A DNA stretch of 64,000 bases from Methanobrevibacter gottschalkii DSM 11977 (GCF_003814835.1 NZ_RKRG01000002.1:372001-436000), one strand, 5' to 3'; positions 1-64,000 are shown, numbered from the stretch's first letter. Notes: a model not told the origin generated them from the sequence alone. Made by a program: numbers and translations.

Positions 1-2
1 AG

Positions 3-356
3 GGTGTAAATATTCCGGAATGTATGAAAATATATAATGAGAAATATTTATTTAACCATAAAGGAATTGCTAATCTGTATAATGATGTCTACTTATTTAA
101 TCCAAAAGGTCTTATTAATCAGTCTTTCATTGATTATTACCAATATGTAGGTGGAATTATGGGAAATTCTGGAAATGCAGGTAAATGTAATGCTTGTGGA
201 AAATGTTTGAGGAAATGCCCTCAGAAATTGGATATTATTGCAGAATTGGAGAAGGTTAAGAAAGAATTTGAATTTCCTGGTGTCAAATATATGTTGTTAT
301 TTGTTAAACATGTTGGTTTCCCACTTTATAAATTTATAAATAAATTATTAAACTAA
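3..356 (+). CDS. Aldo/keto reductase with C-terminal 4Fe-4S domain (3' end only)
   Basis: The frame is open from the left edge (first full codons read GVNIPEC) and ends at 356, so this is the C-terminal part of a longer gene and the ATG at 24 is internal. The tail carries a ferredoxin-type cluster motif, CNACGKCLRKCPQ, near the end, and the upstream GVNIPEC is the usual second cluster half in Fe-S aldo/keto reductases of methanogens and clostridia. These are predicted NAD(P)H- or ferredoxin-linked oxidoreductases; the substrate is not known. The TIM-barrel part lies outside the window, so the family call rests on the tail alone. Confidence 0.75.
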   Translation, partial: GVNIPECMKIYNEKYLFNHKGIANLYNDVYLFNPKGLINQSFIDYYQYVGGIMGNSGNAGKCNACGKCLRKCPQKLDIIAELEKVKKEFEFPGVKYMLLFVKHVGFPLYKFINKLLN

Positions 357-401
357 CATCATTATATATTTCAAAAATAAATTTACTATTGAGGTGAAAA
401 A

Positions 402-611
402 ATGAAACTCGAAGAATTATTAGCACCATGTCCAAAATGTGGTTCAAAAGACAAAATAGCTCACAGAAAAATGTTGGATAATCATAGAGCTCACGCAGAA
501 ATGGATACTGTAAAATGTGAAGAATGCGGTTATATTTTCTTCGTTAATGAAAACATGGAAGAAGATGAGAAAAAACAATTACTGAATGAATTAAACAAAA
601 TATACGGTTAA
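402..611 (+). CDS. Small Cys-rich zinc-ribbon-like peptide, putative substrate of the adjacent radical SAM enzyme
   Basis: This 69-aa protein has two knuckles, CPKCG at residues 10-14 and CEECG at about 39-43, with a charged middle rich in His/Arg/Lys (DNHRAHAEM) and a Glu/Lys tail. It has a strong ribosome site (GAGGTG) and is followed one base after its stop codon by a radical SAM/SPASM gene. From memory it matches the methanogen Cys-rich peptide family TIGR04165 (methano_modCys), which is defined by always being next to a peptide-modifying radical SAM enzyme. It may be a RiPP-type substrate or a zinc-ribbon protein that is matured. No modification has been shown here. Confidence 0.75.
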   Translation: MKLEELLAPCPKCGSKDKIAHRKMLDNHRAHAEMDTVKCEECGYIFFVNENMEEDEKKQLLNELNKIYG

Positions 612-612
612 A

Positions 613-1740
613 ATGACATTTCACGTAATGATTATTCCCACTCTCAATTGTCCATCAAAATGCAAATATTGTTGGGGTTCTGAAAATAAAAAAGAAATGA
701 TGGATATTGGAATTATAGATCAGATTATAACTTGGTTAAGTGATTTCAGAGATGATAAAGTTCATTTTACATTCCATGGTGGTGAACCGCTTCTTGCAGG
801 CTATGATTTTTACAAGACCGCTTTAGAAAAATTGTCTCTATTGCCTAATTTAGATGGATTTTCTCTTCAAAGCAATATTTGGCTTTTAACTGATGAACTT
901 ATTGATTTATTTGTTGAGTACAATGTTGTTGTAAGTACAAGTATTGACGGACCAAAAGAAATCAATGATTATCAAAGAGGGGAGGGTTACTTTGATAAAA
1001 CAATGGCCAGATATGAAGCTGCTAAAAATAAAGGATTATTAATTAACTTTGTTTTAACAGTGACTGATTATTCAAAGGATTTCTCTGATGAATTGTATGA
1101 TTTCTTTAAAAATGAAAAGATGAATTTAAAAATCCATGCAGCTCTTCCATCACTTCGTGGAGACAATGCAGATTCCTGGGCCCTTGAACAAGAAGAGCAT
1201 GGTAAATTATTGGTTGAATGGTTGGATAAATACCTTTATGACCTGGACAAATTCTCAATAATGGATTTAGATCATATCTCTAAAAGTTCACTTAGAAGAA
1301 GGGGAACTCTGTGTACCTTTGCAGATTGTATAGGAACTACATTTGCGGTTGGTTTTGATGGTTCTATTTATCCATGTTATAGATTTGTGGGAATGCCGGA
1401 TTACATTTTAGGTAATGTCGGTGACAATCCAAGTTTCGATGACTTAAAGACATCTGATGCATGGGTGAAACTTCAAGAATTCAGAGATTATGTTGATGAA
1501 AACTGTAAGAAATGTAAGCATGTTAAATATTGTGAAGGAGGATGTCCTTACAATGCTATTGTTGCATATCAGACACCTAAAGCAGTTGACCCGCAGTGTA
1601 GAGCATATAAAATGATATTTGATGAAGTTTCAAAAAGAATGAACAAAGAGTTTGCTCGTTCTGCTTTTGGTTTAGGTGGTTCTGAGCCTAAAGGTGAAGG
1701 TGAAGCTTTTAGCATAATGGATTTGGCTATGAAGCATTAA
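613..1740 (+). CDS. Peptide-modifying radical SAM/SPASM enzyme
   Basis: A 375-aa radical SAM enzyme. The SAM-cluster motif CPSKCKYCWG (CX3CX2C) is at residues 13-22 and FTFHGGEPLL follows at about 53. The C-terminal SPASM region holds Cys-rich runs (CTFADCIG, YPCYRF, CKKCKHVKYCEGGCPYN, CRAYK) that would bind auxiliary Fe-S clusters, as in anSME and peptide-maturing enzymes. Only one base separates it from the upstream Cys-rich peptide gene, implying translational coupling. I recall this as the TIGR04083 family of methanogens, paired with TIGR04165 peptides. The reaction (sactionine, other crosslink, or Ser/Cys oxidation) cannot be read from the sequence. Confidence 0.85.
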   Translation: MTFHVMIIPTLNCPSKCKYCWGSENKKEMMDIGIIDQIITWLSDFRDDKVHFTFHGGEPLLAGYDFYKTALEKLSLLPNLDGFSLQSNIWLLTDELIDLFVEYNVVVSTSIDGPKEINDYQRGEGYFDKTMARYEAAKNKGLLINFVLTVTDYSKDFSDELYDFFKNEKMNLKIHAALPSLRGDNADSWALEQEEHGKLLVEWLDKYLYDLDKFSIMDLDHISKSSLRRRGTLCTFADCIGTTFAVGFDGSIYPCYRFVGMPDYILGNVGDNPSFDDLKTSDAWVKLQEFRDYVDENCKKCKHVKYCEGGCPYNAIVAYQTPKAVDPQCRAYKMIFDEVSKRMNKEFARSAFGLGGSEPKGEGEAFSIMDLAMKH

Positions 1741-1775
1741 TCCTTTCTATTTTTTTTAAGTTTTGTGTAGTGCTG

Positions 1776-2000
1776 AGTATATAAATAAACTCAAAAAAAG
1801 TAATAAAGTTTATATTATTGGGTTGATATAATATTCAATAGTAATACTTAGTATTTAAATAAATTCAAAAAAAGTAATACTTTTTTGGTTTCTGTTACTT
1901 AATGAATTTAATTTTTTAATGGTTTAAAATTTTGGGAAATCTATTAAAAAATTTTTAAGTAATACTTTGTATTTAAATAAATTCAAAAAAAGTAATACTT
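1776..2000 (+). promoter_or_regulatory. Three promoter-like direct repeats upstream of the metal ATPase gene
   Basis: Three related units lie at 1776-1808, 1840-1882 and 1957-2000. Each contains a TATA-like box (GTATTTAAATAAA, in unit 1 GTATATAAATAAA) followed by TCAAAAAAAGTAATA. In units 2 and 3 the TATA box is bracketed by AAGTAATACT-type sequences on both sides. The last unit ends 13 bases before the ATPase ATG, next to an AGGGGGG ribosome site. I read AGTAATACTT as a candidate operator, with the repeats arising by duplication of a regulated promoter. The regulator is unknown. Confidence 0.6.
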
Positions 2001-2013
2001 AGGGGGGTTTTCT

Positions 2014-4062
2014 ATGATAGATGAAATAACTGATTTCCTATTTGGATTAAAAATGACCATTGTTTCAGGTATATTTTTATTAATTGCAGTTATTTTCATG
2101 ATTTTTGGAGTTAATACTCCAATTTATTTAAACCCTGCATGGGGAACAGTAATAATAAGCGGTATTCCAATGTTGACATTAGCAATGTCAAGATTAATCC
2201 GTGAAAAATGGATTTCTTCTGCACTTTTAATTGCAATTGCTATGGTTGCCTCACTTTTGATTGGTGAAGTTTTTGCAGCAGGTGAAGTTGCATGGATTAT
2301 GGCATTAGGTGCTATTTTGGAAGACTGGACAGTGGAAAGAGCTAAGAAAGGATTAAAAAATCTTATTAATCTAACTCCACGAACAGGTAGGAGAATAATT
2401 AATGGTAATGAAGAGATGATATTTGTCAATGAAATTAAAATTGGGGATATTTTAAGAATTCTTCCAGGTGAAAGTGTACCTGTTGATGGTGAAATTGTAA
2501 GGGGTACATCTTCGCTTGATCAGTCAATTATGACTGGTGAATCTCTTCCTATTGATAAAGAAGTAGGTGATGAGGTATTTTGCGGAACCATGAATATGTA
2601 TGGCGCAATTGACATTAAAGCAACTAGTTTGGATGAAAATTCATCACTTCAAAAATTAATTGATCTTGTAAAAGCAGCTGATGAAAAACAAGCTCCAACA
2701 CAAAGGATTGCTGATAAATGGGCAACTTGGCTTGTTCCTGTTGCATTAATAATTGCTGTTGTATCTTGGATTGTAACGGGTAATATTGAACGTGGAGTAA
2801 CAGTTTTGGTAGTATTCTGCCCATGTGCATTAATACTTGCAACACCAACTGCAATAATGGCTGCTATTGGTCAGGCAACAAAATATGGGGTACTTATTAA
2901 ATCTGGTGAAGCACTTGAAACCCTTGGTGGTCTAAATACTTTAGTATTCGATAAAACTGGCACATTAACTTATGGTAACTTAGAAGTTTCTGATGTTATC
3001 TCCTTAAATGAGCATTTAACTGATGAAGATTTGCTAAAAATCACTGCTTCATGTGAAAAATTAAGCGAACATCCATTGGCCAAGGCTATTGTAAATAATG
3101 CAAATGAAGTTAAAATTCAAATTGAAGAACCAGAAGAATTTAAAATGTATCCCGGTAAGGGAGTTACATGTATAAATTCCTATGGTAGAGTATATGTAGG
3201 AAACTCCAAATTTCTATCCGAAAACAATATTCATATAAATATTGATAGTCAATTAGACAAATTAAAACATGAAGGAAAAGCCTCAATTATAATTGCATTA
3301 AATGGTGAAGTCATTGGATTAATCGGATTATCTGATGTTGTTCGTGAAGATTCCAAAAGCATGATTGATAAATTACATGATTTAGGTAATGAGACTATAT
3401 TGCTAACAGGGGATAACACAGAAACTGCTAATTACTTTGCTGCAAAAGTGGGAATTAGCAGAGTTTATGGAAATTTACTGCCGCATGAAAAGCTTGATCG
3501 GATTGAAAAACTCAAAAATGATGGTAAAAATGTCTGCATGATTGGAGATGGCGTAAATGATGCACCCGCTTTAAAAACTTCTGATGTGGGTGTTGCAATG
3601 GGTTCAGTTGGAAGTGATGTAGCTATCGAAGCAGCCGATATTGCTCTTTTAGGCGATGATATTGGTAAAATTCCCTATCTTAAAAAACTGTCTAATTCTA
3701 CATTATTTACAATTAAAGCAAACATTGCAATTTCCATGACAATTAATGCAGTAGCTATTGTCTGTTCTGTACTTGGTTTATTAAATCCTGTAACCGGTGC
3801 TATTGTTCACAATGCCGGATCTTGTCTTGTAGTTTTAAATGCAGCATTATTATATGACAGGCACTTTGATGATTCAGTTAAAATAATGGATACTGAAAGT
3901 GTTGAACATTCTCATTATCATTTCCACAATGATGGTGAACACACACATTCTCATGACCATGTTCATATAATTAATGAAATAAGAACAGATAATGGAATTA
4001 AACATATTCATGCTCACAAACATGCTTTTAGAAGGCAAATTTGCAAAACTTATCACAGTTAG
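2014..4062 (+). CDS. Heavy-metal-translocating P-type (P1B) ATPase with His-rich C-terminus
   Basis: This 682-aa membrane pump has no N-terminal heavy-metal-binding domain and starts directly with membrane helices. It has TGES in the actuator domain (about residue 174), CPCAL in the metal-site helix (about 268), the phosphorylation motif DKTGTLT (about 313), and GDGVNDAPAL (about 511). The last helix contains HNAGSCLVVLNAALL. The final 50 residues are very His-rich (HSHYHFHNDGEHTHSHDHVH, then HIHAHKH), suggesting binding of Zn, Ni, Cd or Cu in the cytoplasm. The CPC motif fits Cu/Zn/Cd-type pumps, but the ion cannot be fixed. Repeated promoter elements upstream suggest tight regulation. Confidence 0.9.
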   Translation: MIDEITDFLFGLKMTIVSGIFLLIAVIFMIFGVNTPIYLNPAWGTVIISGIPMLTLAMSRLIREKWISSALLIAIAMVASLLIGEVFAAGEVAWIMALGAILEDWTVERAKKGLKNLINLTPRTGRRIINGNEEMIFVNEIKIGDILRILPGESVPVDGEIVRGTSSLDQSIMTGESLPIDKEVGDEVFCGTMNMYGAIDIKATSLDENSSLQKLIDLVKAADEKQAPTQRIADKWATWLVPVALIIAVVSWIVTGNIERGVTVLVVFCPCALILATPTAIMAAIGQATKYGVLIKSGEALETLGGLNTLVFDKTGTLTYGNLEVSDVISLNEHLTDEDLLKITASCEKLSEHPLAKAIVNNANEVKIQIEEPEEFKMYPGKGVTCINSYGRVYVGNSKFLSENNIHINIDSQLDKLKHEGKASIIIALNGEVIGLIGLSDVVREDSKSMIDKLHDLGNETILLTGDNTETANYFAAKVGISRVYGNLLPHEKLDRIEKLKNDGKNVCMIGDGVNDAPALKTSDVGVAMGSVGSDVAIEAADIALLGDDIGKIPYLKKLSNSTLFTIKANIAISMTINAVAIVCSVLGLLNPVTGAIVHNAGSCLVVLNAALLYDRHFDDSVKIMDTESVEHSHYHFHNDGEHTHSHDHVHIINEIRTDNGIKHIHAHKHAFRRQICKTYHS

Positions 4063-4162
4063 CAGTTTTTTATGTTAATCATACCTCATGATAAATCATT
4101 AATATTTATAAAGTATATCTGACATAAATTAAAATACTAATAATATTTGATGAGGATTATGC

Positions 4163-5065
4163 ATGTTAACATCTGTTCAAAAGGAAATTTTACAAACCTT
4201 AATAAATTTATATCAATCATCTAATGGTAAGTCTATTAAGGGAGAGGATATTGCTGAGGTTATGGGAAGGAATCCCGGAACAATTCGTAATCAGATGCAA
4301 TCATTAAGAAGCTTAGGTTTAGTTAAGGGTGTACCAGGTCCTAGAGGAGGATATAAGCCAACTATTGAAGCTTACCACTCTTTAAACATAACTGTTTCAG
4401 ATAAAGATTCCAAAGTGCCTATTTTTAAAAACGGCAATAGGGTTGAGGATATTTCTGTTGCAAAAATTGAATTTACTAGTGTTCCACAACCGAGTGAATG
4501 TGAAGCTGCTATTAAAGTTTTAGGAAGTATTAAAGACTTAACTTTAGGCGATACTATAAGTATTGGACCGACTCCTGTCAACAACTTAGGAATTCTTGGA
4601 ACTATAGTTGGCCGTGATGATATGGACAATATACTTTTACTTGATACGAAGACTATTAGAAGTATTCCTAAACAATCAGTTGGTGAAATTGCAAGTCGTG
4701 ATGTCATATCCTTTAAAATGAATTGCACTATAAAAGATGCCGCAAAAAGATTAGCTGAAAATGAGATTGATGGTGCACCGGTAATGAAGGATGGAAAAGT
4801 AGTTGGTGTATTCACAGTGTCTGATCTTGTTCACGCGATTGCTGAAGATAAAGATAATTGTACTGTTGGTGAATTGATGTCTACAAATCTTATAATTGTT
4901 AATGAGGATTTGAAAATAGCTAATGCAATCGAAGTGATGCTTAAAAAATCAATTTCCAGATTAATTGTTGCAGATAACAATCAAGATTTACTAGGTATTG
5001 TTACAAGAACAGATTTGATTAATATAATTGCCAATTTAGATCAATTCCCAATAATTACAAACTAA
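4163..5065 (+). CDS. HTH transcriptional regulator with paired CBS domains
   Basis: A 300-aa protein. Residues 1-65 form a winged helix-turn-helix (GEDIAEVMGRNPGTIRNQMQSLRSLGLV). A middle domain follows, and then two CBS motifs at about 175-225 (NEIDGAPVMKDGKVVGVFTVSDL) and 235-295 (KSISRLIVADNNQDLLGIVTRTDL), which usually bind adenosyl nucleotides. This HTH-CBS architecture is common in methanogens (MJ1232-like). It has its own promoter region and lies 17 bp upstream of deoxyhypusine synthase. Whether it controls the neighbouring metal ATPase is an open guess from position only. Confidence 0.85.
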   Translation: MLTSVQKEILQTLINLYQSSNGKSIKGEDIAEVMGRNPGTIRNQMQSLRSLGLVKGVPGPRGGYKPTIEAYHSLNITVSDKDSKVPIFKNGNRVEDISVAKIEFTSVPQPSECEAAIKVLGSIKDLTLGDTISIGPTPVNNLGILGTIVGRDDMDNILLLDTKTIRSIPKQSVGEIASRDVISFKMNCTIKDAAKRLAENEIDGAPVMKDGKVVGVFTVSDLVHAIAEDKDNCTVGELMSTNLIIVNEDLKIANAIEVMLKKSISRLIVADNNQDLLGIVTRTDLINIIANLDQFPIITN

Positions 5066-5082
5066 TTTTTAAGTGATTTTTA

Positions 5083-6006
5083 ATGAAGGTTAACCAAATT
5101 AATGTAGAAAGTAATATGAATGTGTCTGATTTAATAGATAATTTTGATGCATCCGGTGTTTTGGGTGCTGGTAGAGTAGCTCGTGCACGTAATATTTTAG
5201 TTGACATGATACAAGATAAAGACATGAATGTGTTTATGAGTCTTGGAGGTCCCTTAATACCTGGAGGTATGAGAAATGTTGTATCTAAAATGATTAAAGA
5301 AGGGCATGTTAATTTAATTGTTTCAAGTGGAGCTAATTTAACACATGATCTTGTAGAGGCATTTGGTGGAGCTCATTATCGCCATGAAGGAAAAGATGAT
5401 GAAGAATTAAATGAAGAAGGGATAGGTCGTATTGCTGATATTAATGTTGGTTCAGATGATTTTACTATTTTTGAGACAGAAATAACTAAAATATTTGAAA
5501 AAATAGCTTCTAAAAGGAAAGTTATTTCAATTCAAGAATTATTATATGAAATTGGTCTTCTAGTTGAAGATGAAAACTCATTTATTGCAAATGCTGCAAA
5601 AAATAATGTTCCAATTTTTGCTCCTGGAATAATTGATTCAATGATTGGATTGCAGCTTTGGATTTTTTCCCAGGACCATGACTTTACAATAAGTGCTGCA
5701 GGAGATATGCCTTATCTATCTGATATTGTATTCGGTTCGGAGAAAGTTGGTGCAATCCTTTTAGGTGGTGGCCTTACTAAACATTATACTTTAGCATCTA
5801 ATGTAATTACTGGAGGACTTGATTCAGCTATTCAAATTACAATGGATAGGCCTGAAGCAGGTAGTTTAGGTGGAGCGCCATTAGAAGAAGCAAAATCATG
5901 GGCAAAAGCAAAATGCGGATCTAATTTAGCTAGTGTGGTTGGGGATGTTACGGTTATTTTCCCATTAATTTATGCATCTGCATTAGATAAAATCAATAGT
6001 GATTAG
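5083..6006 (+). CDS. dys: Deoxyhypusine synthase
   Basis: 307 aa, the normal archaeal length. It transfers the aminobutyl group of spermidine to a lysine of translation factor aIF5A, using NAD. Diagnostic stretches are SGANLTHDLVEAFGGAHYRH, the GGG turn in ILLGGGLTKHYTL, and the C-terminal PEAGSLGGAPLEEAKSWAKAK, which aligns with the catalytic lysine segment (SWGK in the human enzyme). It ends in TAG and the next gene's ATG starts immediately after. An archaeal/eukaryal housekeeping gene. Confidence 0.93.
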   Translation: MKVNQINVESNMNVSDLIDNFDASGVLGAGRVARARNILVDMIQDKDMNVFMSLGGPLIPGGMRNVVSKMIKEGHVNLIVSSGANLTHDLVEAFGGAHYRHEGKDDEELNEEGIGRIADINVGSDDFTIFETEITKIFEKIASKRKVISIQELLYEIGLLVEDENSFIANAAKNNVPIFAPGIIDSMIGLQLWIFSQDHDFTISAAGDMPYLSDIVFGSEKVGAILLGGGLTKHYTLASNVITGGLDSAIQITMDRPEAGSLGGAPLEEAKSWAKAKCGSNLASVVGDVTVIFPLIYASALDKINSD

Positions 6007-6534
6007 ATGGAATATATTATTTTAGCAATTTTATTTTTGTTATCCGGATTTTTCATGAAATATTCGGATGATTTATTTGATGACAAGAAGGATTTAAAAT
6101 TTGCAAGTGTTTTCGGTGTTTTATGTGCTATTGCATCTGCTGGTGCTACAATTTATAGTACAGAAGCAGCATATATTTTTATTGCAATCCTGTTAGGCAA
6201 TTTAATAGCTCTAAAAGTAGATGGCATTCATCATATTATAACATTGCTTTTGTTTGTTTTATTATGTCTCGTATTCGGGATTCCTGAGTTAAGTTATGTC
6301 ATTTTATTAATCTGTATTTTAGCAGCTCTTGGTGATGAAGTAGGTCATGAATTAATCTCAAAAGTTACTGATAATAAGTTTTTAAATCTATTTTTCGAAT
6401 ATAGGTTTGTAATGAAAGTTGTGATTTTACTTTTGGCTATTGGTGGTGTATTTAGTATTTGGATATTCCTATGCTTTTTATCCTTTGAAATAGCTTATGA
6501 ATTTGCAGGAATTATTTTTGAAAGATTTAATTAA
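6007..6534 (+). CDS. Hypothetical multi-spanning membrane protein
   Basis: 175 aa with about six hydrophobic segments and a few charged loops (KYSDDLFDDKKDLK near residue 20, EVGHELISKVTDNK near 120). The ATG directly abuts the dys stop codon, so translation is probably coupled. I do not recognise the family. The conserved-looking acidic loop DDLFDD and the EVGHE segment within membrane surroundings resemble small archaeal membrane proteins of unknown role. No enzymatic motif is evident. Confidence 0.7.
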   Translation: MEYIILAILFLLSGFFMKYSDDLFDDKKDLKFASVFGVLCAIASAGATIYSTEAAYIFIAILLGNLIALKVDGIHHIITLLLFVLLCLVFGIPELSYVILLICILAALGDEVGHELISKVTDNKFLNLFFEYRFVMKVVILLLAIGGVFSIWIFLCFLSFEIAYEFAGIIFERFN

Positions 6535-6546
6535 AAAAAGAAGATA

Positions 6547-6567
6547 AAAAGAATATAAAATTCTTTT
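6547..6567. terminator. Bidirectional hairpin between convergent genes
   Basis: An 8-bp perfect stem, AAAAGAAT / ATTCTTTT (6547-6554 with 6560-6567), loop ATAAA, followed by AAATTTTT on the plus strand and preceded by A-rich sequence. It lies between the convergent ends of the membrane protein gene and the DUF5654-like gene and can serve both strands. Confidence 0.5.
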
Positions 6568-6573
6568 AAATTT

Positions 6574-6819
6574 TTATTCACCAAGTTCTATGCCCATTTT
6601 ACCTGCTACTCTTGCAAGAAGTACTGTAACAACAACTGCAACAATAGTCACGATGATTGCATAGATAAATAAACTAGGAAGTGCATCTCCAGTACCAATG
6701 ATTGTTGCAATTAATTTTTGGATTGCATCATTCCATGCTAAACCTGCTACAAATGCAAATGCAGTAGTAATTAATCCTAAGATTGTTTCCATTACTAATT
6801 TGGTTACTTCGTTTGCCAT
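6574..6819 (-). CDS. Small DUF5654-like membrane protein
   Basis: 81 aa with two hydrophobic helices: residues 10-28 (TILGLITTAFAFVAGLAWN) and 48-70 (LFIYAIIVTIVAVVVTVLL), separated by a polar segment with GTGDALPS. A good ribosome site (GGTGAAA) precedes the ATG. From memory it resembles the DUF5654 family of short archaeal membrane proteins; the role is unknown. It stands alone between two genes, with pyrF in the same orientation upstream. Confidence 0.65.
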   Translation of the reverse strand: MANEVTKLVMETILGLITTAFAFVAGLAWNDAIQKLIATIIGTGDALPSLFIYAIIVTIVAVVVTVLLARVAGKMGIELGE

Positions 6820-6903
6820 TTATTTTCACCCCATATCATTTTTTTTTGTTTTGTATTTAAAAACAATTTAATTTTTATTTTTTTTAATTAAAATAGTTTA
6901 GTC

Positions 6904-7551
6904 TTATTTTAAAGATTCAATTAAATTTTTGCATGCAGTTTTTGGCTTTTCTGATTCATAAATGCTTCTTCCAACAATGATTGCATTGGAGTATTCAAGT
7001 GTTTTTTTACCGTCTCCTCCTTGTTTTCCAACTCCCGGTGAAATAATGTATGATTCATTTCCAACAATATTTCTGATTTCTGATAAACGATCTAATCTAG
7101 TTGCTGGTGCAACATAGTTGGTGATTCCCATATCCACTCCCATTTGAGCTATCGCATCTGCATTTTTTTGTAAAAACATTTTAGCACCGGGATGAGACAT
7201 TTCAGTAAGTAAAAATAATTCTTTTCCATGTTTGTTTGCCATATTCAGACATGCTTGAACACTGTCTTCTCCAACAAAGCCATGGCAGATTATTGCATCG
7301 GCTCCTGCTTTAAAAGTTTCATCACATATTTTAGAGTTTGTTGCGTCTATGTCTGCTACTTTGAAGTCACATATCACTTTAAATCCAAACTTATTTTTTA
7401 ATTTATTAATAATTTCAAGACCTTCTGCCAATGCTAATGGATAACCAATTTTTATTGTATCAATGTATTCTTTAATTGAATCACAAATTTCAATAGCATC
7501 ACTTTCGTTCATTACATCAAGGGCTAAGATTAAGTTATTTTTTATATTCAT
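6904..7551 (-). CDS. pyrF: Orotidine 5'-phosphate decarboxylase
   Basis: 215 aa, typical of the short archaeal enzyme. It decarboxylates OMP to UMP, the last step of de novo pyrimidine synthesis. The N-terminal LALDVMN gives the first phosphate/base-binding Asp. The catalytic D-x-K-x-x-D-I tetrad appears as CDFKVADIDAT at about residues 61-71. The C-terminal phosphate-gripper loop reads ISPGVGKQGGDG, followed by IVGRSIYES. It is divergent from the cobalt transporter operon, sharing the 7552-7722 intergenic region. Confidence 0.95.
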   Translation of the reverse strand: MNIKNNLILALDVMNESDAIEICDSIKEYIDTIKIGYPLALAEGLEIINKLKNKFGFKVICDFKVADIDATNSKICDETFKAGADAIICHGFVGEDSVQACLNMANKHGKELFLLTEMSHPGAKMFLQKNADAIAQMGVDMGITNYVAPATRLDRLSEIRNIVGNESYIISPGVGKQGGDGKKTLEYSNAIIVGRSIYESEKPKTACKNLIESLK

Positions 7552-7722
7552 GTTATCAACTTTTTGATTTATGATTTGAATAAATTTTTTAATAATATTT
7601 ATATAGAATAATGTATATAATTAATATTATCAATAATACTTTAATTTATTTTAATTTCAATTAAGTTTTTATTGACTGTTTTGTCAAGTTATATTGATAG
7701 ACTATTTGGAGGAAATTATTTT

Positions 7723-8388
7723 ATGCATATTATGGAAGGATATTTACCATTAACATGGTGTATTGTGTGGTTTGTCATATCATTCATCATTGTTGCATTT
7801 GGTATTTATCAAATTAAAAAAATTGTTGATGAAACCCCTGAATCTAAAGCTTTACTTGCTGTAAGCGGTGCATTCATGTTCATCTTGTCATCTTTGAAAT
7901 TACCTTCTGTTACTGGAAGTTGTTCTCACCCTTGTGGTAATGGATTGGGCGCAGCATTATTTGGTCCTGCAGTAACTGCAGTATTAGCAACTATTGTTCT
8001 TTTATTCCAAGCAATTTTACTTGCTCATGGTGGTTTAACTACATTGGGTGCAAACATATTTTCAATGGGTATTGTCGGACCATTCGTCGCATGGATTGCA
8101 TACAAAGGTTTGACTAAAGCTAATATCTCTTCTACCATTGCAATATTTTTTGCAGCATTTTTAGGAGATTTATTAACCTACGTAGCTACTTCATTCCAAT
8201 TAGCATTTGCTTTCCCAGCTCCTACTTTCAGTGCAGCTTTAGGAAAATTCTTAGTTATTTTTGCAGTAACTCAAGTACCATTAGCTATTGGTGAAGCTAT
8301 ATTGACTGTAATTATTTGGGATAGATTAAAAGCTTACAAACCAAAATTGTTGAACAAACTTGGTGCATTAGCTCCTAATGAAGCATAG
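7723..8388 (+). CDS. cbiM: Cobalt ECF transporter substrate-binding protein CbiM
   Basis: 221 aa from the ATG at 7723. A TTG further upstream would add 17 residues, but the metal site of CbiM needs the mature N-terminus Met-His-Ile-Met-Glu-Gly, and GGAGG sits 8-12 bases upstream of 7723. The membrane protein has about six helices and the conserved [21 protein letters not shown] segment, whose second His completes the Co2+ site. It is the S-component of the cobalt importer that supplies cobamide synthesis needed by methanogenic methyltransferases. First gene of cbiMNQO. Confidence 0.95.
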
Positions 8389-8397
8389 GTGATTATC

Positions 8398-8685
8398 ATG
8401 AAAACATCTACATTAATTATTTTAGCAGTTGTTTGTATTATATTATTTGTAGCACCATTGGCAATGTATAATGGTCATGGGGAAGATGATGGATACTTTG
8501 GTGGTGCAGATGATGCTGCAGGCGAAGCTATTGAGGAATCAGGTTTTGAACCTTGGTTTTCATCAATTTGGGAACCACCTAGTGGTGAAATAGAAAGTTT
8601 ATTATTTGCTCTTCAAGCAGCTATAGGTGCAATCATTATTGGATATGCATTTGGTTACTGGAGAGGTAAAGGTAAAGAAGAATAA
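8398..8685 (+). CDS. cbiN: Cobalt transport protein CbiN
   Basis: 95 aa from the ATG at 8398, which lies just behind a GGTGAT ribosome site; the GTG at 8389 is part of that site. There are two transmembrane helices (residues 5-23 and about 65-83), with an outside loop rich in Asp/Glu/Gly between them (HGEDDGYFGGADDAAGEA), as in all CbiN proteins. CbiN assists loading of Co2+ onto CbiM. The gene follows cbiM by 9 bp and its stop codon lies in the loop of a strong hairpin. Confidence 0.92.
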   Translation: MKTSTLIILAVVCIILFVAPLAMYNGHGEDDGYFGGADDAAGEAIEESGFEPWFSSIWEPPSGEIESLLFALQAAIGAIIIGYAFGYWRGKGKEE

Positions 8686-8694
8686 TTCTTCTTT
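8674..8694 (+). terminator. Hairpin centred on the cbiN stop codon
   Basis: A 9-bp perfect stem, AAAGAAGAA / TTCTTCTTT (8674-8682 with 8686-8694), whose 3-nt loop is exactly the TAA stop of cbiN. A T-rich tract (ATTATTTTTTTCTTTTTTTT) follows. It may terminate part of the transcripts or stabilise cbiMN mRNA, giving more CbiMN than CbiQO. Confidence 0.5.
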
Positions 8695-8734
8695 ATTATT
8701 TTTTTCTTTTTTTTAAATATTATTTAGTGGTTTT

Positions 8735-9424
8735 ATGAAATTTGACATGGATTATATTGCGCATAACAATGCTTTAACAGAAACAAATCCTTATTTTAAG
8801 TTGTTTTTAACAATAATACTTTTAATTGTTACATTAGCATTTGATAATTTATATTTTGATGTAACAGTTTTTGTTATAATGTCTATTGTCATATTAACCA
8901 TTGCTAAAATTAATTACAAATCATATTTGAAATTTCTATCAATTCCAATGGCTTTTCTTGTTATAACATGTATATTTTTAATATTCTTCTTTGGAAAAGG
9001 AGATGTTATATATGAAACAGGAATATTGGGTATTGTAGTTACTACCGATTCGTGGCACTATGGTGTTTACACATTTATGAGGGTGTTGGGTTGTTTACCC
9101 TGTTTAGGATTTTTAGCTCTAACAACACCAATTGCAAAGATTTTAAATTGTTTAAGGACTTTGAAAGTTCCAAAAATTTTAATTGAAATTGCACTTTTAA
9201 TGTATAATTCAATTTTCATATTTTTAAATGAAATCGATACAATGCAAAAAGCACAAGAGACTAGACTTGGTTATCATTCCTATTGGTCTTCATTTAGTTC
9301 TTTGGGGGCTCTTGTAAGTATAATATTTTTAAGATCTCTTGATAAAAGTGAAACATTACAGTACTCTTTAGACTCAAGAGGTTATTCTGGTGAACTTCCG
9401 GTTTACGAACCAAAAAAGAGATGA
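8735..9424 (+). CDS. cbiQ: Cobalt ECF transporter T component CbiQ
   Basis: 229 aa integral membrane coupling protein. Five to six hydrophobic segments are visible. The cytoplasmic coupling helices near the C-terminus carry the A-x-x-x-R-L-G-type motifs KAQETRLGYHS (about residue 172) and LQYSLDSRGYSG (about 210), which contact the ATPase. It overlaps the next gene by four bases (ATGA), so CbiQ and CbiO are translationally coupled. It transmits ATPase movement to CbiM. Confidence 0.93.
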   Translation: MKFDMDYIAHNNALTETNPYFKLFLTIILLIVTLAFDNLYFDVTVFVIMSIVILTIAKINYKSYLKFLSIPMAFLVITCIFLIFFFGKGDVIYETGILGIVVTTDSWHYGVYTFMRVLGCLPCLGFLALTTPIAKILNCLRTLKVPKILIEIALLMYNSIFIFLNEIDTMQKAQETRLGYHSYWSSFSSLGALVSIIFLRSLDKSETLQYSLDSRGYSGELPVYEPKKR

Positions 9425-10263
9425 TTAACATGTTAGAAGTAAAAAATATTAAATATTCTTATAATTCAAATTATCAAGCACTTAAAGGAGTAAGCTTAAA
9501 AGTTGATAAAGGTGAAATGGTAGCTCTTTTAGGTAAAAATGGTGCAGGTAAATCTACTTTATTTCTTCATTTAAATGGAATTTACAGGCCGGATGAAGGA
9601 AAAGTTTTCATTGATGGTGAAGAATTAAAATATGATAAAAAATCTCTGCTTAAGTTTAGACAAAAGGTCGGAATTGTATTTCAAAATCCTGATGATCAGA
9701 TATTTGCACCAACAGTCGAGGAAGATGTTGCATTCGGTCCTCTGAATTTAGGATTGCCAATGGAAGAAGTTCAAGACAGAGTTGAAGAAGCATTAGTTCG
9801 TGTTGGAATGTCAGGTTATGAAAAAACAGCTCCTCATCATTTAAGTGGCGGACAAAAGAAAAGAGTAGCTATTGCAGGTATTCTTGCAATGAAACCTGAG
9901 ATAATGGTTTTGGATGAACCAACTGCAGGTCTTGATCCACAGGGAGTTGTAGATTTATCTAAATTATTGAGAGAACTTAACGATGAAGGAATTACAATTA
10001 TAATTTCAACACATGATGTTGAGTTAGTTCCGAATTATGCTCAAAGAGTATTTGTTTTAGTTGATGGTTTATTGATTGCAGAAGGCACTCCTAAAGAGAT
10101 TTTTGCAAAACCAGAAATTTTGGAAAAAGCAAACTTGAAAGTTCCAATTGTTACAGAATTATTTCAAAAACTTGAAGATGAAGGTTTTGACATGGAAGGG
10201 AATTATCCTCTAACAATTGATGAAGCTAAGGATAAGTTTTTAAAATTATTGCACGAAAACTAA
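9421..10263 (+). CDS. cbiO: Cobalt ECF transporter ATPase CbiO
   Basis: 280 aa ABC ATPase. Walker A GKNGAGKST (about residues 39-47), Q-loop VFQNPDDQIFAPTVEEDVAFGP (typical of ECF ATPases), signature LSGGQKKR (about 141), Walker B ILMVLDEP-type segment (IMVLDEPTAGLDPQG), and the switch His in STHDVE. It energises Co2+ uptake with CbiMNQ. The ATG at 9421 overlaps cbiQ; an in-frame ATG three codons later (9430) is also possible. Last gene of the operon. Confidence 0.95.
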   Translation: MINMLEVKNIKYSYNSNYQALKGVSLKVDKGEMVALLGKNGAGKSTLFLHLNGIYRPDEGKVFIDGEELKYDKKSLLKFRQKVGIVFQNPDDQIFAPTVEEDVAFGPLNLGLPMEEVQDRVEEALVRVGMSGYEKTAPHHLSGGQKKRVAIAGILAMKPEIMVLDEPTAGLDPQGVVDLSKLLRELNDEGITIIISTHDVELVPNYAQRVFVLVDGLLIAEGTPKEIFAKPEILEKANLKVPIVTELFQKLEDEGFDMEGNYPLTIDEAKDKFLKLLHEN

Positions 10264-10391
10264 TTTTTTTAAAACACTAATTTTTTAATAATTTCAAAGA
10301 TATAATTATTAATTATATGAATTTCATATAATACTTTTTTTAAATTACTTAAACATTTATATTAATAAAAACATAACTTTTTTTAAGGTGA

Positions 10392-10856
<465 letters not shown>

Positions 10857-10866
10857 AAGGTGTAAA

Positions 10867-11574
10867 ATGGGATTTGAAGTCACAGAGGAAGATAAAAAAG
10901 CTACATATGTTATTCTTCCAGCATATAATGAAGCTACAAGAATCCAGCCTGTAATTGAAGAAATTGCGGAAAAAGGATATAACATGATTATTGTTAATGA
11001 CGGTTCTTCAGATAATACTTTGGATGTTATAAAGGAATCTCAAAATAAGTATCCTGATAAGATTTTTATTTACTCTCATATGATTAATCGTGGTGTTGGA
11101 GTAGCTATGCAAACAGGCTTTGATGCTGTTTTAAGATATAATCCAAGATATATTGTTAATATGGATTCTGATGGTCAGCATGATGCTGATGATTTGGAAA
11201 ATGTATTGGAACCCTTAATAATGGGCAGGGCTCAGGCAGTAATAGGGGTCAGACCTTTAAAAGACATGCCTTTAACTAGGAATATTGCTAATGCAATAAT
11301 GAATCTTCTCACAAAAGTATTTTATAAAGTTGATGTAAGTGATTCACAGACTGGTTTTAGGGCTATTACAATTGATGCTTTGAGAAAAATAAATATTAAT
11401 GCTAGAGGATATCTTATCTCTTCTGAATTTATACGTGAAGTCAATGATAATAAAATTCCATTTGAAGAAGTCGAGATAAGAACAATTTACACTCCTGAAA
11501 CTCGAGCGAAAGGAACAAATGTGGCTGTTGCATTTAAAATATTAATTCAAATGATTAAACACAGGTTGAGGTGA
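10867..11574 (+). CDS. Family 2 glycosyltransferase (dolichyl-phosphate sugar synthase-like)
   Basis: 235 aa from the ATG at 10867, which sits right behind an AAGGTG ribosome site; a longer reading from 10825 would overlap ribC by 32 bases and lacks a ribosome site. GT-A fold motifs: YVILPAYNEATRI at the start, NDGSSDNT, and the metal-binding NMDSDGQHDADD (DXD). SDSQTGFRAI follows. This subfamily makes polyprenyl/dolichyl-phosphate sugars for glycan assembly. The next gene, a DUF2304 membrane protein, is its habitual partner and may anchor it or move the lipid-linked sugar. Confidence 0.9.
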   Translation: MGFEVTEEDKKATYVILPAYNEATRIQPVIEEIAEKGYNMIIVNDGSSDNTLDVIKESQNKYPDKIFIYSHMINRGVGVAMQTGFDAVLRYNPRYIVNMDSDGQHDADDLENVLEPLIMGRAQAVIGVRPLKDMPLTRNIANAIMNLLTKVFYKVDVSDSQTGFRAITIDALRKININARGYLISSEFIREVNDNKIPFEEVEIRTIYTPETRAKGTNVAVAFKILIQMIKHRLR

Positions 11575-11578
11575 TTAA

Positions 11579-11926
11579 ATGTTATTTTATTCAATTTTAT
11601 TTCCAATAATATCTTTAATTGCTATTATTTGGCTTTTATGGAGATATCTGAATGAAAAAGATTCTTTAATTACGGTTATTTTATGGGCTGTTTTCTTGAT
11701 TATTGTTAGTGTATTTGCAATTTTCCCTCATGCAAGTACTACATTTGCTAAATTGTTTGGTATAACTCGGGGATTGGATTTTATAATCATAATTGTATTT
11801 GCAGTGTTGGTATATACAATTTTTAAATTATATTATAAAATCGATAAATTAGAAGATAACATAAATAAAATAGTTAAAGAAGTAGCTTTGAGCAATGAAA
11901 TATCCCTTAAAGATAAAGAGGATTAA
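11579..11926 (+). CDS. DUF2304-type small membrane protein
   Basis: 115 aa with three hydrophobic helices (residues 2-20, 32-50, 65-82) followed by a charged, coiled-coil-like tail (KIDKLEDNINKIVKEVALSNE). The gene starts 4 bp after the GT2 gene. In many archaea and bacteria DUF2304 proteins occur immediately beside polyprenyl-phosphate glycosyltransferases, so a role in anchoring or lipid-sugar handling is inferred. A GAGGTG ribosome site precedes the start. Confidence 0.8.
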   Translation: MLFYSILFPIISLIAIIWLLWRYLNEKDSLITVILWAVFLIIVSVFAIFPHASTTFAKLFGITRGLDFIIIIVFAVLVYTIFKLYYKIDKLEDNINKIVKEVALSNEISLKDKED

Positions 11927-11929
11927 TTT

Positions 11930-12601
11930 ATGTTGTATTTTAGAGGATGTACAGCACGGGAAAAATTAAATAATATTCAATCTGCAACTGAAAAGTTATT
12001 AAAACTGGCGGATGTTGATTATCATATTTTAGATGATGAAAAATGTTGCGGGTCTGTTTTACTTAGAACAGGTTTTTTAAAAGAAGCTGAAGATCAAATT
12101 AAAAAAAATACTGAAATTCTTAAAGGAGAAACCATTATTACTTCATGTGCTGGATGTTATAAAACATTAACAGAAGATTATGATGGTTTGGATGTAATCC
12201 ATATCTCCCAATTACTTGATGAGCTAATTAAAGAAGGTAAACTCAAGTTATCTAAAATGGATTTGGATGTCACTTTCCATGATTCCTGTCATTTAGGACG
12301 CCATTGTGCTGTTTTTGAGGAACCTAGAGATGTGATTACATCTGTTGCTGATATTGTTGAGATGAAAAATATTCGTGAAAATAGTTTGTGTTGTGGTGCT
12401 GGCGGTGGTGTAAAATCTGCTTATCCTGAAATTGCAGATCAAATGGCAAAATCAAGAATAGAACAAGCAAAAGAAACAGGTTGCAAAACGTTGGTAACTT
12501 CATGTCCTTTCTGTAAGCTTAATTTGGAAAACGGTGATTTGGAAGTACTTGATCTAACTGAATTTTTAGTTAAATATGGTGGTTTAAATGAAAGACAGTG
12601 A
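11930..12601 (+). CDS. CCG-domain (HdrB/LutA-like) Fe-S oxidoreductase subunit
   Basis: 223 aa with two copies of the cysteine-rich CCG domain. Copy one: FRGC at the start, KCCGSVLLRTG (about 40-50) and TSCAGCYK (about 73). Copy two: HDSCHLGRHC (about 120), SLCCGAGGGVKS (about 157), and TSCPFCKLN (about 190). Such domains ligate special 4Fe-4S clusters in heterodisulfide reductase HdrB/D, glycolate oxidase GlcF and LutA. It overlaps the following LUD/ferredoxin gene by 14 bp, so the two very probably form one enzyme. The substrate is unknown: lactate-type oxidation or disulfide reduction are both possible. Confidence 0.85.
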   Translation: MLYFRGCTAREKLNNIQSATEKLLKLADVDYHILDDEKCCGSVLLRTGFLKEAEDQIKKNTEILKGETIITSCAGCYKTLTEDYDGLDVIHISQLLDELIKEGKLKLSKMDLDVTFHDSCHLGRHCAVFEEPRDVITSVADIVEMKNIRENSLCCGAGGGVKSAYPEIADQMAKSRIEQAKETGCKTLVTSCPFCKLNLENGDLEVLDLTEFLVKYGGLNERQ

Positions 12602-13790
12602 ACTTGAAACAATGAGAAATTCATTTAATACAGTTAAGAATAGATCAAATTCACTTATTGAATCACCATCTGCTAAAAGACTGATTTCAAGAGGTCGTGA
12701 AATCAAAAAATATTCAATTGAAAATAATGATGAATTACTTAATCAGGTTTGTGAATCATTTAAACGTAATGATGTTGATTTTAAAATTGCTGAAACGGCA
12801 GAAGATGCTCTAAGTATTATAGATGATTTGCTCTGTGAATATGATTGCAATACCATTGCAAAAGCTAAATCTAATACTTTAGGTGAAATCAATCTTAAAA
12901 GACATTTAGCCAATGAAAATATTGATGTTGTTGAAACAGATCTTGGAGATAGAATTTTACAGCTTAAAAAAATTGATAATAAACCAGTTCATCCAACTGG
13001 ACCTGCTTCACATTTGAATGTTGATAATATCACTGATATTGTTAATGAATCATTGGATGTCAATGTTAATCCGGTTCCAAGAGAAATCATGGAAGCTGTA
13101 AGGTATGATGTGCTTAAGCGTTTGGAAAATGCAAATGTAGGTATAAGTGGAGCTAACGCAATAGCATCTGAAGAGGGATCTATTGTGATGGTGCATAATG
13201 AAGGTAATATTTCGCTTGTTTCACTAAAGGATTTGCATATAATTGTGGCTGGAATTGATAAAATAGTGCCTACATTGGAAGATGCAATTTCAATTGTAAA
13301 GCTTGAAACTATATTTGCTACTGGAAACTATGTAACATCATATATGAATGTAATTTCAGGACCATCAAAAACAGCAGATATTGAAAAAAAACTTTTAAAA
13401 AATATGTATGGTGCTGAAAGAGTAGTTGTTATTTTACTTGATAATGGAAGAAGTGATGCAACACAGGAATGTCTTTATTGTATTGGTTGTGGTAATTGTG
13501 TTGTTCACTGTCCAGTTTATAATGCTGTTGGAAATGAATTCGGATTTAATAATTATTTAGGTGGTCGTGGAGTTGCAATGTCAAAGTTCATTGAAGATGA
13601 TGAGACATGTTATAACTCAGGATTATATATGTGCACTTTATGCGGATTATGCACTTTAAATTGTCCTGTTGATATTCCAACTAATGAAATTATTGAAAAT
13701 ATGAGAAAATTATCTGCTGATGCCGGTTTCTATCCGAAAGCTCATGGAATTATTAAAGATAATGTTTCTAGTAAAGATTCACCCTATTAA
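12588..13790 (+). CDS. LUD-domain protein with two 4Fe-4S motifs (LutB-like)
   Basis: 400 aa. The LUD (lactate-utilisation) domain spans about residues 65-260, including NAIASEEGSIVMVHNEGN, a typical LutB/LutC stretch. A ferredoxin-like domain follows with CLYCIGCGNCVVHCP (about 293) and CTLCGLCTLNCP (about 343), giving two 4Fe-4S clusters. With the overlapping CCG protein upstream it resembles the LutAB arrangement in which electrons pass from an organic acid through Fe-S clusters. In a methanogen without a known lactate pathway the acceptor is unclear. Confidence 0.85.
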   Translation: MKDSELETMRNSFNTVKNRSNSLIESPSAKRLISRGREIKKYSIENNDELLNQVCESFKRNDVDFKIAETAEDALSIIDDLLCEYDCNTIAKAKSNTLGEINLKRHLANENIDVVETDLGDRILQLKKIDNKPVHPTGPASHLNVDNITDIVNESLDVNVNPVPREIMEAVRYDVLKRLENANVGISGANAIASEEGSIVMVHNEGNISLVSLKDLHIIVAGIDKIVPTLEDAISIVKLETIFATGNYVTSYMNVISGPSKTADIEKKLLKNMYGAERVVVILLDNGRSDATQECLYCIGCGNCVVHCPVYNAVGNEFGFNNYLGGRGVAMSKFIEDDETCYNSGLYMCTLCGLCTLNCPVDIPTNEIIENMRKLSADAGFYPKAHGIIKDNVSSKDSPY

Positions 13791-13895
13791 TTTTTAAAAT
13801 ACTGATTTTTTATCATATTTTTTTAAAAAACAATAATATTATATGTAATAAGATAGTAATATTAATATATTATAATATAATATTGGAGGAAATTT

Positions 13896-14609
13896 ATGCT
13901 TCTATTAATTAGTCCTATAAATCGTGAAGAAGCTCTTGAATCAATTGAAGGTGGAGCAGACATTGTTGATGTAAAAAATCCTAAAGAAGGTTCTTTAGGT
14001 GCTAATTTTCCTTGGGTAATTAAGGAAATTAGAGAATTAACTCCTGAAGATAAGCTTGTAAGTGCTACTTTAGGTGATGTACCTTACAAACCAGGTACAG
14101 TTTCTCTTGCAGCAATGGGCGCTCATGTTTCTGGAGCAGATTATATTAAAGTCGGATTATATGGAACAAAAAACCATGATGAAGCTGTTGAAGTCATGGA
14201 AAATGTTGTTAAAACTGTAAAAGAAATAAGTGAAGAAACTATTATTGTAGCAGCAGGATATGCAGATGCTCACCGTGTAGGTGCTGTTGAGCCTATGGAA
14301 ATTCCAAAAATCGCAAAAGATGCAGGTTGCGACCTTGCAATGTTGGATACTGCTGTTAAAGACGGTCATACTTTATTTGATTATTTGGATTTAAATCAAT
14401 TAAAGGAATTTGTTGATGAAGCTCACGGATATGGTTTGTTAACTGCACTTGCAGGTTCTGTTAAAAAGGATCAATTAAAACCATTACATGATATTGGTTG
14501 TGATGTTGTTGGTATTAGAGGAGCTGCTTGTGTTGGTGGTGATAGAAACACTGGTAAAATACACCATACTGCAGTTGCTGAGCTTAAAGAATTATGTGAT
14601 TCATTTTAA
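13896..14609 (+). CDS. mfnB: (5-formylfuran-3-yl)methyl phosphate synthase MfnB
   Basis: 237 aa TIM-barrel protein (formerly DUF556). It condenses two glyceraldehyde 3-phosphate molecules to the furan precursor of methanofuran, the first C1 carrier of methanogenesis from CO2. Key stretch: [17 protein letters not shown] (residues about 20-36, with the Lys proposed to form the Schiff base), then [12 protein letters not shown] and VGLYGTKNH. Near the end [17 protein letters not shown] forms a phosphate-binding loop. A perfect GGAGG site precedes the ATG and a TA-rich promoter lies just upstream. Confidence 0.93.
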
Positions 14610-14622
14610 ATAGGTGTTACTC

Positions 14623-16107
14623 ATGTCATTTTCCAAAAAAGTTCAAGAAGCAAGAATGTCTTACACTTTTGATGATTTTCTTTTAACTCCTAATGCAAGT
14701 TATGTTGAACCAAAAGACATTGATACTAGAATCGAATTAGGAAAAGGAATTAGATTGAATATTCCAGTTTTAAGTGCTGCTATGGATACTGTAACTGAAG
14801 CAGATCTTGCAATTGCTATGGCACAAGAAGGTGGAGTAGGTGTAATTCACAGAAATATCACTCAAGAAAGACAAGTTGAAGAAGTTAAAAAAGTTAAAAA
14901 TGCTGAAGATTTGACAATTCGTGATGTTATAACTATCACTCCGGATTCCACTATTGCAGATGTTCAAACTAAAATGCAAGATGAATTGATAAGTGGTCTT
15001 CCAGTTGTTGAAGGTGATAAAATTATTGGTATTATCTCTAAAAGGGATATTAGGCCAGTTTTAAAATCAGAACCTGATAAAACTGTAAAAGATATCATGA
15101 CTTCGGATGTTGTAACTGTTGAAGAGGGAGTTTCAGCTGAAGAAGCATTAAATATCGCTTATGAGAATAAAGTGGAAAGACTTCCTGTTGTTCGTGATGG
15201 CAAATTAGTTGGAATTCTCACTATTAAGGATATTTTAAATCAAGCACAGTATCCTAATGCCGCTCGTGATAAAAATGGTAACTATTTAGTTGCTGCAGCT
15301 TGTGGACCATTTGATTTAGACAGAGCAATGGCACTTGATCAAGCAGGTGCAGATATAATTTCTATTGATTGTGCTCATGCTCACAATATGAATGTAGTTA
15401 AATTCACTGAGACTATTAAGGATAACATTGATGCCGAGTTATGTGTTGGTAATATTGCTACTGCTGAAGCTGCTGAAGACTTGATATCCATGGGTGTAGA
15501 TGCACTTAAAGTTGGTATTGGTCCTGGTTCAATGTGCACTACTCGTATTGTGGCTGGTGTTGGTGTACCGCAATTGACTGCTATTTCTGATGTTGCTGAT
15601 GCAGTTGAAGATACTGGTGTTCCTGTTATTGCTGATGGTGGTATTAGATATTCTGGTGATGTTGCTAAAGCTATTGGTGCTGGTGCAGATGCAGTAATGC
15701 TTGGTAATTTACTTGCAGCTTCTCTTGAAGCTCCTGGAGATATTGTTGTTATGAATGGAAAACAATACAAGAAATACCGTGGCATGGGATCAATGGGTGC
15801 AATGACCAGTGAATATGACGGTGGAGCAGACAGATATTTCCAAGGTCAAAAAAGTAAAATGAACCACACTAAATATGTTCCTGAAGGAATTGAAGGTGCT
15901 GTACCTTATAAAGGAACTGTTGCAGAAATATTATTCCAATTAGTAGGAGGATTAAAATCCTCTATGGGATACTGTGGTGCTAAAGATATTGCTGCTATGC
16001 AGGAAAAAGCTAATTTTGTTAGAATCACTAGTAGCGGTATTAAAGAATCCCACCCTCATGATTTGTTAATCACTAACGAGAGTCCTAATTATCCAACTCT
16101 TGACTAG
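14623..16107 (+). CDS. guaB: IMP dehydrogenase
   Basis: 494 aa from the ATG at 14623 behind GGTGTT; an upstream GTG would merge into the ribosome site. It oxidises IMP to XMP with NAD in guanine nucleotide synthesis. Catalytic barrel motifs: [21 protein letters not shown], the active-site loop [18 protein letters not shown] with the nucleophilic Cys, and the [10 protein letters not shown] mobile flap. Two CBS domains are inserted at about residues 90-205 ([16 protein letters not shown] and [17 protein letters not shown]). It follows mfnB by 13 bp, so the two may be co-transcribed. Confidence 0.96.
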
Positions 16108-16114
16108 TTGGATA
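16090..16114 (+). terminator. Hairpin at the end of guaB
   Basis: A 9-bp perfect stem TATCCAACT / AGTTGGATA (16090-16098 with 16106-16114), 7-nt loop, spanning the guaB stop codon. It is followed by TTATTTAATATTTTTT. A plausible 3' end for the guaB mRNA. Confidence 0.5.
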
Positions 16115-16126
16115 TTATTTAATATT

Positions 16127-16186
16127 TTTTGATGAGACAAGCACAGACATAAAAGATTTATAGGAAATAGTTTTTTCTCATCAAAA
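16127..16186 (+). repeat. Long perfect inverted repeat in the guaB-eL43 gap
   Basis: Arms TTTTGATGAGA (16127-16137) and TCTCATCAAAA (16176-16186) are perfectly complementary over 11 bp, enclosing 38 bases. The 3' arm is followed by TTTTCATATTTCC. It could be a second termination structure for guaB or part of a small RNA; no promoter of its own is obvious. The promoter of the next gene (CCTTTAAATATTAG near 16243) lies downstream of it. Confidence 0.5.
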
Positions 16187-16367
16187 TTTTCATATTTCCA
16201 TCTGAAAATGTTGTTTTTTCTTAAAATTACTTATTTTAAGCAAACCTTTAAATATTAGTTAGTATAATATTATCATATTAGATAATTTTATGTTTATGAC
16301 ATAATTAATGTAAATTATATGAATTTACATCTTTTATTAAATTTTATTATTAACGGAGAGAATATAA

Positions 16368-16637
16368 ATGGCAAGAACTAAAAAAGTTGGTATTACAGGA
16401 AGGTTCGGTGCAAGATACGGAAGAAAAGCTAAAAGATCTGTAAAGATTATTGAAGAAAACATGAAAAAAAATCATGTTTGCCCTAAATGTGCTAGACCTT
16501 ATGTTAAAAGACAAGCTGCTGGAATTTGGAAATGCAGAAAATGTGGCGCAGTATTTACTGGAGGAGCTTACATTCCACAAACTCCTATGGCAAAATCTGC
16601 AACACGTAATATTAGGGATATTAAAGTGGAGGAATAA
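16368..16637 (+). CDS. rpl37ae: Ribosomal protein eL43 (L37Ae)
   Basis: 89 aa large-subunit zinc-finger ribosomal protein shared by archaea and eukaryotes. The zinc ribbon is [22 protein letters not shown] (Cys pairs at about 38/41 and 56/59); the N-terminus [19 protein letters not shown] is the typical rRNA-binding part. First gene of a conserved archaeal cluster with rpoP, Brix protein, pcc1 and prefoldin. GGAGAG ribosome site upstream. Confidence 0.95.
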
Positions 16638-16640
16638 GCT

Positions 16641-16772
16641 TTGTATAGGTGTCCAAGTTGTGGAGCAGAAGTAGACCACAAAAGTTACATGGAAAATAAA
16701 TGTCCTAAATGCAGATATAGGATTTTATTTAAAAATGTGCCTGAAACTACTAGAATAATCAAAGCAAGATAA
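16641..16772 (+). CDS. rpoP: DNA-directed RNA polymerase subunit P (Rpb12-like)
   Basis: A 43-aa ORF starting with TTG at 16641, three bases after the eL43 stop codon and 9 bases after GGAGG. The sequence begins MYRCPSCGAEVDHKSYMENK and continues KCPKCRYRILFKN, giving the two CxxC knuckles of the Rpb12/RpoP zinc ribbon, then the invariant R-Y-R-I-L-F-K tail. It is a small subunit of archaeal RNA polymerase. Length and position between eL43 and the Brix gene are as in other methanogens. The non-ATG start makes it easy to miss. Confidence 0.92.
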   Translation: MYRCPSCGAEVDHKSYMENKCPKCRYRILFKNVPETTRIIKAR

Positions 16773-16814
16773 TTTTATCTGTTTTCACTAAATTTTTTAC
16801 TATTTTTGATTCAA

Positions 16815-17300
16815 ATGTTAATTTCAACTTCTAGAAAGCCTTCTCAAAAAACTAGAAAGTTTTGCAAGAACTTAGCTCATGCTACAGGTTCAATTTCTGT
16901 TAACAGAGGTAAAATGAATATGCGCGAGTTATTAATCAAAGCATTAGAAGTTGAAGAATATAATCTGGCTATTGTAAATGAGATTAAAGGTAATCCCAGC
17001 AGAATTTCATTTTACTCTAACAAAGGTAAGTTATTATTAACACTGATTATCGGAGCATCTGAAGAAAAAGAAAAAATGAACATTGCTCCTTCTCAATTAA
17101 AAATAGTTTCTGAAGTAAAAGAACTCAATATTTTAAGTGAAATCTTAGATATGGATTTAGTAGATAATGCTGAAAGTAATTATATATTAATATCCGAAGA
17201 TGAGGATTCATTAGCTAATATTAATTTCATCAATAAATTCGGTGACATGAATAACTTTAAAATTAATGTTAAAAAGATTTTAGAGGTTTCAAATGATTGA
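16815..17300 (+). CDS. Brix-domain ribosome biogenesis protein (Imp4-like)
   Basis: 161 aa from the ATG at 16815 (a TTG at 16806 would add three residues). The N-terminus LISTSRKPSQKTRKFCKNLA is the standard Brix/Imp4 anticodon-binding-fold start, with the following TGSISVNRGKMNMRELL. It is thought to help pre-rRNA processing and ribosome assembly. It overlaps pcc1 by 8 bp in the ribosomal/transcription cluster. Confidence 0.85.
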   Translation: MLISTSRKPSQKTRKFCKNLAHATGSISVNRGKMNMRELLIKALEVEEYNLAIVNEIKGNPSRISFYSNKGKLLLTLIIGASEEKEKMNIAPSQLKIVSEVKELNILSEILDMDLVDNAESNYILISEDEDSLANINFINKFGDMNNFKINVKKILEVSND

Positions 17301-17559
17301 TGAAAGTCCTCTTGAGAGGGTTAGGAGCAATATAGTTATTGAATTTGAAGATAATGCCCAAGCTAAGATTATTTATGATTCTATTATTTTAGAATTTAGT
17401 ACTGCTCCGGATTTTAGATCATCTATGACTATTGATTTGGATGAGTCTAATATCATAATTAACATCGATGCAGAAGATTCCACATCATTTAGAGCTTCTG
17501 TTAATTCGGCTATTAAATGGATTAAATTAGCTTTAGAAATAAATGATTTAACAAATTAA
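17293..17559 (+). CDS. pcc1: KEOPS complex subunit Pcc1
   Basis: 88 aa. The pattern SNIVIEFEDNAQAKIIYDSI, then RSSMTIDLDESNIIINIDAEDSTSFRASVNSAIKWIKLA, matches Pcc1: two strands, a helix, and a final helix after LRA/FRASVNS. Pcc1 is the dimerisation subunit of KEOPS, which makes the t6A37 base of ANN-decoding tRNAs together with Kae1. Its ATG overlaps the Brix gene, and the prefoldin gene follows. Confidence 0.87.
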   Translation: MIDESPLERVRSNIVIEFEDNAQAKIIYDSIILEFSTAPDFRSSMTIDLDESNIIINIDAEDSTSFRASVNSAIKWIKLALEINDLTN

Positions 17560-17589
17560 TTCTTATTTAATAATTATTAAGGTGATACT

Positions 17590-17937
17590 ATGGAGATTCC
17601 TGAAAATATTCAACAACAATTAAATCAGTTTCAACAATTACAACAGCAAGCTCAGGCTATAAGCATGCAAGTTCAAAATGTTGAAATTCAAATTCAAGAA
17701 ACTGAAAAAGCTTTAGAAGAACTTAAAAAAACTGATGAATCAACTGAAGTATTCAAACAAGCTGGTACTTTACTTATTAAAGTTGAATATGCAGATGCAT
17801 TATCTGACATGGAAGATAAATTAGAAACTTTAGGTTTAAGAAAACAAACCATGTCACGTCAAGAAGAAAGAGTTATGAAAAAACTTGAGGAAATGCAAGC
17901 ATCTATTCAATCAGTTATGCAAGGTATGGGCCAATAG
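17590..17937 (+). CDS. pfdB: Prefoldin beta subunit
   Basis: 115 aa, almost all coiled coil: a Gln-rich first helix ([20 protein letters not shown]), a short hairpin ([18 protein letters not shown]), and a second long helix rich in Glu/Lys. Prefoldin is the alpha2beta4 jellyfish-shaped chaperone that passes nascent proteins to the thermosome. A GGTGAT ribosome site lies 6 bp upstream. Typical place in the archaeal eL43-rpoP cluster. Confidence 0.94.
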
Positions 17938-17974
17938 GCTCAATACTTTATTTTTTCTTTTTTTCACGATTTTT

Positions 17975-18259
17975 ATGTCAAAATTAAAAACATTATCACA
18001 AGATGATTTATCCTCTATTTCTGATAAGTTTGGTGAAATTCTTGAAAAAGAAATTTCAAAATCAATTTCAATGAAAGAATTGGAAGATTTAGACTTAGAT
18101 ATTATTCTTAACTATGAAAACGAACAGTTAGATGTTGATGTTAATGTGGGAGTTTTGTTTGATGAACTTTCTGAAATTACTCAAGATCAGGTTATGCAGT
18201 CTATTGATGAAGCTTATTTAAAGTTCGATTCATATATTGATGATAATTTCAGAATGTAA
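17975..18259 (+). CDS. DUF3194-like protein downstream of prefoldin
   Basis: 94 aa from the ATG at 17975; longer readings reach back into pfdB and have no ribosome site, and even this start has only T-rich sequence before it. The protein is acidic, with an N-terminal helix (SQDDLSSISDKFGEILEKEIS), strands around LDLDIILNYENEQLDVDVNVGVLFDEL, and a C-terminal helix. From memory, DUF3194 proteins follow prefoldin beta in many methanogens; the function is unknown. Confidence 0.7.
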   Translation: MSKLKTLSQDDLSSISDKFGEILEKEISKSISMKELEDLDLDIILNYENEQLDVDVNVGVLFDELSEITQDQVMQSIDEAYLKFDSYIDDNFRM

Positions 18260-18364
18260 TTATTTTTTTTAAATTTTTATGTATTACTTTTGTTATATTT
18301 TATATTATAATAAGTAATACTTTTTCATAAAAAAGTATTTATATAACAAAAACAAATCATTATG

Positions 18365-18470
18365 TAAAGTTTGGAGTAAAATATACTGTCATATTATTAA
18401 GACAAAGCATTGTACTATTATTCTATCTTTCAAATTTCCCTCTTATTGCTTCAAACTTTAACCTTTTTTT
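18365..18470 (+). ncRNA. Candidate small structured RNA
   Basis: The ends pair: TAAAGTTTGGAG (18365-18376) with CTTCAAACTTTA (18449-18460), 12 bp with a single G-U pair, immediately followed by ACC and a T7 run (18464-18470) that would terminate archaeal RNA polymerase. A TATA-like box ends 20 bases upstream of the 5' arm, about the expected distance to a start. A small inner stem TGTC/GACA (18387-18390 with 18401-18404) is possible. The interior matches no RNA family I know, nor tRNA, SRP or RNase P. It may be a regulatory sRNA. Confidence 0.45.
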
Positions 18471-18670
18471 AATTAATGAAGATTATCAAGTTTATTTTAT
18501 TAAATTTTATCAATTTTAATTTCTTTAAAATTTCGTGTTTTATTTATTTTATATTTTTATTTATTTTTGTCAATATTTTTGTCAATATTATATTATTTAA
18601 TTTAAAATTTTAATATTTTATTAAAAATCATATATTCAAGTATACTTTAATTTTTATAAACTATAGTAAC

Positions 18671-18800
18671 ATTTATATAGTATGTAAATTAAGTTAAGTA
18701 ATAGAGACTCACATTGAGGCTGTTTCTCTAAATTGATCATTATTTTTAAGTGTTTGGGATGAGTTTAAAAAACATTTAACTCATCCGCCTCCTTCATATT
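18671..18800 (+). ncRNA. Candidate structured leader or small RNA upstream of the HisA-like gene
   Basis: A TATA-like box (18671-18679) would start a transcript near 18700. Within it GGATGAGTT (18757-18765) pairs with AACTCATCC (18778-18786); with one bulged T three further A-T pairs extend the stem to 12 bp. The 3' arm runs into GCCTCC, complementary to a GGAGG ribosome site. The downstream gene at 18830 has no recognisable ribosome site. It could be a 130-nt structured 5' leader or an independent RNA. Confidence 0.35.
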
Positions 18801-18829
18801 TTAATACTAGTTTTAATATAATTATTATC

Positions 18830-19519
18830 ATGATTAAAAAAATTCCAGTTATAGATTTAAAACAACATCAGGCAGTAAGTGGTAAATCTGGAATGAGAGA
18901 TAAGTATCAACCTTTAAAAACAGTTTTTGCCAAATCTGCCAATCCTGTTGAAATTGCTCAAGGATTAAAATTAAATGGGGCTACTGAAATGTATATTGCT
19001 GATTTGGATTTAATTGAATCTGTGGGGCATAATATCAATGATATTAAAATGGTTAATACAATTTTACCTGTAATCTTTGATGGAGGAGTTAAAAATTGTG
19101 AAGGATTTGAATTTTTCCTTAATTATGCTTATAAGATTATTATTCCGACCGAAACACTTGAAAGTATTGATGAGATGAGAAAAATATTTGAAAAATATCC
19201 TAAAGAGAGGATTGTAATTAGTGTGGATGTTAAAAATGGTGAACTACTTGCAAAACATTTAAATTTAAATTTATCTGAATTTAAAGAGATTTTAAAAGAG
19301 CTTGATCCAAATGATATTATTATTTTAGATATTTCCAGTGTTGGCACTGAAAGGGGATATAATAAAAAGTTGCTTGAGGAATTTGGAGATTTAAAAGAAA
19401 AATTAATTATTGGTGGCGGGTTAAATAAAGATTCTTTAGTTGAATTGGAGTCATTAGGTATAAAAAAAGTATTAATAGGAACTAGTCTACATTCCGGTGA
19501 GGTTAAACTCTTAGACTAG
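18830..19519 (+). CDS. HisA/HisF-family TIM-barrel protein (hisAF-related, not canonical HisA)
   Basis: 229 aa half-barrel-repeat protein. It begins IPVIDLKQHQAVSGKSGMR where HisA normally has a GxxVRLxxG stretch, keeps MYIADLDLIE and IIGGGLN (phosphate loop) and ends KKVLIGTSLHSGEV. I recall a distinct methanogen/methylotroph family (TIGR00734, hisAF_rel) with this pattern; in methylotrophs such genes lie in C1-cofactor clusters, so a role in methanofuran or methanopterin synthesis is plausible but inferred. It ends convergently, overlapping the next (minus-strand) small gene by 9 bp. Confidence 0.75.
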   Translation: MIKKIPVIDLKQHQAVSGKSGMRDKYQPLKTVFAKSANPVEIAQGLKLNGATEMYIADLDLIESVGHNINDIKMVNTILPVIFDGGVKNCEGFEFFLNYAYKIIIPTETLESIDEMRKIFEKYPKERIVISVDVKNGELLAKHLNLNLSEFKEILKELDPNDIIILDISSVGTERGYNKKLLEEFGDLKEKLIIGGGLNKDSLVELESLGIKKVLIGTSLHSGEVKLLD

Positions 19520-19690
19520 AACACTTAAAATTAAGTACGGGAATATGCAAGCTATAATAAATAAAACAATACCTAATCCTAATTTACTATTGCTTTTTTC
19601 CAAAGATCCAGAAATAATCATTACAATTCCAAAAAATCCACAAATTACTGGAAGAATATGAGAAAATATTGTTGTTCCAACTATCGCCAT
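19511..19690 (-). CDS. Small two-helix membrane protein
   Basis: A 59-aa ORF on the minus strand: MAIVGTTIFSHILPVICGFF, then a first hydrophobic helix to about residue 27, a polar turn SGSLEKSNSKLG, and a second helix LGIVLFIIACIFPYLILSVLV to the stop codon. A GTGAT ribosome site precedes the ATG. The hydrophobic-polar-hydrophobic pattern and lack of stops support it as a real gene. Its 3' end overlaps the convergent HisA-like gene by 9 bp. Family unknown. Confidence 0.6.
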   Translation of the reverse strand: MAIVGTTIFSHILPVICGFFGIVMIISGSLEKSNSKLGLGIVLFIIACIFPYLILSVLV

Positions 19691-19796
19691 TTTAAATCAC
19701 TAATATAATTTACATTTTTTAAATTATATAAATATAACTTAATTATAGGTCTGTTTTTAATAACTTTTTTATTGTTGTAATTTAATATATTAAAAT

Positions 19797-20645
19797 ATGA
19801 GAATTGACACACATCATCATCACAAAAAAGCAGGTGAAAATCTAGCATTTGTTTTTTTCATGAATTTGACGTTCAATATAATTGTTATTGCAGGTGGTCT
19901 TGCAACAAATAGTATGGCAATTCTTGCTGATTGTATTCATGATATGTCCGATACTATTTCAATTGCTTTTGCATGGTTTTTAGAACATGTTGCTCAGAAA
20001 GATTCAACTGATAAATATTCTTATGGTTACCAAAGATTTTCAATTCTTGGTGCGGTAATAATTTCTATTTTTGTTATTATTATGGCTTTATTGATTCTTC
20101 AAGAGGCTATTCCTAGATTATTCGCTCCTGAAAGTGTTGATGCAAATGGAATGCTTTTAATGGCAATTGTTGGATTGGTATTTAAATCAATTTCAGTTTA
20201 TCGTTTACATGGTGGTGAAACATTCAATGAAAAAGCAATTTTATTACATCAACTTGGGGATGTCCTTGAATGGATTACTATTTTAATATTAAGTTTAGTT
20301 TTGATGTTCTGGGATGGCGCACCTTATTTGGATCCTTTCGTATCAATCGGTATTGCATTATGGTTAATATTTAATCTTGGAATGAATTTATATAAATCTG
20401 TTGAGGTTTTACTTCAAAAAACTCCAAACCATTTTGATGTTAAAGAGTTTAAAGTAAATGTTTTAAATATTGAAGGCATTAAATCATTTGATGATTTTCA
20501 TGTTTGGTCACTTGATGGGATTGATTCTGTGTTGACATTAAAAGTTTCTATTGATGATTGGAACAATCAGGAAAAAATTAAAAATGATATTTATAATATT
20601 GCATCTAAATATCATATTGTTGATATTACTATTGAATTTGATTAA
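19797..20645 (+). CDS. Cation diffusion facilitator (CDF) metal exporter
   Basis: 282 aa. His-rich start (DTHHHHKK), then six membrane helices with the paired metal-binding motifs of CDF proteins: helix 2 NSMAILADCIHDMSD (HxxxD) and helix 5 ILLHQLGDVLEW (HxxxD). The C-terminal cytoplasmic domain after residue 205 is the ferredoxin-like CDF fold (KSFDDFHVWSLDGIDSVLTLKVSID). It exports Zn2+ or related divalent ions using proton exchange. No clear ribosome site before the ATG, so the mRNA may be leaderless. Confidence 0.92.
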   Translation: MRIDTHHHHKKAGENLAFVFFMNLTFNIIVIAGGLATNSMAILADCIHDMSDTISIAFAWFLEHVAQKDSTDKYSYGYQRFSILGAVIISIFVIIMALLILQEAIPRLFAPESVDANGMLLMAIVGLVFKSISVYRLHGGETFNEKAILLHQLGDVLEWITILILSLVLMFWDGAPYLDPFVSIGIALWLIFNLGMNLYKSVEVLLQKTPNHFDVKEFKVNVLNIEGIKSFDDFHVWSLDGIDSVLTLKVSIDDWNNQEKIKNDIYNIASKYHIVDITIEFD

Positions 20646-20834
20646 TTGATTATAATGAGTTATCTATATAACATTTTATGAATGATTATTCATATTTCTT
20701 CATTGATTTTATAGCATATTTAAGTAATAGTATTTAAACTAAAATTATTGTTTAAATAGAATATATGAAGTAAAATTTATTAAATATGAGAATTATATAT
20801 CAACACTTATATTTGAAATAATGGAGAACATTAC

Positions 20835-21719
20835 ATGGTGGAAAAAGGAACTGATGTATTAAAAGAAGGCTTCGCTAAAATGACAAAAGGCGGAGTTATT
20901 ATGGATGTAGTAAACGCTGAACAGGCATCAATTGCAGAAGATGCAGGTGCTGTAGCAGTTATGGCTCTTGAAAAAGTGCCTGCTGATATTCGTGCTGCTG
21001 GTGGGGTTGCTAGAATGGCAGATCCGACAATCGTGGAAGAGGTAGTTGATGCTGTGTCTATTCCGGTTATGGCAAAAGCTAGAATTGGTCATATTGCAGA
21101 AGCACAAATTTTGGAAACTCTTGGTGTGGACATGATTGATGAAAGTGAAGTACTCACTCCTGCTGATGAAGAATATCATATTAACAAAAAAGAATTCACT
21201 ATTCCTTTCGTATGTGGTGCACGTAACTTAGGTGAAGCGTTAAGAAGAATCGATGAAGGTGCAGCTATGATTCGTACCAAGGGTGAACCTGGTACTGGAA
21301 ATATTGTAGAAGCTGTACGCCATATGAGAATGGTAATGGGTGAAATCAGAACCGTTCAAGGAATGGAGGAAGAAGAGATTTGGAAGTATGCAAGAAAAAT
21401 TGAAGCACCTATTGATCTTGTTAAAAAAACTGCAGAACTTGGAAAATTACCTGTTGTAAACTTTGCAGCTGGCGGTATTGCAACTCCTGCAGATGCATCT
21501 TTAATGATGCAATTAGGTTCAGATGGTATCTTTGTAGGTTCCGGAATCTTCAAATCAAACAATCCAGAAGCATTCGCAAAAGCTATTGTAGAGGCAACTG
21601 CAAACTATGATAAGCCTGAAGTGTTGGCTGAGGTATCCAAAGGGTTAGGTCAGGCTATGAAAGGTATTGAAATGTCAACTTTAACTGAAGCTGACAGAAT
21701 GCAGGATAGAGGAATTTAA
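20835..21719 (+). CDS. pdxS: Pyridoxal 5'-phosphate synthase, lyase subunit PdxS
   Basis: 294 aa, highly conserved. It builds PLP from ribose 5-phosphate, glyceraldehyde 3-phosphate and ammonia. Motifs: [35 protein letters not shown] (first Lys in ALEKVP), [15 protein letters not shown] (second Lys), and [19 protein letters not shown]. It forms dodecamers with PdxT bound on each subunit. The partner pdxT is two genes downstream, separated by a PfkB kinase gene. Confidence 0.97.
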
Positions 21720-21739
21720 ATTCCTCATATTTTTTTAAT

Positions 21740-22552
21740 ATGACTCTCGTTATTATTGGTCCTGTAACCCAGGATTTGGTTGTTATTGGTGAGAAAAGCA
21801 CTCATAAAATCGGTGGAGCCACTTATTTTCAATCTTTTGTTTTTGAAAAATTTTACAATGATTATTTGGCTATTGTAAACTGTTCTGATGAAAAAATAGC
21901 TAATGAATTTCCTTCAAAGGATAAAGTTAAAGTTATTTTAAAAGAATTTACTCATTTTTTTATAAACAATTATCCAGATGTCAATAACAAAGATTACAGG
22001 GAGCAATTAAGTAATTTTGTTCAAATACCTATATTTAAAAGTGATTTGGAGAAAATCTTACCTAAAAAGATTGATGGGTTTGTTATTAACCCCCTTAATA
22101 GGCATGATTTTCCAATTGAAACAATTGATTATTTAAAAAGTTTCAATGTTCCAATTTTCATATCAATTCAGGGATTTTTACGAATTCCTGATGTTGAAGT
22201 AAATGGAAAATATGCTATTAAATTAGGTACTTTTGATAAATTAAGTGATATTTTAGAAGGTGTCTCTTCAATATTTTTAGATGAAGGTGAAGCAAACATA
22301 ACCGGAATTGACTTTGATGTAGATGAAGTAGTTATAACTGATGGAAGTAATGGATCTAGAATAATTTCAGACAATCATGAAACTAAAATTAATGCTGTTA
22401 AATGTGAAAATATTGCAGATGCAACAGGTTGTGGTGATACTTATATGGCCGCATATATTTCTAAAAGACTAAATGATTATTCTATTAGATCTTCTGGCGA
22501 ATTTGCTTCTGATATTTCCAGTAAAAAGTTAACAAAATTCGGACATTATTAA
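21740..22552 (+). CDS. PfkB-family kinase between pdxS and pdxT
   Basis: 270 aa ribokinase-like protein. It begins with the usual IIGPVTQDLVVIGEKSTHKIGGATYF and ends with the ATP-binding/catalytic motif ADATGCGDTYMAAYI, where Asp of GCGD is the catalytic base. The middle is divergent. It starts 20 bp after pdxS and ends 15 bp before pdxT, so all three genes are likely one transcript. The substrate is not readable; the family includes pyridoxal, hydroxymethylpyrimidine, ribose and nucleoside kinases. Confidence 0.85.
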   Translation: MTLVIIGPVTQDLVVIGEKSTHKIGGATYFQSFVFEKFYNDYLAIVNCSDEKIANEFPSKDKVKVILKEFTHFFINNYPDVNNKDYREQLSNFVQIPIFKSDLEKILPKKIDGFVINPLNRHDFPIETIDYLKSFNVPIFISIQGFLRIPDVEVNGKYAIKLGTFDKLSDILEGVSSIFLDEGEANITGIDFDVDEVVITDGSNGSRIISDNHETKINAVKCENIADATGCGDTYMAAYISKRLNDYSIRSSGEFASDISSKKLTKFGHY

Positions 22553-22567
22553 TATTGGGGTGTTGCT

Positions 22568-23152
22568 ATGGTAAAAATTGGAATACTGAATTTACAGGGT
22601 GCTGTAAGTGAACATTATAATATAACACGAAAAGCAGTTAAAAATATGGGTGTTGATGTGGAAGTTGAATCTGTACGTTATGCCGAAGATGTTGAAACAT
22701 GTGATGGTTTAATTATTTCGGGTGGGGAAAGCACTGTCATTGGAAAACTAATAAAACAAAGAGGAATTGATAAAGTTATTAAAGAGAATAATATTGCAGT
22801 TTTTGGAACTTGTGCGGGTATGGTATTGCTTAGTAAAAAAACAGATTTTAATCAACCGTTAATTGGATTAATGGATATTGCAGTTAAAAGAAATACATAT
22901 GGCAGACAAAAAGATTCTTTTGAATGTCCAATAGATATTTTTGGTAAAAAATATTTGGGAGTATTTATTAGGGCTCCAGCACTTGACAGTTATAATCATT
23001 CAAAGGAAGATATTAAAGTTTTATCTGTTTTAGATGATGAAATCATTGCTATTCAACAAGGACCGCATATTGCTATTTCATTTCATCCGGAACTTACTGA
23101 AGACACCTTAATTCATGAGCACTTTATTGATGGAGTTATAAATAGGTCTTAA
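22568..23152 (+). CDS. pdxT: Pyridoxal 5'-phosphate synthase, glutaminase subunit PdxT
   Basis: 194 aa class I glutamine amidotransferase. GILNLQGAVSEHYN at the N-terminus, ISGGESTVIGKL, the nucleophile elbow VFGTCAGMVLL (Cys about residue 79), RNTYGRQKDSFE, and the catalytic His-Glu pair in ISFHPELTED. It provides ammonia to PdxS. GGGTGT ribosome site just upstream. Ends the PLP synthase operon. Confidence 0.96.
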   Translation: MVKIGILNLQGAVSEHYNITRKAVKNMGVDVEVESVRYAEDVETCDGLIISGGESTVIGKLIKQRGIDKVIKENNIAVFGTCAGMVLLSKKTDFNQPLIGLMDIAVKRNTYGRQKDSFECPIDIFGKKYLGVFIRAPALDSYNHSKEDIKVLSVLDDEIIAIQQGPHIAISFHPELTEDTLIHEHFIDGVINRS

Positions 23153-23756
23153 ATAGTTATTCTTAATTTTGTATTGATGATTATTATTCATTTTATTATT
23201 TATAACTTATTACTAGTTTTTTCTAAATAATAATAAATATTATTCTAATTATAAAAAAATTAAAGCATTATACTTGCTTAAATTAAAATTCAATTATTTT
23301 AATGGAAAAATTTTATTATGGTCTCTGCAAGTTTAAAAATAGAAGAAAATTTGTCATTGTAGGTATGGATTCAAATTCATGGAATTGAACTCATTTATGA
23401 ATCTTTTCATATCGATTAATACTAAACTGGGGATTTAAAAGAATTATAAAAGTTGAGCTGCTGAAACGGGATTGGATAGATTAAAAAATTAATGAAATCT
23501 AAGATTTAAGTTGAATTCGAAAATCAAAGATTGAACAATATTTTCCAATTTATATTCAGTTATAATCTTGCATGTACAATTAAAAATCTCAAATTAAATA
23601 TAACGGTCTTATCAAATAAGGCGGATTAATAAAAAATTTCACCTAAAAAAATCTCAAGTTTCTAGGATTGACCTTCATTAGAAACTTTTATTAATTAATA
23701 TTATTATAATTAAATAATGTATTTCTTAATTTTTTTAAACACTACAAAGGGTTGTC
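23153..23756. other. 604-bp intergenic region with degraded coding sequence
   Basis: No intact gene. The first 150 bases are A/T-only filler. From about 23310 to 23630 the composition becomes gene-like, but all frames are interrupted. One piece at 23508-23629 reads like the end of a transposase. The promoter for the giant helicase gene lies after 23690 (TTAATATTATTATAATTAAATAATG). Confidence 0.6.
23508..23629 (+). pseudogene. Probable transposase C-terminal remnant
   Basis: After an in-frame stop codon, a 39-codon stretch reads VEFENQRLNNIFQFIFSYNL followed by ACTIKNLKLN and ends at TAA 23627-23629. The F-x-F-x-x-S-Y-N-L-x-x-T-I-K-x-L pattern is like the last helix of DDE transposases (usually YNLKRxINIL). 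Sequence upstream is broken by stops in every frame and no terminal inverted repeats could be identified, so this would be an old insertion-sequence fossil. Confidence 0.4.
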
Positions 23757-26700
23757 ATGTTAAATAAATCATCTAATATAATCGAGAAGGAATTTAAAAA
23801 TTTACGTAAGGAATTATTGGATTTAACTTTAAGAAATCAACTTCTTAACTTTAAATCAAGAGCTAAAACCATTACTATAGTAAATCAAACTCCTGTAAAT
23901 CTTTTTCAAACATTAGTTTTACAAGATAATAAAATGTATTTTGTAGCTAATAAAAAAGATAAAAAGGAAGACAAATCATCAGTATGGGATCATATTCCAT
24001 TTGATTTTTCAAAGTTTTCAGAAGGGGATAAGAAATTAGCTACTGAGTTAACTCCCAAAGAGCTTCAAAAGAGATTGTATTATATTAATAACCAAGCTAA
24101 AACAATGCTTCAGGAACAAGGTTATAATATTTTATACTTGGCTATCGGTTTTTTAGAATGGACTGACAAATCAAAACCAAAACAAAGAAATAATGCCCCA
24201 TTAGTGTTAATTCCAGTTGCAATGGAAAGAAAAAAGGTTGGTGAATCATTCAATCTTGAATGGACAGGAGAAGACATTCAGACTAATATTTCACTCAAAG
24301 CTAAATTATTGGAGGCAGGTATTGATTTTCCTGATTTTGAATTTAAAAGATATGGTGAAGTTATTGACCATTATATTGCAAGTGTTCGTCGTTCAGTTAG
24401 TAAAATGGACGGATGGACAGTTAACAATAATGTAGCTTTAGGTTTCTTTAGTTTTACAAAATTTGTAATGTACAATGATTTAAATCCAGAAGCTTGGGAA
24501 GATAATGTGGATTTGACTAAAAATGAATTAATCCAAGCTATTTTTAACCCTGCTAAAAATGACCATGAATCATTTAGAGAAGAAGATATAGATTCAAGAT
24601 TGGAATATCAGAATATGTATCAAGTTTTAGATGCAGATTCATCTCAAATTGCAGCTATTCAGGACGTGAAAGCTGGACGTAATCTTGTTGTGGAAGGTCC
24701 TCCCGGAACTGGTAAATCACAAACCATTGTAAATTTAATCGCCGAATTACTTGCTGAAGGTAAATCCGTTTTATTTGTATCAGAAAAAATGGCGGCTCTT
24801 GACGTTGTAAAAGATAGGTTAACAGGGGTGGGGCTTGGTAAATTTGTTCTTGAATTGCATTCACATAAAACAAGAAGGAAAAAATTCCTTAAAGAATTGC
24901 AGAAAGCTACTAATGTACAATCTCAAGAACCATTAAACATTGATCAAACTATTCGTAAATTGGAGACTTTACGTCGTCAGCTTGATGATTATTCTCAAAT
25001 TATACATAAACCAGTTTTTGCTGTTAATTTATCAGCATTTCAATTATATGGTATGAAAGAATCTGCCGATGATCATTTTGCAACCAAAAACGCATTAATG
25101 CCATTGGTTAGATTTGATAATCCTGAATCCATTACTTTAAAAGATTTGGATGATATGAAAATAGCTTTAGAAAATCTTGCTGAATTATATCAAACAATTT
25201 CTAAGGAAAATCCTTGGAGTAAATGCTCTCCAAAAAGCTTGCTTCCTGCTGATTTAAGAGAAATTGAAATGTTAATTGGAGATTCATTGTATGCTCTTGA
25301 TAATTTCCTAGTTGAACGTGGCAGAGTCTATGATATTTATGGGATTAAAAAACCAGATACTTTAAATGAATTCCAAAACTCCCTTTCAGCTTTTGAAATA
25401 ATTAAATCTCAAAATGCAGAATTAATAGATGGAAATATATTGAAATCAGGAGCATGGAATAACAACAATGATGATGCATTTAAATTAATTCAAGAGCTCC
25501 AAAGATATCAAAAATATGCTGAAACCTTAACTAAATTTAATCAAAGTATTTTCCAAGCCGACATTGATGGATTAGTCTATGAGTTAAGAAACATTTCTAA
25601 TAAGAAATTCAGATTCTTCAATAACAAGCAACACATTGAACTTGTTGAGAGATATTATTCAATACCGGTTTCTGGAAGTGTTGATGATATTATAAGAGAG
25701 TTACAAGAAGCAAAAACAATAATCAATATTAGAAAAAGTCTTGAAGCTAATAATGCATTAGGTCAAAAATACTTTGGAGGTTACTGGCATTTAAATGCAA
25801 ATATAGATGATTTAAATGCTATTGCAAAATGGATGCATGAATTTACTGCACTTGTACATGAAGGAACATTTTCTGAGAATACTATTGAATTAATGAGTAA
25901 AGATTTATTTGATATTAAGCCTGAAAGAGACCTTTCAGATTATATTGATGCTGGAGAGGAATTTGTTCATGTATTATCAAGACTTAAAGATAAATTAAAT
26001 CCAAGAAGTAAATTAATATTTAAAAGAGAAACTGGGGATGTTCCATTTGAATCATGGAAGGAACAGTTGTATAATTGGAGAGGGCAACTATCAAGCCTTC
26101 ACTTATGGTCTCAATATTTAAATACTAAAAATTCACTTAAATCTTCAAATGCTAAAATGTTTGTAGATTCAATTGAGAAAAGAAACATTAAAAAAGAGGA
26201 TATTGAAGCACTTGTTGACGGAAATTTCGCTGATTCACTTTTGAATATATTGTTTGTGGAAAATCAGGAACTTGCAACATTTGTCGGCGAACTTCATGAA
26301 AATAGGATTCGTGAATTCAAAGATTTGGATAAGCAAATTTTAGTATTGAATCGTAAAAGGATTTATCAAAAATTAAACAGCAATATTCCAAAAATTTTTG
26401 GAGGAACTGAAAATCCACAAGCTAAAATATTGGCCGGTGAATTCACAAGAAAAAGTGGACATATGCCAGTTAGAAAACTCTTAGAAAAGACTGGTGGAAT
26501 GATAAAACAAATTAAACCTTGTTTTATGATGTCTCCATTATCAATTGCACAATATTTGGATCCAACGAATGAAGAATTGCAGTTTGATGTTGTTATTTTT
26601 GATGAAGCAAGCCAAGTGAAACCTGAAGATGCATTAGGTGCATTTATGAGAGGAAAAACAGCAGTTGTCATGGGTGATACTCAACAGTTACCTCCAACTT

Positions 26701-29700
26701 CATTTTTCGATCAAATGTCTGATGCAGAAAGTGATGAGGAAGAAGCTACTTCATTAGACATGGAAAGTATCTTGCATTTGTGTAAATTGTCATTCCCAGT
26801 TAAAATGCTTAAATGGCACTATCGTAGTCGTCATGAATCATTAATTACAGTTTCAAATAGGGAATTTTATGATAATGATTTATTAGTTTATCCTTCACCT
26901 TCTCATAATGATCCTGAGCTTGGTTTGAAGTTTCACTACAATCCAAATACCGCGTATCATAGAGGTTCCTCTTCTGCAAACCCTCTGGAAGCTCAGGATG
27001 TTGTAGAAGAAATATTCAATCATTTTGAAAAATATGGTGATACAAAAAGTTTAGGTGTTGGAACATTTTCTGTTGCTCAAAAAAATGCAATTCTTGAAGC
27101 TTTGGAAGTAAAACGTAAAGAAAGGCCTGAATTCGAACCTTTATTTTCGGATAATAAAGATGAAAGATTCTTTGTTAAAAACCTTGAAACAATCCAAGGT
27201 GATGAAAGAGATGTTATATTAATCAGTGTGGGTTATGGTTATGATCAAGATAGAAAAATGTCTCTTAACTTCGGTCCTTTAAACCAGAACGGTGGTGAAA
27301 GAAGGCTTAATGTATTAATTACACGTGCAAGAGAAAAATGTGTTGTATTTTCAAACTTTAAAGCTTATGACATGAAATTAACAGCGAATCCACCATATGG
27401 TGTAAAATCTCTAAAAGAATTTTTAGAATATGCTGAAAACTTAACATTAGGCACTGATAATCAAGATTCTTATACAAGAGAACCATTTGAAGATGCAATA
27501 GCTAGTTTTCTGGAAGAAAACGGTTATACAGTTGATAGACAGATTGGTTGTGCAGGATTTAGGGTAGATCTTGCTATTGTTGATGATGAGAATCCGGGGA
27601 AATATATTTTAGGAATTACAACTGATGGTAAAATGTATTCTTCAAGTAAAGTAGCACGGGACCGGGATAGACTACGTGAGCAGGTCTTAAGCGGACTTGG
27701 CTGGAAACTTTACCATTTATGGTCAACTGACTGGTATAGAAACAGGGATTTAGGACGTAAAAAATTATTGGATTTTGTTCAAAAATCAATTCGCCAAACT
27801 CGCGAAGAAGAAAAACGTAAATCAGAAGAAGAGAAAAAATTAGCTGAAAAAAGAAGATTAGAAGCTGAAAAAAAAGCTGAAGAGTTACGTATTGCACGTG
27901 AAAAAGAAGAAGCAGAAAGAAAGGCTAAAGAAGAACAAGAAACTAATAATGAAATAAACATTGGAGATATTGGTCCAGCAGACTTTGTTGAAGTTGAAAA
28001 AGTTGATGATGGGGATTTCTTAGAAAAACCTATTGATGTTAGTTCAATTAATCCTTCTGAATTCTTTGAAGAGGAACCCTCAAGGAATTCAATAAATGAA
28101 GATAAAACAACAAAAGAGACTCCTTCTGAGTTTGTCAGTATTGAACATCCGGATAAAGATGTTGATTTTAAAAATAATTCTTCTGAAGTTGCTAATCAAT
28201 ATTCTTCTGATGATGAATCATTTGAGGTAAGGAATAACGATTTTAAAGATATTGAATCTGAACATCCTAAATCAGATGAAGATGATGATGAAGTCAAAAT
28301 TGAATCTCTTGATGATTTAAATGCTGATGAATATAATGAAGAAAATGAATCATATGAAGAAATTCATAAAGAAAATACTTCTAAAGTCATGGAAAATGAT
28401 GAAGATTATTCTGATGAATCGGATAGTATTTCTAAAAAGCTTTCTGATAAATTCAAATCAATTTTAAAATCTGATGGGCAAGAACAAGAAGAAAATACTC
28501 ATTCATTCTTTTCATCTTCTAAATTTGCAAAGGATTTAGGTAAAAATTCAGATTTAAATGATGAAAAATCTTTTGAAGTAAATGATGAATTTGATTCAAA
28601 AATCAATGAATATACTGATAATGAAATTCTTGAAGAAAATCCAGTTGATCTGGATTCAAAAGAAGATACATCTGTAAATGAAGAGGATACTTCAGATTTC
28701 AAAACACCAAAATTTAGTAATAAAATTGATTTAGAATCTGATGATTTCATTGTTGTTGATCATGAAGATAATGAAGTTTCGAAGTCTTCTTCTGAAAATA
28801 TTGAAAATGATGATTTCATTGTTGTTGATCATGATAATGATGAAGTTTCGAAGTCTTCTTCTGAAAATATTGAAAATGATGATTTCATTGTTGTTGATTA
28901 TGAAGATAATGAAATTGATGAAAATCAAAAATATTCTTCTGTTGGATCTGATTTAGATGATGAAGTTATAATGGATTATAATGAAGTTCCTAAAAATAAA
29001 TCTTATAGTGATAAAACTGAAGATATTTCCAATGAAACTACTGATGATAAAGTTGATTTAGATCCTGAAGAGGATTATATTTATGTTGACCATAGTCATG
29101 ACGATGAACGTGTATTGGATGAAGATGATGTGGAAAAATTCAGTTTCAAATCTGATGAAATTTCCGAAGAACCGGAATTTGAAGTTGATAAAAAACCACA
29201 AGGTCAAAAACAATATCATAGAAAAGGGAGTACTTTTGTAAAATCAATTATTTCTGATGTTGTCATGGGAGAATCACATCTTGAACAAGAAGAAGTTGAA
29301 ACAGTTAAAGGGGAAATAATTGAAGAAGATGAGGATTATGACTATAAAGATGCTCCAAGTGATGATTCTGTTGTTGAAGCGGAAATTGTCTATGATGATG
29401 AAGAGTTGAATATTCTCAATGACAATCTTCCTGATGATGCCCTTGAAAAACCAACTCCTAAACATGTTTATGACGATGAAGAGTTGAATATTTTCAATGA
29501 CAATCTTCCTGATGATACTCTTGAAAAACCAGCTCCTAAAAGAAATCATGATATTGAAAATGATGATCTTGATAAGCCAACTCCAAAAATGGATTATACT
29601 GAAGGCGATGAATTAAATATATTTACCGATGATTTACCAGATTTAAATAAAGAAGAAATTAACAGAAATGCAACTGATATTGTAACTAAGGCAATGGAAG

Positions 29701-30932
29701 AATTCCTTGAGGACGTATTTGAAAATGATGATGACATTGAGAAAATTGAATTAGAAAATGAAATTAAAGAAGACATTCCTCAAGATAATGAAATGGTTAT
29801 TGAAGATAAGGGAATAACAGAACACAATATAGAGGAAACTTCAAACGATATTGGTGATGGCGTTACTTATTATCAAGGTTCTAATGATGTAAGAAGTAAA
29901 CTTAGAAAAAACAATTTCTACTATGAAGAAGAAAAACCAAAATCTGTTAGAGAATCCATTAAAGGAATTAAAAAAGACATGGAATATATAAATAAATCGT
30001 TAAAGGAAATTGAAAATCCTACTAAAATTGATTATGTTTCTGTTGTTGATAGAACTGAAGAATATGATCCAATGGATTATTTAAATATTCCAAGTGATGA
30101 TGATTCTGATAAAATCATTGAAAAAGAAGAAGAATTAACATTTGCTGAAAAAGAAGAGTTAAGAATTGAAAAAGAAATGATGATGGATGATCTTAAAAAA
30201 GAAATAAAAGAAGAAAAAGATGTCATTGTTCCAGTTCATGAACAGGATAGGCGAGAAGAGCTTAAAGATCAAGCATTGGAAAATATTATCTTAAGCGCCA
30301 ATGAAGATTATAAGGAAATAGAACGTGAAAGACGTAGAAAAGATAATCAGTTTAAATCATTTGATGATAATAAACTTCCGGGAAAAAGAAAAATGGAAGA
30401 TGAAATTGTTGATTATGTCCATATTGAGGATATTGGATTACATTCCTCAGATGAGTTATACAGACAATCAATAGATAAAATTGCTAAATCTATCAATGAT
30501 ATCGTAGACATTGAAGGTCCAATTCATGTTAGTGAAGTTACAAAAAGAGTTAAAGAGTCATGTAATATTAAAAGAGCGGGAGCTAACTTGAAAAAACGTG
30601 TTAATGAAGGAATCAGTGAAGCTGAAAAATTAGGATATATTATTAGAATTGGAAATTTTTTATATGATTCTTCAAACAATAATATTGTCATTAGGAAAAG
30701 AAATAAACCAAATATTGAGCTGATTTCAGATGAAGAAATAGCTAAAAGTATTGAGACAGTATTGCTTCACAAGCAAAATGTTACAACAAAACAAATTGCA
30801 AAGGAAGCATCACGTAATTTTGGTTTCAAATCAACTTCTAAAAAGACAGCTACAAGAATTAATAGCATTTTGGATTTAATGATTGCTAATAATAAAGTTA
30901 AACTGGATAAAGATATTGTTGAACTTAAATAG
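23757..30932 (+). CDS. Giant DUF4011-helicase / Vsr-like nuclease / DUF3320 protein (Hhe-like)
   Basis: 2391 aa. Order: DUF4011-like N-terminus (FKNLRKELLDLTLRNQLLNF; about 1-300); SF1 helicase with Walker A VEGPPGTGKSQT (about 312-322), a long helical insertion, DEASQ (about 949), GDTQQLPPTSF, GDERDVILIS (about 1148) and LNVLITRARE (about 1187); a Vsr/DUF559-like domain (about 1240-1340: FRVDLAIVDDENPGKYILGI, ARDRDRLREQVLSGLGWKLY, WSTDW); a Glu/Lys coiled coil (about 1346-1400); about 800 residues of Asp/Glu/Ser/Asn-rich disordered sequence with tandem repeats; and a DUF3320-like C-terminus (about 2230-2391). The domain order is that of Hhe anti-phage proteins, from memory. The nuclease motif has ITTDG where I expect IExDG. 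A repair role with the adjacent uvrC is the alternative. Confidence 0.88.
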   Translation: MLNKSSNIIEKEFKNLRKELLDLTLRNQLLNFKSRAKTITIVNQTPVNLFQTLVLQDNKMYFVANKKDKKEDKSSVWDHIPFDFSKFSEGDKKLATELTPKELQKRLYYINNQAKTMLQEQGYNILYLAIGFLEWTDKSKPKQRNNAPLVLIPVAMERKKVGESFNLEWTGEDIQTNISLKAKLLEAGIDFPDFEFKRYGEVIDHYIASVRRSVSKMDGWTVNNNVALGFFSFTKFVMYNDLNPEAWEDNVDLTKNELIQAIFNPAKNDHESFREEDIDSRLEYQNMYQVLDADSSQIAAIQDVKAGRNLVVEGPPGTGKSQTIVNLIAELLAEGKSVLFVSEKMAALDVVKDRLTGVGLGKFVLELHSHKTRRKKFLKELQKATNVQSQEPLNIDQTIRKLETLRRQLDDYSQIIHKPVFAVNLSAFQLYGMKESADDHFATKNALMPLVRFDNPESITLKDLDDMKIALENLAELYQTISKENPWSKCSPKSLLPADLREIEMLIGDSLYALDNFLVERGRVYDIYGIKKPDTLNEFQNSLSAFEIIKSQNAELIDGNILKSGAWNNNNDDAFKLIQELQRYQKYAETLTKFNQSIFQADIDGLVYELRNISNKKFRFFNNKQHIELVERYYSIPVSGSVDDIIRELQEAKTIINIRKSLEANNALGQKYFGGYWHLNANIDDLNAIAKWMHEFTALVHEGTFSENTIELMSKDLFDIKPERDLSDYIDAGEEFVHVLSRLKDKLNPRSKLIFKRETGDVPFESWKEQLYNWRGQLSSLHLWSQYLNTKNSLKSSNAKMFVDSIEKRNIKKEDIEALVDGNFADSLLNILFVENQELATFVGELHENRIREFKDLDKQILVLNRKRIYQKLNSNIPKIFGGTENPQAKILAGEFTRKSGHMPVRKLLEKTGGMIKQIKPCFMMSPLSIAQYLDPTNEELQFDVVIFDEASQVKPEDALGAFMRGKTAVVMGDTQQLPPTSFFDQMSDAESDEEEATSLDMESILHLCKLSFPVKMLKWHYRSRHESLITVSNREFYDNDLLVYPSPSHNDPELGLKFHYNPNTAYHRGSSSANPLEAQDVVEEIFNHFEKYGDTKSLGVGTFSVAQKNAILEALEVKRKERPEFEPLFSDNKDERFFVKNLETIQGDERDVILISVGYGYDQDRKMSLNFGPLNQNGGERRLNVLITRAREKCVVFSNFKAYDMKLTANPPYGVKSLKEFLEYAENLTLGTDNQDSYTREPFEDAIASFLEENGYTVDRQIGCAGFRVDLAIVDDENPGKYILGITTDGKMYSSSKVARDRDRLREQVLSGLGWKLYHLWSTDWYRNRDLGRKKLLDFVQKSIRQTREEEKRKSEEEKKLAEKRRLEAEKKAEELRIAREKEEAERKAKEEQETNNEINIGDIGPADFVEVEKVDDGDFLEKPIDVSSINPSEFFEEEPSRNSINEDKTTKETPSEFVSIEHPDKDVDFKNNSSEVANQYSSDDESFEVRNNDFKDIESEHPKSDEDDDEVKIESLDDLNADEYNEENESYEEIHKENTSKVMENDEDYSDESDSISKKLSDKFKSILKSDGQEQEENTHSFFSSSKFAKDLGKNSDLNDEKSFEVNDEFDSKINEYTDNEILEENPVDLDSKEDTSVNEEDTSDFKTPKFSNKIDLESDDFIVVDHEDNEVSKSSSENIENDDFIVVDHDNDEVSKSSSENIENDDFIVVDYEDNEIDENQKYSSVGSDLDDEVIMDYNEVPKNKSYSDKTEDISNETTDDKVDLDPEEDYIYVDHSHDDERVLDEDDVEKFSFKSDEISEEPEFEVDKKPQGQKQYHRKGSTFVKSIISDVVMGESHLEQEEVETVKGEIIEEDEDYDYKDAPSDDSVVEAEIVYDDEELNILNDNLPDDALEKPTPKHVYDDEELNIFNDNLPDDTLEKPAPKRNHDIENDDLDKPTPKMDYTEGDELNIFTDDLPDLNKEEINRNATDIVTKAMEEFLEDVFENDDDIEKIELENEIKEDIPQDNEMVIEDKGITEHNIEETSNDIGDGVTYYQGSNDVRSKLRKNNFYYEEEKPKSVRESIKGIKKDMEYINKSLKEIENPTKIDYVSVVDRTEEYDPMDYLNIPSDDDSDKIIEKEEELTFAEKEELRIEKEMMMDDLKKEIKEEKDVIVPVHEQDRREELKDQALENIILSANEDYKEIERERRRKDNQFKSFDDNKLPGKRKMEDEIVDYVHIEDIGLHSSDELYRQSIDKIAKSINDIVDIEGPIHVSEVTKRVKESCNIKRAGANLKKRVNEGISEAEKLGYIIRIGNFLYDSSNNNIVIRKRNKPNIELISDEEIAKSIETVLLHKQNVTTKQIAKEASRNFGFKSTSKKTATRINSILDLMIANNKVKLDKDIVELK
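28740..28913 (+). repeat. Coding tandem repeat, 69-bp unit, 2.5 copies
   Basis: Units begin at 28740, 28809 and 28878 with GATGATTTCATTGTTGTTGA; the third stops after 36 bases. Each full unit encodes 23 residues, DDFIVVDHEDNEVSKSSSEN plus IEN. The copies are nearly identical at DNA level, so the duplication is recent and copy number may vary between strains. It lies in the disordered linker of the giant helicase protein. Confidence 0.9.
29391..29546 (+). repeat. Coding tandem repeat, 78-bp unit, 2 copies plus a degenerate third
   Basis: Units begin at 29391 and 29469 (TATGATGATGAAGAGTTGAA / TATGACGATGAAGAGTTGAA) and encode 26 residues beginning YDDEELNI and ending DLPD/NLPDD-x-LEKP-x-PK. A diverged third copy continues to about 29640 (EGDELNIFTDDLPD). 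Second repeat family in the acidic linker of the giant helicase protein. Confidence 0.85.
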
Positions 30933-30940
30933 GATATATC

Positions 30941-32692
30941 ATGTCAACCAAAGTTAAATCTCCTGATAATTTGCCAAATAAACCTGGTGTCTATATTATG
31001 AGAGACAATACAGACACTATAATTTATATAGGCAAAGCAAAAAATCTTATAAAAAGAGTCAAATCTTATTTTAGAGAAAAACTTGATAGGCCAAAAACTC
31101 AAGTTTTAATGAGTCATTTTGATAGTTTAGAGTATATTGTAACTAATTCTGAAAAAGAAGCTTTGATATTGGAAGCTAATTTAATTAAAAAGCATCGCCC
31201 AAGATATAATGTCCAACTAAAAGACGATAAAAGATATCCTTATGTTAAAATTACTGATGAGGAATTCCCACGTTTGGTCATTACAAGAAATGTAACAAAA
31301 AATGGGGTGTATTTTGGTCCGTTTACTGATGTGGGTTCAGTTAAACAGACTGTTAAATTTTTAAAATCATTATTCAAAATAAGAACCTGCCGTAATATGA
31401 ATGGGCCTTGCTTAAACTCACAGATTGATTTATGTTATGCCCCCTGTGATGGAAGAATTTCTAAAAAAGAATATTCTGAAATTATAAATAAAATTGATTT
31501 GTTTTTCCAAGGAAAATACTCAACTATTGTTAAAAATCTTAAAAAAGAGATGGCGGATGCCGCTGGTAAGGAAGAGTTTGAAAAGGCAGCTGTGATAAGG
31601 GATCAAATTTCATCTATTGAGGAGATAATGGAAAAGCAATTTGTTGATTTGGTTGATGATGATTTGGATCAGGATGTAATAGCTATGGCTATGGGTAAAA
31701 ATGAGGTTGTAGTTATTATAATGCCGATTAGAAATGGAAAAATTGTTGGCCGTGATGACTTTTTAATGAGTGGCTCTAAGTATGATTCACCTTCAGAAGT
31801 TATGTTTTCATTTATACAGCAGTATTATGGTTATAACAGACATATTCCAAAGCAAATTCTTTTAGATGAGGATATTAATGATAAAAAATTGCTTGAAGAT
31901 TGGTTAAGTGATTTGAGGGGTAATAAAGTTAGAATTAAAATTCCTCAAAAGGGTGTTAAATTAAGGCTTGTAAAAATGGCTAAGAAAAATGCTGAGATTA
32001 TTAAACATCAAAAGAAAAAAATGGAAAATTCATTAATAGAACTTAAAAAATACCTTAAGCTTGAAAGAATACCTCATGTAATTGAAGGATATGATATTAG
32101 TAATATTTCAGGTAAGTTTGCAGTTGGTTCAAAAGTATCATTTAAAGATGCAAAACCTAATAAAAAAATGTATAAACATTTTAAGATGGAAACTCCTGGT
32201 CCGAACGATTTTGCAATGATGGAAGAATTATTGACCCGTAGATTAAAACTGATTGATTCAGACCCTGAACCTGACTTAATTGTGATTGATGGGGGTAAAG
32301 GACAGCTTGGTATGGCTTGTGGTGTATTGGAGAAATTAAATCTTACTCATATACCTATCATTGGGCTTGCAAAGGAATTTGAAGAGATATATATTCCAAA
32401 TTCAAAACGTCCTATTATTATTCCTAAAAATAACAGGGCACTACATTTGCTTCAGCAAGTTCGTGATGAATCTCACCGTTTTGCGATAACATATCATAGA
32501 AAACTCCGCAGCAATGATATTCAAGCCTCTTCTCTTGATGATATCGTTGGAATTGGCAAAAAGAGAAAAATTAATCTTTTAAGAGAATTCGGTAGTGTTG
32601 ATAACATTAAAGAGGCGTCAATTGAGGAATTAGCTAAAATAGACGGCATGAATTTAAAAACGGCTAAAAATGTTTATAATTATTATCACTAA
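30941..32692 (+). CDS. uvrC: Excinuclease ABC subunit C
   Basis: 583 aa. N-terminal GIY-YIG nuclease (PNKPGVYIMRDNTDTIIYIG ... NLIKRVKSYF), a Cys-rich stretch (CRNMNGPCLNSQIDLCYAPC) typical of UvrC, a UVR motif around residue 205 (EFEKAAVIRDQISSIEEI), the RNase H-like second nuclease (IEGYDISNISGKFAVGSKVSF ... LIVIDGGKGQLGMA), and C-terminal helix-hairpin-helix (IVGIGKKRKINLLREFGS). It makes both incisions in UvrABC nucleotide excision repair, a bacterial system acquired by some methanogens. Starts 8 bp after the giant helicase gene; uvrA and uvrB are not in this window. Confidence 0.96.
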   Translation: MSTKVKSPDNLPNKPGVYIMRDNTDTIIYIGKAKNLIKRVKSYFREKLDRPKTQVLMSHFDSLEYIVTNSEKEALILEANLIKKHRPRYNVQLKDDKRYPYVKITDEEFPRLVITRNVTKNGVYFGPFTDVGSVKQTVKFLKSLFKIRTCRNMNGPCLNSQIDLCYAPCDGRISKKEYSEIINKIDLFFQGKYSTIVKNLKKEMADAAGKEEFEKAAVIRDQISSIEEIMEKQFVDLVDDDLDQDVIAMAMGKNEVVVIIMPIRNGKIVGRDDFLMSGSKYDSPSEVMFSFIQQYYGYNRHIPKQILLDEDINDKKLLEDWLSDLRGNKVRIKIPQKGVKLRLVKMAKKNAEIIKHQKKKMENSLIELKKYLKLERIPHVIEGYDISNISGKFAVGSKVSFKDAKPNKKMYKHFKMETPGPNDFAMMEELLTRRLKLIDSDPEPDLIVIDGGKGQLGMACGVLEKLNLTHIPIIGLAKEFEEIYIPNSKRPIIIPKNNRALHLLQQVRDESHRFAITYHRKLRSNDIQASSLDDIVGIGKKRKINLLREFGSVDNIKEASIEELAKIDGMNLKTAKNVYNYYH

Positions 32693-32794
32693 TGTAATAT
32701 TAATTTTTATTAAAATCGGCTAATTTTCCATTAAGTTTAAATATGAGTTTCATAATAAACTCTTCATAAGAAATGTAAAAAAGGTTTTTTAATT

Positions 32795-33334
32795 ATGGTG
32801 AAATGTCCACGTTGTGGTTATGAGAATTCATCCACAGCAGTATATTGTGATAATTGTGCATATCTTCTGACTGATTCTGAAGGAAACAGAATTGATAATT
32901 CTCCTAGAGTTAGTAGTTGGAATATAAGTTTTGCAAAAAAAATTGTTATCGTATTGGGAATAATTGTTATTGCAATGTTACTATTCTCATTTATTTATAA
33001 TAATACTCAACCTTCTCATGAAGATTCTTTAAATTTAATAACGGATAATGGTACTGTTCATAAAACTGCTTCTTACCCATATAAAGCTGTAATTGAATAT
33101 GAAGGTAGTTGGGGTGCTAAAATGGGTGATCCAAATTATCTAGTAAGTGAAGATGGTTATGGCACTAAATCATTTGTACTCGATTGCGCTGCTTGGGATA
33201 GAGTATCTATTTCTGCACAAAAATATGATTATGGTGAAGGGGAGTTGCATGTTAAATTATTAAGAAATGGCGAAGTTGTAGCTGAAAATTCAACTACAAA
33301 TGTTACTGGTGCTGTTGTAGTTAATTATAATTAG
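32795..33334 (+). CDS. Zinc-ribbon membrane-anchored protein
   Basis: 179 aa. N-terminal zinc ribbon CPRCGYENSSTAVYCDNCAYL (residues 4-24), one transmembrane helix (about 48-69, KKIVIVLGIIVIAMLLFSFIY), and an outside domain of beta character (EYEGSWGAKMGDPNY ... VKLLRNGEVVAENSTTN) ending in NYN. This build, a cytoplasmic zinc ribbon with an extracytoplasmic beta domain, recurs in Methanobrevibacter genomes. The function is unknown. It stands alone, convergent with the next gene, with a 4-bp overlap of the ends. Confidence 0.75.
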   Translation: MVKCPRCGYENSSTAVYCDNCAYLLTDSEGNRIDNSPRVSSWNISFAKKIVIVLGIIVIAMLLFSFIYNNTQPSHEDSLNLITDNGTVHKTASYPYKAVIEYEGSWGAKMGDPNYLVSEDGYGTKSFVLDCAAWDRVSISAQKYDYGEGELHVKLLRNGEVVAENSTTNVTGAVVVNYN

Positions 33335-33627
33335 TCCATTTGATTAATTTTTGATTCTAATAAATTAATTAATTCATCAGTTTTATATAGTCTAATTTCC
33401 TGATCACTGCCTTTGAATATTTTGATGAATTCAATAAGATCACTACATAATTGCTCATATTGAATATTTAGTGTATTGTAGCTGTTCATTAGTGCAAATA
33501 TTTTGTCTTTTTCAATTTTTTCAGGTTCCTTTAAAATCCTTTCTATATTCACAAAATGAGTTTCAATCATAAGTTTTTCTTCTTCTAAAATGTTTTGATA
33601 TTCTTGAATCTTGTCTTCACTAGCCAC
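33331..33627 (-). CDS. Hypothetical helical protein
   Basis: 98 aa if it starts at the GTG at 33627, placed behind a GTGAT ribosome site; a GTG at 33636 would add three residues. The protein is predicted to be helical throughout with heptad-like Leu/Ile spacing (YQNILEEEKLMIETHFVNIE, LNIQYEQLCSDLIEFIKIF, LINLLESKINQMD). No family recognised. Its 3' end overlaps the convergent zinc-ribbon gene by 4 bp, and it is divergent from atwA. Confidence 0.65.
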   Translation of the reverse strand: MASEDKIQEYQNILEEEKLMIETHFVNIERILKEPEKIEKDKIFALMNSYNTLNIQYEQLCSDLIEFIKIFKGSDQEIRLYKTDELINLLESKINQMD

Positions 33628-33714
33628 TTTAATCACTTTTCTAGTTAATTAATATAAAATATAAATACTTTCATTAATATAAATTTGTATTGATATATAA
33701 TGGGGCAATAAATA

Positions 33715-35418
33715 ATGATAAAAGTTGAAAATGTAAGTAAGGATTATGAATTAGCCGATGGAACTAAAATCACCGCACTTAAAAATGTTAGTTTTGAAGT
33801 TAAAGAAGGTGAAATTTTAGGTATCATGGGTAAAAGTGGTTCAGGCAAGACTACTTTATTAAGAGCACTTAGGGGTGTTGAACATATAGACAATGGAATT
33901 ATTGAAGTAGGTAAAGCAAAAGTTACTTCTGAATCATCTCAATTTTATTATAATAATCTTAAAAAAGAAACTGCAATACATCTTCAGAGATCTTTTGGTA
34001 TATGGCCGGACACTGTTCGTGAAAATGTTTTAAGAAAATTATATGCAAGAAGATATTTTGACGAAGGGGATACTAATTTTGAAATTGCAGAAAGCGAATT
34101 CGGAAAAGAAGCTGATGAACTTTTAGAACTTGTTTCCTTAACCGATAAGCAAGACCATTATGCATCTGTATTAAGTGGCGGTGAAAAACAAAGACTTATT
34201 ATGGCAAGACAACTTGCCAAACAACCTAAAGCTTTACTTCTTGATGAACCTGCAACTATGGCATGCCCTAAAACAAAACAGGAAATATTGGATGCGGTTA
34301 AAAAAATCAACAAAGAATTAAATATAACTGTTGTTGTCGTATCTCATTTACCGGATGTTCAAAAATATTTAGCCGATAGGGTTATTTTACTTGAAAATGG
34401 CGAAATTGCAGAGGAAGGTTCTGCAAATGAAATTTGTGATAAATTCATGGATGAAATGGATGATATTGTTGATATAGACAATATTGCAACTGATGAGGAT
34501 GTTATTCAAGTAAATGATATATATAAAAGATTTTTCTTGTTAACCGGTGGGGAAGTTTTACAAATTGAAGATGTGAATTTTACTGTTCAAAAAGAAAACA
34601 TTCTAAGTATTATTGGTCCAAGCGGTGCTGGTAAAACCGTTCTTTTAAGAATGCTTGGGGGATTGGAGGATCCTGATGAGGGAGAAGTCTTATATAATGT
34701 TGATGATGAATGGAGTGACATTGATATTCCCGGCATGGGCCGTATGAAAATTAGATCTAAATTAGGTTTTATGCACCAAGAATTTGCATTAAATCATTAT
34801 TCAACAGTTTTAAATCAGTTAGCTACTAGATTAGGTTATAAAAATCAGAATATTGTTAAGGAAGCTCAACAGAGAGCTAGGAAAATTGGCCTTAGTGAAG
34901 AATTATTAGATTCGTTTTATTTACTCACTGATCTGCCTGAAATAGAAGCAAGAGACAGATTGAAAAAAGTTGGTCTTGATTCAGATATTTTAGATGATTT
35001 ATTCCCAAGATTTCCTGAAACTGCAACAAAAGAAGCTGTTGCAGACATATTTGAAAGTCTTGATTTGGATATGAGTATTTTACACAGAAAATCTTATGAA
35101 TTATCCGGCGGTCAGAAAGTTCGTGTAATGCTTGCATTAATTTTAGTTTCCAGACCTAAATTCCTACTTTTAGATGAACCGTTTGGAGATTTGGATCCGG
35201 TTACCTTAAGAGATGTTACAAATGCTCTTAAAAAAATATCAAAAGATTATGGAATTACAATTGTAATGATTTCTCACAATACTGACTTTATTAAAGAATT
35301 AAGTAATAGAGCTGTATTTATGGATGACGGAAAAATTATTGATGATAGTGAGGATATTGATAAAATTGTTGATAATTTCATTGATTTCTGTCATGCAGAC
35401 TATTTAAAAGGTGAATAA
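33715..35418 (+). CDS. atwA: Methyl-coenzyme M reductase activation component A2 (double ABC ATPase)
   Basis: 567 aa with two ABC domains. First: Walker A GKSGSGKTT (about 39-47), LSGGEKQR (about 154) and LLLDEPATMACPKTKQ. Second: GPSGAGKTV (about 303), LSGGQKVR (about 463) and LLLDEPFGDLDP. The first Walker B is followed by the unusual PATMACP sequence, a hallmark of A2. The protein is needed with ATP to reduce the nickel of F430 and activate methyl-coenzyme M reductase. Methanogen-specific. The universal stress gene begins 2 bp after the stop codon. Confidence 0.92.
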   Translation: MIKVENVSKDYELADGTKITALKNVSFEVKEGEILGIMGKSGSGKTTLLRALRGVEHIDNGIIEVGKAKVTSESSQFYYNNLKKETAIHLQRSFGIWPDTVRENVLRKLYARRYFDEGDTNFEIAESEFGKEADELLELVSLTDKQDHYASVLSGGEKQRLIMARQLAKQPKALLLDEPATMACPKTKQEILDAVKKINKELNITVVVVSHLPDVQKYLADRVILLENGEIAEEGSANEICDKFMDEMDDIVDIDNIATDEDVIQVNDIYKRFFLLTGGEVLQIEDVNFTVQKENILSIIGPSGAGKTVLLRMLGGLEDPDEGEVLYNVDDEWSDIDIPGMGRMKIRSKLGFMHQEFALNHYSTVLNQLATRLGYKNQNIVKEAQQRARKIGLSEELLDSFYLLTDLPEIEARDRLKKVGLDSDILDDLFPRFPETATKEAVADIFESLDLDMSILHRKSYELSGGQKVRVMLALILVSRPKFLLLDEPFGDLDPVTLRDVTNALKKISKDYGITIVMISHNTDFIKELSNRAVFMDDGKIIDDSEDIDKIVDNFIDFCHADYLKGE

Positions 35419-35420
35419 AA

Positions 35421-35846
35421 ATGTTCGATATTATTGCAGTCCCGGTAGATGGTTCTGATTATGGATATAAAGCAGCTGATGTCGCTATTGAAATAGCTCA
35501 AAAATTCAACTCTAAAATTGCCGCTGTGCATGTTCTTGAGGAATTTTCTTTTAGCAGCTATGATTCTGAAGAAGATGAAGGTAATTCAATTTTATCAAAA
35601 ATTACTAAAAAAGCTAATGATGTCGGAGTTGAAGTTACGGAACATTTACTTACAGCTGATCCTTTAAGAGACATGAAATTCATAGTTGATCAAACACGCG
35701 CCGATTTAGTTGTTATTCATGCCCATGGTTCAAACAATAATAGATTCGTATCTTTTGAAGAAAATAATGTTTCCGATACTCAAATAGGTTCAGTTTCAGA
35801 AAGACTCCTAAGAACTTCTGAAGTTCCGGTATTATTAATCAGATAA
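35421..35846 (+). CDS. Universal stress protein (UspA family)
   Basis: 141 aa single-domain Usp. It starts IIAVPVDGSDYGYKAADVAIEIAQ, has VIHAHGSNNNR in the middle and ends GSVSERLLRTSEVPVLLIR, a normal nucleotide-binding loop (G-S-x-S/x-x-x-L-L-R). Adjacent to and evidently co-transcribed with atwA (2-bp gap), suggesting co-expression under conditions when MCR must be reactivated. Binding of ATP is likely but not proven. Confidence 0.9.
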   Translation: MFDIIAVPVDGSDYGYKAADVAIEIAQKFNSKIAAVHVLEEFSFSSYDSEEDEGNSILSKITKKANDVGVEVTEHLLTADPLRDMKFIVDQTRADLVVIHAHGSNNNRFVSFEENNVSDTQIGSVSERLLRTSEVPVLLIR

Positions 35847-35966
35847 TACTTTAAATTTTATTTTTTCTTTTTTTACAGGGTTAAATAGGTATTTTTTACC
35901 AAAGATTTTATATAATAAAAAACATATTTATTCATAATATAAATTCAGATTTAAGGAGATATTTTT

Positions 35967-36134
35967 ATGATAGTTAAAGATTGGTGCTCATTTTGCGGTG
36001 AGTGCGCTGGGGTTTGCCCAAGAAATTTAATTCAAGTAAGAGAATATTCATTAGTATTTAATGATGATGATTGTAAAGATTGTAATACATGCATTAAAGC
36101 ATGTCCAATAGATGCATTAGAAAAAGAGGACTGA
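35967..36134 (+). CDS. Small 2x[4Fe-4S] ferredoxin paired with geranylgeranyl reductase
   Basis: A 55-aa ORF starting at ATG 35967 behind a GGAGAT site. The sequence has two cluster motifs: CSFCGECAGVCPRN (residues 7-20) and CKDCNTCIKACPIDA (residues 36-50). It ends four bases before the geranylgeranyl reductase ATG. Such small ferredoxins beside these reductases are the probable electron donors for double-bond reduction of archaeal lipids. Confidence 0.9.
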   Translation: MIVKDWCSFCGECAGVCPRNLIQVREYSLVFNDDDCKDCNTCIKACPIDALEKED

Positions 36135-36138
36135 TTAT

Positions 36139-37317
36139 ATGATTGAAACTGACGTAATTGTAGTAGGTTCTGGACCTGCAGGATCAAGTGCGGCAAAACA
36201 TGCTGCATTAGGGGGAGCAAAAGTTATTTTAATGGATAAAAAATCTGAAATTGGTTCACCAAAAAGATGTGCTGAAGGTGTTTCAATTCAGGGACTTGAA
36301 AAATTAGGTATTGAACCTTCTCCTCGTTGGGTTACTCAGGAAATCCAAGGTGTAAGAATCCAAACTCCTGATGGAACTGACACATGGTTAACAAAAGATG
36401 AAGTGAAATTACCGGAAGCCGGTTATATTCTGGAGAGGAAAGTATTTGATAAGCACATGGCTATGGATGCTGCAAGAGCAGGTGCTGAAATCAGAATCAA
36501 AACTTTGGTAACCGGAATTGAAAAAATTGAAAATGGTTATTTGGTATTTACTGAGTCCATGGGCAAAGAAGAAGTTTTCAAATGTAAAGTATTGATTGCA
36601 GCTGATGGTCCTGAAGGGCACATTGCAAGATGGGCAGGTTTAAGACCGGCTGCAAAAGCTAAAGAAATGGAATCCGGTGTACAATATGAAATGTGTAATG
36701 TTGAATTTGAAAAACCAGGAGTAATTGAATTCTACTTAGGTTCATGTGCACCCGGCGGTTATGTATGGATTTTCCCTAAAGGGGATGACATTGCAAATGT
36801 GGGCTTAGCAATTTTACCTCATAAAGCTGAAAAAACCGCTATTGAGTATTTAGATGACTTTGTTGCAAAGTCCCCTTACTTAAAAAATGCTCAAGCCGTT
36901 GAAATAAATGTTGGTGGAGATCCTGTTGGTGGAATGACTAAAAAACTCTATGATGATAATATTCTCGTCTGTGGAGATGCAGCCGGACAAGTAAATCCAT
37001 TAACCGGTGGAGGAATCATTAGTGGTATGACCGGTGGAATGTGTGCTGGTCAAGTTGCTGCTCAGGCTATTAAAGAGGATTGTTCTAAAAAATTCTTAAA
37101 ACAATATGATGAAATGGCGCATGCTGAATTGGACCATGAAATCAAAAGATATAAAAAAGTGCAAGAGTACTTGCTCACTTTATCTGATGAAGAGTTAAAT
37201 GAAATTGCCCATGCATTTGAAGGAGAAACTTTTGAAAAAATTTCTACAACTGAAATAGTTAAAAAACTAATCAAATTATCTCCAAAAGCATTACTTAAAT
37301 TAGGTAAATTTATTTAG
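36139..37317 (+). CDS. Digeranylgeranylglycerophospholipid reductase (geranylgeranyl reductase)
   Basis: 392 aa flavoprotein. FAD-binding GxGxxG at the N-terminus (VVGSGPAGSSAAKHAALGGAK), KRCAEGVSIQGLEKLGI, the conserved YxWxFPKG as GGYVWIFPKGD (about residue 210), and the second FAD motif ILVCGDAAGQVNPLTGGGI. It saturates the isoprenoid chains of archaeal ether lipids. The upstream ferredoxin gene, 4 bp away, probably supplies electrons. galE follows 11 bp downstream, so lipid and surface-sugar genes are neighbours. Confidence 0.93.
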   Translation: MIETDVIVVGSGPAGSSAAKHAALGGAKVILMDKKSEIGSPKRCAEGVSIQGLEKLGIEPSPRWVTQEIQGVRIQTPDGTDTWLTKDEVKLPEAGYILERKVFDKHMAMDAARAGAEIRIKTLVTGIEKIENGYLVFTESMGKEEVFKCKVLIAADGPEGHIARWAGLRPAAKAKEMESGVQYEMCNVEFEKPGVIEFYLGSCAPGGYVWIFPKGDDIANVGLAILPHKAEKTAIEYLDDFVAKSPYLKNAQAVEINVGGDPVGGMTKKLYDDNILVCGDAAGQVNPLTGGGIISGMTGGMCAGQVAAQAIKEDCSKKFLKQYDEMAHAELDHEIKRYKKVQEYLLTLSDEELNEIAHAFEGETFEKISTTEIVKKLIKLSPKALLKLGKFI

Positions 37318-37328
37318 GTGTTTTTTTC

Positions 37329-38297
37329 ATGATTCTTATTACTGGTGGAGCAGGATATATTGGTTCCCATACAAATAAAGCATTACACAATGCAGGTTAC
37401 GATACTGTTGTTGTTGATAATTTATGCAAAGGCTATGAAAACTTTGTTAAATGGGGAAATTTTGAAAATTATGACTTTGGAAGTAAAACTCTCAGGGAGG
37501 TTTTCGAAAAATACGATATAGATGGTGTTATTCACTTCGCTGCATTTTCATCAGTAGCGGAATCAGTTGAGATGCCTCAAAAATATTTTAAAAACAATTA
37601 TAAAAATACTTTAAATCTTTTACAAATAATGAGGGAATTTGGAGTGAATAAGTTTATTTTATCATCCACTGCTGCAGTATATGGAAATCCTGATAAAGTT
37701 CCAATCACTGAAGATCAGGATTTAAAACCAATTAATCCTTATGGACACTCCAAATTTATCACAGAGAAAGCTCTTGAAAGAGAAGCTGAAAAAAATGATT
37801 TTAATTTTGTATCTTTAAGATACTTTAATGCAGCAGGAGCAGATTTTGATTGTGAAGTTGGAGAATTTCATGATCCTGAAACTCACTTAATTCCATTAGT
37901 ACTGGATGCGGCTATCGGAAAACGTGAAAGTATTTCTATTTTTGGTGATGATTATAATACGGCTGATGGAACCTGTGTTCGTGATTATATCCATGTAAAT
38001 GATTTAGCCGATGCACATATTAGGGCATATGAATATTTATGTGATAAAAATGAATCCAATATTTTCAATCTTGGAAATGGTCAAGGATATTCTGTTCGTG
38101 AAGTAATTGACATGTGTAAGAAGGTCACTGGCCGTGATTTTGAAGTTAAAATTGATGAACGCCGTGAAGGTGATCCTGATATATTAATAGCTGATTCAGC
38201 AAAAATTAAGGAAAAATTAGGCTGGACTCCAAAATACAATTTAGAGCAAATTGTAGAGTCTGCTTGGAAATGGCATAAAAAAATTAATGTAATTTAG
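37329..38297 (+). CDS. galE: UDP-glucose 4-epimerase
   Basis: 322 aa short-chain dehydrogenase/epimerase. NAD-binding TGGAGYIGSHTNKAL at the N-terminus, catalytic SSTAAVYGN and YGHSKFITEK (YxxxK), RYFNAAGAD, and GDDYNTADGTCVRDYIHVNDLA, which is diagnostic of GalE. It interconverts UDP-glucose and UDP-galactose for cell-wall pseudomurein and glycans. GGTG ribosome site between it and the geranylgeranyl reductase gene. Confidence 0.93.
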   Translation: MILITGGAGYIGSHTNKALHNAGYDTVVVDNLCKGYENFVKWGNFENYDFGSKTLREVFEKYDIDGVIHFAAFSSVAESVEMPQKYFKNNYKNTLNLLQIMREFGVNKFILSSTAAVYGNPDKVPITEDQDLKPINPYGHSKFITEKALEREAEKNDFNFVSLRYFNAAGADFDCEVGEFHDPETHLIPLVLDAAIGKRESISIFGDDYNTADGTCVRDYIHVNDLADAHIRAYEYLCDKNESNIFNLGNGQGYSVREVIDMCKKVTGRDFEVKIDERREGDPDILIADSAKIKEKLGWTPKYNLEQIVESAWKWHKKINVI

Positions 38298-38306
38298 GTA
38301 ATATTC

Positions 38307-39200
38307 ATGGAAAATGAAAGTCATGAATCAAAAATAGATGTTCGTATAATAGTATCCGGTTTGGATATTGCACAGCTTGTTTCAAAGGCGGTTAACAATA
38401 TTCACTTGGAAAATGATTATAATATCGTTGTTTCATCAATAATTCCTACTGTAGAATTAAGCATAGTAAAAAAAGTGGCTAGTGGTGCCGATATTCTTTT
38501 AATTGGTGGATATGGTAGTGATGAAACTTATAATATTCTTTTCAATGAACTGAAAACTGATTTTAATCACATTGGATTATTTGATTATAATAATATTATT
38601 GTTGAAGATGAATCTATTGACTTTAAACTAGCTGAAAAGGAGATTCTTAATTCAATAATAAAATCAACATTGTCTTATTCTTTAAATTTAATTAATGTTC
38701 ATACATTAGAAAACAAGCTAATGAAAGTGACTCATAACTATAATAATTTACTTGATGATTATAATCAGGTTCTCAAAGAAAACGAAGTTTTATCTCAGGA
38801 GAATAATGAACTAATGGAAGATATTAAAGAGTTAAAATCGGACTTTAATGCATTTAAATTGAGATATGAAGATATTTATTCAAAAGAAATTCTTGAAATA
38901 TTCAGTTTAGATGATCTGTGGCAAGAAACATTTAGACAAGATTTATTGGATGGTGATAGAATTGTTATTGCCACTGATAAATTTAAACCCGATGATATCC
39001 TTGTTGGTCAGGGTTTCATTGCTTCACAATCAAAAGAAAAAGCAATCGAATGGTTGAAAATCATTAGAACTGCATTGATATTTGTCGATGATAATGCAGG
39101 GGATTTGAAAAAGGAATCAGGTATTGGAGAAGAAGAAAATATCCCAGAAGACAAAGATGATTATGATATGTCCAATACTTTTGAAAACTTTTGGGATTGA
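38307..39200 (+). CDS. Hypothetical coiled-coil protein
   Basis: 297 aa, acidic. Residues 1-110 look like an alpha/beta domain (DVRIIVSGLDIAQLVSKAV; ASGADILLIGGYGSDETYN, with a glycine loop), residues 135-195 form a strong coiled coil (LMKVTHNYNNLLDDYNQVLK ... ELMEDIKELKSDF), and a second small domain follows (RIVIATDKFKPDDILVGQGF). The tail is disordered and acidic. I do not recognise the family. It sits 9 bp behind galE and before purF. Confidence 0.75.
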   Translation: MENESHESKIDVRIIVSGLDIAQLVSKAVNNIHLENDYNIVVSSIIPTVELSIVKKVASGADILLIGGYGSDETYNILFNELKTDFNHIGLFDYNNIIVEDESIDFKLAEKEILNSIIKSTLSYSLNLINVHTLENKLMKVTHNYNNLLDDYNQVLKENEVLSQENNELMEDIKELKSDFNAFKLRYEDIYSKEILEIFSLDDLWQETFRQDLLDGDRIVIATDKFKPDDILVGQGFIASQSKEKAIEWLKIIRTALIFVDDNAGDLKKESGIGEEENIPEDKDDYDMSNTFENFWD

Positions 39201-39261
39201 ACAATTATTTTTTATACTAGTTAAACTATAATTAAATATACTGTTTATAGGGAGTTAGTAA

Positions 39262-40683
39262 ATGCAAGGAGAGATAGAAGATAAGTGTGGTATTGTTGGA
39301 ATTCATTGTCCTGATGAATCTAAAAATGTTGCATCTTTTGTTTATTATTGTTTGTATGCTTTACAGCACAGAGGTCAGGAATCAGCAGGAATTGCTACTT
39401 TTAATCCGGAAAAAGGGTTGAATTATTATTGCGGTATGGGGTTAATAACTGATGTTTTTAAAGATTATGAAATCCAGAATCTCAAGGGAAACATGGCTAT
39501 TGGGCATGTAAGATACTCCACAACCGGTCAATCCAGACTTGAAAATTCACAGCCTTTTGTAACTGATTTTGATGATGGATTTATTGCTATGGCTCATAAT
39601 GGAGATATAGTAAACTCCGCAGAGTTGAGAAATGAATTGGTCAAAGAAGGTTATGAGTTTAAATCTGATACTGATTCCGAAGTTATTTGTTATATGCTTA
39701 AAAGGGAACATTATGACAATAATAAAAATATAATTGATTCAATAGAATCTGTTTCTAAAAAACTTGTGGGATCTTATGCATTAACTATTTTAGTAAATGG
39801 TGACTTATATGGTGTACGTGATCCTATGGGAATCAAACCACTTGCAGTTGCAAAAAGAGGAGATGAATTTATCCTCGCATCTGAAACTGTTGCATTTGAT
39901 GTAATCAATGCAGAATATATTAGGGATATTGAACCTGGTGAAGTGGTATTTTTTGAAAATGATGAAATCAACTCTCATATGTTGGAAATTGCAGGGGATT
40001 GTAAAATTTCTCATTGCATGTTCGAATATGTATACTTTGCAAGGCCGGACAGTACAATTGATGGTATTAATGTTTATGAGACTAGAATGAATATCGGTCG
40101 CCAATTGCATGAGCTGTATCCTATTGATGCTGATGTTGTAATTCCGGTGCCTGATTCATCTATTCCTGCGGCTATCGGATATTCAAGAGCTTCCGGAATA
40201 CCATATGGTGAAGGTTTAATCAAAAACAGGTATGTCGGAAGGACATTTATCATGCCCACTCAGGAGGAGCGTGAGCTGGCGGTTAGACTTAAATTAAATC
40301 CTATCAAAGATGCTATTAAAGGCAAAAGAATTATTCTAATTGATGACAGTATTGTAAGGGGAACTACTTCCAAAAAATTATTGGATCTTGTAAAAGAAGC
40401 AGAACCGGCTGAAATTCACTTTTTAGTAGGTTGTCCGCCTGTTATTTCTCCCTGTTTTTATGGTGTAGCTATGGCAACCAAAAAGGAATTAATTGCAGCT
40501 AATTATTCTATAGAAGAAATCCAAGACCAACTTGAAATTGATACATTGGGTTATATCACCATTGAATCTTTAATTGAAGCTATTGGAATGTCTAAAGATG
40601 ATTTATGTTTAGGTTGCATTAATGAAGAGTATCCTACTGAAATACCCGAAGGTCTTGAAGCCGAAACTTACTATAAGCCTTAG
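39262..40683 (+). CDS. purF: Amidophosphoribosyltransferase
   Basis: 473 aa. An eight-residue propeptide (MQGEIEDK) precedes the N-terminal nucleophile Cys in [11 protein letters not shown], which must be exposed by cleavage. The glutaminase domain has GHVRYSTTG and MAHNGDIVN; the phosphoribosyl domain has the PRPP motif [16 protein letters not shown] (about residue 355). Cysteines around C243, CPPVISPC and CLGC may hold an Fe-S cluster as in Bacillus-type PurF. First committed step of purine synthesis. Confidence 0.95.
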
Positions 40684-40688
40684 ATATC

Positions 40689-41936
40689 ATGGTTGAATTA
40701 TTAGCTCCAGCGGGAAATTTTATTTCACTTCGTGCTGTTTTAGAAAATGGTGCTGATGCAGTTTACTTTGGCCTTGATGATTATAATATGAGAGCCAATG
40801 CTAAAAATTTCTCATTAAATGATTTAAAAGAAGTGTCAAAAATAGCTAATGAGTATGGAGCTAAAACTTATTTATGTACAAATACTATTTTAAATGAAAG
40901 ATTGGCTTGTTCGTTAGATAATAAATTAGGGGATATTGCATCTAGTGAAATTGACGGGCTTATTCTATCAGACATTGGGTTAATTGAAAATACTGTATCC
41001 AATGGTCTTGAAGCTCACATTAGCGTACAGCAGAATGTTACTAATTCATATATGTTAAAAACACTTAAAAAGTTAGGTGCTAAAAGAGCAATTCTTTCTC
41101 GGGAACTTTCTTTAAGGGAAATCATGGATTTGGCTAAAAAATCACCAATTGAAACGGAAATTTTTGTTCATGGTGCTATCTGCATGGCAATTTCCGGACG
41201 ATGTTTTTTAAGTTACGGTCTTTATGGTAGGAGTGCCAATTGCGGGGATTGCCTGCAGCCTTGCCGTAAAAACTGGACACTGACTTATGAAGAGGGGGAT
41301 GATAATGTTATAAACTTCTCGGATGCGGAAGAGGAATCATTTATTATTACCTCAAGTGATGATGGAAGTTACAGAACTAACTTTTTTTCACCTAAAGATT
41401 TATGTATGATTGAATACATTCCGGAACTTATGAAAAGCGGTGTTGCTTCATTTAAACTTGAAGGAAGGGCACGTAGTCCAGATTATGGTGCAATGGTTAC
41501 TGGAGTTTACAGGCAAGCTATTGATAGTTATATTGCTGATCCATTAAACTATAAGGTTAAGGAGGAATGGATGGAAGAGCTTGAAAATGTGTTTAATCGT
41601 GGATTTGACACTAATTTTTACTTTAATACTCCATTTGAAATCAGTGAAGATAATCAGTCAAAATATATTAAGAAAGACATTGGTCAAGTTGTAAACTATT
41701 ATAATAAAGTTAAAGCAGCAGAGCTTAGAATTTGGGATGATTTGAAAACAGGTGATAAAATTATCATCCAGGGCAAAACTACTGGTTCGATTACTCATAC
41801 AATCGATTCTATGCAGATTGATGGCAAGTCTGTTTCGAGTGTTAAAAAAGGTTCTAATGTAGCAATTGCTATTCCGACAAAAGTCAGGGAAAATGACTTT
41901 GTTTATAAATTAGTTGAGAGGAATGTTGATGATTAA
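40689..41936 (+). CDS. U32 family protein (peptidase U32 / RNA hydroxylation type)
   Basis: 415 aa. N-terminus ELLAPAGNFISLRAVLENGADAVYFGLDDYNMRANAKNF is the canonical U32 start, with the family motif EIFVHGAICMAISGRCFLSY and the Cys cluster CGDCLQPCRKNW, then FKLEGRARSPDY. Members include collagenase-like proteins and RNA hydroxylases (RlhA, TrhP) that need Fe-S clusters; no reliable substrate assignment is possible here. It ends overlapping cfbC by 8 bp. Confidence 0.88.
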   Translation: MVELLAPAGNFISLRAVLENGADAVYFGLDDYNMRANAKNFSLNDLKEVSKIANEYGAKTYLCTNTILNERLACSLDNKLGDIASSEIDGLILSDIGLIENTVSNGLEAHISVQQNVTNSYMLKTLKKLGAKRAILSRELSLREIMDLAKKSPIETEIFVHGAICMAISGRCFLSYGLYGRSANCGDCLQPCRKNWTLTYEEGDDNVINFSDAEEESFIITSSDDGSYRTNFFSPKDLCMIEYIPELMKSGVASFKLEGRARSPDYGAMVTGVYRQAIDSYIADPLNYKVKEEWMEELENVFNRGFDTNFYFNTPFEISEDNQSKYIKKDIGQVVNYYNKVKAAELRIWDDLKTGDKIIIQGKTTGSITHTIDSMQIDGKSVSSVKKGSNVAIAIPTKVRENDFVYKLVERNVDD

Positions 41937-42723
41937 AAAAATAGCTATTTATGGAAAAGGTGGAATTGGAAAAAGTACTACTGTAGCCAATTTATCTGCC
42001 GTATGGGGTAGTGATAATCTGAAGTGTATTGTTATTGGTTGTGACCCGAAAGCAGACACAACACGTACATTACATGGCTCAAGAATTCCAACTGTTGTTC
42101 AAACTCTGAAAGATAATAGAAAACCTGAAAGGGAGGATCTTGTTTTCAGAGGTTTTAAGGATATTTTATGTGTTGAAAGCGGAGGTCCGGAACCTGGTGT
42201 GGGATGTGCCGGTCGTGGTGTTATTGTTGCTATGAAACGCCTTGAAAACTTAGGTGTTTTTGATGAAGAATTGGATGTTGTCGTATATGACGTATTGGGT
42301 GATGTTGTCTGCGGTGGTTTTTCAGTGCCTCTTCGTGAAAAATATGCTGATGAGGTTTTAATCGTGACTTCTGGTGAGTATATGGCATTATATGCTGCAA
42401 ACAATATTGTGAAAGGGGTTAAAAAACTTAAAGGTAATTTAAGTGGTATAGTCTGCAACTGCAGAAATGTTGAAAATGAAGAGCAGATTGTCAATGACTT
42501 TGCTCAAAGGATAGGCACACATGTTATTGGCACTATTCATAGAAGTAATTTAATTCAGGATGCTGAATTAGATGCAAAAACAGTTGTGGAAAAATATCCT
42601 GAAAGTTCTGAAGCACAAGAATACAGAGACCTTGCTTCAAGTATAATGTCTAATGAGAAAATATCAACTCCGGAACCGATGGATGATGAAGAATTCGAAT
42701 CATTCTTCAAATCATACTTATAG
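41929..42723 (+). CDS. cfbC: NifH-like reductase CfbC of coenzyme F430 biosynthesis
   Basis: 264 aa from the ATG at 41929, 8 bases after GAGAGGA; other in-frame starts (41914 TTG, 41923 ATG) are possible. NifH features: P-loop YGKGGIGKSTTVANLSA, CDPKADTTRTL, the 4Fe-4S cysteines in GVGCAGRGV and DVVCGGFSVPL. It lacks neighbours nifD/nifK, and the divergent sequence matches the methanogen NflH/CfbC type that delivers electrons to CfbD for the six-electron reduction of Ni-sirohydrochlorin diamide on the way to F430 of MCR. Overlap with the U32 gene suggests shared expression. Confidence 0.88.
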   Translation: MIKKIAIYGKGGIGKSTTVANLSAVWGSDNLKCIVIGCDPKADTTRTLHGSRIPTVVQTLKDNRKPEREDLVFRGFKDILCVESGGPEPGVGCAGRGVIVAMKRLENLGVFDEELDVVVYDVLGDVVCGGFSVPLREKYADEVLIVTSGEYMALYAANNIVKGVKKLKGNLSGIVCNCRNVENEEQIVNDFAQRIGTHVIGTIHRSNLIQDAELDAKTVVEKYPESSEAQEYRDLASSIMSNEKISTPEPMDDEEFESFFKSYL

Positions 42724-42729
42724 AAAATT

Positions 42730-43209
42730 ATGTACTACTCTACTAATTATAATTCCCCGATTGGCGAAATGTTATTTGTAAGCGACGGTGAAGCTGTTTG
42801 CGGAATCTGGTTTTGCAATCAGAAATACTTTAAAAATAACATTGACAAGACTGTAAGAAAAGATGATTTAGTTATTTTTATAAAACTTAAAAAATGGTTT
42901 GACGATTATTTCAACGGTTTAAATCCCAAAATTGATTTTAAACTGAAACCTCAAGGCAGTGAGTTCAGACAAAAGGTCTGGAAAATATTATGTGAAATAC
43001 CATATGGTGAAACATTAACTTATGGGGATATTGCATCAATGATATCTCCAAACATGTCAGCTCAGGCGGTTGGTGGTGCTGTTGGACATAATCCAATTAC
43101 TATTCTGATACCCTGCCATCGGGTATTAGGTGCAAACGGTAAATTAACAGGTTACGCTGGTGGTTTGGATAGAAAAATAAAATTACTGAAGTTAGAAAAA
43201 ATCTTATAA
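42730..43209 (+). CDS. ogt: Methylated-DNA-protein-cysteine methyltransferase
   Basis: 159 aa. The active-site motif IPCHRVLGANGKLTGYAGG holds the acceptor Cys, and FRQKVWKILCEIPYGETLTYGDIA is the DNA-binding helix-turn-helix with the Arg/Tyr finger. It takes the alkyl group from O6-alkylguanine in a suicide reaction. It starts six bases after cfbC. Length normal for archaeal Ogt with a short N-terminal domain. Confidence 0.93.
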   Translation: MYYSTNYNSPIGEMLFVSDGEAVCGIWFCNQKYFKNNIDKTVRKDDLVIFIKLKKWFDDYFNGLNPKIDFKLKPQGSEFRQKVWKILCEIPYGETLTYGDIASMISPNMSAQAVGGAVGHNPITILIPCHRVLGANGKLTGYAGGLDRKIKLLKLEKIL

Positions 43210-43219
43210 ACTAGATAAC

Positions 43220-43759
43220 ATGAATTTACCATTAAATATTGTTATAGGTAATGCAATATCCTTAATTGCAGGTATTTTTATTCTGTTCAGTATGTGGGTT
43301 AATGATGAAAAGGAAGTCTATAAACATCAGTTTTCAAATGCCTTTATTTTAACTATCTCATCAGCATTCTTTTTTTCCTGGACTGGTGTTGTAACTATGG
43401 CAATAGCCGCATCAAGAAATGCAATGGTTTATAAGGATAGATTAACTTTTAATTGGACAATATTTTTCATTATAGTTTCATTAACAGTCGGCTGTTTAGT
43501 AAATACAATGGGTATTGTTGGATTATTGCCAATTATTGCATTAGTTCAAATTACATTATCCAATTACTATTTAAAATCAATCAAAGCAATTAAAATAAGT
43601 TTCATTGTAAATAGTATAATTTATATAATTTATTTCTTTGCAATATGGGATTTTTCATCTGTAGCTATTGAAAGTGTTACTGTAGCTGTGGGGATGATTT
43701 CATTATTGAGATTAATTAATCTAAATAAACCAATTTTTTGCAACAATGAAGTATCATAA
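43220..43759 (+). CDS. YgjV-like inner membrane protein
   Basis: 179 aa with about six membrane helices and small polar loops (VNDEKEVYKHQFSNA, SRNAMVYKDRLTFNW). The pattern with a conserved NA/N in the second helix and an R-N in the third is like the YgjV family of bacteria and archaea; function unknown. It follows ogt by 10 bp. Confidence 0.65.
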   Translation: MNLPLNIVIGNAISLIAGIFILFSMWVNDEKEVYKHQFSNAFILTISSAFFFSWTGVVTMAIAASRNAMVYKDRLTFNWTIFFIIVSLTVGCLVNTMGIVGLLPIIALVQITLSNYYLKSIKAIKISFIVNSIIYIIYFFAIWDFSSVAIESVTVAVGMISLLRLINLNKPIFCNNEVS

Positions 43760-43828
43760 AGATTCTAGTTTTTTCATTTTCATCCAAATTGGATTATAAT
43801 GTGTTTTATTGTATGGTTTGCAATGGAA

Positions 43829-44632
43829 TTAATCAATAAACTTTTTCCACATTCCAGTTTGGAGAACACTTTTTTCACTTACTTCTTCTAATTTTAAAAA
43901 TAATTTCCAAGGCATTGAAACAATTAAATAGTTATTTGGGATGAAATGTTTCATTTTACTACGTCCGGCAAAATCAATTGGACTTAAAACAGGTTTTGGG
44001 TCATCACTTTCATCTTCTCTAAAAGTAAAACATCCAATGGCTTGGCATCCTGATGCTTGAGGTGTTAAAATATAAGTGTCTTTAAGTCTGAATGAGGTAT
44101 TTATTTGAATTAATGCAGTTAATTCAATTGGATTAACAGTAAATATTACAGAATCTGGAATTTCACCATAATTCAAATTCTCCAATCCTTTAAAAATCAC
44201 GTAATCTTCACTATCATAAACAGGTCGGGATTTTATATTTTCTTTTGCAGTTTTAAAATCTGAATAAATTCTCTCGCCATGTTCAAACATTTCACGGGTT
44301 GGTTTAGACATATGACTTAACTTTTCCAAATATTTCTCCTTATTTGGTGCTGAATCAACACCGCAGGATAAAAATGATGCTTGAAAATCCATTGCATTTT
44401 CATCCCTAAATCCGTCTCCCCAACCAAAACCTACAGAAATTCCACCACAGCTAATGTGTTCACGACCAAAACAGGTAGTTATACGTTTAGCTATTGTTTG
44501 TGCAACAAAACTCATTACACATCCCCCTTTGCCCGGTTTAGGTTCTTTTACATCTTTTGGTTTGGTGTTGCTTTTGATTAAAACAATTGGTGGAAATTTC
44601 ATTTCCAGTTCTTCTGATATGTTACTTTGCAT
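43829..44632 (-). CDS. DUF169 family protein
   Basis: 267 aa from the ATG at 44632, placed behind GGTGAA; an ATG at 44644 would add four residues but then has no ribosome site. Stretches typical of DUF169: FPPIVLIKSNTKPKDV (early), PKPGKGGCVMSFVAQTIAKR, and QASGCQAIGCFTFRED near the C-terminus. The family is common in anaerobes; possible binding of a metal or cofactor by its conserved Cys residues is a guess. It lies convergent with the YgjV-like gene. Confidence 0.82.
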   Translation of the reverse strand: MQSNISEELEMKFPPIVLIKSNTKPKDVKEPKPGKGGCVMSFVAQTIAKRITTCFGREHISCGGISVGFGWGDGFRDENAMDFQASFLSCGVDSAPNKEKYLEKLSHMSKPTREMFEHGERIYSDFKTAKENIKSRPVYDSEDYVIFKGLENLNYGEIPDSVIFTVNPIELTALIQINTSFRLKDTYILTPQASGCQAIGCFTFREDESDDPKPVLSPIDFAGRSKMKHFIPNNYLIVSMPWKLFLKLEEVSEKSVLQTGMWKKFID

Positions 44633-44711
44633 ATTATTCACCATTTGATAATTTGAATAAAAAATGTTTTAAATTTAATAGTGAATGGTTTTCAGTATAT
44701 TCTGTTAAGAT

Positions 44712-45137
44712 TCATGTTGGAAATATTCTAATTTTATCAATTTTATCAATTGATTTAATATTATTAAAACTTACTTTAAATGTATGCATTCCTAAAAAAT
44801 CCTTAACTGCAAATTCATGTTGTGCGGTTTCAATAATTCTTCCATTTTCATCATATAAATTAACATTAGTCTCTATTTTTCGATATGGGCCTAATTTATT
44901 TAATGTTTCTTTATTATTTTCAACAATATCACCATAGACATAAATTGAATAGTTCTTAAGAAATTCCAAATAAAGAACTCTTATTGAAAGTGCTTCGTAG
45001 GTTATGCCAATTTTTTCTTCAATTTTTGGCATTAGCTCTATTTTATTATATAATTCTTCTGATAAATCATATTCAGAGCATTCCTTTACATAATCAACAA
45101 CAACTTTGATTGTATTGTTTTCATCTGAATTAAACAT
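44712..45137 (-). CDS. Hypothetical protein with FxLYD-like beta domain
   Basis: 141 aa. A helical N-terminus (residues 1-55) is followed by a beta domain: YSIYVYGDIVENNKETLNKL, then VNLYDENGRIIETAQ, DFLGMHTFKVSF, and a last strand KIDKIRIFP. The same succession occurs in the gene on the opposite strand at 45221 (VYGEF, IFYDDESNII, DGFLGSGTFDFWV, HKIKIIP), so the two are distant homologues placed back to back. The domain resembles FxLYD beta-sandwich domains. GGTGAT ribosome site. Confidence 0.65.
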   Translation of the reverse strand: MFNSDENNTIKVVVDYVKECSEYDLSEELYNKIELMPKIEEKIGITYEALSIRVLYLEFLKNYSIYVYGDIVENNKETLNKLGPYRKIETNVNLYDENGRIIETAQHEFAVKDFLGMHTFKVSFNNIKSIDKIDKIRIFPT

Positions 45138-45169
45138 TCAATCACCTATTTTTTAACAATATATTTATA

Positions 45170-45201
45170 AAACATGTTTATTAAACATTAGTGTAATGTT
45201 T
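45170..45201. promoter_or_regulatory. Palindromic operator-like sites between divergent genes
   Basis: Two perfect palindromes lie close together: AAACATGTTT (45170-45179) and AAACATTA-GTG-TAATGTTT (45183-45201). An ATATTTATAAA TATA-like box sits at 45161-45171. They lie between the start codons of two divergent genes encoding related beta-domain proteins. A dimeric repressor controlling both genes is the simplest reading; which protein binds is unknown. Confidence 0.6.
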
Positions 45202-45220
45202 GTTAAATATGGGTGATATT

Positions 45221-45751
45221 ATGATAACTTTTGAGGTTGATTCACAACTTAATGAGAACTGCGGTATTGTTCTTAGAAATTTAAGTTTTAACAGTGAAAT
45301 AAGTAATAGTGAAGAATATAAATGCAATGTATATGGAGAATTTAGTCTAAAAAATCATGAAGATTATGATAATTTGGAATTGAAATCTATTTTTTATGAT
45401 GATGAAAGCAATATTATTAATATTGAACGAGACTATATTAATTTAGATGGGTTTTTGGGAAGTGGAACTTTTGATTTTTGGGTATATTTAAATAAGGACA
45501 AATTAATAAAAACACATAAAATTAAAATTATTCCATCAAAATTACGTAGGAAAATATTGAAGAGAAGTGTATGCAATAATAAAATATCAATTGAATCTGA
45601 AAACTTATCCATTAATATAAATCTTAAAAAGGATTATTCTGAAGTTGAAAAAAGAGATAGGAAAAAAGAATTAATCAAAGATATTGATGAAACTATTGAT
45701 GCATTGTCAAAAAGTGATGAGATTATTAATTTGATAAATTACTATGATTAA
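45221..45751 (+). CDS. Hypothetical protein with FxLYD-like beta domain
   Basis: 176 aa from the ATG at 45221 behind GGTGAT; earlier starts at 45200/45209 fall in the operator and ribosome site. Residues 1-105 form the beta domain shared with the divergent neighbour (YKCNVYGEFSLKNHEDYDNL, SIFYDDESNII, GFLGSGTFDFWVYL, HKIKIIPS). The rest is basic, then helical (KRDRKKELIKDIDETIDAL). No signal peptide. Function unknown. Confidence 0.65.
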   Translation: MITFEVDSQLNENCGIVLRNLSFNSEISNSEEYKCNVYGEFSLKNHEDYDNLELKSIFYDDESNIINIERDYINLDGFLGSGTFDFWVYLNKDKLIKTHKIKIIPSKLRRKILKRSVCNNKISIESENLSININLKKDYSEVEKRDRKKELIKDIDETIDALSKSDEIINLINYYD

Positions 45752-46342
45752 TATTAATCTATTTGAAATTGAATGTTTATAATAAATCATATATTTAAAT
45801 TTTGCAAGGTGCATTATTTAGATTTGCAAGTAAAGACATATTAAAATTCACTATTAATATTGCTTATTTTTTCATGTTTTTTTCTCCAAATTAAATTTTA
45901 AAGAATTTTGATATTATATTAACCAGTAGGAATCAAATAAGCTGTTTGGCAGATAATAGATGATTAAAAGAAAATAAAGCAACTTTTAGTAAATTATTCA
46001 AGGTAATATTCAAATCCAATGAAAAACAAAATGATTTAAACTAACGTTAAAAACAATTCTTAAGATTGATGGGTGTTTCAGAAATTACAATCAAAGAGTA
46101 GTGTTATGGAAAAATATTATGAATCCATAATGAAAAATCTTGAAATTTATAGAAATATTGCAAATTTTGTTTCAAACTTTAATATTTATGGAACTTCAGA
46201 AGGAAAATATTTGATTATATTATGGCAAAAAACGGTTGGATTGAAAACCGAAAAAAGTCATAACAAATTGGCAGTTCCAAAACTATAACATTTAAATACT
46301 TCTTATGATAATCTTTAATAAGAATTTAAGAGGTGATAAAAT
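45752..46342. other. 591-bp region without an intact gene
   Basis: A/T-rich with interrupted frames. A 71-codon open frame at 46073-46288 contains an ordinary-looking protein stretch (EKYYESIMKNLEIYRNIANF ... YGTSEGKYLIILWQKTVGLK) but starts without a ribosome site and its upstream continuation is broken by stops, so it may be a gene fragment. The TATA-like box for the next gene is ACATTTAAATACTT near 46290. Confidence 0.5.
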
Positions 46343-47200
46343 ATGCGTAAGATTTCAATACTCGTATTACTGTTAATCCTCGTTGGTATGCTAATTCCAA
46401 CCGGATTTGCAACAGATTCAAATGTCGTAATAACCTATGGGGAGACTACCTATTCAAATTCAAATTACAAATCTTTTGTTGACAATTTTTTTGTTAACCA
46501 GGCAAATGTTGATATAAACAATGTAGGTGTTAAAACAATCACTGCTGATCAGGTGAATCAAGTATCAAGCGGAATCACTGGTAAATCATATAATTCAAAT
46601 CAAATACTGTCTTCAGCACTTGTTGATTTAAATGATAATGGAAATTTAAAGGTAAGTGTTGATAAATCCAAAATTACTACAATTACCGGTGATATGTACA
46701 TTTCAGCTTTAAAATCTGCTGGAATTACAAGTGGGCATGTGTATGTGACAAGTCCTGTTCAGGCAACTGGTGAATCTGCTCTTGCAGGAATTATGAATTC
46801 TTATGAGGAAGTAACTGATGTTCAAATTCCAGACTCTGTAAAAGAAGCAGCAAATGATGAAATTTACACCCAAGCTGAAATTGTAAATAATTCAGGTGTA
46901 AATGCTGATGATTTATCCAATCTGGTAAATCAGGTAAAAGATGAAGTATCAGGCGGCAATGTTACTAACCATGATGAAATTGTAAATATTATTAACAGTC
47001 ATGTTGAAAACAATAACATTAACATTACAAATAATGATATTGAAAACTTAGCAGATTCAATTGAACAAGTACAGAACGTACAAGGTGATGTAAACTACTA
47101 CAAAACTCAGGTAAACGAATTTCTAGACGATAACTCCACAGGAGGTTTTTCATTAGATGGTTTATTTGACTGGATTAAATCCTTTACTGATGGGATTTAA
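46343..47200 (+). CDS. Secreted DUF1002 family protein
   Basis: 285 aa with a clear signal peptide (KISILVLLLILVGMLIPTGFA, cleavage after about residue 24). The mature protein follows the DUF1002 pattern: VVITYGETTYSNSNYKSFVD, SSALVDLNDNGNLKV, ITGDMYISALKSAGITSGHV, YVTSPVQATGESALAGIMNS, AYEEVT-like segment. DUF1002 proteins are predicted to be exported in Firmicutes and gut methanogens, role unknown. GGTGAT ribosome site, own promoter. Confidence 0.85.
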   Translation: MRKISILVLLLILVGMLIPTGFATDSNVVITYGETTYSNSNYKSFVDNFFVNQANVDINNVGVKTITADQVNQVSSGITGKSYNSNQILSSALVDLNDNGNLKVSVDKSKITTITGDMYISALKSAGITSGHVYVTSPVQATGESALAGIMNSYEEVTDVQIPDSVKEAANDEIYTQAEIVNNSGVNADDLSNLVNQVKDEVSGGNVTNHDEIVNIINSHVENNNINITNNDIENLADSIEQVQNVQGDVNYYKTQVNEFLDDNSTGGFSLDGLFDWIKSFTDGI

Positions 47201-47267
47201 TTCCTAAATTTTTTTTAACAAAATCTATTTATTATGTTAATACTAAATTAATAACAAGGTGTTATTA

Positions 47268-47876
47268 ATGGTTGTTAAACATTGCCCAAAATGTGGAAAT
47301 GATATTGATGATGAGGATATTGAATTTTGCACTGAATGCGGTCATAAATTATCAAATAAAATTATAAAAAATAGTTCTAAAGGTTTTTTCGACAATTTAA
47401 ATGAAAAAACAAGTTTTTCAGTTATCATATTCTCGTTTATTATTTTTGGCGTATTTTTATTCATTGGTTCAGTAGTATGGTCATCTTTCATGGCTAACGG
47501 TTCAATTGATCTTGTTACATATCTTTTATTAGTTATTGTATTTTCAGTATTCTTCGGTGGCATATTTGTTGGATACTTCGGATGTATGGATGAATCTTAT
47601 ATTATTCCGAATTTCTCAATATATTTGGGAAGTATTTTTTCAGTTGTTCTATGTGGAATTGGATTAATATTTACATTTCTAATGGGAGTAATTTCAATTT
47701 TAAGTTCTATTGCTCCATTTGGCTCATCAAACTCAATATCTCAAACTTCAACTTCAAGTTACGCTCAGTCTGTTGATTTGAGTTTTATTTTTAAATTAGT
47801 ATTATTTATTCTTTTAATTCCTGTGGCATCTTATATTGGTGTATATTTAGGATACTTTTTAAAGAAGAATATTTAA
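47268..47876 (+). CDS. Zinc-ribbon multi-spanning membrane protein
   Basis: 202 aa from the ATG at 47268 behind GGTGTT. Zinc ribbon CPKCGNDIDDEDIEFCTECG at residues 5-24, a linker, then four hydrophobic helices (about 48-70, 82-105, 117-145, 175-200). Such zinc-ribbon-plus-TM proteins occur three times in this window (also at 32795 and 50556); function unknown. Confidence 0.75.
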   Translation: MVVKHCPKCGNDIDDEDIEFCTECGHKLSNKIIKNSSKGFFDNLNEKTSFSVIIFSFIIFGVFLFIGSVVWSSFMANGSIDLVTYLLLVIVFSVFFGGIFVGYFGCMDESYIIPNFSIYLGSIFSVVLCGIGLIFTFLMGVISILSSIAPFGSSNSISQTSTSSYAQSVDLSFIFKLVLFILLIPVASYIGVYLGYFLKKNI

Positions 47877-48022
47877 TATTCTTTTCTCTTTTTTCTTTAA
47901 CTTTAGGCTAATCAGATTAAAAAAACACATTATTATCATATGTCTTAAAGATAAAATGATTAATTATTCTCATTTCATTTTTTTCATTATAATTTTTATC
48001 GAATAATTATTTATATATCATT

Positions 48023-48038
48023 ATTCGTTGCAACGAAT
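48023..48038. promoter_or_regulatory. Orphan palindromic operator ATTCGTTGCAACGAAT
   Basis: A perfect 16-bp palindrome located 5 bp downstream of a TATA-like box (48009-48018), the classic place for an archaeal repressor site. GC-richer than its surroundings. No ORF starts within the next several hundred bases. It resembles MarR/TetR-type operators in length and symmetry. Confidence 0.6.
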
Positions 48039-48341
48039 GAATATTTAAAAAACTTGTGTAATAACTAATTTTGATTATTCATTTAATTTTTTCAAAATAA
48101 TGGATTAATAGCTTTAAATTATAAAAATAATACAAATTATTAAAATAAAAAAGATTACTAATATTTATTTCACTTAAATTTTGAAAGTACATTGAAAATG
48201 TAAATTATATATGAATTTAAGTATATTGCTTATGTAAATGAAATACATATGGTATAAGTGAATTATATATTTAAAAACAATACAATTGTTTATTTGTATT
48301 CTAGAAATAACAGATATTGTTGATAATATTGCAGTTGTAGA

Positions 48342-48359
48342 GGAGTAATTTTTTACTCC
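48342..48359 (+). terminator. Stem-loop terminator-like element
   Basis: GGAGTAA (48342-48348) pairs with TTACTCC (48353-48359) around a TTTT loop; AATATATTTTTTAAAA follows. It could end a transcript from the TATA-like boxes at 48009 or 48264. Confidence 0.5.
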
Positions 48360-48514
48360 AATATATTTTTTAAAATAGTAATGGTGATTTAATTTCCAAT
48401 ATTTTGAATACTTTCAGTTGAATTATTTAAAATTTAATTCATTACAAATAATTTGCACATTGATTAAAAATTAAAATAAATCCATTGTTGTCAATGGATT
48501 TAAAACACTTTTCT

Positions 48515-48970
48515 TTATTTTCTAGCAATAAATAATTGGCCACTAGTTGTATTGAAAGATACTGCAGATATCTTTAAATTATCTAGTTGTATACCATTAA
48601 TTAAGCGAAACATATTGTTATTTTTAATATATAATGTATTGCCTATAATTTCAGCTTTTTTAGGTAAACTATGCATAGTTATTGCAATTTTCGTTGGTGT
48701 TGAAGATGTTAAATTAAGAATAAATGAGGTATTGTTATTATTTAATGCTTTTTCAAATAATTTTTTATCCTCACTAGATAAATCAGAAATGTCTACTTCA
48801 ACGGAATATTCAAAATTCAGTTTATTCTGACCGACTTCTGTAATTACCAAGTCATCATTTTTGATGTCTCCTAATTTGATAGGATCTGGACTGCTTGCTA
48901 CTACTGCATTTAATGTAAAACCTAAAGTTACTAAAATTAGTAACATGACTAAAATTTTTCTAACTTTCAT
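48515..48970 (-). CDS. Secreted hypothetical protein
   Basis: 151 aa with a signal peptide (KVRKILVMLLILVTLGFTLN, cleavage near AVVASS, about residue 26). The mature part is beta-rich with polar Asn/Thr/Ser (NNNNTSFILNLTSSTPTKIA) and ends in a short basic tail. No cell-wall anchor is seen. GGTGATATT ribosome site before the ATG. I do not recognise the family. Confidence 0.7.
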   Translation of the reverse strand: MKVRKILVMLLILVTLGFTLNAVVASSPDPIKLGDIKNDDLVITEVGQNKLNFEYSVEVDISDLSSEDKKLFEKALNNNNTSFILNLTSSTPTKIAITMHSLPKKAEIIGNTLYIKNNNMFRLINGIQLDNLKISAVSFNTTSGQLFIARK

Positions 48971-49575
48971 AATATCACCATTTTAACTGCAAATTAAATA
49001 GATGTAATTTTAATTATATTTTTAGTATTATATATAGTTTGATACTTTAAATGAAAATTTTACTATTAACTTCATATATTGATAATTATTGTATAGATGA
49101 TTTTATAATTAAATAAACAGTTAAGTGTATTATGTTTTATTGATGCATTTTTTATTCATTCATTATTTCAGATGAAAAGAATAGCTCTGTTGAAAACCAT
49201 GTCAAAATATCGAAATTTATCACTAAATACGTTTTTTAATTTCTTTATTTTTCATTTTGACATGTATGTGTTTATTTTAGTTCACATCCGAATTTTTGCT
49301 TTCGCAAAAAATTTTTATAGGCAATAAAAGAGGATTCAATCGAGAAAACTGTAGCAGAAGCACCATACTCCAAAAAACTCAAAGACTAATTCAAGTATTT
49401 TAAAGATGCTTAGCAGATGTTTGTCCATGTATTGTTTCAAATTCTTCTTTTTGCTATTGAAATAATAATATCCTTTTTTGATTTTGGATTTCATAATAGC
49501 CAAATTTTTTAAAAAACTATTTTAAATCAAGATACATAATTATTAATATTGTATTATTTTATTGGATTGACTATT
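48971..49575. other. 605-bp region with gene debris
   Basis: No intact gene. A hairpin at 49293-49310 and a short coding-like piece at about 49323-49389 (IKEDSIEKTVAEAPYSKKLK followed by D and a stop codon) are the only structured parts. The composition from 49170 to 49500 is higher in G/C than the flanking A/T tracts, as expected for a decayed gene. The cysK promoter lies close to 49540. Confidence 0.5.
49293..49310 (+). terminator. Hairpin TTTTTGC-TTTC-GCAAAAA
   Basis: A 7-bp perfect stem with a TTTC tetraloop, followed by ATTTTTATAG. No upstream intact gene on the plus strand ends here, so it may mark the end of a decayed gene or be part of an element boundary. Confidence 0.45.
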
Positions 49576-50532
49576 ATGAATCTTGGAAAGTTGGTTGGAA
49601 ATACTCCAATGATAAAAATTAACTATGAATATGGCGGAAAATCAGGGAGCATATATTCTAAACTCGAATTCTACAATTACTCCGGAAGTATAAAAGATAG
49701 AATTGCATTATATATTATTGAAACAGAAAGAAAAAATGGCAACTTGAAAGAAGGACAAGCTGTTGTGGAAGTTACAAGTGGAAACACTGGTATTGCATTT
49801 AGCGCTATCGGTGCTCTTTTCGGTCATGAAGTTCATATTTTCATGCCGGATTGGGTGTCTCTTGAGAGAAGAAAACTTATCCGGATGTATGGCGCTCATG
49901 TTCATTTAGTATCCAAAGAGGAAGGTGGATTTAAAAGAGCTCTTGAGCTTGCAGAGGAATTTGCTATAAAACATGACGCATATATGCCACTCCAATTTGA
50001 TAATAAATTAAATATAGAAGCTCAATACATCACCGGTCAGGAAATTATTGATGAGATTCCGGATATAGATGCTTTTGTTAGTGGTATTGGAACTGGAGGA
50101 ACCCTTATGGGAATAGGCAAAAAGTTAAAAGAAAACAATCCTGATTTTAAATTATATGCACTGGAACCAAGCACACTTTCTATTCTTAAAATGGGAATGG
50201 AAGAAGGAACTCATATGATTGAAGGAATTGGTGATGATTTTATTCCGGGAATTGTTGATAAGAATCTGATTGATGATATTGTACTAATTGATGATTTGGA
50301 TGCAATTAACATGTCTAAAAGAATTGCTAAAGAATTTGGTTTAGGCATCGGCATCTCTAGTGGTGCAAATTTCTTGGCTGGTGTTTTAATTAATACTAGT
50401 GATATTAAAATAGCTACTGTCTTTGCAGATGACAATAAAAAGTACATTACCACTAAACTGTCCGAGGAAATTGATGATGATCCCAATCTGATTTCCAATA
50501 AAATTAAACTGATTAATTTTGAAGTAATTTAA
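49576..50532 (+). CDS. cysK: Cysteine synthase family PLP enzyme
   Basis: 318 aa from ATG 49576 (an upstream in-frame TTG at 49549 lacks a ribosome site). Family signature: LGKLVGNTPMIKIN, PLP-binding Lys in SGSIKDRIAL, VEVTSGNTGIAFSAIGA, phosphate loop GIGTGGTLMGIGKKL, and GIGISSGANF near the end. It makes cysteine from O-acetyl- or O-phosphoserine and sulfide. The replacement of PTGSVKDR by YSGSIKDR and the late part (ATVFADDNKKYITTKL) fit this family; cystathionine beta-synthase activity cannot be excluded. Confidence 0.85.
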   Translation: MNLGKLVGNTPMIKINYEYGGKSGSIYSKLEFYNYSGSIKDRIALYIIETERKNGNLKEGQAVVEVTSGNTGIAFSAIGALFGHEVHIFMPDWVSLERRKLIRMYGAHVHLVSKEEGGFKRALELAEEFAIKHDAYMPLQFDNKLNIEAQYITGQEIIDEIPDIDAFVSGIGTGGTLMGIGKKLKENNPDFKLYALEPSTLSILKMGMEEGTHMIEGIGDDFIPGIVDKNLIDDIVLIDDLDAINMSKRIAKEFGLGIGISSGANFLAGVLINTSDIKIATVFADDNKKYITTKLSEEIDDDPNLISNKIKLINFEVI

Positions 50533-50555
50533 AAAAATTAAGTTAAGTGAAGTAT

Positions 50556-51440
50556 CTAAACTCCACTTGATGTTGAAATTGTTATATTCTCTGTATATAA
50601 TGGTGTTGTTGAATCTGCAGAATCAACAACACTTATTTCTGCTTTTTCTGGTGCTTGTTGTTCGAAATACCAAGCAGAAATTTTATATGTTTTTCCACTC
50701 TGAGGATTCAAATCATTCCAACCTATAGTTGAATCAATTACTTTTCCGTTGTTGTCAAGGAAGTTAACATTAACACATAAATAATCAAAACTAGAATCTA
50801 CTTTAATGTCTCCAGTTACATAACCATTATAGTATCCATAACCATCATTTGTTATATTTTGGCTTAAATTACCTACAATTACTGAATTTTCAGCATTTAT
50901 CTGATATAATGCTCCACTAGCTATTAATAATACAAATAATAAAACTATAGTTAAAATTGGGATTGTCCATAGTTTTTTATTATTAGCACTATGACCTTTA
51001 AAGTATAATGTTAAAATTGCGGTTATAATAAATATTATAAGGGATATGTCACCAAAACGACCAATAAATGAGTAAACTAGAGCTCCAGTTGCAATAAATT
51101 CAACAGAAGCTATTAGAGGTTCATCTATTTTTTCCATTAAAATTATTCCAATTATTCCCCCAATAATTCCTATAGCAATTGCAAGCATAATATTGTCCCA
51201 ACCCATAATCATAGGGGTTCCTAATCCTTCAGCAATAACTACAATTATGCTGATTATTGCTAAAGATAGGGGTAATTTGGTTATAAAATCATTTTTATCT
51301 TTTTGAGATGTTTGTTTAATTTTTTTATTCAATTCTTGCTTATCTTCTGTAGGATGATTATTAAGATTAAAACCACATCCATCACAGAATTCAGCATCAT
51401 CTTCTAATTCTTTTCCGCATTTTCTACAATACTGAACCAT
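50556..51440 (-). CDS. Zinc-ribbon membrane protein with C-terminal FxLYD-like domain
   Basis: 294 aa. Zinc ribbon YCRKCGKELEDDAEFCDGCG (residues 4-23), a charged linker, five to six membrane helices (about 53-195), and an outside C-terminal domain with beta strands (YYNGYVTGDIKVDSSFDYLC, VNFLDNNGKVIDSTIGW) resembling FxLYD domains. GGAGGAATTTC ribosome site. It points away from the restriction operon. A sensor or envelope role is conceivable; nothing specific is known. Confidence 0.75.
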   Translation of the reverse strand: MVQYCRKCGKELEDDAEFCDGCGFNLNNHPTEDKQELNKKIKQTSQKDKNDFITKLPLSLAIISIIVVIAEGLGTPMIMGWDNIMLAIAIGIIGGIIGIILMEKIDEPLIASVEFIATGALVYSFIGRFGDISLIIFIITAILTLYFKGHSANNKKLWTIPILTIVLLFVLLIASGALYQINAENSVIVGNLSQNITNDGYGYYNGYVTGDIKVDSSFDYLCVNVNFLDNNGKVIDSTIGWNDLNPQSGKTYKISAWYFEQQAPEKAEISVVDSADSTTPLYTENITISTSSGV

Positions 51441-51621
51441 GAAATTCCTCCTTGTATAATATTTAATTAATTTTTTAATAATAAAATATTTTATGATGAT
51501 GGCTATGATTTTAATGGATTGTAATTAAAAGTTTAATATATTACTTGGTATAAAATTATTATTAAATCAATCCAATATTGATGTTGTAGTTTTGAATTAA
51601 TATTAATATTAAGGTAATTTT

Positions 51622-54345
51622 ATGTCAACTCAAAGTGAAGCAGTTTTAGAAAATAATTTAATAAAAAGATTATCTGAAAATGGATATGAATTTGTTAAAA
51701 TTAGAAATGAAAATGATTTATTAGCTAATTTTAGAGTTCAGTTAGATAAACTAAATAAATGTAAATTAACTGATGAAGAATTTAATAAAGTTTTATTATT
51801 TTTAGATGAAGGTTCGATTTTCGATAAAGCAAAAAAATTAAGAGATCATTATTATATTGATAGAAAAGACAATCCATTTTATATTAAATTTTTAAATCAA
51901 AAAGATTGGTGTAAAAATATTTTTCAAGTATCAAATCAAATAACTATGGAAAGTAAACATAAAAATAGATATGATGTAACTTTATTAATTAATGGTTTTC
52001 CATTAGTTCAAATAGAACTTAAGAGAAGAGGTATGCCTTTAAAAGAAGCGTTTGACCAAATCACTAGGTATACATTACATTCATATAAAGGTCTTTTCAA
52101 TTATATTCAAATATTTGTTGTAAGTAATGGAATTAATACAAAATATTTTGCTAATGGATTAAAAAACGACCTTCAATTTGAGTTTACATTTTATTGGAAA
52201 GATGAAAAAAATAATAACATCCTTTCATTAGATGATTTTGCTAATACATTTTTAGAAAAATGTAATCTTGCAAAAATGATTTCAAAATATATGGTTCTAA
52301 ATGAATCTTCAAAAAGATTAATGATTTTAAGAGCTTATCAAAAATATGCTGTTGAAGCTGTAATTCATCAAGCTTTAGATATTAAACAAAATGGTTATGT
52401 TTGGCATACAACTGGTAGTGGAAAAACACTTACTTCATATAAAGTAAGTCAATTGCTTGCAGAAGATGAATCAATATATAAAGTCATTTTCGTTGTTGAT
52501 AGACGTGATTTAGATATTCAAACGAATAAAGAATTCAATAGTTTCTGTGATGGTTGTGTTAATACAACAAAACATACTGGTGCTTTAATCAAAAACTTAA
52601 CAACGGAAGGTAAAGGTAAATTAGTAACTACCACTATTCAAAAATTATCAAAAGCAGTTAAAACAGCGGGTGATAAAGTTAAACTTCAGAAAATTAAAGA
52701 TAAAAAAATTATCTTAATTTTTGATGAATGTCATAGAAGTCAATTTGGTGAAATGCATAATGTAATTACAGAATTTTTCTCAAATTCATTATCATTTGGT
52801 TTTACAGGAACTCCAATTTTTGCTAAAAATTCTGATGGAACAAGAACAACAAAAGATATTTTTGGTAAAAAACTTCACGAATATGTGATTAAAGATGCTA
52901 TTGCAGATAATAATGTTTTAGGTTTTTCTGTTGATTATGTAGGTGGTGCTAAATCACATACTGATATTGATAAAGAAGTTAAAAAAATTAACACTAAGGA
53001 GTATTTGGAATCAGATAACCGTTTAAATCAAATTGTAGATTATATTATTGAAAGTTATGATAGTAAAACTAGAAATAGAGAATTTAATGCAATGTTTACA
53101 GTTTCTCGCGGTGGAGTGATACATAATTATTATGAGTTATTTAAAAAGAAAAAGCATGATTTAAAAATAGTTACAATATTCACATTTAAAGCTAATGAAG
53201 ATTTAAGTGAAAATGAGCACTCACAAGATTTATTGGACAAATATATCTTAGATTATAATAAAATGTTTGAAACTAATTTTACAAGTGATGATTTTAAACA
53301 GTATCATGCAGATGTTTCTAAAAGAATGAAAAATAGGGAAATAGATTTGTTATTAGTTGTTGACATGTTTTTAACAGGATTTGATAGTAAATTATTAAAT
53401 ACTCTGTATGTAGATAAAAATTTACAATATCATGGTTTACTTCAAGCATTTTCTAGAACCAATCGTATTGTTAATAAAAGAAAATCACAGGGAAATATTG
53501 TTTGTTTTACTAATTTGAAAGATAATGTTGATGAAGCTATTGCATTATTCTCTGATCCTAACGCAATTGAAGATATTATTCTACCTCCTTATGAAACATT
53601 TGTTAAATGGTTTAATGAAGATCTTAAAAGATTATTTAAACTTGTTAAAACTGCTACAGAAGCATTGGATCTTCAAAGTGAAAATGATAAGAAAAAATTT
53701 GTATTAATTTTTAGAGATTTAATTAGAAATAAAAACAAATTAGATATTTTCACAGAATTTAATTGGGATGATGTTAAAATTGATGAACAGGAGTTCAATG
53801 ATTTTAAAAGTGCTTATTTAGATATTTATGATGAATTTAAAAAGGATAATGAGGATGGTGAATCTGTTTTAGGAGATATTGATTTTGAACTTGAACTTCT
53901 TAGGAATGATCAAATTAATGTGGATTATATATTGAATTTATTAGCTGATTTAGATAAGAATAGTACTAGTTTCAAGCATGATAAACAACGTATTATTAGC
54001 CTCATGAAAGAACACGAGAATTTACGTAGCAAAATTGATTTAATTGAGAAATTCATAAATGAAAAATTAGGCAATATTGATAGTAAAGTTACAAATATTA
54101 ATGAAGAATTTGATAAGTTTATGAAACATGAAAGAAAACAAGCAATGTGCGAAATTGTTGATGAAGAAAATTTAAATGAAGATGTGGCTCGTCAAATTTT
54201 TGAATATTTTGAATTTTCTGGTAAAATTGATGAAGAGTTAATTAAACAATCATTGGTTGAAAAATTGAAATTTAAAGAGCGTAAAGCTAAGGTTAATACA
54301 ATTAAATTTAAAATATTTGAATTATTTGAAAAATTTGATTATTAA
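51622..54345 (+). CDS. hsdR: Type I restriction enzyme, R (motor/nuclease) subunit
   Basis: 907 aa. N-terminal PD-(D/E)xK nuclease: RYDVTLLINGFPLVQIELKRRG (about residues 116-137, with D, E-x-K). SF2 translocase: Walker A WHTTGSGKTLTSYK (about 262), Walker B ILIFDECHRSQFG (about 369), motif III GFTGTP, and late motifs FSRTNRIVNK. C-terminal helical part for assembly with HsdM/S. It pumps DNA toward the complex and cuts far from the site. Separated from the rest of the operon by 374 bp, so probably separately transcribed. Confidence 0.95.
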   Translation: MSTQSEAVLENNLIKRLSENGYEFVKIRNENDLLANFRVQLDKLNKCKLTDEEFNKVLLFLDEGSIFDKAKKLRDHYYIDRKDNPFYIKFLNQKDWCKNIFQVSNQITMESKHKNRYDVTLLINGFPLVQIELKRRGMPLKEAFDQITRYTLHSYKGLFNYIQIFVVSNGINTKYFANGLKNDLQFEFTFYWKDEKNNNILSLDDFANTFLEKCNLAKMISKYMVLNESSKRLMILRAYQKYAVEAVIHQALDIKQNGYVWHTTGSGKTLTSYKVSQLLAEDESIYKVIFVVDRRDLDIQTNKEFNSFCDGCVNTTKHTGALIKNLTTEGKGKLVTTTIQKLSKAVKTAGDKVKLQKIKDKKIILIFDECHRSQFGEMHNVITEFFSNSLSFGFTGTPIFAKNSDGTRTTKDIFGKKLHEYVIKDAIADNNVLGFSVDYVGGAKSHTDIDKEVKKINTKEYLESDNRLNQIVDYIIESYDSKTRNREFNAMFTVSRGGVIHNYYELFKKKKHDLKIVTIFTFKANEDLSENEHSQDLLDKYILDYNKMFETNFTSDDFKQYHADVSKRMKNREIDLLLVVDMFLTGFDSKLLNTLYVDKNLQYHGLLQAFSRTNRIVNKRKSQGNIVCFTNLKDNVDEAIALFSDPNAIEDIILPPYETFVKWFNEDLKRLFKLVKTATEALDLQSENDKKKFVLIFRDLIRNKNKLDIFTEFNWDDVKIDEQEFNDFKSAYLDIYDEFKKDNEDGESVLGDIDFELELLRNDQINVDYILNLLADLDKNSTSFKHDKQRIISLMKEHENLRSKIDLIEKFINEKLGNIDSKVTNINEEFDKFMKHERKQAMCEIVDEENLNEDVARQIFEYFEFSGKIDEELIKQSLVEKLKFKERKAKVNTIKFKIFELFEKFDY

Positions 54346-54719
54346 TTTTTTTGTCATTAATGATTAATTACTTAAAAAAACGAAATGTTTATATACAATT
54401 ATTCTAAAATATTTATTTGTCATTAGTGATTAATTACATGCATGTTGGTATCGAGTACACATGAATAAATAATTTTGATTGATTTCAAATGAAAAAGTTT
54501 TGAGAATATAAAATTACATTTATCAAGAACTATTAGATTAGGTTTCATTTACAATAAAAAATTTTTCAGTTCTAGATATGTGGTGATTTTCATTATTTTT
54601 TTATTATTGGTGATTATTTATTGTATTGTGATAGTTAGTTTAGTATCGTTGGAAATTCAAAACAGATACATGGAATTATTGTAGATGACTGTAAACTTTT
54701 ATGTGGAGGTTTTGTATAA
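54346..54719. other. 374-bp gap in the restriction operon
   Basis: Contains paired 22-bp repeats around a TATA-like box (54350-54437) and a roughly 280-bp stretch with no ORF. The last bases hold the GGAGG ribosome site (54705-54709) of the half-S gene. The middle (54480-54600) reads like degraded coding sequence but I cannot identify it. Confidence 0.5.
54350..54437 (+). promoter_or_regulatory. Repeat pair flanking a TATA box before the hsdS'-hsdM-hsdS operon
   Basis: TTTGTCATTAATGATTAATT (54350-54369, continuing AC) recurs at 54416-54437 with one difference (AGTGATT). Exactly between them is GTTTATATAC (TATA-like, 54388-54395). The near-palindromic ATTAATGATTAAT core suggests a dimeric DNA-binding protein. 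The placement, one site upstream of TATA and one over the likely start, is typical for autoregulated control of restriction-modification genes. Confidence 0.55.
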
Positions 54720-55274
54720 ATGATAGTAAAAAAATTAGAAGATATTGCAGAAGTATTTTCAGGAGTACAAATATCTAGATTCATTGATTTAAATGAGAAT
54801 AAATTTCCAGTTATTAAAAATAAATTTGTTGAAGATGAAATTTTAGATTATCATTATGAAAATATTTCTAAAAATATAAATAAAAAATATTATTCAAAAA
54901 AAGGAGATATTATAATTTCTCTTTCACAACCTAATACAGTTAGTTTATTACAAAAAGAAGGATTTATTATTCCAATGTATTTTGCAATTATTCGATTAAA
55001 TGAGGGATATGATTCTTCATTTATATATCATTTAATGAATAGTGATTTGTTCCATAATAAATTACATGTTCTTCTTGAAGGTGGTACTTTAAGAGTTATT
55101 AAAGTTGCTGATTTAAAAAAAATGAAAATTAATATTCCAAATTTTGAAAAACAAAATGATTATGGTAAATTTTTAGATTTAATTGATAAAAAATGTAAAT
55201 TGTTAAATTATAAAAAAAGTTGCAATGAAAAAATTAAAGAATATTTAATTCAAACACAATTAAAAGGTGAATAA
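54720..55274 (+). CDS. hsdS: Half-size type I specificity protein (one target-recognition domain)
   Basis: 184 aa, about half of a normal HsdS. One TRD (residues 1-140: KKLEDIAEVFSGVQISRFID ... GTLRVIKVADLKKMKINIPN) followed by a conserved helical dimer segment (DLIDKKCKLLNYKKSCNEKI). It starts behind GGAGG and ends 2 bp before hsdM, sharing its transcript. Its conserved helix is diverged from the YQDFKKYLMQ of the downstream cassettes, so it is not part of the recombining set. Two half-S proteins can act like one HsdS by dimerising, or it may be incorporated as an alternative specificity. Confidence 0.8.
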   Translation: MIVKKLEDIAEVFSGVQISRFIDLNENKFPVIKNKFVEDEILDYHYENISKNINKKYYSKKGDIIISLSQPNTVSLLQKEGFIIPMYFAIIRLNEGYDSSFIYHLMNSDLFHNKLHVLLEGGTLRVIKVADLKKMKINIPNFEKQNDYGKFLDLIDKKCKLLNYKKSCNEKIKEYLIQTQLKGE

Positions 55275-55276
55275 AG

Positions 55277-56821
55277 ATGTCAGATTATCAAAATAATTTA
55301 GAAAGTAAACTTTGGGCAATTGCCGATGAATTAAGAGGAAATATGGATGCAAATGAATTCAAAAATTATATTCTTGGATTTATTTTCTATAGATATTTGT
55401 CTGAAAAATTAGAATTACACATGAATGAAGAATTAAAAGAAGATGAATTATCTTTCACTGAAGCTTGGGATGATGAAGAATATAAAGATGATTTAATGGA
55501 TGAAGGAATTTCTTCTTTAGGCTACTTCTTAGAACCACAATATCTTTTTAGTACAGTTATTGAAAAAGCAAAAGTTAATGATTTTATTTTAGAAGATTTA
55601 ATTAAATCATTAAATTATATTAGTAATTCTTCTATTGGTACTGATAGTCAAGATGATTTTAGTAATCTTTTTGAAGATGTAGATTTGAATTCTTCAAAAC
55701 TTGGAAAATCTGATGATGATAAAAATAAATTAATTTCAAAAATTTTATTAAATCTTAATGATATTGATTTTAAATTAGGAGATGATGAATCAGATATATT
55801 AGGTGATGCATATGAATATTTAATAAGTCAATTTGCATCAAGTGCAGGTAAAAAAGCAGGAGAGTTTTATACTCCTCAAGAAGTTTCAAAAATACTTGCT
55901 AAAATAGTCACACTTGGTAAAAAGAAACTTAGAAATGTTTATGATCCTACTTGTGGTTCAGGTTCGTTACTTTTGAGAGTTGCTAAAGAAGTTGAAGTTG
56001 GTGATTTCTGTGGTCAGGAATTAAATCAAACCACTTATAACTTAGCTAGAATGAATATGATTCTTCATGGTGTTAAATATGTTGATTTTGATATTAAGCA
56101 AGGAGATTCATTAAAATATCCTCAACATATTGATATGAATTTTGATGCAATAGTAGCGAATCCACCATTTTCTGCAAAATGGTCAGGTGACAAATCATTT
56201 TTAGATGATGAAAGATTTTCTGCATATGGTAAACTTGCACCTAAATCAAAGGCCGATTATGCATTTGTACAACACATGATTTATCATTTAGAAGAAAATG
56301 GAACAATGGCGATTGTTTTACCTCATGGAGTATTATTTAGAGGTGCTGCAGAAGGAACAATACGTAAATATTTAATTGATGAGAAAAATTATTTAGATGC
56401 TGTAATAGGTCTTCCAGCTAATATATTTTATGGAACAAGTATACCCACTGTAATTTTAGTATTTAAAAAATGTCGTGAAGAAGATCAAGAGGTATTATTC
56501 ATTGATGCAAGTAATGACTTTGAAAAAGTCAAAAATCAAAATAAACTCAGATCAGAAGATATTGAAAAAATTGTAAATACTTATGCAAATCGTGAAGAAA
56601 TTGATAAATATTCTCATAAAGCAACAATTGATGAAATCCGTGAAAATGATTTCAATTTAAATATTCCTCGTTATGTTGATACTTTTGAAGAAGAAGAACC
56701 AATAGACTTAAATGAAGTAGTATCTGAACTTAAAATGATTAATGAAGAAATGAAAAAAGTAGATGCTGAAATTAAGAAATATTGTGATGAATTGGGCATC
56801 GAAGCACCAATTTTTGATTGA
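55277..56821 (+). CDS. hsdM: Type I restriction-modification N6-adenine methyltransferase subunit
   Basis: 514 aa. N-terminal helical HsdM domain (LESKLWAIADELRGNMDANE), SAM-binding motif I as VYDPTCGSGSLLL (about residue 223), and the catalytic NPPF in DAIVANPPFSAKW (about 294), which mark an N6-adenine methylase. The C-terminal tail ends in a coiled coil. It methylates target sites chosen by HsdS and, with HsdR, forms the restriction complex. GGTGAA ribosome site. Confidence 0.96.
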   Translation: MSDYQNNLESKLWAIADELRGNMDANEFKNYILGFIFYRYLSEKLELHMNEELKEDELSFTEAWDDEEYKDDLMDEGISSLGYFLEPQYLFSTVIEKAKVNDFILEDLIKSLNYISNSSIGTDSQDDFSNLFEDVDLNSSKLGKSDDDKNKLISKILLNLNDIDFKLGDDESDILGDAYEYLISQFASSAGKKAGEFYTPQEVSKILAKIVTLGKKKLRNVYDPTCGSGSLLLRVAKEVEVGDFCGQELNQTTYNLARMNMILHGVKYVDFDIKQGDSLKYPQHIDMNFDAIVANPPFSAKWSGDKSFLDDERFSAYGKLAPKSKADYAFVQHMIYHLEENGTMAIVLPHGVLFRGAAEGTIRKYLIDEKNYLDAVIGLPANIFYGTSIPTVILVFKKCREEDQEVLFIDASNDFEKVKNQNKLRSEDIEKIVNTYANREEIDKYSHKATIDEIRENDFNLNIPRYVDTFEEEEPIDLNEVVSELKMINEEMKKVDAEIKKYCDELGIEAPIFD

Positions 56822-56830
56822 GTTGGTTTT

Positions 56831-57955
56831 ATGAGTGAAGAAAGATTGGTTCCCAAACTACGATTTAGTGGATTTTCTGATGTATGGGAATCTTATAAAA
56901 TTGGTGATATAAGTAAAACTTATTCTGGAGGAACTCCTTCTACATCAAAAAGAGAATATTATGAAGGAGATATTCCATTTATTAAATCTGGCGAGATTTG
57001 TAAGGATAAAACGGAACATTATATTAATGAAATTGCAATAAATAATTCATCTGCTAAAAAAATTAAAAAAGGGGATTTATTGTTAGCTTTATATGGTGCT
57101 ACAAGTGGTGAAGTTGCAATTTCAAAAATTGATGGTGCTATTAATCAAGCTGTCTTAAAAATAGATAATAATATGGATAATTATTTCCAATACAATTATT
57201 TTTTAAAATATAAAGATAAAATTGTTCATAAATACATTCAGGGAGGTCAAGGAAACCTTTCAGCAAACATTATTAAAAAATTGGAATTTAAATTTCCAAA
57301 ATTAGATGAACAAAAGAGAATAAGTCAATTTTTATTATTAATGGACAAAAAAATTGATTTATTAGAAAACAAACTTCAATATTATCAAGATTTCAAGAAA
57401 TATTTAATGCAACGGATATTCACACAAAACTTAAGATTTGATTTTGATAATGTTAAATTAAAAAATATTTCTAAAATTAATAAAGGTAAACAATTAAATA
57501 AAGATGACATGGTTGAAACTGGCATATTTCATGTTTTAAATGGTGGAAAAGAACCATCAGGTTACACAAATGCATGGAATACTCCTGAAAACACAATTAC
57601 AATAAGTGAGGGTGGAAATTCGTGTGGTTATGTGAATTTCAATACAGAAAAATTTTGGAGTGGGGGGCACTGTTATTATTTAGATAATTTAGCTGAAAAA
57701 GTTGATGGATATTATCTTTATAGTTATTTAAAATTTATCGAACCAAAAATAATGAGATTAAGAGTTGGATCAGGATTACCAAACATTCAAAAAGGAGATA
57801 TTGAGAATATTAAAGTAAAAATAGCTCTTCCAACTGAACAACAAAGAATAAGTAATTTATTGTATTCAACAGATGAAAAGATAATTAATATTGCAAATCA
57901 AAAAGATAATTTTGAACTTTTCAAAAAAGGTTTACTCCAACAAATGTTTGTTTAG
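56831..57955 (+). CDS. hsdS: Type I specificity subunit HsdS, expressed cassette 1
   Basis: 374 aa, two TRDs. The start MSEERLVPK precedes the shared junction LRFSGFSDVWESYKIGDI; TRD1 covers about residues 20-165, the central conserved helix DLLENKLQYYQDFKKYLMQR about 175-200, TRD2 about 205-345, and the C-terminal repeat FKKGLLQQMFV. It is the only full-length cassette with a proper start behind hsdM (9-bp gap), so it is the expression locus. The two TRDs each read half of a bipartite DNA target. Downstream cassettes share its junction sequences. Confidence 0.92.
   Translation: MSEERLVPKLRFSGFSDVWESYKIGDISKTYSGGTPSTSKREYYEGDIPFIKSGEICKDKTEHYINEIAINNSSAKKIKKGDLLLALYGATSGEVAISKIDGAINQAVLKIDNNMDNYFQYNYFLKYKDKIVHKYIQGGQGNLSANIIKKLEFKFPKLDEQKRISQFLLLMDKKIDLLENKLQYYQDFKKYLMQRIFTQNLRFDFDNVKLKNISKINKGKQLNKDDMVETGIFHVLNGGKEPSGYTNAWNTPENTITISEGGNSCGYVNFNTEKFWSGGHCYYLDNLAEKVDGYYLYSYLKFIEPKIMRLRVGSGLPNIQKGDIENIKVKIALPTEQQRISNLLYSTDEKIINIANQKDNFELFKKGLLQQMFV
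56858..56867 (+). repeat. 5' cassette junction CTACGATTTA, copy 1 (expressed locus)
   Basis: A 10-bp sequence encoding L-R-F, ten codons into the expressed hsdS. It recurs in the same reading frame at 58067-58076 and 59348-59357, exactly where the silent cassettes begin to align with hsdS. Upstream sequences differ (CCCAAA here, TTTTTAATA in the cassettes), so this marks the upstream crossover boundary. Confidence 0.75.
57380..57449 (+). repeat. Central hsdS repeat, copy 1
   Basis: 70 bp encoding the YYQDFKKYLMQ-x-IFTQNLRFDFD linker between TRD1 and TRD2. Differs from copy 2 (58661-58730) by 4 bases and from copy 3 (59909-59963) by 1 of 55. A perfect stretch, GATATTCACACAAAACTTAA followed by GAT, is present in all three. 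Confidence 0.9.
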
Positions 57956-58076
57956 AAATTTTTTTGTATTGTTTTTTGTTTAATTAATGGTTATTTTCAT
58001 TATATTGTTCAATAAACCTCTTTTAATTTTTATACGGGCTTGATAACATCTTTTGTATTTTTAATACTACGATTTA
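57935..58076 (+). repeat. 3' cassette end plus spacer, copy 1
   Basis: From CTCCAACAAATGTTTGTTTA (end of hsdS, with stop codon) through a spacer to the next CTACGATTTA. The stretch is strongly similar to 59216-59357, with identical blocks such as TTCATTATATTGTTCAATAA and TCTTTTGTATTTTTAATAC. The noncoding spacer is conserved between cassettes, indicating that whole cassettes were duplicated or moved by recombination. Confidence 0.85.
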
Positions 58077-59236
58077 TGGAGTTTACAGATAATTGGCAAA
58101 CTTATAAATTAGGAGATATATTGACATTTTATTCCACAAATTCATTTTCAAGAGAAAAATTGAACTATGAATTTGGAAATGTTAAAAACATACATTATGG
58201 GGATATTCACACAAAATATCCAACTATTGTTTCATTACAGAATAATAAAGATGTTCCTTTCATTAATGAAGATATAGATTTGTCTAAGTTTAATGAAGAC
58301 CAATATTTACAAGATGGTGATTTAATCATTGTTGACGCATCAGAAGATTATGATGATATTGGAAAAGCTATTGAAGTTATGAATGTCAATGATGAAAAAT
58401 TTTTAGCAGGATTGCATACCATTTTAGCTCGTGATGAAAAGAATATAACTGTTAATGGATTTAAAGCAGATCTTTTTTCAACTAATACTCTCAAAACAAA
58501 AATTAAAGTAATTGCAAATGGAATATCTGTATTAGGAATCAGTAAGAAAAATATTTCAAAATTAGAAGTTAAAATCCCTTCTAAAAGAGAACAACAAGAA
58601 ATTGTTAGTTTTATTAATACTATAGATAGAAAAATAGAACTATTAGAAGAAAAACATCAGTATTATCAAGATTTTAAGAAGTATTTGATGCAACAGATAT
58701 TCACACAAAACTTAAGATTTGATTTTGATAAAGAATGGGAAAATATTAGATTGAAAGATTTTTTAAAATCTTCTTCATCAAGTTTATCTTTGAATGATTT
58801 AGAAGAAAATCATGGAGAATATGGTTTATATGGTGCTACAGGAATTGTTAAATTAATCAATTTCTATGAAAAAACAGAACCTTATTTATCCATTGTTAAA
58901 GATGGTGCAGGAGTTGGAAGAATTTTTTTATGCGAACCAAATACTTCCATTGTTGGAACAATGCAATATCTTACTCCTAAAGAAGGAGTGGATTTAGAAT
59001 TTTCATATTATCTTTTAAATACCATTGAATTTAGAAAATATGTTGTTGGAAGTACAATCCCTCACATATATTTTAAAGATTATTCTAAAGAGAAACTATT
59101 GGTTCCTCAAATTGAAGAACAACAAGAAATTGCAAGTATTTTATCAAATATTGATAATAAACTCAATTTGATACAAGACAGAATTAATCATATGGGACAA
59201 TTCAAGAAAGGGCTGCTCCAACAAATGTTTGTTTAA
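58076..59236 (+). CDS. hsdS: HsdS cassette 2 (full length, probably silent)
   Basis: The alignment with hsdS begins at codon CTA 58067 (LRFMEFTDNWQTYKLGDIL); an in-frame ATG lies at 58076 but has no ribosome site, and an upstream TTG at 58040 lies in the duplicated spacer. Full-length otherwise (about 386 aa): TRD1 to about 58650, conserved helix EEKHQYYQDFKKYLMQQIFT, TRD2 with a sequence different from cassette 1 (YGLYGATGIVKLINFYEKTE), and the C-terminal FKKGLLQQMFV. Probably a donor of recognition domains for the expressed locus; weak readthrough translation cannot be excluded. Confidence 0.85.
   Translation: MEFTDNWQTYKLGDILTFYSTNSFSREKLNYEFGNVKNIHYGDIHTKYPTIVSLQNNKDVPFINEDIDLSKFNEDQYLQDGDLIIVDASEDYDDIGKAIEVMNVNDEKFLAGLHTILARDEKNITVNGFKADLFSTNTLKTKIKVIANGISVLGISKKNISKLEVKIPSKREQQEIVSFINTIDRKIELLEEKHQYYQDFKKYLMQQIFTQNLRFDFDKEWENIRLKDFLKSSSSSLSLNDLEENHGEYGLYGATGIVKLINFYEKTEPYLSIVKDGAGVGRIFLCEPNTSIVGTMQYLTPKEGVDLEFSYYLLNTIEFRKYVVGSTIPHIYFKDYSKEKLLVPQIEEQQEIASILSNIDNKLNLIQDRINHMGQFKKGLLQQMFV
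58661..58730 (+). repeat. Central hsdS repeat, copy 2
   Basis: 66 of 70 bases equal to copy 1; the last 35 are identical. In the same orientation and reading frame as copies 1 and 3. Confidence 0.9.
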
Positions 59237-59357
59237 ACTATTTTAGGATTGTTTTTTGTTTAATTAATGCCTATTTTCATTATATTGTTCAATAAACCCC
59301 TTTTAATTTTTATGATGACTTGATAACCTCTTTTGTATTTTTAATACCTACGATTTA
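59216..59357 (+). repeat. 3' cassette end plus spacer, copy 2
   Basis: Duplicate of 57935-58076, ending in the third CTACGATTTA junction (59348-59357). Small differences are scattered in the spacer (for example TTAATGCC against TTAATGGT), so the duplication is not brand new. Confidence 0.85.
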
Positions 59358-59965
59358 ACGAATTTAATGAAAATTGGAATCAATATTTTTTGAAAGATGT
59401 AATCCAATCATTCATTAATGGTCAAACTCCATCAAGGAATAATGATTCATATTGGAATGGAGATATTCCATGGGTTTCAAGTGGGGAATTGAATTATAAT
59501 TTCATTAATTCAACTATTGAACAAATAACAAAAGAAGGTAAAGATAATGCCAATTTAAAATTATTATCTCCAGGAACATTTTTAATGGCAATAACTGGAT
59601 TAGAAGCTTCAGGAACAAGAGGTAGCTGTGCAATTTTAGGTATTGAATCTACAACAAACCAATCTTGTATGGCATTAATTCCAAAAAAAGATAAATTATG
59701 TACTCAATTTTTATATTGTTGGTATTTAAAAGTTGGAGAACATTATGGTATCAAATATACTCAAGGAACAAAACAACAAAGTTATAATAAAGAATTATTG
59801 GAAAAATTACCAATTACAATTCCTAATCTAAATGAACAGGATAAAATAACCAAATTTTTATCTTCAGTAAATCATAAAATTGACTTGTTAGAAGAAAAAC
59901 ATGAAATGTATCAAGATTTCAAGAAATATTTAATGCAACAGATATTCACACAAAACTTAAGATAA
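59348..59965 (+). pseudogene. hsdS: Silent hsdS cassette 3 (TRD1 half without start codon)
   Basis: The frame opens at the CTACGATTTA junction and is preceded by a stop codon (TAA at 59342), so it has no start: LRFNEFNENWNQYFLKDVIQ, then a TRD (TPSRNNDSYWNGDIPWVSSG ... GTKQQSYNKELLEKLPITIP) and the conserved helix EEKHEMYQDFKKYLMQQIFT, then ends at QNLR-stop exactly inside the central repeat. It thus stores only an N-terminal recognition domain. Insertion into the expressed locus between junction and central repeat would give an intact HsdS with a new half-specificity. Confidence 0.8.
59909..59963 (+). repeat. Central hsdS repeat, copy 3 (end of the array)
   Basis: 55 bp matching copy 1 with a single difference, ending at CTTAAGAT; similarity stops abruptly here, directly before AAATATG. 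This is the 3' border of the cassette array. Confidence 0.88.
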
Positions 59966-60184
59966 ATATGTTTTTGTATATAAAGAAAGTGATTGGGCAC
60001 TGTTCAATTCTCTATTTTTATATATTTAATTTTATAATTTTTATTTTTAAATTTTCATTATTTAACATTTTTTTAAATCTTTTTAATTCTTTTTATATGA
60101 TTTTTTAAGAATATATTGAATATTCTTTAGTTTTTTAATTTCTAACAAATTATTATTTATCTACGGTAATGTTATAATTTTATC

Positions 60185-61180
60185 ATGAAAACTAGAATAA
60201 TTAACAAAATTAAATCAAAAATGAAATTATATTTGGATGAAAATCAATTAGTCATATTGGATGAAACTTTAAGAAATATTCTTAAAGATTATGATTTGGT
60301 TGAAACTGAAAGTGAATTTACTATAAAAGAATCTAAGGAAAATTCTATTTTATTAATGAATTTTTTAGCATCTAAACATGTTGAAGGTTGTTCTGAAAGG
60401 ACCATTACTTATTATCACACAACTATTGCAAAAATGCTAGAGTCTATTAGTAAAAAAATTGAATTCATTTCAACTGATGATTTAAGGAAATACTTGGCTG
60501 ATTATAGAAAAGTAAATGGAGCATCTAAAACAACAGTGGATAATATTAGAAGAGTCCTTTCAAGTTTTTTTAGTTGGCTTGAAGATGAAGATTATATTTT
60601 AAAAAATCCTGTTCGTCGAATTCACAAAATCAAAACTAAAAAAGTTGTTAAAGAGGTTTTGAGTGATGAGCATTTTGAAGTTTTAAGGGATAATTGTGAT
60701 AATATTAGGGATCTTGCAATGATTGAACTTTTAGCTTCAACTGGTATACGTGTAGGTGAACTGGTTAATCTTAATATTGATGATGTTTTATTTAATGAAC
60801 GAGAATGTGTTGTATTAGGTAAGGGTGATTCTGAAAGGATTGTTTACTTTGATGCAAAAACAAAAATTCACTTACTAAAATATTTGGAGTCAAGAAAAGA
60901 TAATAATCCTGCTCTTTTTGTGTCATTTAAAAAACCATTTAAACGGCTGGGAATTAACGGTGTTGAGCGGAGAATAAGGGAACTTGGTAATGGGGCTAAT
61001 ATTAAAAAAGTACATCCCCATAAATTTAGAAGAACTATGGCAACAAATGCAATAGATAAAGGAATGCCGATTGAACAAGTTCAAAAACTTCTAGGTCATG
61101 TGCAAATTGATACAACAATGCAGTATGCAATGGTTAATCAGAACAATGTTAAAATAGCCCATAGGAAATTTATTGGATAA
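60185..61180 (+). CDS. Tyrosine recombinase (XerC/D-type integrase)
   Basis: 331 aa. An extended N-terminus (1-50), SAM-like core-binding domain (about 55-145, MNFLASKHVEGCSERTITYY), and catalytic domain with the residues R (STGIRVGELVNLNIDDV, about 194), K, H-x-x-R (HPHKFRRTMA, about 280), H (LLGHVQIDTTMQYA, about 303) and the nucleophile Tyr in MQYAMV. No phage genes are nearby. It lies directly beyond the hsdS cassettes and is the obvious candidate to shuffle them. A general Xer role cannot be ruled out, but the position next to the array favours specialisation. Confidence 0.88.
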   Translation: MKTRIINKIKSKMKLYLDENQLVILDETLRNILKDYDLVETESEFTIKESKENSILLMNFLASKHVEGCSERTITYYHTTIAKMLESISKKIEFISTDDLRKYLADYRKVNGASKTTVDNIRRVLSSFFSWLEDEDYILKNPVRRIHKIKTKKVVKEVLSDEHFEVLRDNCDNIRDLAMIELLASTGIRVGELVNLNIDDVLFNERECVVLGKGDSERIVYFDAKTKIHLLKYLESRKDNNPALFVSFKKPFKRLGINGVERRIRELGNGANIKKVHPHKFRRTMATNAIDKGMPIEQVQKLLGHVQIDTTMQYAMVNQNNVKIAHRKFIG

Positions 61181-61238
61181 ATTTATATCACAATTAAAAT
61201 ATAATTTATAAGTAGTTTATCTTTTTGGAGACATTTGT

Positions 61239-62909
61239 ATGGATGCTGGAAAATTACAATTATTATATTTTTTAAGTCAAAATCAACAGTTATCAATTCC
61301 AATTTATCAAAGAAAATATAGTTGGAGTGAAAAAGAATGTAGTCAACTTTTAGAGGATATTTTGCGAGTTGGTGAAAGTGATGAACAAAACCATTTTATC
61401 GGATCTATTGTTTATATGAATCAAAAAGGCCACATTGCAAGTCCTATTAATAGTTTGATGATTATTGATGGTCAGCAAAGAGCAACTACAATTACATTAT
61501 TAATTTCAGCTATTGTTGAATTTTTATTTAAAAATCCAAATGATAATGTAATGTCTCCTGAAAATTTTATTAGTTATTACCTTTTAAATGATAGAGAAAA
61601 AGGAGAAACTAGATATAAACTTATTTTGACTCAAGATGATAAAAGAACTTTAATTAAAATAATTGATTATCTTGAAACTAGTGATGAAATTCCATTTGAT
61701 AGCAATGATTCTATTAGAATTAAAGAGAACTTTGAATTTTTCAAAAAGAAGATTAATACGGACAACATAGAAATTCTTTTCAATGGGTTAAATAAATTAT
61801 TAATTATTTTTGTTGCATTGGAACATAATATTGATAATCCTCAATTGATTTTTGAAAGTTTAAACTCTACTGGTTTAGAATTATCTCAGGTGGATTTAAT
61901 TAGAAATTATATTCTAATGGGTTTGGTTCCGGAAGAACAAGAAAAATTATATAATGATTTTTGGCATGAAATAGAAACTTTATTTGAGAAAAATGAGGGG
62001 AATTTTGATAAATTCATTAGAGATTATCTGACAGTTAAAACGGATAAAGTTCCTGTATTTAGAAATATTTATTCTGATTTTAAAAAATATTCAGCACAAA
62101 TTGATGTTAAAGAATTAGTTAAAGATATCCACAAATATGCTTTCTATTTCAATTCAATTGCTTTTGGTGCTGAGGAGAATCCGAAACTGAAAGAATCCCT
62201 TGACAGTTTAAATAGTTTGGGTTATGATGTAACTGATCCATTTATGCTTCATTTATATAGGGATTACAAAGAAAATAAATTGTCCACTGATGATTTCTGT
62301 GAAATTATTAAATATACTGAAAGTTATTTGCTTAGAAGATTGATTTGTTCTATTCCAACACCATCTTTAAATAAAACATTTGCTGGAATGTATGTTCAAA
62401 TTGACAATACAAGTCATTTAAGTTCATATAAAGCGATTTTACGTTCAAAAGAAAATTATCAAAGAATGCCGAGCAATAGGGAATTCGTAGCCAATTTTAG
62501 ACAAAGGGATATTTACAATTTAAGATCAAAAAATAGGGATTATATATTCGATAAATTTGAAAATTGGGGCTCAAAAGAAAAAACTAATATTCAAAATTAC
62601 ACTATTGAACATATCATGCCTCAAAATCCAAATCTTTCACAAGATTGGAAGCTAGAACTTGGAGAACAATGGGCAGATATTCAAAAGACTTATTTGCATA
62701 CAATTGGGAACTTAACATTAACAGGGTATAATTCGGAGTTAAGTGATAGGTCATTCAATGAAAAAAGAGATATGGCTGGAGGTTTTAAAGATAGTGCTAT
62801 TAGATTAAATATTTATTTGCAGGATTTAAATAATTGGAATGAAAATGAAATTAAATTAAGGACAAACAGATTTGTAGAAAAAGCTAAAACAATTTGGCCA
62901 TATCCGTAA
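61239..62909 (+). CDS. DUF262/DUF1524 (GmrSD-like) modification-dependent restriction protein
   Basis: 556 aa. N-terminal DUF262 (ParB-like NTPase) with IPIYQRKYSWSEKECSQLLE and the DGQQR nucleotide motif in MIIDGQQRATTITLL (about residue 80); C-terminal DUF1524 HNH-type nuclease with TIEHIMPQNPNLS (about 458) and HTIGNLTLTGYNSELSD. Fused GmrS-GmrD proteins cut modified phage DNA such as glucosylated hydroxymethylcytosine DNA (type IV restriction). It lies 58 bp after the recombinase gene with its own GGAGAC site, extending the defence island. Confidence 0.9.
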   Translation: MDAGKLQLLYFLSQNQQLSIPIYQRKYSWSEKECSQLLEDILRVGESDEQNHFIGSIVYMNQKGHIASPINSLMIIDGQQRATTITLLISAIVEFLFKNPNDNVMSPENFISYYLLNDREKGETRYKLILTQDDKRTLIKIIDYLETSDEIPFDSNDSIRIKENFEFFKKKINTDNIEILFNGLNKLLIIFVALEHNIDNPQLIFESLNSTGLELSQVDLIRNYILMGLVPEEQEKLYNDFWHEIETLFEKNEGNFDKFIRDYLTVKTDKVPVFRNIYSDFKKYSAQIDVKELVKDIHKYAFYFNSIAFGAEENPKLKESLDSLNSLGYDVTDPFMLHLYRDYKENKLSTDDFCEIIKYTESYLLRRLICSIPTPSLNKTFAGMYVQIDNTSHLSSYKAILRSKENYQRMPSNREFVANFRQRDIYNLRSKNRDYIFDKFENWGSKEKTNIQNYTIEHIMPQNPNLSQDWKLELGEQWADIQKTYLHTIGNLTLTGYNSELSDRSFNEKRDMAGGFKDSAIRLNIYLQDLNNWNENEIKLRTNRFVEKAKTIWPYP

Positions 62910-63025
62910 GATGTTAAAATACTTTTTGGACATTATTGTAAATTAACCATCTACTATATATATTAATTAAAAACATAATTTAAATCATTGGTAAGTTAAT
63001 TTTAATTAACTGAAGGTTTGATAAT

Positions 63026-63850
63026 ATGGTTCGATTTTCACAAACTCTTGATGATAAACAATCAAAGAATAGAGAAAAATCTTATAGGCAAGTTATGGAG
63101 AATCCTTATCATGCATCTGAGAATAGGCAATCCTATAGTGCTCAAAATGAGGATAGATTTTATAGCCAACCGTCTGTTCAGAGATCCAATTATCATGAGG
63201 ATAATTTTCACTCACAAAAAGATGAGGTCATATATGAAATGTCTGTTATTGAAAAGGAATCTGTCAAACCAGATTATTCAAAACCAGAATTAAAGTTCCC
63301 TGCCGATCAAAACATTCAGTTTGGTGTTGAATATGCACCAAATTCAAAACCTCCTGTTATTGGTAGAAATTACACAATAAGATCAAATTCCATTATTTAC
63401 AATGATGTTGTAATTGGTGATAATTTCAGAACAGGTCATAATGTTGTTATTCGTGAAAACACCAATATTGGGGATGATGTTTTAATTGGAACCAATACTG
63501 TTATTGAAGGGGATGTTATTATTGGAAATGATGTTAGTATTCAATCTAATGTATATATTCCAACTAATTCTGTAATTGAAGATAATGTATTTATCGGACC
63601 TTGTGCTTGTTTTACAAACGATAAATATCCTGTTAGAATTAACTATGAACTTCAAGGACCTAAAGTTAGGCGTGGTGCGTCTATTGGAGGCAATACTACC
63701 TTTTTATCAAATGTTGAAGTAGGTGAAGGTTCTATTGTTGCTGCTGGAGCTATCGTAATACATTCTGTTCCACCATTCTATTTGGCTATTGGAACACCTG
63801 CCCGTATTAAACCACTTCCGGATCACTTGAAAGTTCCAAATAAATTTTAG
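63026..63850 (+). CDS. Hexapeptide-repeat acyltransferase with long N-terminal extension
   Basis: 274 aa. The C-terminal 170 residues are a left-handed beta helix (repeats such as [20 protein letters not shown] and [20 protein letters not shown]) ending [20 protein letters not shown], as in WbpD/PglD-type sugar N-acetyltransferases. Residues 1-95 are unusual: polar, Gln/Asn/Ser/Tyr-rich and probably disordered. Likely function is acetylation of an amino sugar for surface glycans. The start is the ATG at 63026; a rubredoxin gene follows. Confidence 0.88.
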
Positions 63851-63867
63851 ATAATGGAGACTGTTTT

Positions 63868-64000
63868 ATGGCTAAATATAAATGTAAGATTTGCGGTTAT
63901 ATTTTTGATGAAGATAATATTGAAGAGGGATTAAATATTCCTGAAGGAACTAAATTTGAAGATTTACCTTCTTCATTTAAATGTCCAAAATGTGGGATGC
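63868..64000 (+). CDS. Rubredoxin (5' part, cut by the window end)
   Basis: Starts ATG 63868 behind GGAGA, 18 bp after the acyltransferase. MAKYKCKICGYIFDEDNIEE, then DLPSSFKCPKCGM up to the edge: two CxxCG knuckles for one Fe, with FEDLPSSFKCP in place of the usual FEDLPDDWVCP. Small electron carrier often serving oxygen- or peroxide-reducing enzymes in methanogens. The last few residues lie outside the window. Confidence 0.92.
   Translation, partial: MAKYKCKICGYIFDEDNIEEGLNIPEGTKFEDLPSSFKCPKCGM

Follow-up and report, generated by a model that had tools for sequence, protein, structure and literature searches.

Among the described systems of hsdS shuffling, the closest to the locus considered here is tvr (SpnIV) of S. 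pneumoniae, in which a tyrosine recombinase acts on direct repeats of two kinds and the rearrangement proceeds by excision and reintegration via circles (Kwun et al. 2018; PMC6265443). Residual excision at the long repeats of tvr, independent of TvrR, was also described (PMC6265443). The recombinase PsrA requires the 15-bp IR1 repeat, plus IR1-like sequences located within longer repeats (PMC7096588). The switching of methylation specificity has been demonstrated in bacteria, while for archaea the presence of hsdS-recombinase systems has been mentioned on the basis of sequence alone (PMC4948785). Among the 209 data sets of one survey, the 6 archaea showed no inversions (PMC5903667). A survey of inverted repeats in REBASE mentioned neither archaea nor direct repeats (PMC7394358); an array built of direct repeats would escape searches for inverted repeats. 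No paper on hsdS shuffling in Methanobrevibacter was found in the literature searched.

The array described here is located in a stretch of 64,000 nucleotides from the archaeon Methanobrevibacter gottschalkii DSM 11977 (NZ_RKRG01000002.1:372001-436000), which is called the window below, and positions are counted from its first nucleotide. The genes of the locus, all on the + strand, are arranged in the order hsdR, a single-TRD hsdS-like gene, hsdM, three hsdS cassettes, a tyrosine recombinase gene, and a GmrSD-type gene. The hsdR gene (51622-54345) encodes a type I restriction subunit of 907 aa with the Pfam domains EcoR124_C, SWI2_SNF2, and HSDR_N, and hsdM (55277-56821) encodes a type I methyltransferase subunit of 514 aa with the domains N6_Mtase (1e-116) and HsdM_N. 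Hence, hsdR, hsdM, and a two-TRD hsdS, as identified with Pfam, are present in a single locus, as is characteristic of a type I restriction-modification system. The single-TRD hsdS-like gene (54720-55274, 184 aa, Methylase_S 3.4e-11) is located 5′ of hsdM, outside the array, and contains neither of the two junction sites, x and y, described below. It is constant among the relatives, with an ortholog 77% identical at the equivalent place in genome G004, and it appears to encode an invariant half-S subunit. Such a gene is also present in loci L056, L076, and L082, and in L058 it is located upstream of hsdR. The GmrSD-family gene (61239-62909) lies directly 3′ of the recombinase gene, and GmrSD matches were also observed close to several of the bacterial loci that combine a recombinase with hsdS (e.g., L111, L117, L128, L142, and L149). 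A search of Rfam returned no match, and a scan for terminators and promoters gave nothing above shuffled sequences, with sigma-70 models that do not fit archaea.

The three cassettes consist of one complete hsdS, one full-length hsdS sequence, and one half cassette, all on the + strand, as had been proposed in a preliminary description made from the sequence of the window. Cassette 1 (56831-57955), with two Methylase_S stretches corresponding to TRDs N1 and C1, has its ATG 9 bp after the hsdM stop and is the expressed copy. Cassette 2 (58067-59236), with TRDs N2 and C2, starts at its 5′ junction and has no proper start. Cassette 3 (59348-59965) contains TRD N3 alone (Methylase_S 5.8e-28), and it indeed lacks a start and ends in the central repeat: an in-frame stop is present two codons 5′ of its junction x3, and the frame terminates immediately past y3 (..TTA AGA TAA). 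The preliminary description considered both cassettes 2 and 3 silent; this is the case for cassette 3, while cassette 2 is likely but not certainly silent, because an in-frame TTG (58040) and ATG (58076) exist, though neither candidate start is preceded by a visible Shine-Dalgarno sequence. The claim that the TRDs differ completely between cassettes did not hold, since N1 and N3 share 31% identity (42/135, z 18.7). The tyrosine recombinase gene and the single-TRD hsdS-like gene had been overlooked in that description.

The cassettes are joined by two kinds of repeats. The 5′ junction x (CTACGATTTA) is located at 56858-56867 (x1), 58067-58076 (x2), and 59348-59357 (x3), and the exact match of x1 to x2 and x3 extends over 10 bp only. 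In the 1.88-Mb genome the x sequence occurs in four copies, three in the array and the fourth in an unrelated gene. The central junction y (GATATTCACACAAAACTTAAGAT in cassette 1) is located at 57415-57437 (y1), 58696-58718 (y2), and 59941-59963 (y3); within it, TTCACACAAAACTTAAGAT is exactly repeated at 57419, 58700, and 59945, ending at 57437, 58718, and 59963, and three such matches were obtained in 0 of 100 shuffles. The y junction belongs to a longer central repeat of 162 nt, which is 72-78% identical among the copies and has no further copy in the genome, while the similarity of y3 to y1 and y2 stops precisely at ..CTTAAGAT. No inverted x or y was found in the whole 1.88-Mb genome. The expected conservation of the sequence between cassettes was also observed, as spacer 1 (57956-58066) and spacer 2 (59237-59347) are 89% identical over 112 nt. 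The x-to-y distances are 573, 645, and 609, each a multiple of 3, and both junctions keep the frame in all cassettes, which supports the earlier proposal that the junctions preserve the frame and that six HsdS combinations could be built. The open frames of the recombinase and of all six hsdS domains are intact, with zero internal stops. The locus contains several hsdS copies with differing TRDs joined by common repeats, together with a recombinase of the family described below, two features of the class of hsdS-shuffling type I systems that have a dedicated tyrosine recombinase.

The comparison with related loci provides new evidence that x and y could serve as recombination sites. The x core reads CTACGA-TTT in the window, L052 (G004), L054, L057, L072, and L073; CTCCGA-TTT in L055, L058, L076, and L078; and TTGCGA-TTT in L056 and L082. 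The hexamer is uniform inside each locus, with the exception of one start-bearing site in L076. The within-locus identity of the x core was 0.90, compared with 0.32 after shuffling site labels among loci, and the observed value was reached in 0 of 200,000 shuffles. All core variants encode Leu-Arg-Phe, and the Arg codon is CGA at 28 of the 29 x sites, even though CGA makes up 2.1% of Arg codons in the long ORFs of the window. At each y junction the same dipeptide, Leu-Arg, is encoded by TTA AGA, and the x core CTACGA and the y core TTAAGA have in common only GATTT-type flanks. The occurrence of the rare CGA at x and of AGA at every y, despite the same Leu-Arg, is not explained by selection at the protein level. 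Similar TRDs carry the core of the locus in which they are located: N1 is 84% identical in L055, where the core is CTCCGA rather than the CTACGA of the window, and N2 is 83% identical in L078 (CTCCGA) and 80% identical in L054 (CTACGA). The sequence to the left of x lacks conservation, so that a full two-armed recombinase site could not be delimited; symmetric AAA-N6-TTT arms flanking x and y were considered and dropped, as the left arm is not kept at the silent x sites. An automatic search for repeat cores in the bacterial loci returned mixed strings with no common core. A second type I system of Methanobrevibacter (L064-L067, L084-L090, and L153-L156), with HsdM about 32-36% and recombinase 68-70% identical, has a different 5′ junction, AATTTGAGTTTAGA, and inverted cassettes.

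The TRDs were also compared with those of related loci, always between species, with one genome per species. The homology of TRDs across species both begins and ends at x, at y or the central helix, or at the hsdS stop. The alignment limits were 56856-57439 for N1 with L055, 58063-58715 and 58062-58721 for N2 with L054 and L078, respectively, 57285-57954 for C1 with L076, and 58631-59235 for C2 with L055. The position of these limits at the joints indicates that TRDs travel as x-to-y and y-to-stop modules in a pool shared across the genus. There are also matches between positions: for N1 of the window the match is a TRD at the C position of L078 (8489-9031, 85%), and for C2 it is a TRD at the N position of L073 (89-625, 70%). 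In L054 a tandem duplication of ∼30 bp (TTGATGCAACAGATTTTCGCACAGAAATTAA; 10080-10150), located within an inverted cassette and ending at y, could represent a scar left by recombination, one by which the reading frame is split. The ends of several contigs at x or y (G004, C12 and C8; G006:C14; G002:C29) were considered as a sign of mixed populations, and this was rejected, as repeats alone explain such breaks.

The tyrosine recombinase gene (60185-61180, 331 aa; Phage_integrase 2.9e-34 and Phage_int_SAM_4) is complete and located 220 bp 3′ of the array, outside its outermost repeats. The protein is XerA/XerD-like in comparison with PDB structures. Its close relatives in the same genus (68-94% identity) adjoin hsdS or hsdM in G006, G010, G024, G001, G015, G016, and others. 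A scan of 85,000 species genomes yielded 80 recombinases at about 57-92% identity, which come from Methanobrevibacter, streptococci, Listeria, Clostridia, Bacteroidetes, and others, and most of them are within type I loci having several hsdS domains. Among the recombinase loci whose 5-kb surroundings include at least three hsdS domains, 53 contain both orientations and 11, including the window, a single one. The recombinase is presumed to be the agent of hsdS shuffling, and from its linkage to the array and the conservation of the sites we infer that it pairs with x and y. The archaeal recombinase is 60-66% identical over the full length to bacterial ones (L092, L116, L124, L133, and others), which suggests transfer between domains. 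A scan of viral contigs returned 20 recombinase loci, the best at 60-61% identity, with no close relatives. Some paralogs have no hsdS nearby; they include a sub-clade (L061, L062, L063, L079, L080, and L083) ∼72-80% identical to the window recombinase, which may switch something else. Large adhesin-like or surface-repeat genes are located near the paralogs in L061 and L063, and a search for inverted repeats beside the hsdS-free paralogs gave only weak pairs. In L087, L153, and L154 (G052:C30, G083:C1, and G071:C11) the recombinase is inside open frames of 617-764 codons, perhaps a read-through from an upstream hsdS domain.

The direct-only layout distinguishes the window from most of its sister loci, which carry an inverted cassette. 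In L054, L055, L076, and L078 the tail of a direct half cassette abuts the tail of an inverted cassette, and the recombinase follows where the contig extends that far. In the recombinase tree, a single clade (SH-aLRT 99) groups the window with G004, L072, and L073, and no member of it has an inverted cassette where the locus is resolved: the window and L072 are direct-only, L072 having the same direct layout with other TRDs, while G004 is broken at x and y. In L073, hsdM is followed by x, one TRD with a broken frame, y, and the recombinase; this is the arrangement expected after excision between x1 and x3, though assembly collapse or decay may also account for it. Since inversion between opposite sites would leave the outermost one inverted, it follows that a direct-only array cannot be a phase of an inverting array and that the inverted cassette must be missing. 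As all cassettes are direct, inversion is impossible, which implies excision and reintegration.

Hence, we consider it quite probable that the hsdS array is a store of TRDs that is mobilized by recombinase-driven excision and reintegration at x and y. The single hsdS that follows hsdM would be expressed, while one full and one half cassette would form the store. The recombinase would pair x with x alone, at the core CTACGA, and y with y alone, at the core TTAAGA. Because both cores encode Leu-Arg in frame, each product would remain an open HsdS, while the differing Leu-Arg codons would hold the N- and C-terminal TRDs at their own positions. Direct sites would lead to the excision of circles of 1.2-2.5 kb (1209-2526 bp) and to their reintegration at another like site. 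The predicted circle sizes are 1209 bp for x1-x2, 1281 bp for both y1-y2 and x2-x3, 1245 bp for y2-y3, 2490 bp for x1-x3, and 2526 bp for y1-y3. In simulations in which circles were lost only three complete HsdS were obtained (N1C1, N1C2, and N2C2), while reintegration at any like site gave 12 gene orders and all six N by C combinations, which would correspond to six methylation and restriction specificities. The third N module, bounded by y3, fits the need of the reintegrating scheme. As a counterpoint, the loss of circles formed between direct repeats would be a ratchet toward collapse, of which L073 may be a case. The position of the recombinase gene outside the repeats, the variable left side of x, and the homogenization of the spacers also speak against this reading. 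From the arrangement of the locus we infer the switching itself, the use of x and y by the recombinase in living cells, the formation of circles, and reversibility, so that the archaeon can probably re-mix the recognition of its type I enzyme. A bolder proposal, which we put forward tentatively and with somewhat less than even confidence, is that one archaeal recombinase performs two orthogonal shuffles, with synonymous Leu-Arg codons as non-cross-reacting addresses, so that N- and C-terminal TRDs are exchanged independently of each other, with heritable switching of the methylome. If this were true, phase-variable methylation would have been shown for the first time in an archaeon, and synonymous codons would be serving as addresses for recombination. 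If the array is active, mixed methylomes and mixed barriers to viruses and plasmids would be expected in clonal populations of gut methanogens, and the locus-specific Leu-Arg cores would provide a directly testable rule for recombinase recognition.

The array could instead be a donor store for RadA-dependent homologous recombination or gene conversion into the expressed hsdS, with silent TRDs copied via the central repeat (∼170 bp) and conserved flanks and with no need for the recombinase. The extent of the central repeat and the spacer and their 72-78% and 89% identities are consistent with such a route, as is the partial persistence of long-repeat excision at tvr without TvrR and without RecA (PMC6265443). 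The spacers are also homogenized within loci (89% in the window and 88% in L072), a sign that the array may additionally be shaped by duplication or homologous recombination. However, an exact match of 10 bp, as between x1 and x2 or x3, is too short for ordinary homologous exchange; moreover, the x core is preserved at the DNA level in rare codons, and a dedicated recombinase is linked to the locus in the relatives. We therefore regard the donor store as unlikely. Of the two routes that the preliminary description took to be implied, excision stands, as all copies are direct. With a dedicated recombinase next door, there is no need to assume gene conversion, or at least not for the 10-bp x.

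Slightly less probable still, in our judgment, is that the locus is the frozen remnant of an ancestral inverting shufflon, from which the clade of the window lost the inverted cassette and keeps a fixed hsdS with decaying spares, so that the differences between species would come from rare recombination or transfer. The inverted cassettes of L054, L055, L076, and L078 and their absence from the window would agree with such a history, and so would the lack of proper starts in cassettes 2 and 3 and the collapsed, frame-broken L073. On the other hand, neither the six hsdS domains nor the recombinase has acquired an internal stop, the copies of x and those of y in the locus have remained identical, and L072, though its TRDs differ, retains the direct layout.

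The array resembles tvr in the single orientation of its hsdS TRD segments, in two kinds of direct repeats that keep N and C TRDs in place, in the tyrosine recombinase gene within the locus, and in the spare half cassette ('2+1' type layouts). It differs in its archaeal host and in the position of hsdR, which is upstream of hsdM in the window and behind the array in tvr. The recombinase gene is located between TRD segments in tvr, while that of the window, at 60185, is outside y3 (59963), so that a circle would not carry the recombinase, unlike in tvr. The window also lacks a tvrAT phd-doc-like pair, with none between 59965 and 60185 and GmrSD as the next gene, and its x (CTACGA) and y (TTAAGA) cores are distinct, while MPR and TER of tvr share an ∼11-bp core. 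Because the internal recombinase, tvrAT, and the shared core are missing, the locus would work like tvr, yet it is not a tvr locus. With the ivr/cod locus (SpnIII, PsrA/CreX) and the inverting locus of S. suis it shares silent hsdS stores, a locus tyrosine recombinase, and a very short 5′ repeat (15-bp IR1) combined with longer internal repeats, and its recombinase is 62-63% identical to those encoded in hsdS loci of S. suis and S. agalactiae; the ivr/cod and S. suis systems, however, invert between inverted repeats, of which the window has none. The requirement of PsrA for IR1 and for IR1-like sequences in longer repeats is paralleled in the window by x, which is short, and by the x-like step that the longer y contains. 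The inverting Methanobrevibacter loci (L054, L055, L056, L076, and L078) have orthologous hsdR and hsdM, an orthologous recombinase where it is on the contig, the same x/y design, and partly the same TRDs, while their inverted cassette, next to the recombinase and mostly tail to tail with the direct half, is absent in the clade of the window. In Helicobacter pylori, TRDs undergo domain movement (DoMo), which the matches of N1 and C2 to TRDs at the other position resemble; in the window, however, changes of position are seen only between species and would be kept rare by the distinct x and y cores. The expectation of the preliminary description that the direct copies point to a different scheme of diversification was not borne out, as excision and reintegration between direct repeats are established at tvr/SpnIV (PMC6265443). 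Hence, the mode is not new, and what the array offers is the archaeal variant of a kind of switch already known in bacteria, the pneumococcus among them.
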